Source: Fluviicola sp. (GTDB lineage Bacteria; Bacteroidota; Bacteroidia; Flavobacteriales_D; Crocinitomicaceae). Taken from it: 64,000 bases of DNA. The stretch spans positions 1 to 64,000 of the forward strand of contig JAJTEO010000010.1 in assembly GCA_021300395.1 (NCBI GenBank), given 5' to 3'. This document shows positions 1 through 64,000 of the stretch, one piece after another; position 1 is the first letter of the stretch, and each line of letters opens with the position of its first letter. The position numbers and the translations under genes were made by a program. Under the pieces are notes generated by a model. That model was not told where the DNA came from and ran no database searches. It worked only from the letters and a program-made list of their open reading frames with translations.

Positions 1-1
1 G

Positions 2-1531
2 GTCGTAAAATCTGCACGTGTTATGAAAAAAGCAGTTGCATATCTACTTCCATTTATAGAAGCTGAAAAAGATGGAGTTCAATCTTTCTCGGGTAAAATA
101 TTGATGGCAACTGTAAAGGGTGATGTGCATGACATTGGTAAAAATATTGTGGGAGTAGTATTGGCTTGTAACAATTATGAAGTAATTGATATGGGGGTAA
201 TGGTACCTGCTGATAAAATCATTCAAAAAGCGATTGAAGAAAATGTAGATGTTATTGGATTAAGTGGTTTGATTACACCTTCATTAGACGAAATGGTAAC
301 GATGGCAAAAGAAATGGATCGAGCTAATTTATCTATTCCTTTAATGATTGGTGGTGCAACTACATCTAAGGTTCATACAGCTGTAAAAATTGAACAAAGT
401 TATACTAAAGGTCAAGCGGTTCATGTTTTAGATGCATCAAGAGCTGTAACAGTTGTTGAAAGTTTATTAGGACCAAAGAAAGATTTATTTATTTCTGATT
501 TAAAAACGGAGTATACGCGTTTACGTGACCATCACGAAAAGAGTAGAAGTGCGAAACAGCTTTTATCTTTAAAAGACGCACGCAATAACCCATTTAAAAT
601 AGATTGGAAACAAGAAGATATTACTACACCAATTCAAATAGGTACTCAGGTATTTAATGATTTTCCATTGGAAGAATTAGTGCCATATATTGATTGGTCT
701 CCTTTCTTTCAAACTTGGGAGTTACATGGTAGATATCCAAATATCTTAACGGATGAGGTAGTGGGTACTGAGGCAACAAAATTATTTGCCGATGCACAAA
801 AAATGCTTCAAACAATGATTTCTGAAAGATGGGTGTCGGCGAATGCAGTTGTAGGTATTTTTCCTGCGAACTCAATAGGTGATGATATTGAAATTTATAC
901 CGATGAAACGCGTACTGAAGTTGCTTTAATTCAACATTCATTACGTCAACAGACGAAAAAAGCAGAAGGGCAGCCAAATATTGCTTTAGCAGACTTTGTT
1001 GCACCAAAAGAATCAGGTATAAAAGATTATGTGGGAGCATTTGTTGTGACAACAGGAACAGGATTAGATGAACATGTGGCTCGTTTTGAAGCTGATCATG
1101 ATGATTATAATTCAATTTTAGTGAAAGCATTGGCAGATCGTTTAGCAGAGGCATTTGCTGAATGTATGCATGCAAAGGTGAGAAAAGAAATTTGGGGTTA
1201 TTCAAAAGATGAAAACTTATCGAATGACGATTTGATTAAAGAAAGTTACAGAGGTATTCGTCCAGCTCCAGGTTATCCAGCTTGTCCAGATCATACAGAG
1301 AAGATCGGATTGTTTGAATTATTAGATGCTACAGCGATTACAGGAGTTTCATTGACCGATAGTTTAGCAATGTTACCAGCAAGTTCTGTAAGTGGTTGGT
1401 ATTTTGGTCATCCAGAAGCTAAGTATTTCGGATTAGGAAAAATTACTGAAGAGCAAGTGGAAGACATTGCAAATCGCAAGAAAATAGAGGGTCAACGAAT
1501 GGAACGTTGGTTGTCAAGTGTGATGATATAA
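2..1531 (+). CDS. metH: Methionine synthase (B12-dependent), C-terminal part; 5' end lies outside the window
   Basis: Frame open to the window edge (VVKSARVMKKAVAYLLPFIEAEK); DVHDIGKNIV cobalamin-binding motif; activation domain GIRPAPGYPACPDHTEK. Confidence 0.97.
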   Translation, partial: VVKSARVMKKAVAYLLPFIEAEKDGVQSFSGKILMATVKGDVHDIGKNIVGVVLACNNYEVIDMGVMVPADKIIQKAIEENVDVIGLSGLITPSLDEMVTMAKEMDRANLSIPLMIGGATTSKVHTAVKIEQSYTKGQAVHVLDASRAVTVVESLLGPKKDLFISDLKTEYTRLRDHHEKSRSAKQLLSLKDARNNPFKIDWKQEDITTPIQIGTQVFNDFPLEELVPYIDWSPFFQTWELHGRYPNILTDEVVGTEATKLFADAQKMLQTMISERWVSANAVVGIFPANSIGDDIEIYTDETRTEVALIQHSLRQQTKKAEGQPNIALADFVAPKESGIKDYVGAFVVTTGTGLDEHVARFEADHDDYNSILVKALADRLAEAFAECMHAKVRKEIWGYSKDENLSNDDLIKESYRGIRPAPGYPACPDHTEKIGLFELLDATAITGVSLTDSLAMLPASSVSGWYFGHPEAKYFGLGKITEEQVEDIANRKKIEGQRMERWLSSVMI

Positions 1532-1550
1532 AAACAAAATACTCTATTAA

Positions 1551-1586
1551 TAAAAAAGGGGCCTTAACATTTAAGACCCCTTTTTT
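1551..1586. terminator. Bidirectional intrinsic terminator between metH and lipoprotein gene
   Basis: AAAAAAGGGGCCTTAACATTTAAGACCCCTTTTTT hairpin with A/T tails. Confidence 0.8.
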
Positions 1587-1603
1587 ATTAAGTTATATTA
1601 AAC

Positions 1604-2236
1604 CTATTTTGATGTAAAAGTATTAACTGTTTTGTAAGAGTTAGTTTTACCATCTTGATTAGTATATGTGCTTTCGTCAATTAAAATAATTTCTTTCTTT
1701 TTTAATTGATCAATTAAAAGTACCCAACCATCTAAGTCTTTACCTGAAGTTGATGTAGAAACACCATTTACATCAGTTTCTGTGAATTTTGTAAAACTTA
1801 AAGAAATAGCTTCTTTTTTCTTTAATTCTGTAGATTTATTTTTACCTAAAAACATCCAATTACCTTCGTATTTTGTAGTTCCGTCTGCATTTTTATATTC
1901 ATAGATAAATGTTCCATCTTTTTCAATAGTGAAATTTACAGTATATGCATCTGGTGTAAGGTCAACAGTTTCTGAAACACCGTTAGTAACAGTAGTTTCT
2001 GTTCCTGTTTCTACAGTTCCATTATATGTAGAGATAGTTGTCTGTACATAATCGTCATTTCCATTATTTCCGTTGTAAACATCTGTTGACTCACTTTTTG
2101 TTAAAGTCCATTCAGCTGCTAATCTAGCTTTTCTTGAAGATAAAGATAAAAACGGATCATTTTCTCCTTTTTTACAAGATGATATATTTAAAGCTAAAGC
2201 AATAACACTTATTCCTAATATGATTGATTTTTTCAT
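1604..2236 (-). CDS. Lipoprotein of the KKGENDPFLSLSSRKARLAAEW family
   Basis: Signal peptide with lipobox (SSC), paralogous to the next gene. Confidence 0.75.
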   Translation of the reverse strand: MKKSIILGISVIALALNISSCKKGENDPFLSLSSRKARLAAEWTLTKSESTDVYNGNNGNDDYVQTTISTYNGTVETGTETTVTNGVSETVDLTPDAYTVNFTIEKDGTFIYEYKNADGTTKYEGNWMFLGKNKSTELKKKEAISLSFTKFTETDVNGVSTSTSGKDLDGWVLLIDQLKKKEIILIDESTYTNQDGKTNSYKTVNTFTSK

Positions 2237-2260
2237 TTTGTATAATTTTTTAGATTTTAA

Positions 2261-2804
2261 TTATTTTAATGTTAAAGTTGTAGTTTTTATATAAGTACTT
2301 TCTTGACTTTTTTCATTAATGTCAGAATATTCAACTACAAAAACGATTTCTTTCTTTTTCAGTTGATCAATGCGTATAACTGTCCCATCAAATCCAGTAG
2401 AAGAAGTTACAACGGCTTGCATCACTGTTTACAACTGTGTGAGTAAATGTACCATCTTTTTCAAAAGAATAAGTTTCAGTATAAGTTGTTGGAGTGTATG
2501 AATCTGTCTCTGTTCCAGAAGTAGAAGTTTGAGTTTGTGTTCCAGTTAAAACAGTTCCATCATATAATGTTTCAATTACTGTTTTTGCATCAATTGGATC
2601 ATATTGAAATGTCATTGGATTAAACACATAAATTGTTCCATAATCTACTGAAGATCTAGTTTCTTTAGTTACTGTCCACTCACCAGCTAATCTAGCTTTT
2701 CTTGAAGATAAGGATAAGAAAGGATCGTTTTCACCTTTTTTACATGAAGTTAGGTTAACTACTAATGCTAATGCACCTAAACTTAATACTAATAATTTTT
2801 TCAT
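2261..2804 (-). pseudogene. Paralogous lipoprotein gene with internal deletion plus frameshift
   Basis: ORF 2388..2804 shares GENDPFLSLSSRKARLAGEW with the neighbour; C-terminal remnant DGTVIRIDQLKKKEIVFVVEYSDINEKSQESTYIKTTTLTLK* follows in another frame to 2261. Confidence 0.7.
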
Positions 2805-2886
2805 TTTGATTTTTGATTAAAATTTGAGGTAAATATAATCAATAATCTTCCACTAAGGTTTCAAATTAAAACTTTGTTAAAATCAA

Positions 2887-2914
2887 AAAGCGATTCGAGG
2901 GATCGAATCGCTTT
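2887..2914. terminator. Hairpin upstream of the lipoprotein pair (terminator-like)
   Basis: AAAGCGATTCGAGGGATCGAATCGCTTT. Confidence 0.45.
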
Positions 2915-3308
2915 CTGCTAACTTAACCTAACCACTATTCACTGAAAAAAGAGTTTAGTATTTTATATATGTTTAATACTGTCTTACTTTGTTATTACAA
3001 ATATACAACGGGTTTTCAGAGTTTTAAAACACAAAATGGGCAATTATTTATAACTCAAAATTATTGAAATGATCAAAAAATTAATAGAATATGAAGTTGT
3101 TGTTAAGAAAATGACCTTCATAGATAATTTTTGTCTATTCGTAGAAAATGATGTCATTATTAGCTTGGAATCCTAACTTTTAAATAAATTTAAATTATTC
3201 GACAAAATATCTGATATTTTCGATGAAATAGTATTAATTCAGTTAAATATCATTCAATTTATATTTGATTTCTAGGTTGTGAATTAAATGTTTCTTGAAT
3301 TCTTTTCT

Positions 3309-3977
3309 TTACTGAGTGCTTTCATCCAACACAAGTTGAATGTGCTTGATTAACTTATTTACTTCTTTAGGATTGGTTCCGTCGTAATAACCTCTAATTC
3401 TCATCGATTGGTCAATAAGGACAAAATTATTCGTATGTATAAAGTCGCTTCCGGCATCACCTAAATTTTGAGCTTCTGCAGGTTTTAAAACAAAAAATGA
3501 TGTTCGTGCTAAATCATAAAGAGCTTCTTTTTTCCCTGTTAAAAAGTGCCATTGTTGATCATCTGCTTTATGACTTAATGAATATCGTTTCATTTGTTCA
3601 ACGGTATCAATTTCTGGATTTACTGTAAAACTTAATATTTTAAGATTTGAATTTTTCTTATAGGCTTCTTGTACACGTTGCATTTGAACATTCATTTTCG
3701 GACAAATTGTTCCACAGGTTGTAAAGAAATATTCTACAACAAATACTTTTCCTTTAACTGAATTTTGTGTAATTAATTGATTGTTTTGATCTCTAAATGC
3801 AAAATCACCAATAGTATGTCCAAATCCTTTTCTTCCGACTGAACTATCAACCATTTCACCTTTAACATCAATTGGATTGTAAATTGGTAAAACTTCTTTT
3901 GGCTTCTTTCCAATAATTGAATAAGCTATTAAAATAGCAATAGAAACAATAATCGTTAAAGCAACTAACTTTTTCAT
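3309..3977 (-). CDS. SCO family protein (SCO1/SenC/PrrC, thioredoxin-like)
   Basis: TCGTICPKM CxxxC motif; N-terminal anchor; FIHTNNFVLID. Confidence 0.85.
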   Translation of the reverse strand: MKKLVALTIIVSIAILIAYSIIGKKPKEVLPIYNPIDVKGEMVDSSVGRKGFGHTIGDFAFRDQNNQLITQNSVKGKVFVVEYFFTTCGTICPKMNVQMQRVQEAYKKNSNLKILSFTVNPEIDTVEQMKRYSLSHKADDQQWHFLTGKKEALYDLARTSFFVLKPAEAQNLGDAGSDFIHTNNFVLIDQSMRIRGYYDGTNPKEVNKLIKHIQLVLDESTQ

Positions 3978-3981
3978 CTAG

Positions 3982-5566
3982 TTAAAATCTAAAAGTGATT
4001 CCCCCCATTACTTGAATTCCTTGAACAGGAGTGTTATACCAACGTTTATAACGTTGCCCTACCAAATTGTTCCCTTGAATAAAAGCAGAAATACGTTTGT
4101 TGTATCTATATTCAACACTTAAGTTGATATCTGAAATTAATCCTAATTTTTTAGCAATTTGGTTATTCTCAACTTTTGTATCTTCTTCTTTTGCATAAAC
4201 CAATCCATACCTTCCACCTTCAAAGTTTAGGTCTAAATTGAAAATGAAATGATCGTATAAATTATAATGAGCTCTAGTAATTACTTGTAATTGAGGTAAA
4301 TTCCATGCATAGATGTTTTTTGACATTGCATAAGAGTAATATCTACCAATTGCATCAATTTTTAATTTTTCAACCAACTGGTAAGAAATTGATCCTTCAA
4401 TGGTTGTTATGTTTCCATTGTCAAAAACAACATTGAATTTATTTCGAAGTGAATATAAAGTGTCTGTTATAAACAACATTTTATTCTTTACACTAGCAAA
4501 ACTTGCACTTGCATTAAAACTAATTCTTTTCGATAATGTTCCTTTTAATCCAAAAAAAGCATCGATAACGGTGTTTTCATTTTTCATTACAATATTTGTT
4601 AATACAAATTCATTCTCAGTAGAAATCGATTTATATGTATTTTGTTTTAAACCACCTTTTAATCCAACATAAGGGATAAACATGTCATTTAAAAGTGAAT
4701 ATTTTAATTCAGCAATTGGATAAATGTAGAACTTTGTTTGTTTATGTGCGTCCAACGTAAGATCAACTCCAACTCTTGCTTTAAATCTATTATTCTTTAA
4801 GAATGTTGTAATGGTTGGTTTTATATTAATGATTGTATTATTTAATACGATACCAGTATCTACTATTGAAATGCCCGTATCTAAAATTCCATATTTATAT
4901 CCATTGTAGCGAATATTTAAATCGGCAGTGTAAACTTCTTTACCAGTTTTGTAAATTGCTGAACCAGCCAAACCAATAAAATTTTCTGTGGCTCTCCATT
5001 TCGCAATTGAATCGATTATTGGTTTTTTTGTTTGAAAATTATTGTAATTCAAGCCAATTGAATAATTCAAGTTGTAAATCACCTTTTAGTGTATAGTTTT
5101 TCTCATTTATGCTTCCAAAAAGATTCACATTTGTTCTGTCATACTGTGCTGGTGCATATCCTTTAATATCTCCAAAAGAACTTAAATGTTTGGCATGAAC
5201 TCCATATGCATATCTTCTAGAGCGATTCCCATCAAAAAATACTTCACCTAAAGGCATTAATTTACTTCCAATTCCTAGCTTAACATACGAATGATATAAC
5301 TGAGGTAATTTATCTACTATTTTAATTGAAGCAGGTTTAATAGTATCTAATATAATTTTAGTTGGATGCTGAATTACCAATAGGGGATACTCAATTACTT
5401 GAGTAGGCTTAATTGAGTCAATTATTTTTGGATTTTCTGTAAATCGAAATGCTGTTTCTATAGTCCTTTTAGTTGTTACATTTATTTCAGTAACATCGTT
5501 TTGACCTTGTGCCCAACTATTTATCCAACTAAAGACTATTAAAGTATATATAGCTAATTTTCTCAT
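3982..5566 (-). pseudogene. Outer-membrane beta-barrel / TonB-receptor-like protein split by a frameshift
   Basis: ORFs 5039..5566 (signal peptide + N-terminus) and 3982..5082 (beta-barrel, ends in F) overlap in different frames and join as KNYTLKG / IYNLNYSIGLNYNN. Confidence 0.7.
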
Positions 5567-5567
5567 C

Positions 5568-8500
5568 TTAATTTCCTCCTTCGTTTACTTCGATAACGGT
5601 GTTACCTGGTTCAACAATATTTTTAGGTTTGTTTTTCAATTGCATTAATTCTTCCCAAACTTCATTGGCCTCGTTTAAGATTCCATCCTCTTGATCTGGA
5701 TAATGTTCTTTCACTGATTTCAATGTTTGTTCCGCTTGAAATAAGTCATTTTTCAACATTAACGTTTTCGCTTGAAGGATTAATCCTTTGGCAACCCAAT
5801 AGTTATATGTTGGTTTCATTTTCAATAATGCTCTAACTTCTGCATCAGACTTCTCTAAATCTTTTTGTTTGTAGTACATTTCAGCTAAAGAAAACTTCGC
5901 TTCTGCACATTTTTCTGTTGTTGTGTTTTTAACAATCCATTCCAATGAATTTTTTGCATCATTGAAATTATCTAGGTAATAGTTTGACATACCTTTTGCG
6001 TATTCAGCTTCTAATCGATTTGTTGGGTTTAGCTGTGAACTTTCCAATACCAATTTTGAATAATCTGCAGCTTTTTTCCAATTTTCAATTAAGAAGTAAC
6101 TTCTCATCATTCCCAAACGTGAGTTGAAAATAATTACTGGAGTTGAACTGATACTTTCTAATCTTTCATAATATGGAATTGATTCTGCGTATTTTCCATT
6201 GTTAAACAATTGTTTTGATACACGAATTGCTGCTAGTTCAGTATAACCGTTAGTCGGTTCAGCTAATGTTTGGATATATATTTCAATTGCTTTGTCGTAA
6301 TTTTTAGCTCTATAATGACAATCTGCTAAATGATTTTTAACCTCATTTGCATAAATACCATTTGGATACGCTGATAAATAACGCTCAAAATCTGTTATCG
6401 CTTCATTTGTTTTCGTTGAATCTCCATATGCTTTCATAGCAGGCATATAGTATAAATCCCTTTCTTGTTGGTCTTTTGAAATACCAGCACATGGATATTT
6501 TTCAGCAATCATTTTAGCTTCTTCAACTTTCTTTAATTCATTGTACATTTCATACAATCCTTTTGAAGCTTTTTCACAAAATTCACTTTCAGTACCAAAT
6601 TCATCCAATATTTCTTTGTAGGCTTTTTCACATTTAGCAAACTCATGCTTTTTATAATATAAATCTGCAATTTCAGTTCGAGCATTTTTAACTAAAACTG
6701 AATTTGGATAATCAGTGACAATTAATTGATAATACTTTAATGCTTGGTCATTATTATTTAAGTATTTATATGTGATAGCTAATTCATTTATTGAATTTAA
6801 AATATATTTTGAAGAAGAATAATTATTGATAATGTTTTGTAAAGCAGCAATTTTTAAATCAGACTTACCTTTAATAAACGTGTAAGTTTTTGCTAAATAA
6901 TACAAAGCTTGATCTTCAAAACCAGCTTTTAAATCATAAGCTCCTTGGTAAAATTTTGCTGCATTTTCGTCTTCTCTCAACATATAATATCCATCTGCAG
7001 CTCGCATATAGGCATCAACTAATTTTCGTTTATTTTTTGCATTACTAGCAGTAACTGTTTGAGTGTAAAGTCTAAAATTTTCAACTCCTTGTGAAGTGTC
7101 ATTTTTTGAATAATATGCATATCCAATGTTGTAATACGCGTCAGCTTTCATTAAAGGATTTGAAATTCCTTGAGAGTTTATGTATGCTCTATATCCTTGA
7201 ATTGCTTTATCGAATTTTTTAGATTGAAATTGTGCATCAGCTTCCCAAAACTTTGCATTAGCAGAAATTGTTGGATCTATAGGATATGTATCTACTAATT
7301 CAAATGTTTTTATTGCATCTGCATATTCTCCTTTTTGATATAATTCAATTCCATAATTGTAGGCTACAATCTGATATGCGCTTTTTAAACGAATATCTTT
7401 ATTCTGAAGCTTATCTAATGATTGAAGAGCTTTACCGTATTTGTTTGTTGTTGTATAAACATTAACTAAATATTGGTATATATCATTTTTACGTTCTGAT
7501 TCAGGGTATTTATTTAAATACAATTGCAAAGCTTCAACTGCTTCATCGTAAGGATTAATATCTAATTTATAAGATAAGACAGCATAATTATAAAGTGCAT
7601 CTTTTTGAATTTTTGGATTCATATTAATCAGAGATGCTTCATTGAAGGCTGCTCTTGCTGGGGCTAATTTATTTTGCTTTAAATAACATTCTCCAATATG
7701 ATAATAAGCTACTTGACTAATACTATCTCTAGCTTCAGTGACTTTACTGAATAATTTTATAGCACTTTCATAATTGTTACTTTTGAAATATGCATATCCT
7801 AACTGATAATCATCTTCTCTAGTAGTTTTTGATTTTTCGTTGTATTTTTCTAAAAAAGTAACAGCTTCCTCAAATTTCCCAATGCGATAAAATGCATCAC
7901 CAATTATATGATTCACATCATTGATGTTTACAATATTACTTGTGTCTAATAAACTAGAAGATAATTCAGTTATTTCTTTGTATTTACCTTGAACATGATA
8001 AATTTGAGCAATATAATATGGAACTACTTTTGAATATTTTACATCATTTTGTAATTTAATAAATCCTTCTAATGCCGTTTGATATGATTTGTCTTGGTAT
8101 GCAATGTGAGAATAATAATAAGTCGCAGGAGAAGCATATTGTGAACTATCATCCTTGATTTCAAAAAAAGATTTTTTTGATTCGCTAAATTGTTCTGTTT
8201 GAAAGTTAGCATATCCTTTTTTGAAGTAAAATTCTGATTGATTATCTTCTTCGATGTCTATTGCATTCAACTGATTTAACCAAATTAATGCTTCAGAATA
8301 ATCTTTCTTTTGATAATAATATTTACCTAAACGGAAGAAAATAGCATTATGATAAATACTTTCTGGGTAATTTTGATTGAAACTTATCAATAAGTCAACT
8401 GCATCATTGTGAAATAATTCAAGGGCTGAAAGACCTTCATAGTACAGTGCTTTCACGTAAATAGGATCATTTTTCTTATCAAAAAGATTAATGAAATTTC

Positions 8501-8651
8501 TGAACTCATTTCTGGCAGCTCCAAATTGTTCTTTATTGTAAAGTTCTTCCGCTCTGTAAAAAGTTGCGTATTCCGAATTATATTTCTCAGAAGATTGCCC
8601 AAATAATTGGGTAAATACACTCAGAAATAAGATGACCAAAAATTTGTTCAT
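5568..8651 (-). CDS. Large tetratricopeptide-repeat protein, secreted/periplasmic
   Basis: Signal peptide, many TPR units (AYYNIGYAYYSKND, ALYYLAKTYTF). Confidence 0.9.
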   Translation of the reverse strand: MNKFLVILFLSVFTQLFGQSSEKYNSEYATFYRAEELYNKEQFGAARNEFRNFINLFDKKNDPIYVKALYYEGLSALELFHNDAVDLLISFNQNYPESIYHNAIFFRLGKYYYQKKDYSEALIWLNQLNAIDIEEDNQSEFYFKKGYANFQTEQFSESKKSFFEIKDDSSQYASPATYYYSHIAYQDKSYQTALEGFIKLQNDVKYSKVVPYYIAQIYHVQGKYKEITELSSSLLDTSNIVNINDVNHIIGDAFYRIGKFEEAVTFLEKYNEKSKTTREDDYQLGYAYFKSNNYESAIKLFSKVTEARDSISQVAYYHIGECYLKQNKLAPARAAFNEASLINMNPKIQKDALYNYAVLSYKLDINPYDEAVEALQLYLNKYPESERKNDIYQYLVNVYTTTNKYGKALQSLDKLQNKDIRLKSAYQIVAYNYGIELYQKGEYADAIKTFELVDTYPIDPTISANAKFWEADAQFQSKKFDKAIQGYRAYINSQGISNPLMKADAYYNIGYAYYSKNDTSQGVENFRLYTQTVTASNAKNKRKLVDAYMRAADGYYMLREDENAAKFYQGAYDLKAGFEDQALYYLAKTYTFIKGKSDLKIAALQNIINNYSSSKYILNSINELAITYKYLNNNDQALKYYQLIVTDYPNSVLVKNARTEIADLYYKKHEFAKCEKAYKEILDEFGTESEFCEKASKGLYEMYNELKKVEEAKMIAEKYPCAGISKDQQERDLYYMPAMKAYGDSTKTNEAITDFERYLSAYPNGIYANEVKNHLADCHYRAKNYDKAIEIYIQTLAEPTNGYTELAAIRVSKQLFNNGKYAESIPYYERLESISSTPVIIFNSRLGMMRSYFLIENWKKAADYSKLVLESSQLNPTNRLEAEYAKGMSNYYLDNFNDAKNSLEWIVKNTTTEKCAEAKFSLAEMYYKQKDLEKSDAEVRALLKMKPTYNYWVAKGLILQAKTLMLKNDLFQAEQTLKSVKEHYPDQEDGILNEANEVWEELMQLKNKPKNIVEPGNTVIEVNEGGN

Positions 8652-8895
8652 AAATTATCTATTTGCCTTGTATGCTAATGTTATTCAAACTTTCAATTTC
8701 TAAAAAAACACACCTTTTATATAGTTTAAAAGGAATTTTCGAAGAAATGGTTTTAACCAAGTAAAATTAAGAGTGAAGATGATGCTTTTTGTAAGATGTT
8801 TTAAAAGTTTTAAACGTGAATCTGTTAAGATTATTTCATCAATTATTTTCTTCTCATCACCTATTTTTAGCACCTTTACACTAAATACAAAAGAG

Positions 8896-9615
8896 GTGGA
8901 GCACGTAATTCGTATAAAAAACGCTAAAATTTTTCAAAAAGATGCTTTAGTAATAGATGAAGTAGATTTTGAATTGGGTGAAACTGAGTTTATCTATTTG
9001 ATTGGTAAAACAGGAAGTGGTAAAAGTAGTTTATTGAAAACAATTTACGGTGAAGTTCCTTTGAAAGAAGGAGAGGGAATGGTTTGTGGGTATGATTTAC
9101 GCAACCTAAAAAAGAAAGATGTTCCAATGCTTCGAAGAAAATTAGGTGTTGTATTTCAAGACTTCCAATTATTGACAGATAGATCAGTTTTACAAAACTT
9201 GTTTTTTGTCATGGGTGCTACAGGTTGGAAAGATAAAAAATTAATGGAGGCCCGTTGTAGAGATATTTTACAGTTGGTAGGAATTGAACATAAAATTAAT
9301 GTGATGCCTCATGCACTTTCAGGTGGGGAACAACAAAGAGTTTCTATTGCAAGAGCCTTGATTAATAAACCAAAATTAATTTTAGCGGATGAGCCTACTG
9401 GAAATTTAGATCCAGAGACTTCAGAGGAAATTATGCGTTTATTATTAGCTGTTGCAAAAGAAGAAAAATCAGCTGTTTTAATGGCTACTCATGATATGAC
9501 AATGGTTGAGAAATATCCTGGAAGAGTTGCAAGGGTTGAGAATGGTAAGATAAAAGAAATTAATACTTTAAACCGTTTTAATCCGTTTGAACAATTTAAT
9601 TTTTCAGAAGAGTAA
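8896..9615 (+). CDS. ftsE: Cell division ATP-binding protein FtsE; GTG start preferred over the tracked ORF start at 8773
   Basis: Walker A GKTGSGKSS, FQDFQLLTDRSVLQN, LSGGEQQRVSIARAL, LADEPTGNLDP; residues before 8896 do not resemble FtsE. Confidence 0.85.
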   Translation: MEHVIRIKNAKIFQKDALVIDEVDFELGETEFIYLIGKTGSGKSSLLKTIYGEVPLKEGEGMVCGYDLRNLKKKDVPMLRRKLGVVFQDFQLLTDRSVLQNLFFVMGATGWKDKKLMEARCRDILQLVGIEHKINVMPHALSGGEQQRVSIARALINKPKLILADEPTGNLDPETSEEIMRLLLAVAKEEKSAVLMATHDMTMVEKYPGRVARVENGKIKEINTLNRFNPFEQFNFSEE

Positions 9616-9634
9616 ATTCTTAATATTTAATATT

Positions 9635-9664
9635 AAGGCTGTTTCAAAAGAACAGCCTTTTTTT
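9635..9664 (+). terminator. Intrinsic terminator after ftsE
   Basis: AAGGCTGTTTCAAAAGAACAGCCTTTTTTT. Confidence 0.85.
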
Positions 9665-9671
9665 ATTCAAA

Positions 9672-10460
9672 TTAATCTAAAATTTTAATTCCCGTTAATA
9701 CTTGAAATTGAAAACCTGAAGCATCAGTCATTCTTTCAAAGTTTACTGTCAATTGTTTTCCAATCATCAGTATTTCAGTTTTTTGTAAAGTCTTAATGTT
9801 TTCATCAATAGCTTGAACCATTAATGCAGATATATAACCATCCTTTTTATTTTCTCCAACTGTTAGAAATAAATCTTTACCAGTTTCAACAAATCCTTGA
9901 AAAGTAGTAATGAATTCCCCTCGTTGATTTAATGCATCTTCAGCATTTTTTGAAGAGCAATTTATCGTTTTACATTTCATGAAAAGCATTTGATCCAATT
10001 CTTCTTCAAAATTTGCTTCTCTAAATTTTGATTTTACAGCTAATCGTTCATTTTTATAATATGAAATTCGTTCAACAAATTTTGGTTTCACATTTGAATG
10101 ATCTTCAAATCGTTCTTTTGATACAATCTTGATCCCATCTTTAAAATAAAATGAAGTTGTTCCATATTCTTTTGTTTGCCCGTTTACATATCTTTGAACT
10201 AGCTTTACTATTTTTTTCTTTCCATCTAAAAATGCCGAAACTTCAAATTCTGAACCATCTTCTTTTGTGAATGATAAACTTCCAACTTCCATTAACGTGT
10301 CATTCATGTCAATTTCAGCAACAAATTTTTCATATTCATCTTCATTTTTTAATGGTGTGTACTCAGAGTTTGTATCTATTCCTGAATTTTCTTCATTTGA
10401 CGAGCAAGAAGCTAAAATGATAGAAATGACTATGTAAAGAAATATATTTGAAGTTTTCAT
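9672..10460 (-). CDS. Hypothetical lipoprotein
   Basis: Lipobox IILASCSS. Confidence 0.6.
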   Translation of the reverse strand: MKTSNIFLYIVISIILASCSSNEENSGIDTNSEYTPLKNEDEYEKFVAEIDMNDTLMEVGSLSFTKEDGSEFEVSAFLDGKKKIVKLVQRYVNGQTKEYGTTSFYFKDGIKIVSKERFEDHSNVKPKFVERISYYKNERLAVKSKFREANFEEELDQMLFMKCKTINCSSKNAEDALNQRGEFITTFQGFVETGKDLFLTVGENKKDGYISALMVQAIDENIKTLQKTEILMIGKQLTVNFERMTDASGFQFQVLTGIKILD

Positions 10461-10514
10461 ATTTGTTTTTTTATTTAAAATGCAAGAAGTTGCAAAAGTA
10501 ACAAGTTTTCAGAA

Positions 10515-11366
10515 TTATTTGAAGCTAATATAATCATTTGGATTAACGCTATTTTGATTATACCAAAGCTCAAAACTTAAATGAGGCTCAATTTGGCCGT
10601 TACCGTATTTACCTACTATACCAATTGGATCGCCAGTTTGAACTCTAGCTCCTGATTTTTTAAGTGATATTTTAGCATGTTTATAGATTGATATATAATC
10701 ATTTGGATGTTTAATAATAATAGTGTAACCATCTTTGGAGGTATATCCTGTAAAGATAACTGTTCCAGCAAAACATGCTTTTATGCTCATGTCCTTTAAG
10801 GTTTTAATTTCTATGGAAGGATGTTTTTCTAAATCAAAAGCACTAATTATTTTACCATCAACTGGATTAGAAAAGATTGTTCGTTTATTAAATTTATTAT
10901 TTTTTTTGTGAACAGAAGTTTGCATGTCTTCCTTTACTTTTTTTGCTATTTCTATTTCGTTTTTAGACAGTTTTCCCTCTTGTTTTGGTAAAATAATTTG
11001 CTGCATTTCCGGAATCTCTGAACTAAAAGAATCAGCAATAATTTCGCCATTTAATACTTTTTTGATATTTGAAATATATGATTCTTGATATTCTATTTGG
11101 GAAGTTAATTTTTGAATTTTCTGTTCTTGTTTAATTAATTCTTGACGGTCAATTGACACGTCATTTTTTAAAGAATAACCTGAAAAAAATCCTTTTGTAA
11201 TAAATGAGAATAGCAATCCAACAACAATAATTATTAAAAAAACAAGCGAATACAATTGTATTTTACTACTTGTAATCGTCCATTTTACTTCAAAATTATC
11301 AGGGTTTGTGATTACTATTCGAAGTTGTTCTTTTAAATTTTCAATTCTATTTTTTAACCAAGTCAT
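10515..11366 (-). CDS. M23/LytM-like protein with TM segment and coiled coil, apparently degenerate active site
   Basis: GKIISAFDLEKHPSIEIKT...YKHAK...GQIEPHLSFELW resembles the LytM fold. Confidence 0.8.
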   Translation of the reverse strand: MTWLKNRIENLKEQLRIVITNPDNFEVKWTITSSKIQLYSLVFLIIIVVGLLFSFITKGFFSGYSLKNDVSIDRQELIKQEQKIQKLTSQIEYQESYISNIKKVLNGEIIADSFSSEIPEMQQIILPKQEGKLSKNEIEIAKKVKEDMQTSVHKKNNKFNKRTIFSNPVDGKIISAFDLEKHPSIEIKTLKDMSIKACFAGTVIFTGYTSKDGYTIIIKHPNDYISIYKHAKISLKKSGARVQTGDPIGIVGKYGNGQIEPHLSFELWYNQNSVNPNDYISFK

Positions 11367-11497
11367 TTTTTTATATTAGAATCAAAGCAATAATTTGACT
11401 TATTTTGCAGTTAATCAATTGTTAAATAATTACAAAATCTAAATTATTACAACTGTAAAAGTAACGAAATCATTAAATTTACGTCTATATTAATAAG

Positions 11498-13873
11498 ATG
11501 AAATTTTTAACTTTAAGTATATTATCTTTTTTTGTAGTTTTTTGTTCGTTTGGACAATTAACTACGAGCGTTAATACTGCTGGGAGTTTAGTTCAAAATG
11601 TTCTTCTAGGGCCTGGTGTGACAGTGTCTAATATTCAATACAATGGGGTCGCAACTGCTATAGGCTCTTTCAATGCTACTGGAACGAACTTAGGTATTTC
11701 TTCTGGAATTGTAATGACTACCGGGACGATATACAATAATGGAAGTGGTCCACAAGGACCAAATAATGTTGGAAATTCAGGTGTAAATAATAATTCTCCA
11801 GGTTTACCATTATTAACCAATCTAGTAAATGGAGCTCAAACATTCAACGCTGCAGTACTTCAGTTTGATTTTATCCCCTATTCTGATACAGTTAAATTTA
11901 AATACGTTTTTGGTTCAGAAGAGTATCCAGAATTTGTAAATGCAGGTTTCAATGATGTTTTTGGATTTTTTATCTCAGGACCAGGTATTTCAGGTCAACA
12001 AAATATCGCCAAATTACCGGGCGGTACTCCAGTGACAATTGATAATGTAAATAGCGGAGCAAACGGTAGTTATTTTGTCTATAATGGAACTGGAAGTGAA
12101 TCGCCTTATAATTCTTCAGCTTCTTACATTCAATATGATGGATTTACAAAACCTTTAGAAGCAGTTTCAAAGGTTCAATGCGGAGAGACATATCATTTAA
12201 TTATTGCTGTTGCTGATGCAGGTGATGGTATTTATGATTCAGGAATATTCTTAGAGGCAAATAGTTTAAAATCACAAATGCCGATCGATATTTCTTATAA
12301 TCTTTCTTATCAAGCATATTCTGATCCTAGTAAAATGATTGAAGGATGTGTTACAGCTAATTTTAATTTAATTCGTTCAGGTAATTCAACAACACTTGCC
12401 ACTCCAGTATCTATCCCAGTATTTGTATCAGGTACAGCTACTCAAGGATCTGATTACACATCAAGTATTCCAGCAACAATAAACTTTGCAGCTGGTCAAA
12501 CTACGGCAACTTTTTCTTTTAATGCTATAAATGATGGTGTTATAGAACCTGAGGAAAATGTTCATTTGTTATTTCCATTAGTAAATGCATGTGGTGATAC
12601 AGTTCCAATTGAGTTTGATTTAAAAATTGAAGATGTTTTACCTGTAACTGTAACCGTCGAAGATACCAATGTATTGTGTTATGGAGATCCCGTAATTCTA
12701 TATGCAACAGTATCAGGTGGAGCAGGACCATATACTTATGTATGGAATAATGGTGGTTCAACTTCAACTATTTCAGTAGCGCCATTAGTTACCACAACTT
12801 ATACTTGTACAGTGACAGATAATTGTTTAAATCAGACTGTTAGTGACATAGGGACAGTATCAGTTCCAGTATATCCTCCTATTACATTGATTGAAACACC
12901 AGATATAACTCAGATTTGCCCTTATTTATATGATACTTTAACTGTTTACGCCCAAGGAGGTGCAGGCAGGTATACTTATCAATGGTCAAGTAGTGTTCCT
13001 GAATTTTTGGGTAGAGATACTATGCAAGCTATTCATCCTAGTGGTACAACTATTTATACTGTTATTGTTAAAGATCAGTGTGATTCTGTAAAAGCTGCTA
13101 ATGTGATCTATATCGTCACTAGCCCACCTTTAGAACTAACTATGTCTCCAGTAATTGAAATCTGTCCTTTTGATTCGGCCCTTGTTTCAGTTCAAGCAAT
13201 TGGAGGTTATGGTCAATATTATTATTCTTGGAGCAATAGTGGATCGACAAATTCAAGTCAATGGGTTCATCCTTTATCGACCACTTCATATACTGTTTCT
13301 GTTTCTGATGAATGTCAAACTTACGATGTGGACGGTACAACTTCAGTAGAAGTTATTAAACCAACAGCTGATTTTGTGATTTCTAGTTCACCTGTTTTTA
13401 ATAATCTACCAATAACGTTTAACAATTTATCTATAAATGCTCAATCATATAATTGGACTTTTGGAAATGGAAATAGTTCTAGCTTGAATTCTCCAAATAA
13501 TGAATATGTTGATCCAGGATATTATACTGTTACACTTATTGCAACTGATCATTTAGGTTGTAAAGACACAACTGCAAAAGTTATTTTTATCGAAGAGGAG
13601 CATTATATTTATGTACCGAATAGTTTTACACCAGATAAAAATCGCTTTAATAATTCATTTAGAGCAAGTACAGTCGGAATCAATGAATTAACAGTTTCAA
13701 TATTCAATAGATGGGGAGAACTAGTTTACACTTCTGATCGTGTAGATTTTTCTTGGGATGGTACTTATGAAAGTGTTGAAGCAAAGAGTGATACATATAT
13801 TTATGAAATTAAATATATTTCAAATTCAGGCTATCAAGATACAATCATTGGTCACGTTAATTTATTAAGATAA
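11498..13873 (+). CDS. Choice-of-anchor L / PKD domain protein with type B T9SS (gliding-associated) C-terminal domain
   Basis: Signal peptide; FKYVFGSEEYPEFV; PKD-like NWTFGNGNSS; C-terminus YVPNSFTPDKN..FNRWGELVYTS..WDGTY. Confidence 0.9.
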   Translation: MKFLTLSILSFFVVFCSFGQLTTSVNTAGSLVQNVLLGPGVTVSNIQYNGVATAIGSFNATGTNLGISSGIVMTTGTIYNNGSGPQGPNNVGNSGVNNNSPGLPLLTNLVNGAQTFNAAVLQFDFIPYSDTVKFKYVFGSEEYPEFVNAGFNDVFGFFISGPGISGQQNIAKLPGGTPVTIDNVNSGANGSYFVYNGTGSESPYNSSASYIQYDGFTKPLEAVSKVQCGETYHLIIAVADAGDGIYDSGIFLEANSLKSQMPIDISYNLSYQAYSDPSKMIEGCVTANFNLIRSGNSTTLATPVSIPVFVSGTATQGSDYTSSIPATINFAAGQTTATFSFNAINDGVIEPEENVHLLFPLVNACGDTVPIEFDLKIEDVLPVTVTVEDTNVLCYGDPVILYATVSGGAGPYTYVWNNGGSTSTISVAPLVTTTYTCTVTDNCLNQTVSDIGTVSVPVYPPITLIETPDITQICPYLYDTLTVYAQGGAGRYTYQWSSSVPEFLGRDTMQAIHPSGTTIYTVIVKDQCDSVKAANVIYIVTSPPLELTMSPVIEICPFDSALVSVQAIGGYGQYYYSWSNSGSTNSSQWVHPLSTTSYTVSVSDECQTYDVDGTTSVEVIKPTADFVISSSPVFNNLPITFNNLSINAQSYNWTFGNGNSSSLNSPNNEYVDPGYYTVTLIATDHLGCKDTTAKVIFIEEEHYIYVPNSFTPDKNRFNNSFRASTVGINELTVSIFNRWGELVYTSDRVDFSWDGTYESVEAKSDTYIYEIKYISNSGYQDTIIGHVNLLR

Positions 13874-13939
13874 TTGATTCTTTTTTAGAATTTAAACATC
13901 TTTCAAGCGAAGTGTTTTCCTTATTTCAACTATTCAAAT

Positions 13940-13947
13940 TATCTTTG
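13940..13947 (+). promoter_or_regulatory. Bacteroidota -7 promoter element (TATCTTTG) upstream of lysS
   Basis: Matches TAnnTTTG, 21 nt before ATG. Confidence 0.6.
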
Positions 13948-13967
13948 CACCTAGAAAAAATTAAACA

Positions 13968-15677
13968 ATGAGTATTTTAGAACTTTCCGAACAAGAAATT
14001 CAGCGTCGCGAGTCGTTGAAAAAATTGCGTGAGATGGGTATTGAACCTTATCCTGCAGAATTGTATCCAGTTACAGATCATGCTGCTAACATAAAGGAAA
14101 AGTTTGAAGATAAGAAGCAGGTTTGCATTGCTGGACGTTTAATGAGTCAACGTGTAATGGGAAAAGCTTCTTTTGCTGAAATTTTAGATTCAACAGGAAG
14201 AATTCAAGTATATTTTAACCGTGATGAAATTTGTCCAGGAGAAGATAAAACACTTTATAATGAGGTTTTCAAGAAGTTATTAGATCTTGGAGATTTTATA
14301 GGGATCAAAGGTTATTTATTTACAACGCAAGTTGGTGAAATATCTGTGCATGTTGAAGAATTTACGTTATTGAGTAAATCTTTGAAACCACTTCCTCTTC
14401 CAAAAACAGATGCTGATGGAAAAGTTCATGATGCATTTACAGATCCTGAATTAAGATACAGACAACGTTATGTTGATTTAGTCGTAAATCCTTCAGTTAA
14501 AGATACGTTTATTAAACGTTCAAAAACGATAGCATCTATGCGTCATTTCTTTAATGATAAAGGATATATGGAAGTTGAAACACCAATCTTGCAACCAATT
14601 GCAGGTGGTGCAACTGCTAGACCATTTATGACACATCACAATGCATTAGATGTTCCATTATATTTAAGAATTGCAAACGAATTATACTTAAAAAGATTAA
14701 TCGTTGGTGGTTTTGAAGGTGTATACGAATTTGCAAAAGATTTCCGTAACGAAGGAATGGATAGAACACACAATCCTGAGTTTACAGTAATGGAAATTTA
14801 TGTAGCCTACAAAGACTACAATTGGATGATGGACTTCACTGAACAAATGATTGAAAAAGTTGCTTTAGATGTTGTTGGAAGCACTTCTGTTCAAGTAGGT
14901 GAAAATACAATTTCTTTGAAAGCTCCTTTCAAAAGAGTGACAATGCGTGATTCAATTTTAGAATTTACAGGATTTGATATCAATGGTAAATCGGAAGATG
15001 AATTACATGCTGCTTGTAAATCAATGGGAATTGAAACAGATGCAACAATGGGGAAAGGAAAATTAATCGATGAAATTTTCGGTGAAAAATGTGAAGGAAA
15101 CTATATCCAACCAACATTTATAACTGACTACCCAATCGAAATGTCTCCGTTATGTAAACGCCACAGAGAAAATCCAGAATTAACAGAGCGTTTTGAGTTA
15201 ATGGTGAATGGTAAAGAAATTGCAAATGCTTATTCTGAATTAAATGACCCAATTGATCAAAGAGAACGTTTCGAAGAGCAAATGCGTTTATCAGAAAAAG
15301 GTGATGATGAAGCAATGTTTATCGATCAAGATTTCTTAAGAGCATTGGAATTTGGGATGCCTCCAACATCAGGAATGGGAATTGGTATTGATCGTTTAGT
15401 GATGCTTTTAACGAATAATTCATCTATTCAAGAAGTATTGTTCTTCCCTCAAATGAGACCAGAGAAATTTGGTGAAAAGAAGGCTGTAGAATTAGAAGAG
15501 AATGAAAAAGTAATATTCGATATTCTTTCTCAATTTAAAACAATGAATTTAGAGGAATTAAAAGAAAAATCGGCTTTATCAAACAAACAATGGGATAAAG
15601 GAATTAAGTCTTTAGCTCAATTAGGTTTGACTAAAGTGACTAAAACAGATGATTCTTTAATCGTTGAAATGATATAA
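13968..15677 (+). CDS. lysS: Lysyl-tRNA synthetase, class II
   Basis: [35 protein letters not shown]. Confidence 0.97.
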
Positions 15678-15699
15678 TAAAATTAAATATAAAAACTGG

Positions 15700-15729
15700 A
15701 GAGCTATCTAATTTAGATAGCTCTTTTTG
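15700..15729 (+). terminator. Intrinsic terminator
   Basis: AGAGCTATCTAATTTAGATAGCTCTTTTT. Confidence 0.85.
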
Positions 15730-15733
15730 TATG

Positions 15734-17266
15734 TTATAGTTCAATTTTCTTACTTAAAGAATACAAATCTAATCTTCTGTCTTTTAAGTTTTTTACACTT
15801 CCATGAACATGTAATTCTTGAAGTAAATCTAAATCTACATCACAAATTAGAATCATTTCAGTATTAGGTGTTGCTTCTGCTTTAACGCCATTTGTTGGAA
15901 AAGCAAAATCGCAAGGAGTGAAAACAGCAGATTGAGCAAATTGAATATCCATATTACTTACTTTTGGTAAATTACCTACGCAACCAGCAATGGCTACATA
16001 ACATTCATTTTCAATTGCCCTAGCTTGTGCACAACGTTTTACGCGATGAAATCCATTTTGAGTATCAGTTAAAAATGGGACAAATAATATTTTCATTCCT
16101 TCATCTGCCAAAAGTCTACTTAGTTCTGGGAATTCTGAATCATAACAAATCAAGATTCCAATTTTTCCACAATCCGTATCAAAGGTTTGAAGGTGATTAC
16201 CACCAATCATTCCCCATGAATTTGATTCGCTTGGAGTGATATGTAATTTCCTAAATTGTTCATTTGTTCCATCTCTTCGACATAAATATCCAACATTGTA
16301 CAAGGATTTTTTTTCAATAAATGGCATGCTTCCAGTGATAATATTGATATTATATGAAATAGCAAATTCTTGAAATTTTTGCTTTATTTTTTCTGTATCT
16401 TTCGCTAGTCTTCGAATTGCATCAGCTTCTGGCAGCTCATTATATTTAGCCATTAATGGAGCATTAAAAAACTCAGGAAATAAACAAAAATCGCATCCAT
16501 AATCTGATACGGCATCTATGAAATATTCCATCTGTTCGAATAGTCTTTCAATACTATCTAAAGGTCTCATTTGCCATTGAACCAAACCTAAACGTACCGT
16601 AGATTTTTTACTTTGGAACAAATCATCTCTTTTTTCATAATATATATTATTCCACTCTAATAAGGTTGCATATTCTTTTGAATTGGTATCATTCGGTAAA
16701 TATCCAGTCATTATTTTTAAAACGTGGAAATCATTGCTTAATTGAAATGTCAAAACTGGATCAAATATTTCCTTTAATCGTACTTTATTGATATATTCTT
16801 TTGGAGTAATTAAATCAGCATAATCTATATAATTCGGAATTCTACCTCCAAATACAATCGATTTTAAATTCAATTTTTCGCATAACTCTTTTCTAGAATC
16901 ATATAATCTTCGTCCTAATCTTAATCCTCTAAACTTTGGAGAGATAAAAACATCGATACCATATAACGTATCTCCGTTTTTATCGTGTGTGTTGAAGGTA
17001 TAGTTTCCTGTAATATCTAAGTAGGTATGATCACTTTCTGCTTTATCTTGCATTACTCTAATTGATAATGCACACCCTACAATAATGTTGTCAGCTAGTA
17101 TAACAATTTGACCTTCAGGAAATTTCTTTAATAATGTTTTGATGTGTCTTTCTTTCCAATAGGCATTTTCCATATCATTATAAGAACTAATCATTGCATT
17201 TTTAAGTTCTTCGTAATCTTCAATTCTTAAATGACGGATAACGACTTTTTTGATTTTCTTGGACAT
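15734..17266 (-). CDS. GNAT acetyltransferase fused to carbon-nitrogen hydrolase (nitrilase family)
   Basis: N-terminal GNAT (SPKFRGLRLGRRLYDSR), C-terminal nitrilase domain (FPEFF, RKLHITPSE, GILICYDSEFPE). Confidence 0.88.
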   Translation of the reverse strand: MSKKIKKVVIRHLRIEDYEELKNAMISSYNDMENAYWKERHIKTLLKKFPEGQIVILADNIIVGCALSIRVMQDKAESDHTYLDITGNYTFNTHDKNGDTLYGIDVFISPKFRGLRLGRRLYDSRKELCEKLNLKSIVFGGRIPNYIDYADLITPKEYINKVRLKEIFDPVLTFQLSNDFHVLKIMTGYLPNDTNSKEYATLLEWNNIYYEKRDDLFQSKKSTVRLGLVQWQMRPLDSIERLFEQMEYFIDAVSDYGCDFCLFPEFFNAPLMAKYNELPEADAIRRLAKDTEKIKQKFQEFAISYNINIITGSMPFIEKKSLYNVGYLCRRDGTNEQFRKLHITPSESNSWGMIGGNHLQTFDTDCGKIGILICYDSEFPELSRLLADEGMKILFVPFLTDTQNGFHRVKRCAQARAIENECYVAIAGCVGNLPKVSNMDIQFAQSAVFTPCDFAFPTNGVKAEATPNTEMILICDVDLDLLQELHVHGSVKNLKDRRLDLYSLSKKIEL

Positions 17267-17409
17267 ATTTTTTGTTTTTCAATCTAAAATTATTGATTGA
17301 AAACTACAATACGATGATAAGTACTAATTCTTAATCAGGAATTAATATTATGAAAATCTTAAGTCTAAAAGATTTATTTTGAGATAATAATAAGTTAATT
17401 TAGAGTTGG

Positions 17410-18378
17410 TTATATCTCTCTTTCCATTAAATAAGCAGCTAATTCTAATAATGGCTTCTTTTTTTCGTCTGGAATATTAATTTTTGCTAATGCTTCTTTT
17501 GCAATTGAATAATGTTCTTGCATTATCCCTTTACAAATCTCTTTAATTCCTATACTATCGAATAAATTACGAACGGCAGCCACTTTAAATTCAGCGTCTT
17601 CTTCATTTAATAATACAGCTAGTTCATCTTTTTGAAAATCATTCGCTAATTCGAAAGCTTTTAACAGCAATAATGTTTTTTTATTACAGATTACATCTCC
17701 ACCAACTTGTTTTCCAAATTTTTCTGGATCTGCATATAAATCTAATATATCATCTTGGATTTGAAATGCGATACCTACATGTTGTCCAAATTCGTAAATT
17801 AATTCTTTGTTTTCTTTTGAAGTTTCTGCTACAATTGCTCCCATCTCAAGTGCACATCCCAACAAAACAGAAGTCTTTAAACGAATCATTTCAATGTATT
17901 CAGTAATTGTTACATCTTCACGATTTTCAAAATCCATATCCATTTGCTGACCTTCGCACACTTCAACTGCAGTTTTATTGAAAATATGTAATAATTCTGC
18001 AACAATCTTAGGATCTTGTTTTGCTAACTCTTGATATGCTTTAACCAAAAGAACATCACCAGAAAGTATGGCAATATTTTGATTCCATTTTGTATGAACT
18101 GTAGCTTGACCTCTTCTTATAGGTGCTTCATCCATAATATCATCATGAATCAATGAAAAATTATGAAACAACTCAACAGATAAAGCTGCAGGCAATGATT
18201 TATTACAATCTACACCAAAAGCATCAGTTGCCATCAAAGTAAGCACTGGACGCATTCTTTTACCCCCTAAAACAAGGAAATAACGTAATGGGTCGTATAA
18301 GTTTGAAGGAGAAAGAGGAAACTGAACATTTCCAACACCTTTTTCAACGATTTGAGAATAATATTGAATAGATTGCAT
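17410..18378 (-). CDS. Polyprenyl synthetase (isoprenyl diphosphate synthase)
   Basis: GGKRMRP, LIHDDIMD, QIQDDILD motifs. Confidence 0.93.
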   Translation of the reverse strand: MQSIQYYSQIVEKGVGNVQFPLSPSNLYDPLRYFLVLGGKRMRPVLTLMATDAFGVDCNKSLPAALSVELFHNFSLIHDDIMDEAPIRRGQATVHTKWNQNIAILSGDVLLVKAYQELAKQDPKIVAELLHIFNKTAVEVCEGQQMDMDFENREDVTITEYIEMIRLKTSVLLGCALEMGAIVAETSKENKELIYEFGQHVGIAFQIQDDILDLYADPEKFGKQVGGDVICNKKTLLLLKAFELANDFQKDELAVLLNEEDAEFKVAAVRNLFDSIGIKEICKGIMQEHYSIAKEALAKINIPDEKKKPLLELAAYLMEREI

Positions 18379-19241
18379 TAATCTTTTATCAAGTTTAATA
18401 AATAAGTACCATATCCACTTTTTACCAATGGTGTAGCTATCTTTTTTAACTGTTCTTTATCAATAAAACCTTTTCTGTATGCTATTTCTTCAATACATCC
18501 GATTTTAAGCCCTTGACGTTCTTCAATTACTTGAACAAATTGCCCTGCTTGCATTAAAGAAGGAAAAGTTCCCGTATCTAACCAAGCAGTTCCACGATTT
18601 AAAATCGCAACTTTTAATTTATTTTGTCTTAAATACTCAGCATTTACATCTGTAATCTCATATTCACCTCTTGCAGAAGGTTGAAGATTTTTTGCAATTT
18701 CTATAACTGAGTTATCATAAAAATACAATCCAGGAACAGCATAATTTGATTTAGGATTCTCTGGTTTTTCTTCAATTGAAATGGCTTTCATGTTTTCATC
18801 AAACTCTACTACACCATATCTTTCAGGATCACTTACATGATAAGCGTAAACAACACCACCTTCAACATCTACATTTTCTTTTAAAAGATTTCCCATTCCT
18901 ACACCGTAAAAAATATTATCTCCTAAAATCAAAGCAACTTTATCGTTTCCAATAAATTCTTCTCCTAAAACAAAGGCTTGAGCTAAGCCATTTGGCACCT
19001 CTTGAACTTTGTATGAAAACTTACATCCTAATTGTGAACCATCACCTAATAATTTTTCAAAATGAGGAAGATCATGAGGTGTTGAAATGATTAAAATATC
19101 ATTTATTCCAGCACTCATTAAACTAGAAAGTGGATAATAAATCATTGGTTTATCATAAATAGGCATTAATTGCTTACTGATCGCCAATGTTAATGGATGT
19201 AATCTTGTTCCAGATCCACCTGCAAGAATGATTCCTTTCAT
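18378..19241 (-). CDS. rfbA: Glucose-1-phosphate thymidylyltransferase
   Basis: [39 protein letters not shown]. Confidence 0.95.
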
Positions 19242-21886
19242 ATGTTAATGTCTTTTATCGATTCAACTTGAATTAAATCTTTTTCATAATCTTCTTCTTC
19301 GTCGTAAATATCAAAGAATGGTTCTTTAAATGATTTAGTTGTAATTTTTCTTTCAAGACTCAATAAAAGTGAAGGAAGAATTATTAAGTTGGTCATCATC
19401 CCAACTAGAATTGTTAACGACACTAACATTCCTAAAGCTTTTGTTCCTCCAAACTGAGAGAATGCGAACATGATAAAACCAAAGAATAAAATTACAGAAG
19501 TATAAAAAATACCAAGACCTGTTTCTCTCAAAGAAAGTAAAATTGAGTAACGAATATCCCACATGTGTAGCTTGAGTTCCTGTCGGTATTTAGCTAAGAA
19601 TAAAATGGCATTATCTACAGTGATTCCAAGTGCAATACCGAAAACTAATAACGTAGAAGGTTTTAGCGGGATTTGGAAATACCCCATAATTCCTGCAGTG
19701 AAAAGTAATGGAATAATATTCGGTATCATCGAAATCAAAATAATTCTAAATGATCTAAATAATACTGCCATTAAAGCAGAAATTGATAGAATTGCAAAGA
19801 CCAAACTTTGAACCAAGTTGATGAATAAATATTTTGTTCCTTCAGATACAACAACTGATGTTCCTGTAAATGTTAAATCGTAATACTCATGATCAATCGC
19901 TTTTCTTAATATATGTTTGAAATAAGGCTTTTTAGAATATTTTTCAATGTATTCCGGATGCATATCAAATGATAATTGCGCTTCAGAATTTCCTTTAGAA
20001 AGAATAGAAGTTACGCCATTAAAGATTCCTGAATAATTATACAATAAAGAATCTACACATGATTTGTCACCTTTAACAACTTTGTTATATAAACGTTCAA
20101 TATCTTTTTTATCAGGATTTAAAATCGCATCAACTTCGGCCTTAAGCGTATCGACTTTTTGAGCAACTTCATAAGAACCTAAATCTTTCATTTGAGTTCT
20201 AATTCTTAAAGTAGTATTTGATGTGTCAACTAATTCTTTTAGAGATAAATTTCCACCATTCGCACTGCTAATATCAAACTTATCGATATATTTTTTTAGT
20301 CTAATTTTATCTTTATTAGAAACTAATTTGTATTGTTCAGGGTCATTTCCATAATAAGCCATGTTAATAGCTTTCATGAAATCTACTAAAGATAAACTTT
20401 TAGAAAATAGCGTATCTTTCGAAAATTTTGCCTGAATTTCTTCAACTTTTAATAACGTCTCATTTTTAAATAAACGACCTTTTTCTTTGTAGTTAATCGT
20501 CATTTCAAATGGAATAGAACCACCAAAATTCTTTTCAATGAATTTAATGTCTTTTAAAATAGGATCATTTTTAGGTAAATCTCCAGTTACATTTCCTGTA
20601 GCCGTTAATTTCGTCATACCATAAATACTGATGATCGTTAAAAGAACTGAACAGATATAGATTAATCTTCTTCTTTTAGAAACTAATACCACAATTTTCT
20701 CAATAAAACCTTGAGAGTAGACTCTGTATAAGTGACCTAAATGTCTAGCTTTTGGTGGTTTTGAGAAAGAAGCAATGATTGGAATGATACAAATTGAAAG
20801 TATAAATACGACCATGATATTCACACTTGAAATAATACCAAATTGGGCCAACTTTTCTGAACTTGTAAATGTACAGAAACCTACAGCAGTTGTTAAGTTC
20901 GTCAAGAAAGTTACTGAACCAATTCTACGAATCATCGTGTAAAGCGCTTTGATTTTATTCCCGTGCTTCACATATTCTTGATGGTATCGAGTGACTAAAA
21001 ATACACAGTTAGGAACTCCAATTACAATCATCAATGGTGGAATTAAGGCCATCATTATCGATAATTGGAAACCTAATAATCCAATACTACCTAAAGCCCA
21101 AATTACAGATACAAAAACAACGATATTACATTGAATTACAACTCTTACAGAGCGAAAGAAAATGTATAGAAGTAATGAGGAAGCTAATACAGATAAACCT
21201 AAGAAAATGTACATTTCATTTACAATTCTTTTTCCAATTACAACACGCATGTGAGGTAAACCTGCAAAATGTGGTTGGCCAAAGTATTTAGAATATGATT
21301 GTGCTAATTCTTCAATTTTTATAACAACTTTTGATTTCTTTTTGTCAGCTAATGCTTTTTCATTCATTCCAATCATTATCAATGAAACCTTTGCAGAATC
21401 ATTGTATAATAATTTGTTGTAGATTGGATTACGTTTTATTTCTCTTCGAATAGAATCAATTGTTTTTTCGTGGAAAGTTAAATCAGAAAAGATTTTATTG
21501 ATTTCAAATCGATTTTCAGCAATGTTGTTTTTGATTGTGTAAAGTGTTGCTTCTGAGATTACATTTTCAACACCATCAAATTTTAGGATTGAATCTCCTA
21601 ATTCTTTCCATTTTGTGAAGTTTTTCTCAGTATATAAAGAATCAGCTTTTACTGCTATTACAAGTGTTGAACCATCTTCACCAAATTGAGTTTTGAATTT
21701 TAAATAATCTGCTTGAGCAGGTGAATCTTTTGGTAATGTATTTCCATATCTATTGTCAACTTTCAATGAAGTTACGGCATAATAACCGAAAAACACTGTC
21801 AATAATGCAATGATTGTAAGTACAAATAATCGATTTCTTAAAATTAAACTAGCTAAAACTTTCCACATACTTTTTTTAATCTTCAA
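19238..21886 (-). CDS. RND/MMPL-family transporter
   Basis: Two sets of TM helices with [22 protein letters not shown]. Confidence 0.9.
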
Positions 21887-21937
21887 AAATGAACCGATAA
21901 AGTTAATAATTTATTCCACTATATAAAAATAGTTTGA

Positions 21938-23965
21938 TTAATGCTTCAAATCTTCAGCTAACCACTCAAAAAATTCACGATACCATACTAAACTATTTTG
22001 AGGGCTTGTCACCCAATGACTTTCTTCCGGAAAGTATAAATATCGACTTTTTAAACCTTTCAATTGCGCAACTTGAAATGCTTGCATTCCTTCACTTTCA
22101 GGCACTCTAAAATCCATTCCTCCATGAATCACCATAATAGGCGTATTCCATTGGTTAACTTTATTGTGCGGACTGTTTTTTGCGTAAAACTCTTTGTTTT
22201 CAGGTTTCCAATAAGCACCTCCAATATCATGATTTGCAAAGAATAATTCTTCTGTTGTTCCGTACCAACTTTCTAAATTAAACAATCCACAATGTGCTAC
22301 AAATGTTTTAAAACGATTGTTATGAATTCCAGCTAAATAATAAACTGAATAACCACCATAAGAAGCACCGACTGCACCAATTCTGTTGACATCAATATAT
22401 GGTTCTGTCGATACATTATCCACTGCTGATAAATAATCTTTCATTGCTTGACCACCCCAATCTTTTGAGATGGCATCGTTCCATTCTTGCCCAAAGCCTG
22501 GTAAACCTCTTCTATTTGGGGCAATTACTACATAGCCTTGTGAAGCCATAACCATGAAATTCCATCTATATGAAAAGAATTGACTAACAGGGCTTTGCGG
22601 ACCTCCTTGACAATATAATAATGCTGGATATTTTTTATCAGCATTAAATTTTGGAGGGAAAATCATCCAAACTAACATTCGTTTACCATCTGTTGTCTCA
22701 ACCCATCTTTTTTCTATAGATGGTAAATCAATTTTAGATAATAGTTCTTTGTTGATTTCTGTTAATTGTTTTGCTTTTCCTTTTTTTAATGAAATTTCAA
22801 ATAAATCAGTAGGTGCAATCATTGACTGTCTCCCGGCGATGATAGAGTTTTCTGTAATTGCTAAACTAACATAATCACATGTTTCATCAGTTATTTCTGT
22901 ATGAACAAGTGTTTCAATATTTACTTTGAATATTGTTTTTGTACCTAAATGAGCCGCAATGTAGTAGATGTCTTTTTGATTAGGGTGAAATTGAAAATCA
23001 GTAACTGAAACATCATTATTTTTGGTTAGATTAATATCTTTTCCTGAACTTAAATCTCTTAATATGATATCATTCTTCCCAGCTTCATGACCTTCTTCAG
23101 CCATACTTTGCCAAGCTAAATATTTTGAATTAATTGAAAAGATCGGATTTACATCGTAACCTTTATATCCTTCTGTTAATAATTTAGTTTGTTTTGTCTC
23201 GATTGTATATTCATATAATTGAGAATTAGTACTTACAGCAAATTCTTTTCCTAATTTTTTCTTAGATGTATAAACAATTTTTTTGCAGTCAGTTGAATAG
23301 TTAAATTGTTCGCTTCCACCATGAGGAGGTAAAATCCCATCAAATTTTTCGTTGAATAATAAATCTTCTCCTTGCGTTGTGATTTGATTGTCAGCTATTT
23401 TGTATACGAATAAATGACGTTTTTTAAAATCTTGGTATTTATCCCAATGTCTGTACATTAAGTCATCTTCTGCTCTTGCGTTTGCTTTAGGTAAATCTGG
23501 ATATTTGTCTTGAATTGTAGGCAAAACTTTTACAGCTTGAATTAAAATAAAGGATGACTCGTCAGGTGCAATTTTAAAGCCTTCGATTTCAAGATCTTTA
23601 AAGTTAGATATTTTAGTTTTTTCTTGTCCTTCGACATTCATTTTCCATACCTGAAGGCCATCTTTTTCAGTTGATAAAAACCAAATCGTATTGTTTTTAC
23701 CCCATTGAGCTTCTAGTTCTGAAAATGGTGTGTTTGTTATTTGAGATGATTTATTTTTCTTTAAATCATATATAAATAAATCATTGTTACTCTTGTTTAA
23801 AACGACATCATATGTTCTTACTTCGTATAAAACAAATTTTCCATCTGGAGAAAGTGTTCCACCAGATAAACGCTTTAATTTCCATAATAAATCAGGTGTC
23901 AGAACATTTTGTGATATTCCTGCGAATGAAACGCATAATAGAATTAAAAGAATAAATCCTTTCAT
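21938..23965 (-). CDS. S9 family (prolyl oligopeptidase) peptidase
   Basis: Signal peptide, beta-propeller, GASYGGYSVYYLAG, IHGGMDFRVP, ESHWV. Confidence 0.92.
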   Translation of the reverse strand: MKGFILLILLCVSFAGISQNVLTPDLLWKLKRLSGGTLSPDGKFVLYEVRTYDVVLNKSNNDLFIYDLKKNKSSQITNTPFSELEAQWGKNNTIWFLSTEKDGLQVWKMNVEGQEKTKISNFKDLEIEGFKIAPDESSFILIQAVKVLPTIQDKYPDLPKANARAEDDLMYRHWDKYQDFKKRHLFVYKIADNQITTQGEDLLFNEKFDGILPPHGGSEQFNYSTDCKKIVYTSKKKLGKEFAVSTNSQLYEYTIETKQTKLLTEGYKGYDVNPIFSINSKYLAWQSMAEEGHEAGKNDIILRDLSSGKDINLTKNNDVSVTDFQFHPNQKDIYYIAAHLGTKTIFKVNIETLVHTEITDETCDYVSLAITENSIIAGRQSMIAPTDLFEISLKKGKAKQLTEINKELLSKIDLPSIEKRWVETTDGKRMLVWMIFPPKFNADKKYPALLYCQGGPQSPVSQFFSYRWNFMVMASQGYVVIAPNRRGLPGFGQEWNDAISKDWGGQAMKDYLSAVDNVSTEPYIDVNRIGAVGASYGGYSVYYLAGIHNNRFKTFVAHCGLFNLESWYGTTEELFFANHDIGGAYWKPENKEFYAKNSPHNKVNQWNTPIMVIHGGMDFRVPESEGMQAFQVAQLKGLKSRYLYFPEESHWVTSPQNSLVWYREFFEWLAEDLKH

Positions 23966-24036
23966 AACTTCATGTTTAGTATAAAACGTGAAGTTAAATA
24001 AAGTTTATGATTTAATGGATGTCGAAATGAAAAATT

Positions 24037-24855
24037 CTAAAATCCTTTTTGATTTAAAATCTCAGCCATTTCTTGTTGTAATTTTTGTGCTTCAATTTTA
24101 GCTTTTTCAGCAAAATCAAGTCCTTGAGAAGCATAAATTATTCCTCTTGAAGAATTAATTAATAAGCCACAATCTTTGTTCCAACCGTAATTTACAACAT
24201 CTTCTAAAGAACCACCTTGAGCACCGACACCTGGTACTAAGAAAAAATGGTTCGGTACAATTTTACGGACTTCACCAATATCAGAACTTCTAGTAGCACC
24301 AACAACATACATCAAGTTTTCATCCGTTCCCCATTCTGCCGATTTTTTCAAAACAGATTTGAATAATTCTTCTCCATTTTGATCTTGAATCATCTGAAAA
24401 TCTAATGCCCCTTTGTTTGAAGTTAAGGCCAATAAAATGACCCATTTGTTGTCAAATTCTAAAAACGGCTTCACACTATCTTCTCCCATGTATGGAGCAA
24501 CTGTTACTGAATCACAAGGTAAATATTCAAAAAATGTTTTAGCGTAATATGTTGAGGTATTTCCAATATCTCCACGCTTTGCATCAGCAATAGTGAAAAT
24601 GTTTTTAGGAATATATTCTAATGTTTTACGTAAAGATTCCCAACCTTTTGGTCCATAACATTCGTAAAAAGCAATGTTTGGTTTATAAGCTACACAAAAA
24701 TCTTTTGTTGCGTCAATGATTGCTTTATTGAACTCAAAAATAGGATCTTCTGTATCTAATAAATGTGCTGGAATTTTTGATAAATCTGTATCCAATCCTA
24801 CACATAAAAAAGATTGCTTAATTCTAATTTGTTCAATAAGTTCTTGACGTGTCAT
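24037..24855 (-). CDS. pyrF: Orotidine-5'-phosphate decarboxylase
   Basis: [28 protein letters not shown]. Confidence 0.95.
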
Positions 24856-24946
24856 TTTCTAATTTTTTACAAAAGTACTATTTTTTTTCAATGATAGTTG
24901 GCAGAGCGGAGTCGAAGTCAACGATTGATTTTAAGTTTATTCAGTT

Positions 24947-25005
24947 GAAAAAAGTATTAATTTCTCCAGTATACCGGAAAAAAAAGTATTAATTTTTCCA
25001 TTATA
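24947..25005. repeat. Imperfect direct repeat, two copies of GAAAAAAGTATTAATTTYTCCAKTATA
   Basis: 24947..24973 and 24977..25005. Confidence 0.7.
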
Positions 25006-25025
25006 TAGTATTGAGGCAATAAAAA

Positions 25026-25045
25026 AGGGAGCTAAAAAACTCCCT
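25026..25045. terminator. Intrinsic terminator (minus strand, prfA)
   Basis: AGGGAGCTAAAAAACTCCCT preceded by an A run. Confidence 0.7.
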
Positions 25046-25066
25046 AAATATTCTAAAATCAATAAT

Positions 25067-26152
25067 TTAAGCTTGATTTTCTTCGCCCTTCATCTTCTCA
25101 GCATTTTCAGCCATTTTTAAAGCGTCAATCATATCTTGAATGTCACCATTCATAAATGCACTTAAATTATAAATTGTTTTACCAATTCTATGATCTGTAA
25201 TACGACCTTGAGGATAATTGTATGTTCTAATTTTAGCTGAACGGTCACCTGTAGAAACCAATGTTTTACGATGTGCAGCTCTGATTTCGTGAACTCTATC
25301 TAATTCAGCTTGATACAAACGAGAACGTAATACAGTAATTGCTTGTGCTAAATTTTTATGTTGCGAACGACCATCTTGACATTCAACTACGGTTCCTGTT
25401 GGAATGTGCGTCAAACGAATTGCTGATTCTGTTTTATTAATGTGCTGTCCACCTGCACCTGATGCTCTAAAGGTATCTTTACGAACATCGTTCATATCTA
25501 AGTGAAAATCGACTTCTTCTGCTTCTGGTAAAACCGCAACAGTAATTGCTGAAGTATGAACACGTCCTTGAGATTCTGTTTCAGGAACACGTTGTACACG
25601 GTGAACACCTGATTCGAATTTCAACATTCCATATAAACCTTCACCTTCAATGTTCATTGAGATCTCTTTGTAGCCTTTTGTGGTTCCTTCAGAAGAGTTG
25701 ATGATTTCGTATTTCCAACCAATTTCTTTGAAAAACATCGTGTACATTCTGAAAATATCTTCTACGAAAATACACGCTTCATCTCCTCCAGTTCCTGCAC
25801 GTAACTCCATAATGGCGTTTTTATCATCTTCAGGATCTTTCGGTATTAACAACATTTTAATACGTTCCTCTAATTCAGGACGTTTTTGCTCTAAATCGTT
25901 GATTTCCATTTTTGCCATTTCACGCATTTCCTGGTCTTCTTCAATTTCTAATAGTTCTTTCGAACTTTTAATGTTGTCAAAAATGTTTTTATATTCTTTA
26001 TAGGCAATAACTACTTCTTCTAAGTCGCGGTATTCTTTGCTTAACTTCACATAACGATCCATATCAGAAATAATATCTGGATCGACGATCAAAGTCCCCA
26101 CTTCAATAAATCGGTAATTAATTGCTTCTAATTTTTTTAGTAAATCTTCCAT
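25067..26152 (-). CDS. prfA: Peptide chain release factor 1
   Basis: RASGAGGQHINKTESAIRLTHIPTG (GGQ motif). Confidence 0.97.
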   Translation of the reverse strand: MEDLLKKLEAINYRFIEVGTLIVDPDIISDMDRYVKLSKEYRDLEEVVIAYKEYKNIFDNIKSSKELLEIEEDQEMREMAKMEINDLEQKRPELEERIKMLLIPKDPEDDKNAIMELRAGTGGDEACIFVEDIFRMYTMFFKEIGWKYEIINSSEGTTKGYKEISMNIEGEGLYGMLKFESGVHRVQRVPETESQGRVHTSAITVAVLPEAEEVDFHLDMNDVRKDTFRASGAGGQHINKTESAIRLTHIPTGTVVECQDGRSQHKNLAQAITVLRSRLYQAELDRVHEIRAAHRKTLVSTGDRSAKIRTYNYPQGRITDHRIGKTIYNLSAFMNGDIQDMIDALKMAENAEKMKGEENQA

Positions 26153-26268
26153 TTTTCAGATTTTAGATTTTTAGTAGTTAGACATTAGGCTTTTGTCCTA
26201 CTACTTTAAATCTATATATTATTTTAATAAGTCTATTATCTAATATCTAAGTGTCTTTTATCTTAAGA

Positions 26269-27349
26269 TTAATATTCGAAAGTACCGTATTCAGATTGAA
26301 TCGTTAATTTTTTTCCTTCATTTTTCTCTACTCTTCCTACAATTTGAGCATCGATATTGAATGATTTTGAAATTTCAATGATTGACTGAGCAACTTCTTG
26401 AGGCACATATACTAAATAAATTATCTTTAATTACATGAACATCATTCACAAAATGCAACACTTTCGTTTGTGCTCCACCACTGCAATGAACCATTCCATG
26501 AATGTCTTTTCTATGATTATCTAAAATTTGTTTGATAACAGGTGCGTAAGTTCTTGTTGGTGATAATACCAATTTACCAGCATTTATCGGAGAGCCTTCA
26601 ACCTCATCTGTTAATTTTTTTGACCCAGAATAAACCAAATCAGCAGGTACACTTGCGTCAAAACTTTCAGGAAATTCTGTTGCTAATTCTTTTGAGAAAA
26701 CATCGTGTCTTGCAGAAGTTAAACCGTTACTTCCCATTCCACCGTTGTATTCAGTTTCGTATGTTGCTTGACCGAAAGAAGCCAAACCAACAATTACGTC
26801 ACCATCTTGAATTGTATGATTCGAAACAACATCTTCTCGTTTCATTCTACAAACCACAGTTGAATCTACAATGATTGTACGAACTAAATCACCAACATCA
26901 GCAGTTTCACCACCTGTAGAATGAATTCCAATTCCTTGATTTCTTAATTCAGTCAACAATTCTTCCGTTCCATTGATGATTTCAGAAATAACTTCACCAG
27001 GCACTAAATTTTTGTTTCGACCAATTGTTGATGATAATAAAATATTGTCAGTCGCACCTACACACAATAAATCATCAATATTCATAATCAATGCATCTTG
27101 TGCAATCCCTTTCCAAACTGAAATATCACCTGTTTTTTTCCAGTACATATAAGCCAAAGATGACTTAGTACCAGCACCATCAGCGTGCATTACGATACAA
27201 TAATTTTCATCTCCTGATAAAGTATCTGGAACAATTTTACAAAATGCTTGAGGAAACAATCCTTTATCTACATTTTTAATTGCATTGTGAACGTCCTCTT
27301 TTCCTGCAGAAACGCCTCTAAGGTTATAACGAATGTCTGACATATTCAA
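26269..27349 (-). pseudogene. purM: Phosphoribosylformylglycinamidine cyclo-ligase (AIR synthase) with a frameshift near its 3' end
   Basis: ORF 26375..27349 is AIR-synthase-like; after DNLFSI the frame shifts to VPQEVAQSIIEISKSFNIDAQIVGRVEKNEGKKLTIQSEYGTFEY* ending at 26269. Confidence 0.85.
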
Positions 27350-27430
27350 ATTTGAAAGTGCAAAGATAGGGAATTTTAAAATTGGAATTAAATTAATTCA
27401 AAATTCAAAATTTAAAATCTAAAATTAAAT

Positions 27431-27994
27431 TTATTTATTATTCCAATTTGTCATGGTTAATCCAAGTCCGATTGTAGTAAAACTTTTAAGAAATTCAGCA
27501 CACGTTTCAAGTCGTTCTTGGAGTTTTTCTTTTTCTGGTTTATCCCATTCTCCTAAAACGTAATCTGCTTGACGACCGGGATGAAAATCATTTCCAACAC
27601 CAAAACGAAGTCGCGCATATTCAACTGTCTTCAATACTGCTTGTATATCTTTTAAGCCATTGTGACCGCCATCGCTTCCTTTTCCTTTCATTCTTAGTTT
27701 TCCAAAAGGCAAAGCAATATCATCCGTAACGACTAATAAATTTTCTAAAGGAATTTTTTCTGCTTGCATCCAATAATTAACTGCCTTTCCAGATAAATTC
27801 ATAAAAGTTGTAGGCTTCACACAAATAATGGTTCTTCCTTTGAATTTTACTTCTGCAACATCTGCTAATTTATCGCTTGAGAATTTTCCATTCTGTTGAC
27901 GAACAAAAATATCCAAAACTTTAAAACCAATATTATGTCTTGTTTCTTCGTATTTCTCTCCAGGATTTCCTAAACCAACAATTAGATATTTCAT
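27431..27994 (-). CDS. pth: Peptidyl-tRNA hydrolase
   Basis: MKYLIVGLGNPGEKYEETRHNIGF, DDIALPFGKLRMKGKGSDGGHNGLK. Confidence 0.96.
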   Translation of the reverse strand: MKYLIVGLGNPGEKYEETRHNIGFKVLDIFVRQQNGKFSSDKLADVAEVKFKGRTIICVKPTTFMNLSGKAVNYWMQAEKIPLENLLVVTDDIALPFGKLRMKGKGSDGGHNGLKDIQAVLKTVEYARLRFGVGNDFHPGRQADYVLGEWDKPEKEKLQERLETCAEFLKSFTTIGLGLTMTNWNNK

Positions 27995-28215
27995 GTTATA
28001 TTATTTTTAGAATCTAGAAACTAGACTTTAGACAAAATTAACAAAAGTCTAATATTTGAACTGTTTTATAAAGAAATATCGTTTTGCGGCTTGCTTTCGG
28101 CGAGCTTATTAACAATAAATTCGACACAAATAACCGAACTAACACATATACAAAAAGCGTCAAACGAAGCAGTTCAACCCGCCTGATGCAATAACGCTGT
28201 TAGCATTAGGCTTTT

Positions 28216-29124
28216 TTAGTTCAAGTTTCTATATTCTTTTGGTGTTTTTCCAATCTTTTTCTTAAATAATTTATTAAAATATTGTGGATATTCGAAACCT
28301 AAATTATAAGCAATTTCATTAATGTTCTTCTCTGTATTTATAAGTAAATTTTTAGCTTCTTCAATTAGATAAAAATGGATGTGTTCCTGTGTATTTTTAC
28401 CAGTTTCCTTTTTCAATAAATCACTCAAATAGCTCGGCGATAAATGAACTTTATCAGCTAAATACTTTACAGTTGGTAAGCCTTGTTCGTTTATCTTGAT
28501 ATCAGAAAAATATTGGGTTAAAATGTTTTCTATTTGTGAAACAATTGATTTGTTAGTCTGACTTCTTGTTATCATTTGTCTACCATAAAAGCGTTGGCAA
28601 TAACTAAGCAATAATTCAATAGTTGAAACGATAATTTGCAAACTGTGTATGTCAATATTCTCTTGAAGTTCTATTTCGATTTTTTGAATACATTCAAAAA
28701 GAATATTTTTTTCCTTATCTGAAAGATGAAGTGCTTCTGAAGCTTCGTAATTGAAAAAACTATAACTCCTTATTTTTTCATTTAAAGTGGTTGAGCGTAT
28801 TAAATCGGGATGAAAAAATAAACCCCAACCCATTTTATCTTCTCTTTCTACTATTTCACTATCTATTTCAATGGTTTGATTGGGTGAAATACAAATGAGG
28901 TTTCCGTCTTGAAAATCTATTTCTTTTCTTCCATATTTAATATTGTTTTTACAATAATTCTTAAACATAATAGAATAGAAATCAGTCGTGATTTTAGAAT
29001 TCTGCTCTACTTGTTCTGTTACTTTGCTGAAATCTAAAACAGTTACCAAAGGATTGTAACTGATACCTAAGTTAAACAGCCTATGCAAGTCAGTGATTGT
29101 TTGAAGATGTATTAGCTCTTTCAT
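28216..29124 (-). CDS. AraC-family transcriptional regulator
   Basis: C-terminal HTH: VKYLADKVHLSPSYLSDLLKKETGK...NEIAYNLGFEYPQYFNKLFKKKIGKTPKEYR. Confidence 0.92.
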   Translation of the reverse strand: MKELIHLQTITDLHRLFNLGISYNPLVTVLDFSKVTEQVEQNSKITTDFYSIMFKNYCKNNIKYGRKEIDFQDGNLICISPNQTIEIDSEIVEREDKMGWGLFFHPDLIRSTTLNEKIRSYSFFNYEASEALHLSDKEKNILFECIQKIEIELQENIDIHSLQIIVSTIELLLSYCQRFYGRQMITRSQTNKSIVSQIENILTQYFSDIKINEQGLPTVKYLADKVHLSPSYLSDLLKKETGKNTQEHIHFYLIEEAKNLLINTEKNINEIAYNLGFEYPQYFNKLFKKKIGKTPKEYRNLN

Positions 29125-29618
29125 ATTTTCTCAACAAATTCTTTCATATATTCTAAATAAATATGCCCACGTCTCTCTGCAAAAAAATCAAGACTTAAAA
29201 CAATACTAGCCTGCATAAACAAACCTAGTCCTATACCTCTCCATAATGTATCATTTAAAGAACTATACATTAATATAATTCCTAATAAAATAAGACAAAT
29301 TTCAACATACCTAAAAATAACAAAGTTCTTCATGACTTTTTCCATTCTTGGTATTTCATCCAATGTAATTTTACTTGGTTGCACTTTAATAAAACTTTCA
29401 ACTCTGTAAATATCTTTTGGACTTCTTTTTACTATTGTATAACCTATAATAAATTCTAGCATTGCTACTAATATAAAAGGAATTGCAACTCCACGCCAAA
29501 AAGAAGTCTTTAGGGTAAAAACACAATAAAAAGCAATCAATAATGCGACTAAACCTATAACTATAAAAACATAGCTCTCAGCTTTTTCTCCATTAAAATA
29601 TTTTTCTATCGAGCTCAT
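29121..29618 (-). CDS. Small integral membrane protein
   Basis: 165 aa with several predicted TM stretches; overlaps the AraC gene by 4 nt. Confidence 0.65.
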   Translation of the reverse strand: MSSIEKYFNGEKAESYVFIVIGLVALLIAFYCVFTLKTSFWRGVAIPFILVAMLEFIIGYTIVKRSPKDIYRVESFIKVQPSKITLDEIPRMEKVMKNFVIFRYVEICLILLGIILMYSSLNDTLWRGIGLGLFMQASIVLSLDFFAERRGHIYLEYMKEFVEKI

Positions 29619-29621
29619 ATC

Positions 29622-30437
29622 TTATAATTTGAAGAACTTTTTATTAGCTTTTTCTATAAAACCATATCCAAATAACTTATGAAATAAATTGTACATTTTT
29701 GCATCTTTACCTGCCATGTATCTTAATTTATTTTTACCATCTGTTGCAGCTTCAAAAATTACTTTAGAAACTACACTAACAGGAGAAGCATTTTTAATCA
29801 TTTGAGGCAAAACCGTTGTTATTTTACTAACTATATTTTGATATTCCTTTAAATTTTCATCATGTTGAAAATCGAATGATCTTCCGGCAAAATCTGTTGC
29901 AATTGCTCCTGGTTCAATTATTTTTACTCTACCTCCAAATTGTTCTACTTCGTATTTTAAGGATTCGGAAATACCTTCAACAGCGAATTTGGTTCCATGA
30001 TAAAGAGAACCTAATGGGAAAGTCATCTTGCCGCCCATTGATGATATATTAATTATTACGCCATCTTTGTTTTTACGAAAGTGTGGAAGTATAGCTCTTG
30101 TAACATCCATTAAGCCTATTACATTGGTATTAAATTGTCTTTCAATTTTTTCTTTAGAGAATGCTTCTAATGGCCCATAAGCACCATAACCAGCATTATT
30201 TACTAAAACATCAATTTTACCAAACTTTTCAACTCCTAGTTTTACAGCTTCATTAATTGATGCTATATCTAAAACATCAAGTTTAATTACAAAAGTGTTT
30301 TTTAGTTTATTTAATTCAGTTTCCTTTTCGGGTGTTCTCATTGTAGCAATAACATTCCATCCCTTAGTTTGAAAATATTTAGCGGTTTCTTTTCCAATTC
30401 CGCTGCTTGCTCCTGTAATTAAAATTGTCTTGTTCAT
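29622..30437 (-). CDS. SDR-family oxidoreductase
   Basis: TGASSGIGKETA, NNAGYGAYG, YHGTKFAVEG. Confidence 0.92.
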   Translation of the reverse strand: MNKTILITGASSGIGKETAKYFQTKGWNVIATMRTPEKETELNKLKNTFVIKLDVLDIASINEAVKLGVEKFGKIDVLVNNAGYGAYGPLEAFSKEKIERQFNTNVIGLMDVTRAILPHFRKNKDGVIINISSMGGKMTFPLGSLYHGTKFAVEGISESLKYEVEQFGGRVKIIEPGAIATDFAGRSFDFQHDENLKEYQNIVSKITTVLPQMIKNASPVSVVSKVIFEAATDGKNKLRYMAGKDAKMYNLFHKLFGYGFIEKANKKFFKL

Positions 30438-30593
30438 TTCTTATGAGTTTAAAATTATGGTTCAAAATTCATAAGAAACATCAACTGGAAGGTAATACAA
30501 ATTCAGGTTGTTTGAACTCTTTTTACGGATTGTCTTTTTAAGCTTACTGCTATCTAGCATCTAATTTCTATCATCTAGTTTCTAATATCTTGA

Positions 30594-31646
30594 TTAAATC
30601 ATATCCTTACAAGAAACATAATGCACCAAGTTCTCATCTAACTTATGATTTGCTTTTCGCATCACATTTACTTCTGTTTGACCAACTAATTTATGTAATA
30701 ATCCCCAATTGATTTTTTTAACTGTTGATTTAAATAAAGTGTCTTTTTTGTCTGTCCACCAGAGTATTAGTGTTTTATTTTTTTTATGTAATAATCCAGA
30801 AAATAATTCATCTACTAAACTTGGATTATTATCTTTTACCCAAACTGCTTCTGGCGCGATGAATGTATGTTTTGTTGGATTTATGATTTTATTCAAGAAA
30901 GGAATGTAAGGAATTATTTTTGTTAAAAACGCCCCCGATTTACCTGGTAAACGAACAATTTCCCAAGTTGCTTCATTGTATTTACAAAAAGCAATTAGGT
31001 CACCTTTATCATTTTTCAAACCATAAAAAGGTCCTTGTTGAGTGTATGCATCGAAATAATAAGAATAGTTTCCAAAATTACTTTCAATTGAAGACTTTAT
31101 TTCATCCCAATTTTTTATTTCTACAAAGCGATTAGTTTTTTTTGGTTTAATTCGACTGTAAGTTTGCGTGATGACCGTTGCACATTTTTGAAATCCAAAA
31201 TTTTCACTCATTTGAATACTTCGTACATTTTTAGGCTCTATGTATGCATAAAAAGAATTTACTTTTTCTTCATTCACTCCATTTTCAAGCGCAGAATTAA
31301 AAAAGTTAGTTAATTCAGCTTTTAGTTTAGATTTTTTCTCGTGCTTATTGATTTTTCCTGAAGAACGGAATGAGGTTTCAAAAGTAAAAAAACGAATATA
31401 CCAATCTCCATTTCTTCGGCAAAAAGTACAATTACCTAAAACTTTATCGTTACGATTTAAAGAAAGGTGTAACGGATTATCTAATTCTTCAATTCTCTCT
31501 AGTGTATCCAAATGTCTATAACATGCACCGTTTGTTCCGTAAGTTGTATGATGCAAAAGTTTCTTTAAAGATTCGGAGGCTTTTTCGCGTAATTTGAAAA
31601 TTGAACTTTGAAGATCAATTTGATTTTGAAATTTTGAATCTTGCAT
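30594..31646 (-). CDS. Hypothetical protein, GNAT-like fold possible
   Basis: Long intact ORF; NVRSIQMSENFGFQKC resembles a GNAT C-terminal motif. Confidence 0.6.
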   Translation of the reverse strand: MQDSKFQNQIDLQSSIFKLREKASESLKKLLHHTTYGTNGACYRHLDTLERIEELDNPLHLSLNRNDKVLGNCTFCRRNGDWYIRFFTFETSFRSSGKINKHEKKSKLKAELTNFFNSALENGVNEEKVNSFYAYIEPKNVRSIQMSENFGFQKCATVITQTYSRIKPKKTNRFVEIKNWDEIKSSIESNFGNYSYYFDAYTQQGPFYGLKNDKGDLIAFCKYNEATWEIVRLPGKSGAFLTKIIPYIPFLNKIINPTKHTFIAPEAVWVKDNNPSLVDELFSGLLHKKNKTLILWWTDKKDTLFKSTVKKINWGLLHKLVGQTEVNVMRKANHKLDENLVHYVSCKDMI

Positions 31647-31671
31647 TTGAAGTGAATAAATAATTTAAAAG

Positions 31672-31743
31672 TGACTCTGGCAGGAATCGAACCTGCATCA
31701 AAAGTTTAGGAAACTTCTATTCTATCCATTGAACTACAAAGTC
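31672..31743 (-). tRNA. tRNA-Arg (CCT)
   Basis: GACTTTG acceptor pairing with CAGAGTC; anticodon loop TTCCTAA; T-loop TTCGATT. Confidence 0.93.
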
Positions 31744-31890
31744 ATTTTAGTGCTAAATTAAGAATAATATGAATATTAGAATAAGTAATATTTAACAATC
31801 AATTCTAAAGATTATTTAAAAAATATATCACTTTTTATCACTAATAATTTTTAAAATAGTATATTAACACGCTAATTAAATTATTACTAT

Positions 31891-32457
31891 ATGAAATTGT
31901 TTCGCATATTATCTGTCACACTATTTGTATTTATTCAACTTTCTGCTCATTCTCAAGTAAAAAAAGCAGGTCCATGGTCTATTGGAATTGGTTTTAATTT
32001 CGTTGATAATGATGGTTATCCATTTTCAAGATTATTGAAAGCGAAGGAAGGTTGGAGTGGATTACCATTTCCAAATACAATTACCGTAGGATATAAATAC
32101 AACAAGAGAGTATCATTTGAGTTTTCTGAATCAATGAATTCATTTAAAGCAGGTACAATTATAAATCAAGGAGTTTTAAAAGTAAATCAGTTTTTTATTA
32201 ATACTAATTTGAACGGAAAGTTTCATTTTAATTCGTTAGAAAATAAATTGACATGGTTTGATCCATATGCATCTGTTGGAGCAGGAATGACATGTATGGC
32301 AAAAGTAGTTTCTTTTTATCCTACAGTTGGTTTAGGTTCAAATTTTTGGGTTTCTAAACATTTAGGAGTGAACGTTCAATCAATGGCTAATTTTAGAGTT
32401 TCAAATACGAATTCAAACTTTTTGATTCATATGTTGACGTTCAAATACAGATATTAG
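31891..32457 (+). CDS. Outer-membrane beta-barrel-like hypothetical protein
   Basis: Signal peptide, amphipathic beta-strands, aromatic end (FKYRY). Confidence 0.65.
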   Translation: MKLFRILSVTLFVFIQLSAHSQVKKAGPWSIGIGFNFVDNDGYPFSRLLKAKEGWSGLPFPNTITVGYKYNKRVSFEFSESMNSFKAGTIINQGVLKVNQFFINTNLNGKFHFNSLENKLTWFDPYASVGAGMTCMAKVVSFYPTVGLGSNFWVSKHLGVNVQSMANFRVSNTNSNFLIHMLTFKYRY

Positions 32458-33569
32458 TCTGTAATTAATTCATTCCAAACTTTATCGGCAGCAATATCCC
32501 AAGAAAAGATTTTACTTCTTTGTAATCCATTTTTGGATAATTCTAATTGACGTTCAGTTGAGTTAGAAAGAAATTCCATTTTAGTAGAAATGTCTTTTAT
32601 ATCAAAAGGGTCACAATAAATGGCGGCGTCTCCAGCAACTTCTGGTATAGCACTTTTATTTCCTGCAATGATTGGAATACCACATTTCATCGCTTCTACC
32701 AATGGAATTCCGAAGCCTTCGAAATATGGAATAAACATAAAGATAGAAGCGGCACCCATTACTTTTGCTAATTCATTCAAAGCTAAATGTCCTGTAAAAT
32801 GAATTGATTTTTTATGTTCTTCAGATAAAAAAGAAGTGTCTAGAGAATTATTCCAAAGTGATTCACCAACGATTACTAATTCATAATCATTTGATGAGTT
32901 GTTTTTATAAATTGAATAAGCTTCTAACAATCGTTTTACATTTTTTCGAGGGTGTATGGCTCCAACGAACAGAAAATAAGGTTTTCCTTTTGAGTATTTT
33001 GTCTGAATAGTTAGTTTTTCAACTTGATCTATCGGTTGAAAAATAACTGAAGCTCCGTTCCAAATCGCCTTAATTTTTGAAGAATCTATTAGATAAGTTT
33101 TAGCAATATCTTCCTTTGAAAAATTTGAAACGGTAATTATTTTTTTCGCTTTTTTGGCAAAACGTTTAAAGAAGAAGCGTAAGTAAACACGGGCTGAAAA
33201 AGGCAAATCCTCTGGATAATGTTCAAAATTGATATCATGAATCACACCTATTTGTGGAATATTTGAACGCAATGATAAATATCCATCAGGTGAAAAAAAC
33301 AAATCTACTTTGTGCTTTTTTAATGCACGATAAACGGCTATTTCAAACCAAATCATAAACAAAATGGGATGTCTAGCTGGTGGATTTAATACAACTGGTA
33401 TTACATTTTTACCAAAAATGAATTTCTGATCATATTTGCGATCAAAGAAAAAGATGAATTCATGTTCAGGATGCTGTTCAACGATACGTTTTACAATTTC
33501 AAAAGTATACCAACCAAAACCCTCCATTTTCGTTGGTAACAGAAATCGTGTATTGACAGCAATTTTCAT
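32454..33569 (-). CDS. Glycosyltransferase (GT4-like)
   Basis: FLFVGAIHPRKNVKRLLEAY, PYFEGFGIPLVEAMKCGIPIIAGN. Confidence 0.93.
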   Translation of the reverse strand: MKIAVNTRFLLPTKMEGFGWYTFEIVKRIVEQHPEHEFIFFFDRKYDQKFIFGKNVIPVVLNPPARHPILFMIWFEIAVYRALKKHKVDLFFSPDGYLSLRSNIPQIGVIHDINFEHYPEDLPFSARVYLRFFFKRFAKKAKKIITVSNFSKEDIAKTYLIDSSKIKAIWNGASVIFQPIDQVEKLTIQTKYSKGKPYFLFVGAIHPRKNVKRLLEAYSIYKNNSSNDYELVIVGESLWNNSLDTSFLSEEHKKSIHFTGHLALNELAKVMGAASIFMFIPYFEGFGIPLVEAMKCGIPIIAGNKSAIPEVAGDAAIYCDPFDIKDISTKMEFLSNSTERQLELSKNGLQRSKIFSWDIAADKVWNELITD

Positions 33570-34217
33570 TTAATACGTTAAGATTGGATTAGAACGTTTT
33601 TCATTACCTATTGTTGTTGTTGGACCATGACCACAGAAAACGGTTGTATCTTCTGGTAATGAAAACATGACATTTTTAATCGTTTTTTTCAACGTTTCTA
33701 AATTTCCACCTGGTAAATCATATCGACCAAAACTTCCTCTAAATAAAACGTCACCATTGATAACAAATTTATTTTCAGCATTGTAATATACAACATGTCC
33801 AGGAGCATGACCGGGCGTGAATAAAACTTGAAATTCAATCTCACCAAATTTCAAAATCTCACCACCTTTTAATATTTTGTTTGGAGTTTCAGCTTCTTCA
33901 TAAGCAGGGAAACCATACATATGTGCATAGTTTGGTACCGCATTCAATGTTACTAAATCTTCTTGATGTATGTAATGATCTAATTTAAATTGTCGTTGAA
34001 CAAATGCATTTCCCAAAACGTGATCGATATGACCATGTGTATTTAAAAGCGCTTTCGGAACTAATTGATTGTCTTGAATAAAAGCTAATAATTCTTTTTG
34101 TTCACTTCGATCATAACAACCTGGATCAATAATTACACAATTTTTAGATTGATCAAATACGATGTATGTATTTTCTTGAATCGGGTTGAACGTAAAGACT
34201 TTTATTTGAATAGACAT
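33570..34217 (-). CDS. MBL-fold metallo-hydrolase (glyoxalase-II-like)
   Basis: NTHGHIDHVLG, FTPGHAPGHVVYY, FCGHGP; start at MSIQIKVF preferred. Confidence 0.92.
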   Translation of the reverse strand: MSIQIKVFTFNPIQENTYIVFDQSKNCVIIDPGCYDRSEQKELLAFIQDNQLVPKALLNTHGHIDHVLGNAFVQRQFKLDHYIHQEDLVTLNAVPNYAHMYGFPAYEEAETPNKILKGGEILKFGEIEFQVLFTPGHAPGHVVYYNAENKFVINGDVLFRGSFGRYDLPGGNLETLKKTIKNVMFSLPEDTTVFCGHGPTTTIGNEKRSNPILTY

Positions 34218-34326
34218 AATTCCTTCTTTTTTGTTGAACAAATTTAACTTAAAAAATGAAATTAGAAATTCGGTATTGTTTTTGTTTCTTTTGTTTCATT
34301 ATCTTTACCGAGCAAAAATTTTTATT

Positions 34327-34857
34327 ATGAAATACAGTTTATTATTATTTGTTGGTATAATCTTATTTAGTTGTGGTGTAAAAGTACCGTTGACAGATCA
34401 AATCAAAGAAGAATACAATTTGAACGAACAGAATATGAAGAAAGTTCAGTTCTATACTTCTTCTACAATTATCTTAACGAAAAGCAAAGTTTCTGGTTCT
34501 CAGGGAACATCTGATGATGGGGCATTGGTATCAAGTAAAAATAGTGAACAAGACAGAGTGATTATCTATCCAAACACAAAATGTATTTTTGATGGTTTTG
34601 GACCAAACAATGAATTGAATATTCGTTTTGAGGTTGGTGTTGGAAATTTTTTAAAATTTGCTGTTAGACCAAATCAAAACGGAGGTAAATATTATTTAAA
34701 AGCTGATTGGAAACAAGATCAAGGTGGTCAATTATCTTATGGAAATCAAACATATTTTGCTGACACAAATAGTGGAAGTGCTTATTTGATGGTTGTTTTG
34801 AAAAAATTAAATAAAACAAAACGTAAAGATAGACGAGTAAAAGGAATGAAAGTTTAA
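34327..34857 (+). CDS. Hypothetical lipoprotein
   Basis: Start at MKYSLLLFVGIILFSCG (lipobox); upstream part of tracked ORF looks spurious. Confidence 0.65.
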   Translation: MKYSLLLFVGIILFSCGVKVPLTDQIKEEYNLNEQNMKKVQFYTSSTIILTKSKVSGSQGTSDDGALVSSKNSEQDRVIIYPNTKCIFDGFGPNNELNIRFEVGVGNFLKFAVRPNQNGGKYYLKADWKQDQGGQLSYGNQTYFADTNSGSAYLMVVLKKLNKTKRKDRRVKGMKV

Positions 34858-34876
34858 TCTTTTCAAACTAATTTTT

Positions 34877-34909
34877 TAAAGAGAATATCGAAAGGTATTC
34901 TCTTTTTTT
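34877..34909 (+). terminator. Intrinsic terminator
   Basis: AAAGAGAATATCGAAAGGTATTCTCTTTTTTT. Confidence 0.8.
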
Positions 34910-34981
34910 GTACCTTGTTAGTTCATTTTAATTTAATATATAGTTTACATACTGATTATTTGTAATCACGAAATTTGCAAA

Positions 34982-37018
34982 ATGGAATTGTTTAATAGAG
35001 AGTTGAGCTGGTTATCGTTCAATGAAAGAGTACTACAAGAAGCAATGGACGAACGAGTTCCGTTGATTGAAAGAATTCGATTTTTAGGAATTTATTCGAA
35101 TAATTTAGATGAATTTTTCAGAGTTCGAGTAGCAAATCTTCGAAGAAGAGTTATGGTTGATAATAAATCTGTTGAAGGGTTTGAAGGTTCAGCTAAACTT
35201 TTGCTAGAAAAAATTAGAACTGTAGTTTTAAAGCAACAAAAAGATTTTGAGGCGACTTACCATTTTTTATTTGATGAACTAGCGAAGGAAAATATTCAGT
35301 TTATAGATGAAACTCAATTAAACGAAGAACAATTAAATCAATTGCATTTATTCTACAACAAAGAATTAAAACATGAAATTGTTCCGATTATAATCAATCC
35401 AAAACATCCATTTCCTCGATTAAAAGATTATGGCGTTTATTTGGCAATAAAAATGATTGTTCCAAGTAAAAAAACACCAAATTTTGCTTTAATTGAAATA
35501 CCGAATGAATATCCTCGTTTTTACCGTTTGAAAGATGATAAAAAGGAATATTTCATTTTGTTGGATGATATTATTCGTCTACATTTAAAAAGTATTTTTT
35601 CCATTTTTGATTGTGAATCTATTGAGGCTTATACATTCAAATTTACCCGTGATGCTGAATTAGATTTAGATGATGATTTATCGACTTCATTTATTGAAAA
35701 AATAGAGAAAAGTGTAAAAGAACGTAAAAAAGCAGATCCAATTCGTTTTGTTTACGATAATACAATGCCGAGGACATTATTGAATTTCTTAATCAAATCA
35801 TTAAGATTGAAAGAAGGAATGAATATGATTCCAGGTGGACGTTACCATAATTTTAAAGATTTTATTTCTTTTCCTGATTTTGGTCGAAAAGATTTATTGT
35901 TTCCTCCAAGACCACCTCAAATACATCCGGATTTAGAACATAAAAAGAGTCTATTACAAGCAATTGTAGAAAAAGATATTCTACTTCATTTCCCATATCA
36001 ACAGTTTGATTATGTAGTTGATACTTTACGAGAAGCTGCTATTGATCCAAAAGTAAAATCAATCAAGATTAATGTTTATCGATTAGCGAAGAATTCTCAA
36101 GTTATGAATGCTTTGATGAATGCGATTAGTAATGGGAAAGAAGTAACAGTAATTATGGAGCTTCAAGCACGATTTGATGAAACGAACAATGTATATTGGT
36201 CGAATCGTTTGAAGGAAAATGGTGCAAAAGTTATTTATGGTGTTCAAAATCTGAAAGTTCACTCTAAATTAATTTTGATTCATAAGGCAATTTCAAATTC
36301 CAAAGATGAATTCATTTCTTATATTGGTACAGGAAATTTCAATGAGAAATCTGCTCGTATTTATAGTGATTTAGGTCTTTTTACAAGTAATCCAATTATT
36401 TCAAATGAGGTTAAAAAAGTATTTAAATTACTAGAAAATCATTTTGAAAAAACAGATTTTAAACACTTAATGGTTTCTCCGTTTAATACACGTTCAAAAT
36501 TGATGAATTTGATTAATGCTGAAATTAGAAATGCTAAAAAATCAAATAATGGATTGATTCGTTTGAAGATTAATAATTTAGTAGATGTTCGCATTATTGA
36601 AAAATTATATGAAGCGAGTAGAGCAGGGGTTAAAATTCAATTAATTGTCAGAGGTGTTTGTTGTTTAGTTGCTGGTTTACCAAAGAAAAGTGATAATATT
36701 GAAGTCATTAGTATTGTTGACCGTTATTTGGAGCATGCACGATTTATGATTTTTGGAAATAATGGAAACCCTGTTTATTACCTTACTAGCGCTGATTGGA
36801 TGGAACGTAATTTAGATAAACGTGTTGAAGTTGGTTGTCCGATTTTAGATCCAAGTTTACAAAAAGAATTGGATTTAATATTCGATTATCAATGGAAAGG
36901 AAATTTCAAATCGCGCATTATTGATAAAAAACAGAAAAACGATTATAAAAAGCCGATAAATTCAGAACCATTTCATGCACAAGAAGAGTTGTATAGTCAT
37001 TATGATTTAACGAATTAA
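34982..37018 (+). CDS. ppk1: Polyphosphate kinase 1
   Basis: NRELSWLSFNERVLQEA, VTVIMELQARFDETNN, SYIGTGNFNEKSARIYSDLGLFT. Confidence 0.96.
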   Translation: MELFNRELSWLSFNERVLQEAMDERVPLIERIRFLGIYSNNLDEFFRVRVANLRRRVMVDNKSVEGFEGSAKLLLEKIRTVVLKQQKDFEATYHFLFDELAKENIQFIDETQLNEEQLNQLHLFYNKELKHEIVPIIINPKHPFPRLKDYGVYLAIKMIVPSKKTPNFALIEIPNEYPRFYRLKDDKKEYFILLDDIIRLHLKSIFSIFDCESIEAYTFKFTRDAELDLDDDLSTSFIEKIEKSVKERKKADPIRFVYDNTMPRTLLNFLIKSLRLKEGMNMIPGGRYHNFKDFISFPDFGRKDLLFPPRPPQIHPDLEHKKSLLQAIVEKDILLHFPYQQFDYVVDTLREAAIDPKVKSIKINVYRLAKNSQVMNALMNAISNGKEVTVIMELQARFDETNNVYWSNRLKENGAKVIYGVQNLKVHSKLILIHKAISNSKDEFISYIGTGNFNEKSARIYSDLGLFTSNPIISNEVKKVFKLLENHFEKTDFKHLMVSPFNTRSKLMNLINAEIRNAKKSNNGLIRLKINNLVDVRIIEKLYEASRAGVKIQLIVRGVCCLVAGLPKKSDNIEVISIVDRYLEHARFMIFGNNGNPVYYLTSADWMERNLDKRVEVGCPILDPSLQKELDLIFDYQWKGNFKSRIIDKKQKNDYKKPINSEPFHAQEELYSHYDLTN

Positions 37019-37091
37019 TTTGAATTCATTTCTACTATTTGATTAACTTTGAGGCGCTAAGAGAAAATCTTGCTTTATCAATAATTAGAAA

Positions 37092-37841
37092 ATGAATTTT
37101 TTAAAATCAAAAATATTAATTATCAGTTGTTTGAGTTGTTTTTCAGTTTTTGGAAAGTCACTTAACGATTCAACTTTAATTTCACGTTTTCGTCCCGGAT
37201 TTATGTGGTTTTATACTGGAATTCGTCCAGCTGAAACTGAAAAAGTTCGTAAATATGATCGTTTAATTTTTGATGTGACTTATTCTTCATTTTCAGGAGG
37301 TAAAGAGTCGTTTAAAAACAAAGGGTTGTCTTTAGGTTTGAATACAAGTTTATTATTCGATATTCCGATTACAAAAGGAAATACAATTTCAATAGGAACT
37401 GGAATTTCTCATTCTTTTTTTCAAGTTGGTCACAATAATTTATTTTTAACGAACTCAAAAGAAGGAACAACTACTTACCAATTAAAAGATTCCTTAGATG
37501 CTTTTAAAAGAAGTTCATTAGCAGGAAATGTTTTTTCTATTCCATTAGAATTAAGATTCAGATCAAAAAACTGGAAGCATGTGAAATTTCATTTAGGTGG
37601 TAAAGTTGGTTATCAAGCGAATTTATATTCTAAATACATTATTCAATCGGTTGATATAGATAAACGCATTAAATCTTTTTATTTCCCTGATGTGAATGGT
37701 TTAGTATATTCTGTTCATGCGCGTATTGGTATTCGAAATTGGGCACTTTTTGGAAGTTATTCTATCAATAAAATGTTTTCTAATACTAAAAGCACTCCGA
37801 TTAACACCCTTCAAGTTGGACTTAGTATTTCTCTTTTTTAA
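37092..37841 (+). CDS. Outer-membrane beta-barrel protein
   Basis: Signal peptide and C-terminal aromatic residue (SISLF). Confidence 0.65.
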   Translation: MNFLKSKILIISCLSCFSVFGKSLNDSTLISRFRPGFMWFYTGIRPAETEKVRKYDRLIFDVTYSSFSGGKESFKNKGLSLGLNTSLLFDIPITKGNTISIGTGISHSFFQVGHNNLFLTNSKEGTTTYQLKDSLDAFKRSSLAGNVFSIPLELRFRSKNWKHVKFHLGGKVGYQANLYSKYIIQSVDIDKRIKSFYFPDVNGLVYSVHARIGIRNWALFGSYSINKMFSNTKSTPINTLQVGLSISLF

Positions 37842-37850
37842 TTTTTCAAG

Positions 37851-38337
37851 ATGTTTATAGATACTCATACTCATCTCTATTCAACTGAATTTAATGATGA
37901 TAGAATTGAAATGATTCAACGTTCATTAGCAAATGGCGTAGAAAAATTATTATTACCAAACATTGATATTGAAAGCATCGAAGGAATGCATCAATTGGTT
38001 AAAGATTATCCTGCTAATTGCTATGCTATGATGGGGTTACATCCAGGTTATGTTAAAGAGGATTGGGATCAACAATTAGCAATAATTAAAGATTATTTAT
38101 TCAACGTATAAAAAAGCTGAATTAGATAAAGTTCTTGAAAACATAGATTTAAGAAATATTGTTTTAGAAACAGATTCACCTTATTTACCACCTGTTCCTT
38201 ATAGAGGAAAACGAAATGAAAGTAGTTATTTGGTTCACATTGCTGAAAAATTAGCAGATGTTTATCAGATTTCATTAAAAGAAGTTGAAGAAGTTACAAC
38301 AAATAATACATTTGAGTTATTTCCTTCCATAAAGTAA
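37851..38337 (+). pseudogene. TatD-family hydrolase with large internal deletion and frameshift
   Basis: N-terminus MFIDTHTHLYSTEFNDDR..MMGLHPGYV; C-terminus TYKKAELDKVLENIDLRNIVLETDSPYLPPVPYRGKRNESSYL..STOP at 38335 in another frame; middle of the TIM barrel missing. Confidence 0.85.
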
Positions 38338-38340
38338 GAA

Positions 38341-39378
38341 TTGATTATGAGTACAAAAAATAAAGTTTTAATTATCTATACGGGTGGTACGATTGGAATG
38401 ATTAATGATCCTAAATCTGGGCGTTTAATTAGTTTTGATTTTAAGCATATGTATCATCATATTCCTGAATTAGAACGATTAAATATTGATTTAACAACTA
38501 TTAGTTTTGAGTACCCGGTTGATTCTTCAGAAATGCATCCAAGTCGTTGGGCAGATATTGCTCAAATAGTTTATGATAATTATGGACTTTATGATGGATT
38601 TGTAATTCTTCATGGTTCGGATACCATGGCATATACTGCATCTGGTTTAAGTTTCATGTTACAAGGTTTAAAAAAACCTGTTATTTTAACTGGTTCTCAA
38701 TTGCCAATAGGCACCATACGTACAGATGGAAAAGAGAATTTAATTACGGCAATTGAAATTGCAGCCTCTAAAGATGAATCTGGAGAAAGTATTGTTCAAG
38801 AGGTTGCTGTTTACTTTGAATATTCATTATATCGAGGCAATAGAAGTTCAAAAGTATCAGCGAATCAATTTGAAGCTTTCAGTTCGCCTAATTATGCAGA
38901 ATTAGCAATTGCAGGAGTAAACATTCAATTCAACAAAGAGCGATTATTGCGATCTGACTTATCAGAATTAAAATTATTTACTCATTTCGACAATCATGTT
39001 GCTTTATTGAAAATATTTCCAGGATTCTCGGCAAACGTTTACAAAAGCATTTTTGATTTTCAGCAAGTAAAAGGGATTATTATCGAAACGTTTGGAGCAG
39101 GTAATGCACCAAGTGATGTTTCTTTTAGAGAATTGATAACGAATTACATCAACGAAGGAGGAATTGTTTTAAATATTACTCAATGTAGTTCAGGAAGTGT
39201 TGAGCAAGGGAAATATGAAACAAGTTCTTTCTTTAGTAAAATTGGAGTTATCTCCGGAAGTGATATGACAACTGAGGCTGCATTAGCGAAAATGATGTAT
39301 TTACTTGGAAGCGAATCTTCATTAGAAGTCATCAAAGATAAATTGTCAATTTCTCTAATTGGAGAATTGTCTGTATAA
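38341..39378 (+). CDS. Asparaginase, type I
   Basis: IIYTGGTIGMI, LHGSDTMAYTAS. Confidence 0.94.
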   Translation: MIMSTKNKVLIIYTGGTIGMINDPKSGRLISFDFKHMYHHIPELERLNIDLTTISFEYPVDSSEMHPSRWADIAQIVYDNYGLYDGFVILHGSDTMAYTASGLSFMLQGLKKPVILTGSQLPIGTIRTDGKENLITAIEIAASKDESGESIVQEVAVYFEYSLYRGNRSSKVSANQFEAFSSPNYAELAIAGVNIQFNKERLLRSDLSELKLFTHFDNHVALLKIFPGFSANVYKSIFDFQQVKGIIIETFGAGNAPSDVSFRELITNYINEGGIVLNITQCSSGSVEQGKYETSSFFSKIGVISGSDMTTEAALAKMMYLLGSESSLEVIKDKLSISLIGELSV

Positions 39379-39418
39379 CATTGATTTTAAAAAAGACCTT
39401 TTAATTAAAAGACTTTCT

Positions 39419-39426
39419 TAACTTTG
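39419..39426 (+). promoter_or_regulatory. -7 promoter element TAACTTTG for tRNA-Ser
   Basis: Matches TAnnTTTG, 14 nt before tRNA. Confidence 0.6.
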
Positions 39427-39440
39427 CAACCCAATTAAGA

Positions 39441-39528
39441 GGAGAGGTGTCCGAGTGGTTGAAGGAGCACGCCTGGAAAGTGTGTATACCTCAAAAGGGT
39501 ATCGCGGGTTCGAATCCCGCCCTCTCCG
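39441..39528 (+). tRNA. tRNA-Ser (GGA)
   Basis: GGAGAGG/CCTCTCC acceptor, long variable arm, anticodon loop CTGGAAA. Confidence 0.96.
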
Positions 39529-39627
39529 CAAAAGCAGAATGAGTAACAGAATGGAAATGATGTTATCTTATTCTGCTTTTTTTATTTTCATTATGCTTTT
39601 CTAAAATTTAAAATATTGCACAAAAAA

Positions 39628-39648
39628 AGAGGGAGTAAAACTCCCTCT
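39628..39648 (-). terminator. Intrinsic terminator for the T9SS protein gene
   Basis: AGAGGGAGTAAAACTCCCTCT preceded by A7 on + strand. Confidence 0.75.
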
Positions 39649-39671
39649 AATCAATATGTTATTTTGTAATC

Positions 39672-41408
39672 TTATTGTTTAACGATAGTTGTTTGAGCAA
39701 CTTTTGAGTTAACGATAACATTAACAATGTACATTCCTGCTTCTAAGTTTTCAGTATTAACAACTGTTTTATTATTAGCGAATGTAACATTAGCATTCAT
39801 TACTTCTTTTCCTGTAACATCAGTAATTTTCACTAAACCATTTCCATTTTCAGGAATTGTAATAGTTAAATTTCCTTTTGTTGGATTTGGGTATGCATTC
39901 ATATCAATCATATTATTTTCAGCAATTCCAACAGTATTAGCATTTACTTTAAGAGCAATTGCAGGTACATTATCACCACCAAAACCAGCTAAATTTACTG
40001 AACCATCAGAAATTACTGGAACTAATGGTTGTAATAATGAATCAATATTTGTTTCATAATTTAAATTAGTATTATATCCAATAAAAACTTTAGATGATTT
40101 AGCTTGTGCACAGAACATATATCTTTTATCATTCTCTAATTCAACTATTTGATCGAAAGGTTGGTAAATCATAGTTCTTTGTAAGTTTGCTTGATTTCCT
40201 GTTAGAGAATATGCATAAAAACCTTGTGTTAAAGGGAAAAAACTAGTAGCTCCTGTCGTTGGTGCTGTAGTGAAATCATCAAAAACATCAGTAATTTCAT
40301 ACACAGAAACAACAATTTCTTGTCCTGCTAAAGAATCTGCTAAATTTGTAGATGCAGAAAAATATAAACCTTCAGCTTGAATTCTATTTGCATTTGGATT
40401 TTGGAAAGCGATACAAGCATCATATTCACTACTAAAAGAAGCTGGTTGAGTTCCACCAGTTGCGATTGGTAAATTTGTAGCACTATTTAAAGGTGCGTAA
40501 GAAAATAATGTATCATTAATAATGAAATCAGTTCTATAAGTATTATCTGATGTGTCTTGATCAGCTAATGAATTATTTATTGTATATGATAATGTATATT
40601 TCCCAGGTGAATAAGTACTTTGAGAAAATTGAGGGAAATCAATGAAGATACTATCAGATGATAATAAGTCAAATGAGTTTGATGTTTCAGTATAAATGCT
40701 TGATCCGTTGTATTTTATTGATGCAGTTACTGTTGCGTTAGTCGCATCATCCGTACCGTAATTTCTTACTTTTAAACCTAAATCAATATTGAATTCTGTA
40801 GCATTTTGGCTTAATAAAGTTGGACTAGCGAATTGTTTTGCAACCATTACATCTGTATTTTTTGTTGCTAAATCGTTCGCAAAGAAATTGATTTTATTTC
40901 CAAGGAAAACTACAACTGAATCAGTTAACATTTGATTAACAATAAGAGCACCATCAGTATTCGATATGATAGATACTGGGATTGTAACAGTATTAGTAGA
41001 AGTACCACCACTCAAAAGAAGAGTACCTGCTACATTATTAATGAAAACAACTGCTCTTGCTCCAGCGTTTTGTGCATTCAATGCTTTAACGGCAAAAGGA
41101 CAAGATCCTCTATAGATCACAGCAATTTTATCAGTTAAGTCATTTAATAATGCATTACAACCTTCAGCAGATTTCGGGTTTCCTTGTGCATTAGTTCCTG
41201 AAGTACCATCATCAACAATCATCAATGTGTCTTCTACCCTATCAGTAGGATTATTTAAATTAGCTAAACCCCAATTTGATCCATCTCCATTACTTGTAAA
41301 TGAATAATTTCCAGCAATACTAGATGGTGATTGAACTTTAAAAATGACTTGAGACATTGCAGTGTAAGAACCAACAATGGTTAAAAGTGAAAGTAAAATT
41401 TTTTTCAT
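39672..41408 (-). CDS. Secreted protein with PA-like domain and type A T9SS sorting domain
   Basis: Signal peptide MKKILLSLLTIVGSYTAMSQ; IAVIYRGSCPFAVKALNAQNAGARAVVFIN (PA domain); C-terminus MNAYPNPTKGNLTI..GMYIVNV. Confidence 0.88.
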   Translation of the reverse strand: MKKILLSLLTIVGSYTAMSQVIFKVQSPSSIAGNYSFTSNGDGSNWGLANLNNPTDRVEDTLMIVDDGTSGTNAQGNPKSAEGCNALLNDLTDKIAVIYRGSCPFAVKALNAQNAGARAVVFINNVAGTLLLSGGTSTNTVTIPVSIISNTDGALIVNQMLTDSVVVFLGNKINFFANDLATKNTDVMVAKQFASPTLLSQNATEFNIDLGLKVRNYGTDDATNATVTASIKYNGSSIYTETSNSFDLLSSDSIFIDFPQFSQSTYSPGKYTLSYTINNSLADQDTSDNTYRTDFIINDTLFSYAPLNSATNLPIATGGTQPASFSSEYDACIAFQNPNANRIQAEGLYFSASTNLADSLAGQEIVVSVYEITDVFDDFTTAPTTGATSFFPLTQGFYAYSLTGNQANLQRTMIYQPFDQIVELENDKRYMFCAQAKSSKVFIGYNTNLNYETNIDSLLQPLVPVISDGSVNLAGFGGDNVPAIALKVNANTVGIAENNMIDMNAYPNPTKGNLTITIPENGNGLVKITDVTGKEVMNANVTFANNKTVVNTENLEAGMYIVNVIVNSKVAQTTIVKQ

Positions 41409-41499
41409 GTTTGTAATATATTTAGTGCAAAACAAAATTAAAGAAAAAATAATACAAATTATACTTTTTTAACACTTAGTTAATTTAATTTTCACAAAA

Positions 41500-41529
41500 A
41501 AAGGTGGTTAAATATTTTTAACCACCTTT
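41500..41529 (-). terminator. Terminator after sdhB (minus strand)
   Basis: AAAGGTGGTTAAATATTTTTAACCACCTTT preceded by A run. Confidence 0.75.
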
Positions 41530-41548
41530 CATAATTTAATAGATTTTA

Positions 41549-42313
41549 TTACTCTGCAGACAACATTCCTTTTAAATATTCTCTGTTCATACGAGCGATA
41601 TTTTCTAAAGAAATCTCTTTTGGACATTCAACAGCACAAGCACCTGTATTTGTACAGTTACCGAAACCTTCTTCATCCATTGTTCTAACCATGTTTAATA
41701 CTCTGTCTCTTGCTTCCACTTTACCTTGTGGTAATAAAGCATATTGAGAAACTTTTGCAGCAACGAAAAGCATAGCAGAAGCATTTACACAAGAAGCCAC
41801 ACAAGCACCACATCCAATACATGCAGCTGCTTCAAAAGCTTTATCTGCATCATGTTTAGGAATAGGAATTGCATTTGCATCCATTGTTCTTCCTGAAGTG
41901 TTTACAGAAACGAATCCACCAGCTTGTTGAATACGATCAAATGAACTTCTGTCAACAACTAAATCTTTGATTACAGGAAATGCTTTTGCTCTAAATGGTT
42001 CAACAAAAATCGTTTCACCATCTTTGAATTTACGCATGTGTAATTGACATGTTGTAACAGCTCTATCTGGTCCATGAGCTTCTCCATTAATAAATAAAGA
42101 ACACATTCCACAAATTCCTTCACGACAATCGTGATCGAAAGCGATTGGTTCTTGACGTTCGTTAATTAACTGCTCATTCAATTGATCCAACATTTCCAAG
42201 AAAGAACTGTCAGTAGAAACATTATCTAATTTATAAGTTTCCATGCTTCCTTTAGAATTAGCATTCTTTTGACGCCAAATCTTAAGGTTTATGTTTATTG
42301 TTTTACTAGCCAT
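41549..42313 (-). CDS. sdhB: Succinate dehydrogenase/fumarate reductase iron-sulfur subunit
   Basis: [26 protein letters not shown], start MASKTINI. Confidence 0.95.
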
Positions 42314-42327
42314 TTTTTTTAAGTTTT

Positions 42328-42353
42328 TAGTCATTAGGCAATAGGCATTAGTT
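42328..42353. repeat. Left inverted repeat of S23-gene insertion
   Basis: TAGTCATTAGGCAATAGGCATTAGTT, 24/26 match to reverse complement of 42758..42783. Confidence 0.85.
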
Positions 42354-42372
42354 AAGCCCATTACCTAAAGAA

Positions 42373-42756
42373 TTAAACAATCATTTTGTTATTAATATCA
42401 AGTTTTTTAATAAATGAATTGATCATCTTACTTTCTTCTTCAATTAAAAGAAAGATTGAATCATTTAATTCTTTATTTAAAACATAATTAAGCTTTTTAG
42501 CAATTATTAATTGAGTTTCTAATTCGAAAAGTGATCCTCGAGCAATTCTTAAAAATTGTATGTAACTCTTTGTTGAATTACGTCCATAACCTTCAGAAAT
42601 GTTGCTAGGAACAGAAATTGCACATCTTCTCATTTGTGACGTCAATGTAAATTGTTCTTCAGAAGGAAAATTTTTGGTTAACTGATATGTTTTTTCAGTT
42701 ATTTCGATTCCCTTTTGCCAAATCAACAAATCTTTATATGACTTAATTTCACTCAT
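42373..42756 (-). CDS. Four-helix-bundle protein (23S rRNA intervening-sequence / S23 family)
   Basis: SYKDLLIWQKGIEI..RCAISVPSNISEGYGRNSTKSYIQFLRIARGSLFELETQL. Confidence 0.93.
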   Translation of the reverse strand: MSEIKSYKDLLIWQKGIEITEKTYQLTKNFPSEEQFTLTSQMRRCAISVPSNISEGYGRNSTKSYIQFLRIARGSLFELETQLIIAKKLNYVLNKELNDSIFLLIEEESKMINSFIKKLDINNKMIV

Positions 42757-42757
42757 C

Positions 42758-42783
42758 AACTATTGCCTATTGCCTAATTACTA
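42758..42783. repeat. Right inverted repeat of S23-gene insertion
   Basis: AACTATTGCCTATTGCCTAATTACTA. Confidence 0.85.
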
Positions 42784-42787
42784 ATGC

Positions 42788-44800
42788 CTATTTATAATTT
42801 CTAGCTGCTATTTTAATGAATTCATACTTCAACTCTTCTTTATGAAGAACTTCTTGATTGATATCATCACCTTTATATTCCCAAGCACCAGCAAATTTAA
42901 AGTTTTCATCATCACGTAATGTTTCACCTTCTGCATCTTGGTATTCTTCTCTGAAGTGACCTCCACAAGATTCTTTACGTTGTAATGCATCAATTGCCAT
43001 CAAATGTCCTAGTTCAATAAAGTCAGCAACTCGAATTGCTTTTTCTAATTCTGGATTTAATTCGTCAGCACTTCCTGGTACAAATACATTATTATGAAAT
43101 TCAGCTTTTAATGCACCAATCTCTTCAATTGCTTCTTTTAAACCCTGCTCGTTACGTCCCATACCAACTTTGTTCCACATAATTAATCCTAATTTTTTAT
43201 GGAAAAAGTCAACAGATTTTGTACCGTTGTTGTTTAAGAATTTATTGATTTGATCTTTTACTCTTTGTTCAGCTGCATCAAATTCAGCAGTATTCGTTGG
43301 GATTGCTCCTGTACGAATTTCATTTGCTAAGTAATCAGAAACAGTGTATGGTAATACGAAATAACCATCAGCTAAACCTTGCATTAAAGCAGAAGCACCT
43401 AAACGGTTCGCTCCGTGATCAGAGAAGTTTGCTTCTCCAGCTACGAAACATCCTGGGATTGTAGATTGTAAGTTGTAATCAACCCAAACACCACCCATTG
43501 TGTAGTGAACTGCTGGATAAATTTTCATAGGAGTTTCATACGGATTTTCATCTGTAATTTTCTCATACATTTGGAATAAGTTTCCGTATTTACTTTCAAC
43601 CCATTTTTTACCTAAAGCGATGATTTCTTCTTCAGATGCATTGTGGTTACCTGCTGCATAAGCTGCTTGTTTACCTTTACTTTTGATTTCAGAAGAGAAA
43701 TCTAGGTATACACCTTCGTTTGTATCATTTGCTTCGATTCCGTAACCAGCATCACATCTTTCTTTAGCTGCTCTTGAAGCAACATCACGTGGAACTAGGT
43801 TACCGAAAGCAGGGTATCTTCTTTCTAAGTAGTAATCTCTATCTTCTTCAGCGATTTGAGTTGGTTTTAATTTTCCAGCTCTGATTGCTTCAGCATCTTC
43901 TTTTTTCTTAGGTACCCAAATACGTCCTGAGTTACGTAAAGATTCAGACATCAATGTTAATTTTGACTGATTCGTTCCGTGAACTGGAATACATGTTGGG
44001 TGAATTTGTACATAACAAGGATTAGCAAATAAAGCACCTTGTTTGTGAATTTTCCAAGCAGCTGTTACGTTACTTCCCATTGCATTTGTAGACAAGAAAT
44101 ATACGTTTCCGTAACCTCCTGAAGCAATGATTACAGCGTGAGCTGAATGTCTTTCGATTTCACCAGTAACTAAGTTACGTGCAATGATACCTCTAGCTTT
44201 TCCATCCACTTTCACGATGTCTAACATTTCGTGACGGTTGTACATTTTTACACGTCCTAAACCAATTTGACGAGATAAAGCAGAATAAGCACCTAATAAT
44301 AACTGTTGACCAGTTTGACCAGCTGCATAAAACGTTCTTTGAACTTGCGTTCCACCAAATGAACGGTTATCTAATAACCCTCCGTATTCACGTGCAAAAG
44401 GAACACCTTGAGCAACACATTGATCGATGATGTTACCAGAAACTTCAGCTAAACGGTGAACGTTTGCTTCACGTGCTCTGTAATCTCCACCTTTAATTGT
44501 ATCGTAAAATAAACGGAAAACAGAATCTCCATCATTTTGGTAATTTTTTGCAGCGTTGATACCTCCTTGAGCTGCAATAGAGTGAGCTCTACGTGGAGAA
44601 TCTTGGAAACAAAATGCTTTCACATTGTATCCCATTTCACCTAAAGAAGCAGCTGCAGAAGAACCTGCTAAACCTGTACCAACAACGATAACGTCGATTT
44701 TTGGACGGTTGTTTGGAGCAACTAACTTTAAATGATCTTTATAATCAGTCCATTTTTGAGAAATGTGACCTTCTGGTATTTTTGAATCTAATATTGACAT
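42788..44800 (-). CDS. sdhA: Succinate dehydrogenase/fumarate reductase flavoprotein subunit
   Basis: [52 protein letters not shown]. Confidence 0.96.
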
Positions 44801-44821
44801 TGTCTACTAGTTTTAAGAGTC

Positions 44822-45682
44822 TTATTTAACAAATAGGTAAATTGGAATGATTGCAAATAATGCAGGCACTACAATTGCGAATATTTTACCAATCAATTCA
44901 ATTGATGGAGTATATCGTTTGTGACGAATTCCTAAAGATTGAAATGCTGATGAGAAACCATGCATTAAGTGGAATGATAAAACAGCCATTGAAAGTGTAT
45001 AAAGGATAACAGCAACTAAAGCTAATTTATTTCCTTCCACACCATTTGTTTCTTTACCACTGAAAAATGCTACAACATTTGAATGTAAATCTTTATAACC
45101 TTCAGCAACTTTTAAGTTTGATTTAGCGATGTAAAGATCTAATTCGTTTTTTACTTCGATTTGTGGAACATCTGGAATTGGATTAACAGATGGCGTATGT
45201 GTGTAATATACCATTTGTTTTTGTTCACCCATTTGTCCTGGAGTAACTAACTCATATTTGTGCAATTTCAAGCCTCCAAAATGCATTTTAGCCCAGAAGT
45301 TAACCATGTGCGTTACGATGAACAATAAAATAATTGTTCCTAATACAGCCATTTTACGAGCAACTGAAGATGAATTCGAAGCTGCATTGTTCATTGCATA
45401 CTGAACTGGTCTTGCTTTTTTGTTTTGAACAGCCAACATGATTCCGTCAATTGCATGGAATAATATTGAAAGATAAGTAACGTATGACATTACTTTAATG
45501 AACGGATTGTGCTGCATGAAATATGCATACTCATTAAACGCTCTTCTTCCTTCTTCACCAGCGATAAACAACTGAAGATTCCCTAGAAGGTGACCAACTA
45601 GGAAGAGGCATAAAAATAACCCAGTCAATGCCATCCAATATTTCTTGGCAATTGAGGATTTTAATAATACAGACTTACTCAT
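44822..45682 (-). CDS. sdhC: Succinate dehydrogenase cytochrome b subunit
   Basis: Multi-TM, GLFLCLFLVGHLLGN, LMHGFSSAFQSLG, operonic with sdhA. Confidence 0.9.
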   Translation of the reverse strand: MSKSVLLKSSIAKKYWMALTGLFLCLFLVGHLLGNLQLFIAGEEGRRAFNEYAYFMQHNPFIKVMSYVTYLSILFHAIDGIMLAVQNKKARPVQYAMNNAASNSSSVARKMAVLGTIILLFIVTHMVNFWAKMHFGGLKLHKYELVTPGQMGEQKQMVYYTHTPSVNPIPDVPQIEVKNELDLYIAKSNLKVAEGYKDLHSNVVAFFSGKETNGVEGNKLALVAVILYTLSMAVLSFHLMHGFSSAFQSLGIRHKRYTPSIELIGKIFAIVVPALFAIIPIYLFVK

Positions 45683-45907
45683 AAGGTATATATTTTTTTG
45701 AAAAATTCACTACAAATTTATAACATAATCAAAACGAATTACGCTTTTATCCTTATTTAGATTGAATTTAATTAAGCTTCAAACTATAATTCAATTGACT
45801 GATTAATTTTTTCACGACTTTCTTTACTATTAATTAAACAAAGTGTACTCTTTTTGTAATTCTAACGTTATAGAATATATTGTTAAACTCTCCAAAAAAA
45901 TAGTATT

Positions 45908-46204
45908 ATGAAAACGTTCATTTTTGTTCTCCTTTCGTTTCCTTTATTTTCTCAAAACAGTGAGAAAAACTTAGAAAAAGTTGAAACATTTGTTTATCCA
46001 AACCCATCTGCAATTGGAAAATTTAAAGTGGTTGCAGAGGAAAATTCATACTTCTTATTATATACAACTTCTGGGACATATATCGGAAAATGGGAGTTTG
46101 GTACCTCAACTGAAATTGAAGTGGAAGATATTCCGCCAGGGTTTTATCAAGCGATTATTGAAAAAAATGGTAAAAGTGAATTTAAAAAGATAGTTATTTT
46201 ATAA
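45908..46204 (+). CDS. Short secreted protein consisting mainly of a T9SS type A sorting domain
   Basis: Signal peptide then VYPNPSAIGKFKV...PGFYQAIIEKNGKSEFKKIVIL. Confidence 0.7.
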   Translation: MKTFIFVLLSFPLFSQNSEKNLEKVETFVYPNPSAIGKFKVVAEENSYFLLYTTSGTYIGKWEFGTSTEIEVEDIPPGFYQAIIEKNGKSEFKKIVIL

Positions 46205-46260
46205 ATTAATCAACTAAAAAATCATTCGTAAACTAAAAGTTTTTATTTTAAGACTTTTTT

Positions 46261-47475
46261 TTGAATATGTATAAATATCCTGAAAAGTGGAATGAAGATT
46301 TTTTGAAGTCCATGAGTTTAAAAAAGGATCCCTTAGCAGATAATGTCATCAATGATATTGTTTTAGGGAACGATTTTAATGATTTGCGTCACTTGTTTAT
46401 GACTTTGACAGATAATAATGACAAATCAAGTGGTTCTGAAATGAATCCTTCTGTTTACAATTATTTTAATCAAAATAATGAATTGCCACTTTGGGCTGAT
46501 CAATCAAAAATTGAATTGGCCCAAAGTGTTTATTATCGTCATGGACCACAAATTTCGATGATACTTAATTTTTATGCGTTACCACTCTGTTATTCTTGTA
46601 AAAATGGTGCGAAAGTATTGGCTGCTACGGGAAGATTATCTGGAACAAATAAAGATGTTGGGAGAACTTTTAGACGTTTGTTTGAAACTTCAAAAATTGT
46701 TTTAGATACAATGACTGAAGGCGGTTTGTCTGATAAAGGTGCTGGAATTGTTACTGCAAAAAAAGTGAGATTATATCATGCTGCAATTCGTTATTTTTTA
46801 CTTCACGAAAAATGTAACCCTGCTGGTTGGGATGTTGAAACTTTAGGTGAACCAATTAATCAGGAGGAAATGGCTGGGACGTTGATGTCTTTTTCGGCTT
46901 TGGTAATTGACGGCTTAGAACAATTAGGAGCAAAATTAACTACTAAAGAAAAAGATTCCTATATTCATTTGTGGAATATTGTAGGCCATTTTATGGGAGT
47001 TGATGCTTCGTTATTTCCTTCAAATTATAAAGAAGGATGGTCGCTTGGAGTTTCTATTATCAATAGAAATTACCATTCAAGTGAGGATTCAATAGTGTTA
47101 ACGAAATCATTGTTGGATTTTTCAGAGAATATTTTTCAAAAAACGAAAATGCATCATTTGGTATTAAAAACAATGCCTTTTTATTTAATTCAATTTTTTA
47201 GTTTGAAGGTTTCAAAAGAAATTAATCAAAACATTCCAGCTTTACTTGGGGTGAATAAAAAATTAAATTTCTTTCAAAAGTTTAAAGGAGGAGTATTCAT
47301 TTTTATAATTCAATTACTTTCGAAATTAGAAAACAAGAGTAAATTCTTTCGAAAAATCTATGCTCGAATCACTCAAAAATATTTAAAAAAGATGATTCAG
47401 TTTTATTTAGAGACGTATAACGCAGACTTTTATATTCCTTCTTCTTTGAAAGCAAGTTGGAAAATGAAAGGGTAA
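46261..47475 (+). CDS. Oxygenase MpaB-like / DUF2236 family protein
   Basis: YYRHGPQISMILNFYALPLCYSCKNGAKVLAATGRL...W..VGHFMGVDASLFP. Confidence 0.75.
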   Translation: MNMYKYPEKWNEDFLKSMSLKKDPLADNVINDIVLGNDFNDLRHLFMTLTDNNDKSSGSEMNPSVYNYFNQNNELPLWADQSKIELAQSVYYRHGPQISMILNFYALPLCYSCKNGAKVLAATGRLSGTNKDVGRTFRRLFETSKIVLDTMTEGGLSDKGAGIVTAKKVRLYHAAIRYFLLHEKCNPAGWDVETLGEPINQEEMAGTLMSFSALVIDGLEQLGAKLTTKEKDSYIHLWNIVGHFMGVDASLFPSNYKEGWSLGVSIINRNYHSSEDSIVLTKSLLDFSENIFQKTKMHHLVLKTMPFYLIQFFSLKVSKEINQNIPALLGVNKKLNFFQKFKGGVFIFIIQLLSKLENKSKFFRKIYARITQKYLKKMIQFYLETYNADFYIPSSLKASWKMKG

Positions 47476-47577
47476 CTTCATCCGAAATTTCGGATTCGCT
47501 CAGTTACCTTTTCGACTCCACTTAGCTACTATTTTTTTCTCTCGCTGACTCGATAAATTATTTTTATTATTATAACT

Positions 47578-48225
47578 ATGGAATGGATTAATTTTACGGA
47601 TTATACAAAAGCACAACTATTATGGAATGGAATAGGATGTCTGTTTTGGTGTGTTACTTATTTTTATTTGGTAAAGAATAGTTTCAAAACCAAGTTTGTA
47701 GAAATGCCTTTTGTGATTGCATCTGGTAACATTGCATGGGAATTTGTTTGGAGTTTTTGCTTTACTCCGACCACAGGTAAATTGTTTGCATTATCTTATC
47801 AAGCTTGTTTTGTTATTGATGTTTTTATTTTCTCAATGGTATTTTTATATGGTGCAAAACAAATTGAAATACCTGTTGTTAAGAAAAATTTTAAAGTCAT
47901 CCTATTAGGAATCACTTTGTTTTGGTTACCATTAAATTATTTCTTTGTCAAACAGGGTTTCGATACGAGTATAGGCGCTAATTCCGGATATATATTAAAT
48001 GTAATGATTTCAATGCTTTATCCATTGTTATATTTTAGAAATGATCCGAAACATTTTTCGAAAGCGGTTGCTTGGAGTCGATTTTTAGGGACCGGTTGTA
48101 TAACTATATCGATGTTTTTGATTTATCCGTCTAATTATTTCGTTCAAATATTAGGGTTAACGTGTTTTATATTAGATTTGTGTTTTGCTATTCATCTAAC
48201 TATAAATGCAAATAAGAATAAGTGA
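47578..48225 (+). CDS. Integral membrane protein, PaxB-like (transmembrane terpene-cyclase family) candidate
   Basis: ~7 TM; SGNIAWEFVWSF, VIDVFIFSMVFLYG, MISMLYPLLYFRNDP..AVAWSRFLGT. Confidence 0.5.
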   Translation: MEWINFTDYTKAQLLWNGIGCLFWCVTYFYLVKNSFKTKFVEMPFVIASGNIAWEFVWSFCFTPTTGKLFALSYQACFVIDVFIFSMVFLYGAKQIEIPVVKKNFKVILLGITLFWLPLNYFFVKQGFDTSIGANSGYILNVMISMLYPLLYFRNDPKHFSKAVAWSRFLGTGCITISMFLIYPSNYFVQILGLTCFILDLCFAIHLTINANKNK

Positions 48226-49397
48226 ATAGACTAGAAGAAATAAACAACAAAGGTAGAGCTACAATTGTTAAAACGATCCGTCAGTTTTCGTTAACTACGT
48301 GTTTGTTTTCCGGTATTTCAGCGATTTTCTATTTGATTTTAAGAATGTATCAACCAGCTATAATAGTTTCAATTATTGGTTTGTTGTTTCTTCTGATTTA
48401 TTATTTCAACAAAAAAAACAAGCATACAATAGCTCGAATTATAGCCATTTTTGCGACAAATTTAGGGGTCTTACTTTTTTCTATTAATCTTGGTTTTAAT
48501 ACTGGTTTTTACCTTTATCTATTTGCTTCTCCGCAGTTAATTTATTTATTGTTTAAATTAAGGCAGAAGAAACTGGTATACATCTGTATAGGAATCAATT
48601 TGTTAACTTTTTTAATCATTTTTTTGATTGACTGGTATAAATTAATTAAACCACAAGAATTAACAACTAACGTAATTTCACTTCTCTATTCTTTAAACTT
48701 TGGATTGAGTTTAATATTGAGTTTTATTCTAGTTGCCATTTTTGCAAAAAACAATAAAGTTTATATCGACTTATTGAAAGAAGCGAATGAAGAATTAGAG
48801 GAACAACAGGAAGTTTTGAAAAACAAGAACAATTTAGCTGTTGTTGCAGGTTTGTTGGATTTGCAGAATGTTTTTGTGAAAGAAAAAGCAATTTCAGATA
48901 TTTTGAAAGATTCCAAAAATCGAATTAAATCGATTGCACTTTTACATGAAAAATTATATGTCCATAAAGATTTAGATAAAATAAATGTCGAAGAATATAT
49001 TAATGAGTTAATCTATTTTATTAAGTTATCTTATAAACAGAAAAATATTAACATTCAGATTGAAACTGCTATTGAATCAATCCATTTATCAATGGAAACG
49101 GCTTTACCTTTTTCACTATTAGTAAATGAATTGGTCACAAATTCTTATAAACATGCCTTTTTAGGGAAAGAGAATGGTTCAATCAAAATAGACTTTAAAA
49201 CAGAAGGAGAATTCTTGATGTTTAAATACATAGATGATGGTTTAGGATTTGATTTTGATGAAAAATTAAAAACCGATTCAATCGGAACAAATTTAATTAA
49301 TGCTTTTGCTTCTCAATTGAATGGGGAATTCATTAATAATACTAAATTAGGGTCTGGTTGCGAAATGATATTGCGTTTTACTGAAATTACAGAATAA
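48222..49397 (+). CDS. Sensor histidine-kinase-like protein (HisKA_2/HATPase) with atypical H-box
   Basis: N-terminal TMs; NNLAVVAGLLDLQ; LLHEKLY; LVNELVTNSYKHAF; DDGLGFDF. GTG start overlapping the upstream stop region. Confidence 0.85.
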   Translation: MNRLEEINNKGRATIVKTIRQFSLTTCLFSGISAIFYLILRMYQPAIIVSIIGLLFLLIYYFNKKNKHTIARIIAIFATNLGVLLFSINLGFNTGFYLYLFASPQLIYLLFKLRQKKLVYICIGINLLTFLIIFLIDWYKLIKPQELTTNVISLLYSLNFGLSLILSFILVAIFAKNNKVYIDLLKEANEELEEQQEVLKNKNNLAVVAGLLDLQNVFVKEKAISDILKDSKNRIKSIALLHEKLYVHKDLDKINVEEYINELIYFIKLSYKQKNINIQIETAIESIHLSMETALPFSLLVNELVTNSYKHAFLGKENGSIKIDFKTEGEFLMFKYIDDGLGFDFDEKLKTDSIGTNLINAFASQLNGEFINNTKLGSGCEMILRFTEITE

Positions 49398-49400
49398 AAA

Positions 49401-49754
49401 ATGAAAGTATTAATTGTAGAAGATGATTTAATTTTAACGATGTTAAATACTCGTTTTATTGAGATTTTAGGTCACGAAGTGGTGAAAGCATTAAAATCTG
49501 GCGAAGAGGCTGTTGAATTTGCAAAGGAAAATGATATAGATATTATTCTGATGGACATTCGTTTAAAAGGTAAAATGGATGGAATAGAGGCGATGATTGA
49601 AATAAATAAAACGAAAGATATTAAAGCGATTTACATTACTGGTAATTCTGATCCAGAAACCAGAAAAAGAGCGGAAGCTACGAATATGTTAGATTTCTGT
49701 GTAAAACCTTTAAATTTCGAAGAATTAGAAGTAATTCTTGGTAAAATAAATTAA
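49401..49754 (+). CDS. Response regulator receiver protein
   Basis: MKVLIVEDDLILTMLNTRF..DIILMDIRL..YITGN..CVKPL. Confidence 0.93.
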   Translation: MKVLIVEDDLILTMLNTRFIEILGHEVVKALKSGEEAVEFAKENDIDIILMDIRLKGKMDGIEAMIEINKTKDIKAIYITGNSDPETRKRAEATNMLDFCVKPLNFEELEVILGKIN

Positions 49755-50659
49755 TAAAATTCAACTTTTCCACCCTCTTCGTTTGAAGTTAAAGTAACAT
49801 TTCTACCGAAAACCAACGCTCGATTATCATCGATATGTCCAGCTGGAAAATCAAAAATGATTGGAATATTTCTAAATTGAAAATGCTCTAAAATGACTTC
49901 TTGAAGTGTTTTGCCAAATGGAACTGCTGTGTCTTTCATATCCGTCATTCCACCAACTATTAAACCTTTTATTTTATCGAAAATTCCAGCTTTAGCAAAT
50001 GCAAAAAGCATTCGATCTAAGTGATAAATCTGTTCTGCTAAATCTTCAATAAATAAAATTGAATTTTCATAATTGATTTGATCATCTGTTCCAAGAAGAC
50101 TATATAGAATCGACAGGTTTCCCCCAACTAATTGTCCTTCAGATGATCCTTGTTTATTACTTGAAGTAAAAGTTGAAGAAATTGAATACGATTCATTTGC
50201 CCATGCTTTTTCTAAAGTTGTAAATGAATCTTGCGAATTCTCTTTGAAATTCAAAGGCATTGTTCCGTGAATACTAGGTAATCCAAATCGTTGCATGCGT
50301 TGATGAAATACGGTCACATCGCTAAAGCCAATTATCCATTTTGGTTCTCTTAAAATTCCAGCCCATTGAATTCGGTCAACAATTCGAACACATCCATATC
50401 CGCCTCTTGCACATACAATGGCTTGCACTTCAGGATGATCAATTCCGTATTGAAAATCAGCCGTTCGTTCTTCATCTGTTCCTGAGAAATAATTGAATTC
50501 GCCCGTACAATGTTGACTAATCAAAACCTTATACCCTTGATTTTCAAAATAATTTTTAGCGTAATCTACAAACGAAATATCGATTGACTTTGCAGGAGCG
50601 GTAATATAAATTAAATCACCTTTTTGAAGTGCTGGAATTGAATGACTCATAATTTTCAC
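49751..50659 (-). CDS. LD-carboxypeptidase (S66 family)
   Basis: ARGGYGCVRI, GFSDVTVFH, GNLSILYSLLGT, FPAGHIDDNRAL. Confidence 0.9.
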   Translation of the reverse strand: MKIMSHSIPALQKGDLIYITAPAKSIDISFVDYAKNYFENQGYKVLISQHCTGEFNYFSGTDEERTADFQYGIDHPEVQAIVCARGGYGCVRIVDRIQWAGILREPKWIIGFSDVTVFHQRMQRFGLPSIHGTMPLNFKENSQDSFTTLEKAWANESYSISSTFTSSNKQGSSEGQLVGGNLSILYSLLGTDDQINYENSILFIEDLAEQIYHLDRMLFAFAKAGIFDKIKGLIVGGMTDMKDTAVPFGKTLQEVILEHFQFRNIPIIFDFPAGHIDDNRALVFGRNVTLTSNEEGGKVEFY

Positions 50660-50724
50660 TTATAAAGAATTCAGATTTGAACCGAATTGTCCTCAAAAAT
50701 AAAACAGTTTCTTAAATTTATAGC

Positions 50725-51171
50725 ATGATAAATCCATTCAACGACGAATATTTTATGAAACAAGCTCTAATCGAAGCGCAAACAGCTTTTGATTTAGGTG
50801 AAGTTCCTGTAGGTGCAGTAGTAGTTTGCAATAATCAGATCATTGCGAAATCTCATAATTATACTGAAAGATTAAATGATGTTACAGCTCATGCTGAAAT
50901 ACAAGCAATAACAGCTGCTGCCGAATATTTAGGTGGAAAATATTTAACGGGTTGCACCATGTATATCACGCTTGAGCCTTGTGTGATGTGTGCCGGAGCC
51001 TTGTATTGGTCGCAAATTGATAAGATTGTATTTGGAGCGAGAGACGAAAAAAGAGGTGCTGGTCGTTTTCAAGAAGGATTGTATCATCCTAAAACATTAG
51101 TGTCAAATGGTATTTTAGCGGATGAATGTAGTGATTTAATCAAGTCATTTTTCGCTAAAAAAAGAAAGTAG
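50725..51171 (+). CDS. tadA: Nucleoside/tRNA adenosine deaminase
   Basis: TAHAEIQAI, TLEPCVMCAGAL. Confidence 0.9.
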   Translation: MINPFNDEYFMKQALIEAQTAFDLGEVPVGAVVVCNNQIIAKSHNYTERLNDVTAHAEIQAITAAAEYLGGKYLTGCTMYITLEPCVMCAGALYWSQIDKIVFGARDEKRGAGRFQEGLYHPKTLVSNGILADECSDLIKSFFAKKRK

Positions 51172-51246
51172 TTTAGAATTGAAATAAATAGTTATTAAAT
51201 AATATTCTTAATCAAATTCCATAACCAAATCAAAATTCAAAAATAG

Positions 51247-51254
51247 TATCTTTG
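51247..51254 (+). promoter_or_regulatory. -7 promoter element TATCTTTG upstream of hemL
   Basis: Matches TAnnTTTG. Confidence 0.55.
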
Positions 51255-51280
51255 TAAAACAAAATTGAAAATTAGTCGAT

Positions 51281-52588
51281 ATGATAGCTAAAAACACATT
51301 GAAACGTACTGTTTCTGAAGGATTGTTTGAAAAATCAAAAACATATTTTCCTGGTGGTGTAAATTCGCCAGTTAGAGCTTTTAAATCAGTTGAAGGTGCT
51401 CCATTATTCATAAAAAAAGGAGATGGCTGTCATATTTGGGATGAAGATGATAATAAATTCATCGATTTCTGTTGCAGTTGGGGGCCGCTAATTTTAGGTC
51501 ATAATCATCCAAATGTTTATGCTAAGATTGTTGAAACATTGCAAAATGGTTCAAGTTTCGGTGCGCCAACACGATTAGAAAATGAATTAGCAGAATTAAT
51601 TCTTTCTAAAAATCCATTCATCGATAAAATTCGTTTTGTAAGTTCAGGAACGGAAGCAGTGATGTCTGCAATTCGTTTATCTAGAGGATATACTAAAAAG
51701 AATAAAGTATTAAAATTTGAAGGTTGCTATCATGGTCACGTTGATTCGATGTTAGTAAAAGCGGGAAGTGGATTAGTAACTTTCGGTACTTCTTCAACAA
51801 GTGAAGGGATTCCTCAAAGTTATATCGATGAAACATTAGTAGTTGAATTGAACGATATTGATGCTTTACGTAAATGTATCGCTGAATATGGAGATGAAAT
51901 TGCGTGTGCGATTATTGAACCAATTCCAGCGAATAATGGATTGCTTTTACAAGAGTTGACTTTCCTTCAAGAATTAAGAAAATTATGTACAGAAAATAAT
52001 ATTTTATTGTTTTTTGATGAGGTGATTTCTGGATTTAGAGTGGCATTTTCAGGTGCTGCTGAATTATATGGAATTACTCCTGATATTGTAACGTACGGTA
52101 AAATTATTGGTGGAGGTTTACCAGTAGGAGCTTACGGTGCGAGAAAAGAGATCATGGCGCATGTTTCTCCTGATGGTGGTGTTTATCAAGCGGGAACATT
52201 ATCAGGAAACCCAGTTGCGATGGCTGCAGGAATTGCTCAATTAACAGAATTAGCAAAACCAGGATTTTACGAAGATCAAGAAGAGCGTACAAAATACTTT
52301 GTTAATTTGGTAAATGCTCATGCGAAATCACAAGGTTATAACTTTGAATTAGTAACCATTGGATCAATCTTCTGGTTATCATTCGATGGAAAAAAACACA
52401 TCAGAAGAGCAGGGGAGATTAATCCTGATATGACTGGTTTTAGAAAAATCTTCTTAGCCTTATTAGAAAGAGGAGTTTATTTAGGTCCAAGTGGTTATGA
52501 AGTTGGATTTATATCAATTGCACATACCAAAGAAATATTAGACCAAGCAGCTCAAGCATTTTGTGAAGCATTGGATGAAATCTATTAG
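51281..52588 (+). CDS. hemL: Glutamate-1-semialdehyde 2,1-aminomutase
   Basis: FPGGVNSPVRAFKSV, YGKIIGGGLPVGAYGARKEIM. Confidence 0.96.
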   Translation: MIAKNTLKRTVSEGLFEKSKTYFPGGVNSPVRAFKSVEGAPLFIKKGDGCHIWDEDDNKFIDFCCSWGPLILGHNHPNVYAKIVETLQNGSSFGAPTRLENELAELILSKNPFIDKIRFVSSGTEAVMSAIRLSRGYTKKNKVLKFEGCYHGHVDSMLVKAGSGLVTFGTSSTSEGIPQSYIDETLVVELNDIDALRKCIAEYGDEIACAIIEPIPANNGLLLQELTFLQELRKLCTENNILLFFDEVISGFRVAFSGAAELYGITPDIVTYGKIIGGGLPVGAYGARKEIMAHVSPDGGVYQAGTLSGNPVAMAAGIAQLTELAKPGFYEDQEERTKYFVNLVNAHAKSQGYNFELVTIGSIFWLSFDGKKHIRRAGEINPDMTGFRKIFLALLERGVYLGPSGYEVGFISIAHTKEILDQAAQAFCEALDEIY

Positions 52589-52635
52589 TTAGAAATTAGA
52601 AATTAGAAATTAGAAATTAGAAATTAGAAATTAGA
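52589..52635. repeat. Tandem heptanucleotide repeat (TTAGAAA)x6 plus TTAGA
   Basis: Read directly, immediately after the hemL stop codon. Confidence 0.95.
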
Positions 52636-52656
52636 TTTTCTTTAAGATAATTAGTA

Positions 52657-52690
52657 AAGGCGGAAATTCATTTTTCGCCTTTCTTTTTTA
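52657..52690 (+). terminator. Intrinsic terminator after hemL
   Basis: AAAGGCGGAAATTCATTTTTCGCCTTTCTTTTTT. Confidence 0.75.
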
Positions 52691-52746
52691 ACAATTCTCT
52701 ATTCGTAAGCTTTTAAATAATTTTCTATTTACCTAGATCAAGTATC

Positions 52747-52754
52747 TACCTTTG
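52747..52754 (+). promoter_or_regulatory. -7 promoter element TACCTTTG, 4 nt upstream of amidase ATG
   Basis: TACCTTTG CAAA ATG. Confidence 0.6.
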
Positions 52755-52758
52755 CAAA

Positions 52759-53715
52759 ATGAAACAACTATTACTTTTTCTTTGCTGTTTGATCGTTTCA
52801 TCAAACGGACTTTTTGCTCAAAATAAAATTACATTGGTTATTGATGCTGGTCATGGGGGAAATGATCCCGGACATTTATCCAATAATGAAAATCATTTGC
52901 CTGAAAAAGCCTTAAACCTGATTATTTCAAAATTAGTTGGACAATACATCGATCAATATTTAACAAATGTAGAAGTTGTTTATACCCGAAAAGATGATTC
53001 GTATGTTAGTTTGGATGATCGAGTGGAAAAAGCCAATTCATCCAATGCGACTTATTTCATGAGCATTCATTGCAATGCTAATGAAAAACAGCACGTTCAC
53101 GGAACGGAATCACACATCCACGATTTCTCTTCAACGAAAGCAGTAGCATTTGCCGAAGAATTAGAGCATCAATTCTCTAAAAGAGCTGGCAGACATTCGA
53201 GAGGTGTTAAAGACAATGGTGATCGAGAGCATACGCTTCAAGTTTTGAAATTTACAAAAATGACAGGTGTATTAATTGAATGTGGATTTTTGACAAATGA
53301 AAAAGAAGCAAACTATTTAAATACTTCTGAAGGTCAAGAAGTAATTGCATCAGCTATTTATAGAGCTTTTAGAACATTTATTCAAGAAGAACATCCAAAG
53401 ATTAAATTTTTAAAAGAAACGTTACCAACAAAAGGAAATAAAAATACAGAGATTGCTTCCAAAAACAAAAAAGACACAAAAAGTTCCAAAGGGGAATACA
53501 CGATTCAATTAATGTCATCTCAAGACCCTTTAGAAACCTCAATCAATCAATTTCAAGGACTTGGAATGGAAGTTTTAAGAGTGAATTTAAACACTAAAAA
53601 CGCTTATAAATATTTATATACTGCTGGAACTTTCATTACCAAAGAAGAGGCCAATCTTGTTTTAGAAAAAGTCAAGAAGAAAGGTTTCAAAGATGCGATT
53701 GTCATCAAGAAATGA
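52759..53715 (+). CDS. N-acetylmuramoyl-L-alanine amidase (Amidase_3) with C-terminal SPOR-like region
   Basis: LVIDAGHGGNDPG, FMSIHCNAN, VLIECGFLTNEKEANYL. Confidence 0.92.
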   Translation: MKQLLLFLCCLIVSSNGLFAQNKITLVIDAGHGGNDPGHLSNNENHLPEKALNLIISKLVGQYIDQYLTNVEVVYTRKDDSYVSLDDRVEKANSSNATYFMSIHCNANEKQHVHGTESHIHDFSSTKAVAFAEELEHQFSKRAGRHSRGVKDNGDREHTLQVLKFTKMTGVLIECGFLTNEKEANYLNTSEGQEVIASAIYRAFRTFIQEEHPKIKFLKETLPTKGNKNTEIASKNKKDTKSSKGEYTIQLMSSQDPLETSINQFQGLGMEVLRVNLNTKNAYKYLYTAGTFITKEEANLVLEKVKKKGFKDAIVIKK

Positions 53716-53778
53716 AAACTAAAATAAGTTTTGCAAATTCACTTCTATTTTCTATTTTCACAGAAATAAATCAATAGA

Positions 53779-54231
53779 ATGGCTACAGTATTTGAAACTA
53801 GATTAATCGGAAACATTGGGAAGGATGCCGTGATGAAAAACATGGAGCGTGGCGTAATTGCAATTAACTTCCCCGTAGCACATAATAAAAATTGGAAAGA
53901 TAAACGTACCGGAGAAACGAAGACCAAAACAACGTGGATCAATTGCACGATTTGGAAACGTGAGGGCGTGAATCTTCGCATCTTAGATTTTCTTAAAAAA
54001 GGAGCAATGGTCGAACTAGAAGGAACGCCTTACGCCAAAGCTTACAAACAAGAAGATGGAACCATCCGAACAGAAATTAGATTAAATGTTTCTAAAACGA
54101 ATATTTTAAGAGCTATCAAATCCGATGGAACATTGGTTGATGATATCTTTGAAAGTGAAAATTGTTCAGGTTCTGAAGATAATTTCGATTCTTCAATAGA
54201 TGATTTCACTTTGGATGAAAGTGATTTTTAA
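53779..54231 (+). CDS. ssb: Single-stranded DNA-binding protein
   Basis: OB-fold: RLIGNIGKDAVMKN..VINFPVAHNKNWKDKRTGETKTKTTWINCTIW; acidic tail ending DLDESDF-like. Confidence 0.93.
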   Translation: MATVFETRLIGNIGKDAVMKNMERGVIAINFPVAHNKNWKDKRTGETKTKTTWINCTIWKREGVNLRILDFLKKGAMVELEGTPYAKAYKQEDGTIRTEIRLNVSKTNILRAIKSDGTLVDDIFESENCSGSEDNFDSSIDDFTLDESDF

Positions 54232-54314
54232 TTGATTTTCAAATGAATAAAAAAAACCTTCGAAAAAAGTTTATTTTTTTTTCATAAAAGTGTTTGAGAA
54301 TTGAATTCTTTGTA

Positions 54315-54322
54315 TAACTTTG
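54315..54322 (+). promoter_or_regulatory. -7 promoter element TAACTTTG for tRNA-Asn
   Basis: Matches TAnnTTTG. Confidence 0.55.
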
Positions 54323-54349
54323 CAATCGCTAATCAGAAATGACGCAAAT

Positions 54350-54423
54350 TCCTTCTTAGCTCAGTTGGTTAGAGCATCTGACTGTTAATCAGAGGGTCCC
54401 TGGTTCGAGCCCAGGAGAGGGAG
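54350..54423 (+). tRNA. tRNA-Asn (GTT)
   Basis: TCCTTCT/AGAGGGA acceptor, anticodon loop CTGTTAA, T-loop TTCGAGC. Confidence 0.95.
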
Positions 54424-54435
54424 CAACAAAACAAA

Positions 54436-54466
54436 ATGAGAATGAATGCGAGAGCTTCATTCTCAT
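54436..54466 (+). terminator. Hairpin downstream of tRNA-Asn
   Basis: ATGAGAATGA...TCATTCTCAT then TTTTG. Confidence 0.75.
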
Positions 54467-54516
54467 TTTTGTTTTACCTCATTTTCATTCTGTTTCTCGT
54501 TCTGAAAAAATCAAAA

Positions 54517-54675
54517 ATGGCAAAACAAAAGAACACAGACAACAAAAAGTTGCATTCCAAATTAATGGACCAAAAAAAGAATAAGAAGCAACTTCAGAAA
54601 GAGAAAAATCAATTACGACTTCGCGAGTTGAATAAGTTGGCTGGGCAAATTCTGAATCAGAAAACAGAAGATTAG
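54517..54675 (+). CDS. Small highly basic hypothetical protein (52 aa)
   Basis: MAKQKNTDNKKLHSKLMDQKKNKKQLQKEKNQ; start internal to tracked ORF, whose first codons lie in the tRNA terminator. Confidence 0.4.
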   Translation: MAKQKNTDNKKLHSKLMDQKKNKKQLQKEKNQLRLRELNKLAGQILNQKTED

Positions 54676-54810
54676 AATAATCTATTCTATTAATTTATAA
54701 TAATAAAGTGCCATTTTAACAATGCACATAATGTTTTGAAATAACCTAAATCAGTTTCTATTAATATCACGCAAAGTCTTCTCTATATTGAATTTTCGAG
54801 AATAAAGCGA

Positions 54811-54949
54811 GAATAAAGTAAATAAACAAAGTACATTAGGATTGTGGTTAGAATCTGAAAGAGAGATTGAGAATGATGTAAAACGAAAAACGAGAATGAA
54901 AGCGAAAGCGTCATTCTCGTTTTGTTTTGTAGCGGGGGCCCGACTCGAA
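54811..54949. repeat. Left (decayed) copy of GIY-YIG 5' end / hairpin / tRNA-fMet 3' part repeat
   Basis: High similarity to 55220..55356. Confidence 0.9.
54890..54920 (-). terminator. Hairpin, left copy
   Basis: ACGAGAATGA-AAGCGAAAGCG-TCATTCTCGT. Confidence 0.75.
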
Positions 54950-54989
54950 TGGTCGTCCGTCCTCTGACGGATATGAGCCCGACGAGTCC
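54931..54989 (-). pseudogene. tRNA-fMet fragment (3' part, rearranged internally)
   Basis: GACTCGTCGGGCTCAT...TTCGAGTCGGGCCCCCGCT matches D-arm to acceptor of the full tRNA at 55337..55409. Confidence 0.85.
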
Positions 54990-54993
54990 TGAA

Positions 54994-55245
54994 TTATTTA
55001 TTGAATGAGATTTGTTTTTTACAAAAATCTCGACCTCTTGAAGATTTAAGTTCTTTTTCTCTTTTCATAGCTTCGTTTTTATCATCAAAGAATTCTAAAT
55101 AAACAACTTTCCAAGGTCTAAATTTTATGGTATAACCTTTAGTTGCAAGACTGTTGTGAGAAGCAAAACGATTTATCAAATCAGATGTAAAACCAATATA
55201 GATTTTATTAAATTTTTCAGAATAAAGTAAATAAACAACGTACAT
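54994..55245 (-). CDS. GIY-YIG nuclease family protein (UvrC-like catalytic domain, 83 aa)
   Basis: MYVVYLLYSEKFNKIYIGFTSDLINRFASHN. Confidence 0.93.
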   Translation of the reverse strand: MYVVYLLYSEKFNKIYIGFTSDLINRFASHNSLATKGYTIKFRPWKVVYLEFFDDKNEAMKREKELKSSRGRDFCKKQISFNK

Positions 55246-55336
55246 AAGGATTGTGATTAGAAACAGAAAGAGAGTGAGAATGATGTAAAACTAAAAACGA
55301 GAATGACGCTTTCGCTTTCATTCTCGTTTTGTTTTG

Positions 55337-55356
<20 letters not shown>
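55220..55356. repeat. Right (intact) copy of the tRNA-associated repeat
   Basis: Pairs with 54811..54949 at 409 bp spacing. Confidence 0.9.
55297..55327 (-). terminator. Hairpin downstream of tRNA-fMet
   Basis: ACGAGAATGA-CGCTTTCGCTT-TCATTCTCGT, loop inverted relative to left copy. Confidence 0.75.
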
Positions 55357-55409
<53 letters not shown>

Positions 55410-55539
55410 CTCTATTCATTTTTGGATGACCTTAAATGCGGTGCAAAGATATGTATTCTTTCTTGAATCTACAAGTGTTTTAAAAAAGAAAGTGGATTTA
55501 ATTGTTTTGGATAGTTCTAAAGAATTGAAAAACAAATTC

Positions 55540-57384
55540 TTAAAAATAACCTTGCATGGTGCAAAGGTTGTAATACAATCCTTTTTTAGCGATTAATTCC
55601 TCATGCGTACCAGTTTCTTTGATCTCACCTTTTGATAAAACCAAGATATTATCGGCATTTCTAATCGTACTTAATCGATGGGCAATGACTAACGAAGTTC
55701 TGTTTTCCATCAATTTCTCTAAAGCATCTTGCACCAATTTTTCTGATTCAGTATCCAAAGCAGATGTTGCTTCGTCTAAAATCATGATGGATGGATTTTT
55801 TAGAACAGCTCTAGCGATTGACATGCGTTGTTTTTGTCCGCCAGAAAGCTTGTTTCCTCTTTCTCCAATATTTGTATCGTATCCGTTTTCTAAGTTCATA
55901 ATGAACTCATGTGCATTGGCAATTTTTGCAGCATTGATGATTTCCTCATCTGAAGCATTTTCAGTTCCGAAAATGATGTTGTTGCGAACGGTATCGTTGA
56001 ATAAGATTGATTCTTGAGAAACAATTCCAATGTGATTTCTTAAGTCTTTAATAGATGCATCTTTAATGTTGACATCGTCATAAAAAATAGCACCTTGATT
56101 TACGTCGTAGAATCGAGGTAGAAGATCAGAAATAGTTGATTTTCCACTTCCAGATTCGCCAACAAGAGCGTAAGTTTTTCCTTGTGGAATGGTGAAATTA
56201 ATGTCTTTTAATACGTATTCATCTTTGTATTTAAATGAAACTTTTTCAAATTTTAATTCCTTCGATAATTCGTCTAATTTAACAGGGTTTTCAGCTTCGT
56301 ATATTTTCTCATCTGTGTCAAAAATCACGTTGATACGATCTAAAGATACTTTTGCTTTGTGAATGTATCCAACAGAATTAGCAACACCTTGAATTGGTCG
56401 TAACAATTGAGAGAACATTACAATAAACGTGATGAATTCAGCGCCGCTTAAATTTGTTCCAGTAACATCGTCTAGAATCATGCTTCCGCCAAACCAAACA
56501 ATGCTCACAAGAACAAATGCCCCAAGTGTTTCATTTAATGGTGATGAAAGTTCTTTCTTTCTGAAAGTTCTAGTTAAAAGCTGTTGGTGACGATTGTTTA
56601 TTTTATTGAATGCTTTAATGACTTGTGGAATAGCATTAAATGCTTTGATGACTCTAACGGCTCCCAAGCCTTCTTCAAGCGCAGAATTCAAAACTCCCAT
56701 TTGATGTTGACCTTCTTTTGCTGTTCTTTTTAAACTTTTTCAAATACGCGAAATAACAAACGCTGACAATGGAAGTAAAATGAATGAAAAAATAGTCAGT
56801 TGTGGACTAATATAAAGTAATGCTCCAATGCTTATTACGATAGAAATCGGTTCACGATAAACTAATTCCAATACACTAACAACCGCAACTTCAATTTCTC
56901 CCACATCACTGTTCATTCGAGACATAATATCACCTTTTCGTTCTTCAGAATAGAAAGAAAGGGGAAGATTTAATGATTTTTCGAACAATTTTGAACGGAT
57001 ATCGCGAATTACGGCCATTCTCAAAAATGATTGACTCCAAATCACTCCATAGCGGAAAATATTTTTTAATAGGAAAGCTGTAAAAACCGAAACGCAAACA
57101 AAGTAAAGTGCTTTCTTAGGATCTTCGGCAGCCATACTTTCCATGAAGTAATTGTAATATTTTGAAAGGTATTTGAAGAAATTAATGAAGCCACCATGGT
57201 AAACAGGTTCATTAATGTGAGTTGTTGATGTGTTGTGATCAATAAAAATGATTTTCAAAAAAGGAACAAATAATGCTAATGAAACAAGGTTAAAAATGGC
57301 ATAAAATAAATGACAAATGATAATCAAAATAGATGTCATTCTATATGTAAAAGCCAACCGATGTATTTCAAATATTTCCTTCAT
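55540..57384 (-). pseudogene. ABC transporter (fused permease-ATPase, MsbA-like) interrupted by in-frame TGA
   Basis: ORFs 56740..57384 (TM) and 55540..56700 (TM + NBD: GESGSGKST, LSGGQKQRMSIARA) are in the same frame separated by TGA at 56740..56742: ISRI*KSLKRTAKEGQHQMGVLN. Confidence 0.8.
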
Positions 57385-57801
57385 AAGTGCAAAGATAATT
57401 TTTGTTTTTGTATCGTAATAAAAATTTAAGGTTTGTTCTATTTTTCTGATTTTTTTTCAAAAAATAAATGATTACCACTTTATCAACAAAATTGTTGAAA
57501 ATGTATTTCTAAGAGGTTGGGTGGTAAAAGGTATTTTAAGAGGTTTTGTTTCTTGAAATACCTTAAGTGGATTTATCTAATTTACATTGAATCAGAGTAT
57601 AAAATCAAATTTAAGGATGTGTTTATATCGTTTTAAAATCGGTTAATAACTTTGGTAATTATTAACAATTTTTAAATTGTCCCACAATTTACCACCGGCT
57701 CTAAAAATCCATAAATGCTTGATAATATTGATTATTTTATTGTTTATATGAAACTTATTTGTTTCTTGTACGTTATATTTTATTAACAATACACTTTTGA
57801 G

Positions 57802-57816
57802 TGGTAAAAAGTGGTA
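57802..57816 (+). promoter_or_regulatory. Candidate MraZ-box pair
   Basis: TGGTA-AAAAG-TGGTA direct repeats at 10-nt period upstream of mraZ. Confidence 0.45.
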
Positions 57817-57848
57817 GAAATCTACTAATTTTACCCATTATTAATGCT

Positions 57849-58307
57849 ATGACAGGTTTAGTAGGAGAGTTTGAAGTAAAGTTGGATGCCAAAGGGCGTT
57901 TCTTATTTCCTTCCGGTTTACGGAAGCAACTGTCTCCTGCTGCCCAAGAAAATTTCATGTTGAACAAAGGGTTTGAGGAATGTTTAACGCTGTATCCTAT
58001 GAATGAATGGGAAAAAATCAGCGAGAAACTTTCTAAAATGAATTTGTTTAAACCAAAAAACAGAATGTTCTATCGTTTGTTTCACCAAGGAGCTAAGCAA
58101 GTTTCGTTGGATAACGTTGGTAGAATTCACATTCCTGTAGCTCACATGGAGCGAGTTGGTTTGGAAAAAGATGCAATGTTGATTGCATACAATGACCGCA
58201 TCGAGATTTGGGATAAATCTAGCTACTTCGAAATGATCGAAGGGAACATGGCAGATTTCGCTGATTTGGCGGATGAAGTAATGGGTGATTTAAATGACGA
58301 CGAATAA
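57849..58307 (+). CDS. mraZ: Transcriptional regulator MraZ
   Basis: GEFEVKLDAKGRFLFPSGLRKQL; QVSLDNVGRIHIP. Confidence 0.93.
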   Translation: MTGLVGEFEVKLDAKGRFLFPSGLRKQLSPAAQENFMLNKGFEECLTLYPMNEWEKISEKLSKMNLFKPKNRMFYRLFHQGAKQVSLDNVGRIHIPVAHMERVGLEKDAMLIAYNDRIEIWDKSSYFEMIEGNMADFADLADEVMGDLNDDE

Positions 58308-59211
58308 TATAGAGTACCATGTACCAGTAATGTTACAACAATGCCTTGATGGATTAGCAATTAATCCGGACGGGATTTATGTTGATGTAACTTTCGGAGG
58401 TGGCGGACATTCAAGAGAAATTTTCAAGCAATTATCTCCAAAGGGGAAGTTGATTGTATTTGATCAAGATCCAGATGCAAAAAAGAATGCTTGGGAAGCT
58501 CCTAACTTTCATTTTGTTGCAGCGAATTTTTCATTCATTTCGAACCATTTGAAAATAATGGGGATTAAGAAAGTGGATGGAATTCTTGCAGATTTAGGTG
58601 TTTCTTCTCATCAGTTTGACGATGGGCAAAGAGGTTTTTCAATTCGTACAAATGATCCATTGGATATGCGAATGAATCAATCAGGAGAAGTTTCTGCACA
58701 AACAATCATTAATGAATATTCAGATTTCGAATTGATGAAAATCTTTCGAAAATATGGTGAAATCACAAATGCTAAAAAAGTGGCTTATGCGATTTTATCG
58801 GCTCGTGAACGTAAACCGATTGAAACTACAGGTGAGTTAATGACAGCTTTGGCTTCATGTGCGCCAAAGTTTAAAGATCATAAGTTTTTTGCTCAGATTT
58901 TTCAAGCATTAAGAATTGAAGTGAATCAAGAGTTGGATGTATTGGAACGTTTCTTATTACAAACAGCTGATGTGATTGCTCCAGGTGGAAAATTAGTGGT
59001 GATGTCTTACCATTCTTTGGAAGATCGTTTAGTGAAAAACTACATGAAACGTGGTTCAATTGAAGGAGATATCGAAAAAGACTTTTTTGGAAATGTCATC
59101 AAACCTTTTACAGAAGAAGTTAGACATCCAATTATACCAGACGAAGAAGAAATTAGTAGAAACTCACGTGCTCGAAGCGCTAAATTAAGAATAGCATTTA
59201 GAAATGAGTGA
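58294..59211 (+). CDS. rsmH: 16S rRNA (cytosine1402-N4)-methyltransferase
   Basis: YHVPVMLQQCLDGL, GGGGHSR, DGILADLGVSSHQFD. Confidence 0.97.
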   Translation: MTTNNIEYHVPVMLQQCLDGLAINPDGIYVDVTFGGGGHSREIFKQLSPKGKLIVFDQDPDAKKNAWEAPNFHFVAANFSFISNHLKIMGIKKVDGILADLGVSSHQFDDGQRGFSIRTNDPLDMRMNQSGEVSAQTIINEYSDFELMKIFRKYGEITNAKKVAYAILSARERKPIETTGELMTALASCAPKFKDHKFFAQIFQALRIEVNQELDVLERFLLQTADVIAPGGKLVVMSYHSLEDRLVKNYMKRGSIEGDIEKDFFGNVIKPFTEEVRHPIIPDEEEISRNSRARSAKLRIAFRNE

Positions 59212-59623
59212 GAATGAATACATATCGAAAGATGTTGTTGAACAGCAAAAAGTAGTGGAGGAAAAGAAGAAAAAGAAATCTTCAAAATCGTCTTCTAAAA
59301 GTGTTCGTTCAAATCCATTGGTACAAATTTTAAATGGAGAATTCCTGACGAAAGAGTTTGTGTTAAACAATTTGACATTCATTTTCTTCATCATTTTCCT
59401 TTTGTTGCTTTTAGTAGGAAAGGGATATTATGGAAAACAACTTTCGAAAGATGCTGAAAATGCTCAAACAGAATTAGATGAAATGTCAGCTAATTACGTG
59501 GAAGTAAAAGCAAAATTAGAAGAGGAAACGAGAAGAAGTAAACTAAGAGAACGATTAGAATCAAAGGGATTACATGAAACGGTTAACCCTACGAAAGTTA
59601 TTAGAATTAAAAAAGAAGAATAA
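59204..59623 (+). CDS. FtsL-like cell division protein
   Basis: Single TM plus coiled coil between rsmH and ftsI. Confidence 0.8.
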   Translation: MSENEYISKDVVEQQKVVEEKKKKKSSKSSSKSVRSNPLVQILNGEFLTKEFVLNNLTFIFFIIFLLLLLVGKGYYGKQLSKDAENAQTELDEMSANYVEVKAKLEEETRRSKLRERLESKGLHETVNPTKVIRIKKEE

Positions 59624-59700
59624 AAAATAGACAGAAAGACGAAAGGAATAAAGATTTCTTAAAATCTTAAATTTTCTAGTCTTGAATCTAAAAAAAGAAT

Positions 59701-61803
59701 ATGGCTCAAGAAAGAAAAGATATCTACTGGCGTGCATACCTGATTTACTTCGGGTTTGTTGCTATTATGCTAGTCGTTCTTTTTAAAACGTTGTCCATTC
59801 AATTCGAAAAACGTTCAGATGTCACTTCAACACTTCAAGGTAAAATTCCAACAAGAATTATAAAACGTATTCCACGAAGAGGTGAAATTTTAGATGCGAA
59901 TTATACGCCTTTAGTAACATCAGTTTCATTTTACAACATTCACTTGGATCCAACAGTTTGTGAGGAAAAGTTATTTACGGATTCAATCACAGATTGTGCG
60001 AGAGGTTTGTCTAGAATTTATCCTTCTATGTCAGCTAGAGAATGGGAAGTTCATATTCGTAGAGGTAGAGAAAGAAAAAATCGTTATTTATTAATTTGCA
60101 GCAAAGCTTCAAACGAAGAACGTCGTCAGTTAAAAGCGCTTCCAATTTTCAATAAAGGGAGAATGAAAGGTGGTTTAATTGATAATGATGAAACAAGTAT
60201 TCGTAAACGACCTCATAATGAACTGTTAAAAAGAACATTAGGCTATTATCAAAACCAGAACGGAAAAGAATTACGAGTTGGTATCGAAGGGGCTTACAAT
60301 GAATATTTAGCAGGAGAAGAAGGCGAAGAAATCGAACAAAAAATTTCGACAGGTTGGAAAAAAACAGGTCAAATTGTTAAAGATGCTGTTGAAGGTGCAG
60401 ATGTGGTAACTTCAATCGATAAAGAAATTCAAGAAGTTGCGCATTCAGAATTGTACCAACAACTAAAAGCAAACAATGCGAAAAGTGGTTGTGCGATTGT
60501 CATGGACGTGAAAACAGGTTTTGTAAAAGCCATTGTGAATTTGACGCAAGCATCGGATGGTGAATATTACGAAATATACAATTTAGCAATTGGAACGAGA
60601 GAAGTTCCTGGTTCAACTTACAAGTTGGCAACTTTAATGGCAGCTTTAGAAGAAGGTAAAATCAATATAGATGATACCGTTTCAGCTGCTTCAAAATACA
60701 ACTTTTTCGGAAAAACATTAACGGAAGCGCATGAAAATAATTACGGTAGAATCACAATCAAACGTGCATTCGAACTTTCATCGAATGTTATTTCAAAAGT
60801 AATTTACAGAGCATTTAAAGATGAGCCTCAAACGTTTGTTGATCGATTAAAGCAATTTGGTTTAGGTCAACCATTAGGAATTGAATTAGAAGGAGAAGCA
60901 GATCCAACTTTATATGAACCGGGTTCAAAAAGTTGGTGGGCAGGTTCTTTAGCTTGGATGGCTGTTGGGTATGAAGTTCGTCAAACGCCTTTACAAACAT
61001 TGGCTTTTTACAATGCTGTTGCTAATAACGGAAAATTTGTTCGTCCTCAATTTGTAAAAGAAATCAGAAGAGGTTCAGAGTTGGTAAAGAAATTTGATCC
61101 ATTCGTGATTAAATCTGAAATCTGTTCGAAAAGCACGTTGAAAACATTACAAGGATGTCTTGAAGGTGTAATGAAAGACGGAACAGGGAAACGTTTAACT
61201 TCTTCATTCTTTAAAATAGCAGGAAAAACAGGAACAGCAGAAATCTTAAATGATGACATGCGTTACGGGGCAAAAGGTGAAAAACGTTATTTAGCTTCTT
61301 TCGTTGGTTATTTTCCAGTGAGTAAACCTATTTATTCATGTATCATTTCAATTTCTGCTTCAGGAGAAAATATTTATGGTGCAACGGTTTCAGGAACAGT
61401 TTTCTCGGCGATTGCAAATAAAGTATATGCTACAAGTTTGAAATATCATAGAGCAATCAACGAAGCTAAAACGAAAGTGTACGATGCGCCAATTGCAAAA
61501 GATGGAAATCGTCATGATTTAGTAAATGTGATGAGACGTTTAAAAATTCCATTTAAAAGTTTTGATTTCGATGAGTGGATTAACACACATTCTGACGGAA
61601 AACGAATTGAATTAAAAAAACGAACTGTTTTAAAAGGAGTTGTTCCAAACGTTGTTGGTTTAAGTGCCAAAGATGCAGTTTACTTAATTGAAAATATTGG
61701 AATGTATGTTTCAATCAAAGGATATGGAACAGTTGTTAGACAATCTTCTCCAGCTGGAACGCCTTCGTTTCATGGTGGATTAATAGAATTAACGTTAGAA
61801 TAA
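59701..61803 (+). CDS. ftsI: Penicillin-binding protein (FtsI/PBP3-like) with PASTA domain
   Basis: VPGSTYKLAT, SSN, KTGTAE, C-terminal VVPNVVGLSAKDAVYLIENIG. Confidence 0.94.
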   Translation: MAQERKDIYWRAYLIYFGFVAIMLVVLFKTLSIQFEKRSDVTSTLQGKIPTRIIKRIPRRGEILDANYTPLVTSVSFYNIHLDPTVCEEKLFTDSITDCARGLSRIYPSMSAREWEVHIRRGRERKNRYLLICSKASNEERRQLKALPIFNKGRMKGGLIDNDETSIRKRPHNELLKRTLGYYQNQNGKELRVGIEGAYNEYLAGEEGEEIEQKISTGWKKTGQIVKDAVEGADVVTSIDKEIQEVAHSELYQQLKANNAKSGCAIVMDVKTGFVKAIVNLTQASDGEYYEIYNLAIGTREVPGSTYKLATLMAALEEGKINIDDTVSAASKYNFFGKTLTEAHENNYGRITIKRAFELSSNVISKVIYRAFKDEPQTFVDRLKQFGLGQPLGIELEGEADPTLYEPGSKSWWAGSLAWMAVGYEVRQTPLQTLAFYNAVANNGKFVRPQFVKEIRRGSELVKKFDPFVIKSEICSKSTLKTLQGCLEGVMKDGTGKRLTSSFFKIAGKTGTAEILNDDMRYGAKGEKRYLASFVGYFPVSKPIYSCIISISASGENIYGATVSGTVFSAIANKVYATSLKYHRAINEAKTKVYDAPIAKDGNRHDLVNVMRRLKIPFKSFDFDEWINTHSDGKRIELKKRTVLKGVVPNVVGLSAKDAVYLIENIGMYVSIKGYGTVVRQSSPAGTPSFHGGLIELTLE

Positions 61804-63179
61804 ATGAAGAATTTAAAAGACATATTATATAGCGTAACATTGACTTCTGTAAAAGGTACTACAGATGTAAATGCGAATGCGATTGTTTTTGATTCTAGAA
61901 AAGCAAATGAGAATTCTATTTTCGTTGCTATTAAAGGAACAGCAGTAGATGGACATGATTTTATTTCATCTGTTATTGAAAAAGGATGTAAAATTATTGT
62001 CGCTGAACAAGAAGTTGAAGTTTCGGATGAGGTGACTTTAATTGTAACAGATAATACACAGAAAGCGTTGGCTATTATGGCTACCAATTTCTACGATCAT
62101 CCTTCTGCAAAATTAAAATTGGTTGGAGTAACCGGAACAAATGGTAAAACAACGACAACAACATTATTGTTCAATTTATTTTCAAAATTGGGTCACAAAT
62201 GTGGATTGCTTTCTACGGTTGTCAATAAAATTGGAGATAAAGATATTGTTGCGACGCATACAACTCCAGATCCTGTAGCGTTGAATGAATTATTGAACCA
62301 AATGGTTGAAGAAGGTTGTACACATTGCTTTATGGAAGTGAGTTCTCATGCCGTTCATCAACATAGAATTACTGGTTTGAAATTCACAGGAGGAGTATTT
62401 ACAAATATTACGCATGATCATTTAGATTATCACAAAACGTTTCAAGAATACATTCGTGTGAAGAAAACATTCTTTGATAATTTACCAGCTGATGCATTTT
62501 CATTAGTGAATGTAGATGACAAGAATGGAATGGTCATGTTGCAAAACACGAAAGCGTCAAAATATTCATTTGCTTTAAAATCCCCAGCTGACTTTAAAGT
62601 GAAGGTGTTAGAAAATCAATTCTCAGGTTTGGTGTTAAATCTATGCGGAACGGAAGTTTGGTCAAGATTAATTGGAGATTTCAATGCTTATAATTTAGTT
62701 GCTGTTTATGCCGTAAGTGAATTATTGGGCGAAGATAAATTGGAAGTGTTGCACATACGCCAGATGCGTTAGAAAATGTTCTAAAAACAATCGACAATAT
62801 TCGCACGAAAAACGAGACAGTCTACACAGTTGTTGGTTGCGGAGGAGATAGAGATAAAGCGAAACGTCCAAAAATGGCAGGTATCGCTTGTGAAATGAGT
62901 GATAAAGTGATTATTACATCTGATAATCCTCGTTCAGAAGATCCAAAAGTAATTATTGAAGAGATGATGGAAGGAGTAGAAGGTTTACACTTCAAAAAAA
63001 CATTGTCAATTGAAGATAGAGAGCAAGCAATTAAAACGGCTGTTTCTATGGCTGAAAAAGGAGATATTATTTTGATTGCTGGAAAAGGGCATGAAAAATA
63101 CCAAGAAATAAAAGGGGTGAAACATCACTTTGATGATATGGAAACAGTAACTAATTTATTTAAAAAACTAGAGAAATAA
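61804..63179 (+). pseudogene. murE: UDP-N-acetylmuramoyl-tripeptide synthetase with internal deletion and frameshift
   Basis: N-part VTGTNGKTTTTTLL.. to GEDKLEVL (ORF 61804..62772) and C-part [30 protein letters not shown] in another frame from ~62752; the intervening linker is absent. Confidence 0.85.
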
Positions 63180-64000
63180 TGTTATACTATTTATTCAAAT
63201 ACTTAGACTCAATGAACGTTCCAGGTGCTGGATTGTTTCATTATATTTCTTTCAGAGCTGCAATGGCTTTGATTACTTCATTGATCGTTTCTATCTTTTT
63301 TGGAAAACGAATTATTGATGGGTTAAGAAGACAACAAATTGGTGAAACGGTTCGTGATTTAGGTTTGGCAGGACAAATTGAAAAGCAAGGAACACCAACA
63401 ATGGGTGGATTAATCATCTTGAGTGCGATTTTAATCCCAACTATTTTGTTTGCAAAGTTGGATAATGTCTATGTAATCACGATGTTGATTTCAACTGTTT
63501 GGCTAGGTTTGATCGGTTTCTTAGATGATTACATCAAAGTTTTCAAGAAAAACAAAGAAGGATTAAAAGGAAAATTCAAAGTAATTGGTCAAATCGGTGT
63601 AGGAATCATCGTTGGTTCAATCTTGTATTTCAGTAAAGATGTTCAAGTACACAAAAGAGTTCCTCAAAATTATGTATTAAGTGCAGATGAGCAATTAGTC
63701 ACACATGAACATTCAGACATACATAAAGATGCTGATTACAAATGGATTAAAACAGATGATATGACAACGACAATTCCTTTTGTGAAAGGGAATGAGTTCA
63801 ATTACAACTGGTTAATTGGTGATGATCATAAATCTTATGGATGGTTGTTGTTTATTCCGGTAGTCATTTTCATAGTAATTGCCGTTTCAAATGGAGCGAA
63901 CATGACAGATGGTTTAGATGGTTTAGCAACTGGAACTTCAGCGATTGTCGGAATTGCATTAGCAGTTTTAGCGTATGTAAGTTCGAACGTTCATTTCGCA
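63179..64000 (+). CDS. mraY: Phospho-N-acetylmuramoyl-pentapeptide transferase, N-terminal part (runs off window)
   Basis: [64 protein letters not shown] overlaps murE stop (TAATG). Confidence 0.95.

Follow-up and report, generated by a model that had tools for sequence, protein, structure and literature searches.

The locus and its genes

What do two neighbouring genes of Fluviicola sp., one (gene A) resembling MpaB and the other (gene B) resembling PaxB, do in a bacterium? We addressed this question in a stretch of 64,000 nucleotides, called the window throughout, in which an earlier note had read the two genes as a possible isoprenoid-modifying pair. Both families and the adjacency stand, but the unit is not one of two genes, since a signal transducer, of interchangeable type, forms its conserved third part. 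Genes A-D (Table 1) look like an operon, the GTG start of gene C overlapping the stop of gene B by 4 bp. Genes A and B nearly abut in L004 and L005 (L and G numbers denote loci and genomes, respectively). Gene A could start at the TTG at 46261 (404 aa) or at the ATG at 46267 (402 aa), the latter being the likelier true start. The window's genome has a single copy of A and a single copy of B, and NCBIfam gives no match for either gene.

The palindrome in the spacer between A and B is kept in L002 and is not seen elsewhere in the window or the loci; a T-run directly after it is absent. A 98-aa protein with little beyond a signal sequence and a T9SS Por_Secre_tail is encoded between a divergent succinate dehydrogenase (SDH) operon and gene A, and is kept there in L002 and L003. 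The SDH operon is beside the cassette in these two loci too, and not in other lineages. A 128-aa ORF lies between two of its subunit genes, and presumably resembles the 23S-intervening-sequence (four-helix bundle) type of protein.

Table 1. Features of the window, and classes of transducer by locus
Feature	Location	Strand	Evidence or remark
SDH operon, divergent	41549-45682	-	
128-aa ORF within the SDH operon	42373-42759	-	
98-aa Por_Secre_tail protein	45908-46204	+	
Gene A, MpaB/Lcp-type (DUF2236) heme oxygenase (predicted)	46261..47475	+	PF09995 match; profile against 5o1m/5o1l
R139...T143 of gene A	46675..46689	+	LcpK30 R164 and T168, by alignment to 5o1l/5o1m
H173 of gene A	46777..46779	+	LcpK30 H198 (proximal heme ligand); invariant, 27/27
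Spacer A-B, 102 bp, with palindrome TCCGAAATTTCGGA	47476..47577	+	94% identical in L002
Palindrome TCCGAAATTTCGGA	47482-47495		
Gene B, Pyr4-type transmembrane terpene cyclase homologue, 215 aa, 7 TM	47578..48225	+	PF25129; AF2
E55 of gene B (NIAWE), proposed Bronsted acid	47740..47742	+	Pyr4 E63 equivalent; kept in 48/54 homologues
D200 of gene B, last helix	48175..48177	+	Pyr4 D218 equivalent; 51/51 sequences reaching that position
Gene C, sensor histidine kinase, MASE7-like multi-TM N-terminal domain + HisKA_2/HATPase	48222..49397	+	PF07568 E 2.1e-18
Gene D, single-domain response regulator	49401..49754	+	PF00072 E 2.7e-21
HisKA_2 kinase + receiver	window, L002-L005		
TM-SpoIIE	L014, L057, L092		
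7TMR-DISM with SpoIIE or kinase	L006, L090, L093, L095, L096		
TM class III cyclase	L058, L097		
Cyclase-AAA_16-TPR	L010, L013		
AAA_16 STAND-like ATPase	L007, L008, L072, L074		
Ser/Thr kinase-AAA_16 giants, most with GAF	L009, L011, L059, L075-L077, L094, L098		
Histidine kinases	L055, L060		

Gene A and the MpaB/Lcp family

Gene A belongs to the DUF2236 family, as had been suggested. The Pfam model PF09995 (MPAB_Lcp_cat) matches it with E 1.8e-16 (61 bits against a curated cut-off of 23), and the family residues R139, T143 and H173 are present. The link to latex-clearing protein also bears out, as profile A1, built from gene A and its relatives, matches the rubber oxygenase LcpK30 (5o1m/5o1l) with E 1e-35. 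H198 ligates the heme proximally in LcpK30, where it is essential together with R164, and T168 is nearly so (PMC6311187). The corresponding residues are near-invariant in the cassette homologues of A, with Arg and His found in 27/27 and Thr in 23/27. Gene A thus has the heme His and the R/T pair in common with MpaB and Lcp, and differs from them in its bacterial origin and in its linkage to genes for a cyclase and a transducer. It also differs in that LcpK30 E148 (the base) and K167 (the distal ligand) are aligned with Gly and Glu, respectively. We therefore place A in the heme-oxygenase family but reject it as a strict latex-clearing protein or rubber oxygenase. A spatial substitute for such residues was proposed in Nro1, and MpaB splits a farnesyl chain at a double bond, with bacterial relatives reported to be alkene-cleaving (PMC12724181). 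Judging from family and residues, it is plausible that the gene A product binds heme b and oxidises an alkene.

Gene B and the Pyr4 family

Gene B had been likened to PaxB and Pyr4, and it proves to be a member of that family at the sequence level: PF25129 (Pyr4-TMTC, Pfam) matches it with E 3.9e-18 and 66.4 bits against a curated cut-off of 27. The NIAWEF motif picked out earlier lies at residues 51-56, and the conserved-looking Asp in the following helix is D81, which is kept. The plan of about seven TM helices is seen in the AlphaFold2 model (mean pLDDT 94.6, pTM 0.87) as seven long helices and one short one (99-103). The third invariant acid is D200. Gene B has both the NxxWE Glu (E55) and the C-terminal Asp (D200) of the family, which are E63 and D218 in Pyr4. 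E55 is kept throughout the signalling clade of B proteins, except in the second tandem copy of L013. An acidic residue acts as the Bronsted acid in Pyr4-like enzymes (PMC13307353), and cyclisation of a prenyl chain by the gene B product is plausible, as predicted from its family and intact acids. No relatives of solved structure were found by sequence search.

Gene B has its family, the 7-TM plan, the NxxWE motif and the C-terminal Asp in common with Pyr4, PaxB, XiaH, TylF and ZigF (all PF25129). The characterised bacterial Pyr4-like cyclases adjoin prenyltransferases, P450s and other terpenoid genes (PMC13307353), whereas the clade of gene B is found beside MpaB and a transducer, without a prenyltransferase, and on a separate branch. 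In the window the ORF list and Pfam gave no prenyltransferase or other terpenoid gene beside B. We rejected a fungal-type meroterpenoid cluster for the signalling clade, as UbiA adjoins only L049 and L051, both outside the clade.

Two tandem Pyr4-like genes are found per cassette in L010, L011, L012 and L013 (Acidobacteriota, Gemmatimonadota and Leptospiraceae). The second copy of L013 has lost the catalytic Glu (NLAWI), and the tandem copies hint at heteromers. A single Chlorobi-like Pyr4 branch (L046, L050, L053, L054 and L056) has Ala in place of the catalytic Glu (NFSWA).

Conservation of the pair

The adjacency of A and B, which the earlier note had left to be checked in related genomes, is conserved across phyla far more often than chance would explain. 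A scan of the genomes of 84,980 species yielded 13 close relatives of B, and every one of the 13, which span four phyla, has an MpaB-like gene within its cluster. They are mostly from Bacteroidota (one from Kapabacteria), with two from Acidobacteriota, one from Gemmatimonadota and one from Leptospiraceae. PF09995 is present in 19 of the 25 genomes with a signalling-type Pyr4 gene, and in each of the 19 it is within the cassette; only G782 has a further copy outside. Most other PF09995-bearing Bacteroidota have PF09995 without Pyr4, so the linkage is not forced by ubiquity of the oxygenase. The only Pyr4 homologues found in a plasmid search belong to the outgroup, i.e. Nostoc and Streptomyces, and where they are annotated neither MpaB nor a kinase lies beside them (the region in S. 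clavuligerus lacks annotation).

A signal transducer as the third partner

The neighbourhoods of Pyr4 homologues within and beyond the phylum were scanned with Pfam and with HMMs made from the domains of the neighbours. Of 34 loci, 31 have a transducer next to the cassette; the loci share ancestry and are thus not independent trials. Among ORFs further out in the same loci, 4 of 147 (2.7%) have such domains. The 31 are 28 loci that a script counted as immediately adjacent, plus L003 and L004, where the kinase is split in two ORFs, and L094, where a giant lies beside Pyr4. Two of the other three loci, L012 and L061, end at contig edges, and only L089 is truly without a transducer. Some of these neighbours served as seeds for the HMMs; the Pfam scans identify the domains independently. 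Many of the junctions with the transducer gene overlap or are 0-13 bp apart. Transducer genes are split in two ORFs in L003, L004, L093 and L096, through either sequencing error or a real frameshift.

The N-terminal multi-TM domain of the window kinase, which is MASE7-like, is homologous to that of a Kapabacteria-type SpoIIE protein (hhalign 96.6%); its predicted model is moderately confident (pLDDT 70.7). The profile of this sensor domain matches in 12 of 25 cassette genomes and in 2 of 55 others (Fisher 5e-6, or 1e-4 when adjacent cases are left out and 6e-4 for genomes of at least 3 Mb). We take this enrichment as support only, MASE7 being common and the 80 genomes not being phylogenetically matched. 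Among the matching genomes is G912, which has a Pyr4-FAD pair without an adjacent transducer and encodes a strong stand-alone match to the sensor domain (E 1.5e-33), a HisKA_2 kinase.

Swapping of parts

The signalling-type Pyr4 proteins lie on one side of a branch with support 100/97 (100/99 with Nostoc and Streptomyces added), apart from those of Nostoc and Streptomyces, from the two homologues beside UbiA and from Chlorobi-like sequences, a label that is our reading of family f18 from its gene content. At least 11 changes of output class fall on the Pyr4 tree, with the transducer linked throughout, and this repeated change is a stronger argument than the locus counts. The oxidase type changes at least five times. 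A FAD amine-oxidase-family protein takes the place of MpaB in L089, L092 and L097, the transducer being kept in the last two. L109 and L113 have MpaB followed by a CMAS/UbiE-like methyltransferase and a Ser/Thr kinase-AAA_16 protein, and no Pyr4. The MpaBs of L109, L113 and L099 group with the cassette MpaBs (99/98) and apart from 14 other solo MpaBs, in a tree that gave long-branch warnings. As neither enzyme is universal, a modular enzyme pathway is favoured over one fixed receptor.

L099 has a fusion of caspase, GDSL lipase, MpaB and DUF5995 (L099:1087-6162, 1692 aa), followed by a 7TMR-DISM histidine kinase.

One could argue that A (through its heme) and/or B (through its seven helices) is itself an input module that binds O2, NO, a quinone or another ligand and contacts the transducer. 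The B gene is indeed tightly coupled to the transducer gene, and the transducers' own sensory parts are mutually unrelated. The AlphaFold2 fold of B also has a likeness to 7-TM proteins of the PQ-loop type (KDEL receptor, SWEET), which is weak (TM 0.55-0.60, E > 0.03) and indicates no function. However the catalytic acids and the heme residues are kept, A is absent in L055, L058 and L060, B is absent in L109, L113 and L099, and the FAD oxidase or methyltransferase that can stand in for them suggests an enzymatic role. We consider such a sensor complex unlikely.

Another reading is an anti-phage or other conflict system whose effectors would be STAND, kinase or caspase proteins. AAA_16 or kinase domains do occur in several transducers and in L099 a caspase domain is fused to MpaB, but the outputs are for the most part ordinary enzymes of signalling. 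PADLOC has no match to A, B or C, nor to the STAND-like proteins of L007 and L074, and its matches to the L075 kinase are to generic kinase models. We rejected a known defence system since A, B and C had no PADLOC match, and a conflict system of any kind seems to us very improbable.

Candidate substrates

No SQS/PSY-family synthase was found in the cassette genomes G568, G760 and G830, which are 99-100% complete, and we hence rejected squalene, phytoene or hopanoid as the general substrate. The window's genome and a 99%-complete genome of the same genus also gave none, so that lipidomics of carotenoids, which had been suggested as a check, would be a poor test. Since the synthase is missing from some near-complete genomes, menaquinone or another general prenyl lipid is more likely to be the substrate. 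Of the 25 cassette genomes, 20 have MenA. No MenA turned up in G014, G737, G653 and G912, or in the 69%-complete G780, which weakens the case for menaquinone as a common substrate. The best candidate is a common prenyl lipid such as menaquinone, or polyprenyl phosphate. For two basidiomycete clusters, Pyr4 homologues acting on a ubiquitous polyprenyl molecule were put forward (PMC11109268).

Alternatively, the alteration of a membrane isoprenoid by A and B could be an end in itself, e.g. to adjust the quinone pool or protect the membrane, with the transducer sensing stress and controlling them, or answering the same condition. The relatives that have been characterised in bacteria and fungi are enzymes of biosynthesis (PMC13307353, PMC11109268), and the frequent co-occurrence of MenA agrees with this reading. 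Against it, most of the outputs (SpoIIE phosphatase, cyclase, STAND-like ATPase and kinases) do not bind DNA, and so many changes of output class are unexpected for a dedicated regulator of two enzymes. We regard a purely metabolic role as improbable.

A proposed terpenoid signal

We propose instead that A and B make an oxidised, cyclised isoprenoid that is sensed by the neighbouring transducer, a reading to which we give about an even chance. The intact catalytic acids and heme residues make an isoprenoid-modifying role of the two plausible. Gene A, with its MpaB/Lcp fold, would oxidise or cleave a prenyl double bond of a membrane isoprenoid. Gene B, with the acids of a Pyr4-type membrane cyclase, would protonate the chain and cyclise it. 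The resulting terpenoid, most likely derived from a ubiquitous prenyl lipid such as menaquinone or polyprenyl phosphate, would act as ligand of the transducer beside it. In the window, the MASE7-type kinase C would sense it and phosphorylate the receiver D. We observe the family of each enzyme, its intact residues, the conservation of the linkage, and the exchange of outputs and of both enzymes; from these we infer the sequential action of A and B, the substrate, and the role of the product as the transducer's signal. Some of the data speak against the proposal. The sensory parts of the transducers are unrelated (MASE7-like, 7TMR-DISM and soluble AAA/GAF giants), which is hard to reconcile with one ligand; L055, L058 and L060 have Pyr4 and a transducer without an adjacent oxidase; and Lcp residues E148 and K167 are not kept in A.

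Known synthase-receptor signalling cassettes include LuxI/LuxR, CqsA/CqsS and LqsA/LqsS, and CqsS and LqsS are multi-TM sensors. The A-D cassette is like them in having biosynthetic enzymes beside a transducer, in a multi-TM window kinase like CqsS and LqsS, and in the conserved enzyme-transducer adjacency that marks such cassettes (31/34 against 2.7%). It is unlike them in its enzymes, in the proposed isoprenoid chemistry and in its freely swapped transducers, and its signal is only predicted.

Our search of the open-access literature (subscription papers lay outside it) found no report of an MpaB-Pyr4-transducer linkage. A 2026 survey of 1107 bacterial Pyr4-like sequences retained only the 264 with terpenoid genes nearby (PMC13307353). 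The signalling-type Pyr4 proteins were probably dropped by this filter, and may belong to the unexplained remainder of that survey. Each part comes from a known family and the combination is, to our knowledge, new, with a proposed role in signalling.

Two enzymes of kinds that fungi use in making drugs, a heme oxygenase and a membrane terpene cyclase, are thus encoded together in several bacterial phyla, nearly always next to an exchangeable signalling protein. This suggests a terpene-like signal that bacteria may produce. It is possible, at somewhat less than an even chance, that this is a widespread and undescribed form of bacterial signalling, in which the heme oxygenase and the Pyr4-type cyclase make an oxidised, cyclised terpenoid ligand, possibly a quinone derivative, that is read by interchangeable kinases, cyclases, phosphatases and STAND-like proteins. 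If true, relatives of meroterpenoid enzymes would have been recruited to signal transduction across several phyla. The signal would be of a new chemical class in bacteria, for which the cassette provides a genetic handle and the neighbouring transducer a ready readout, and such signalling would be the bacterial counterpart of the terpenoid hormones of plants and fungi.
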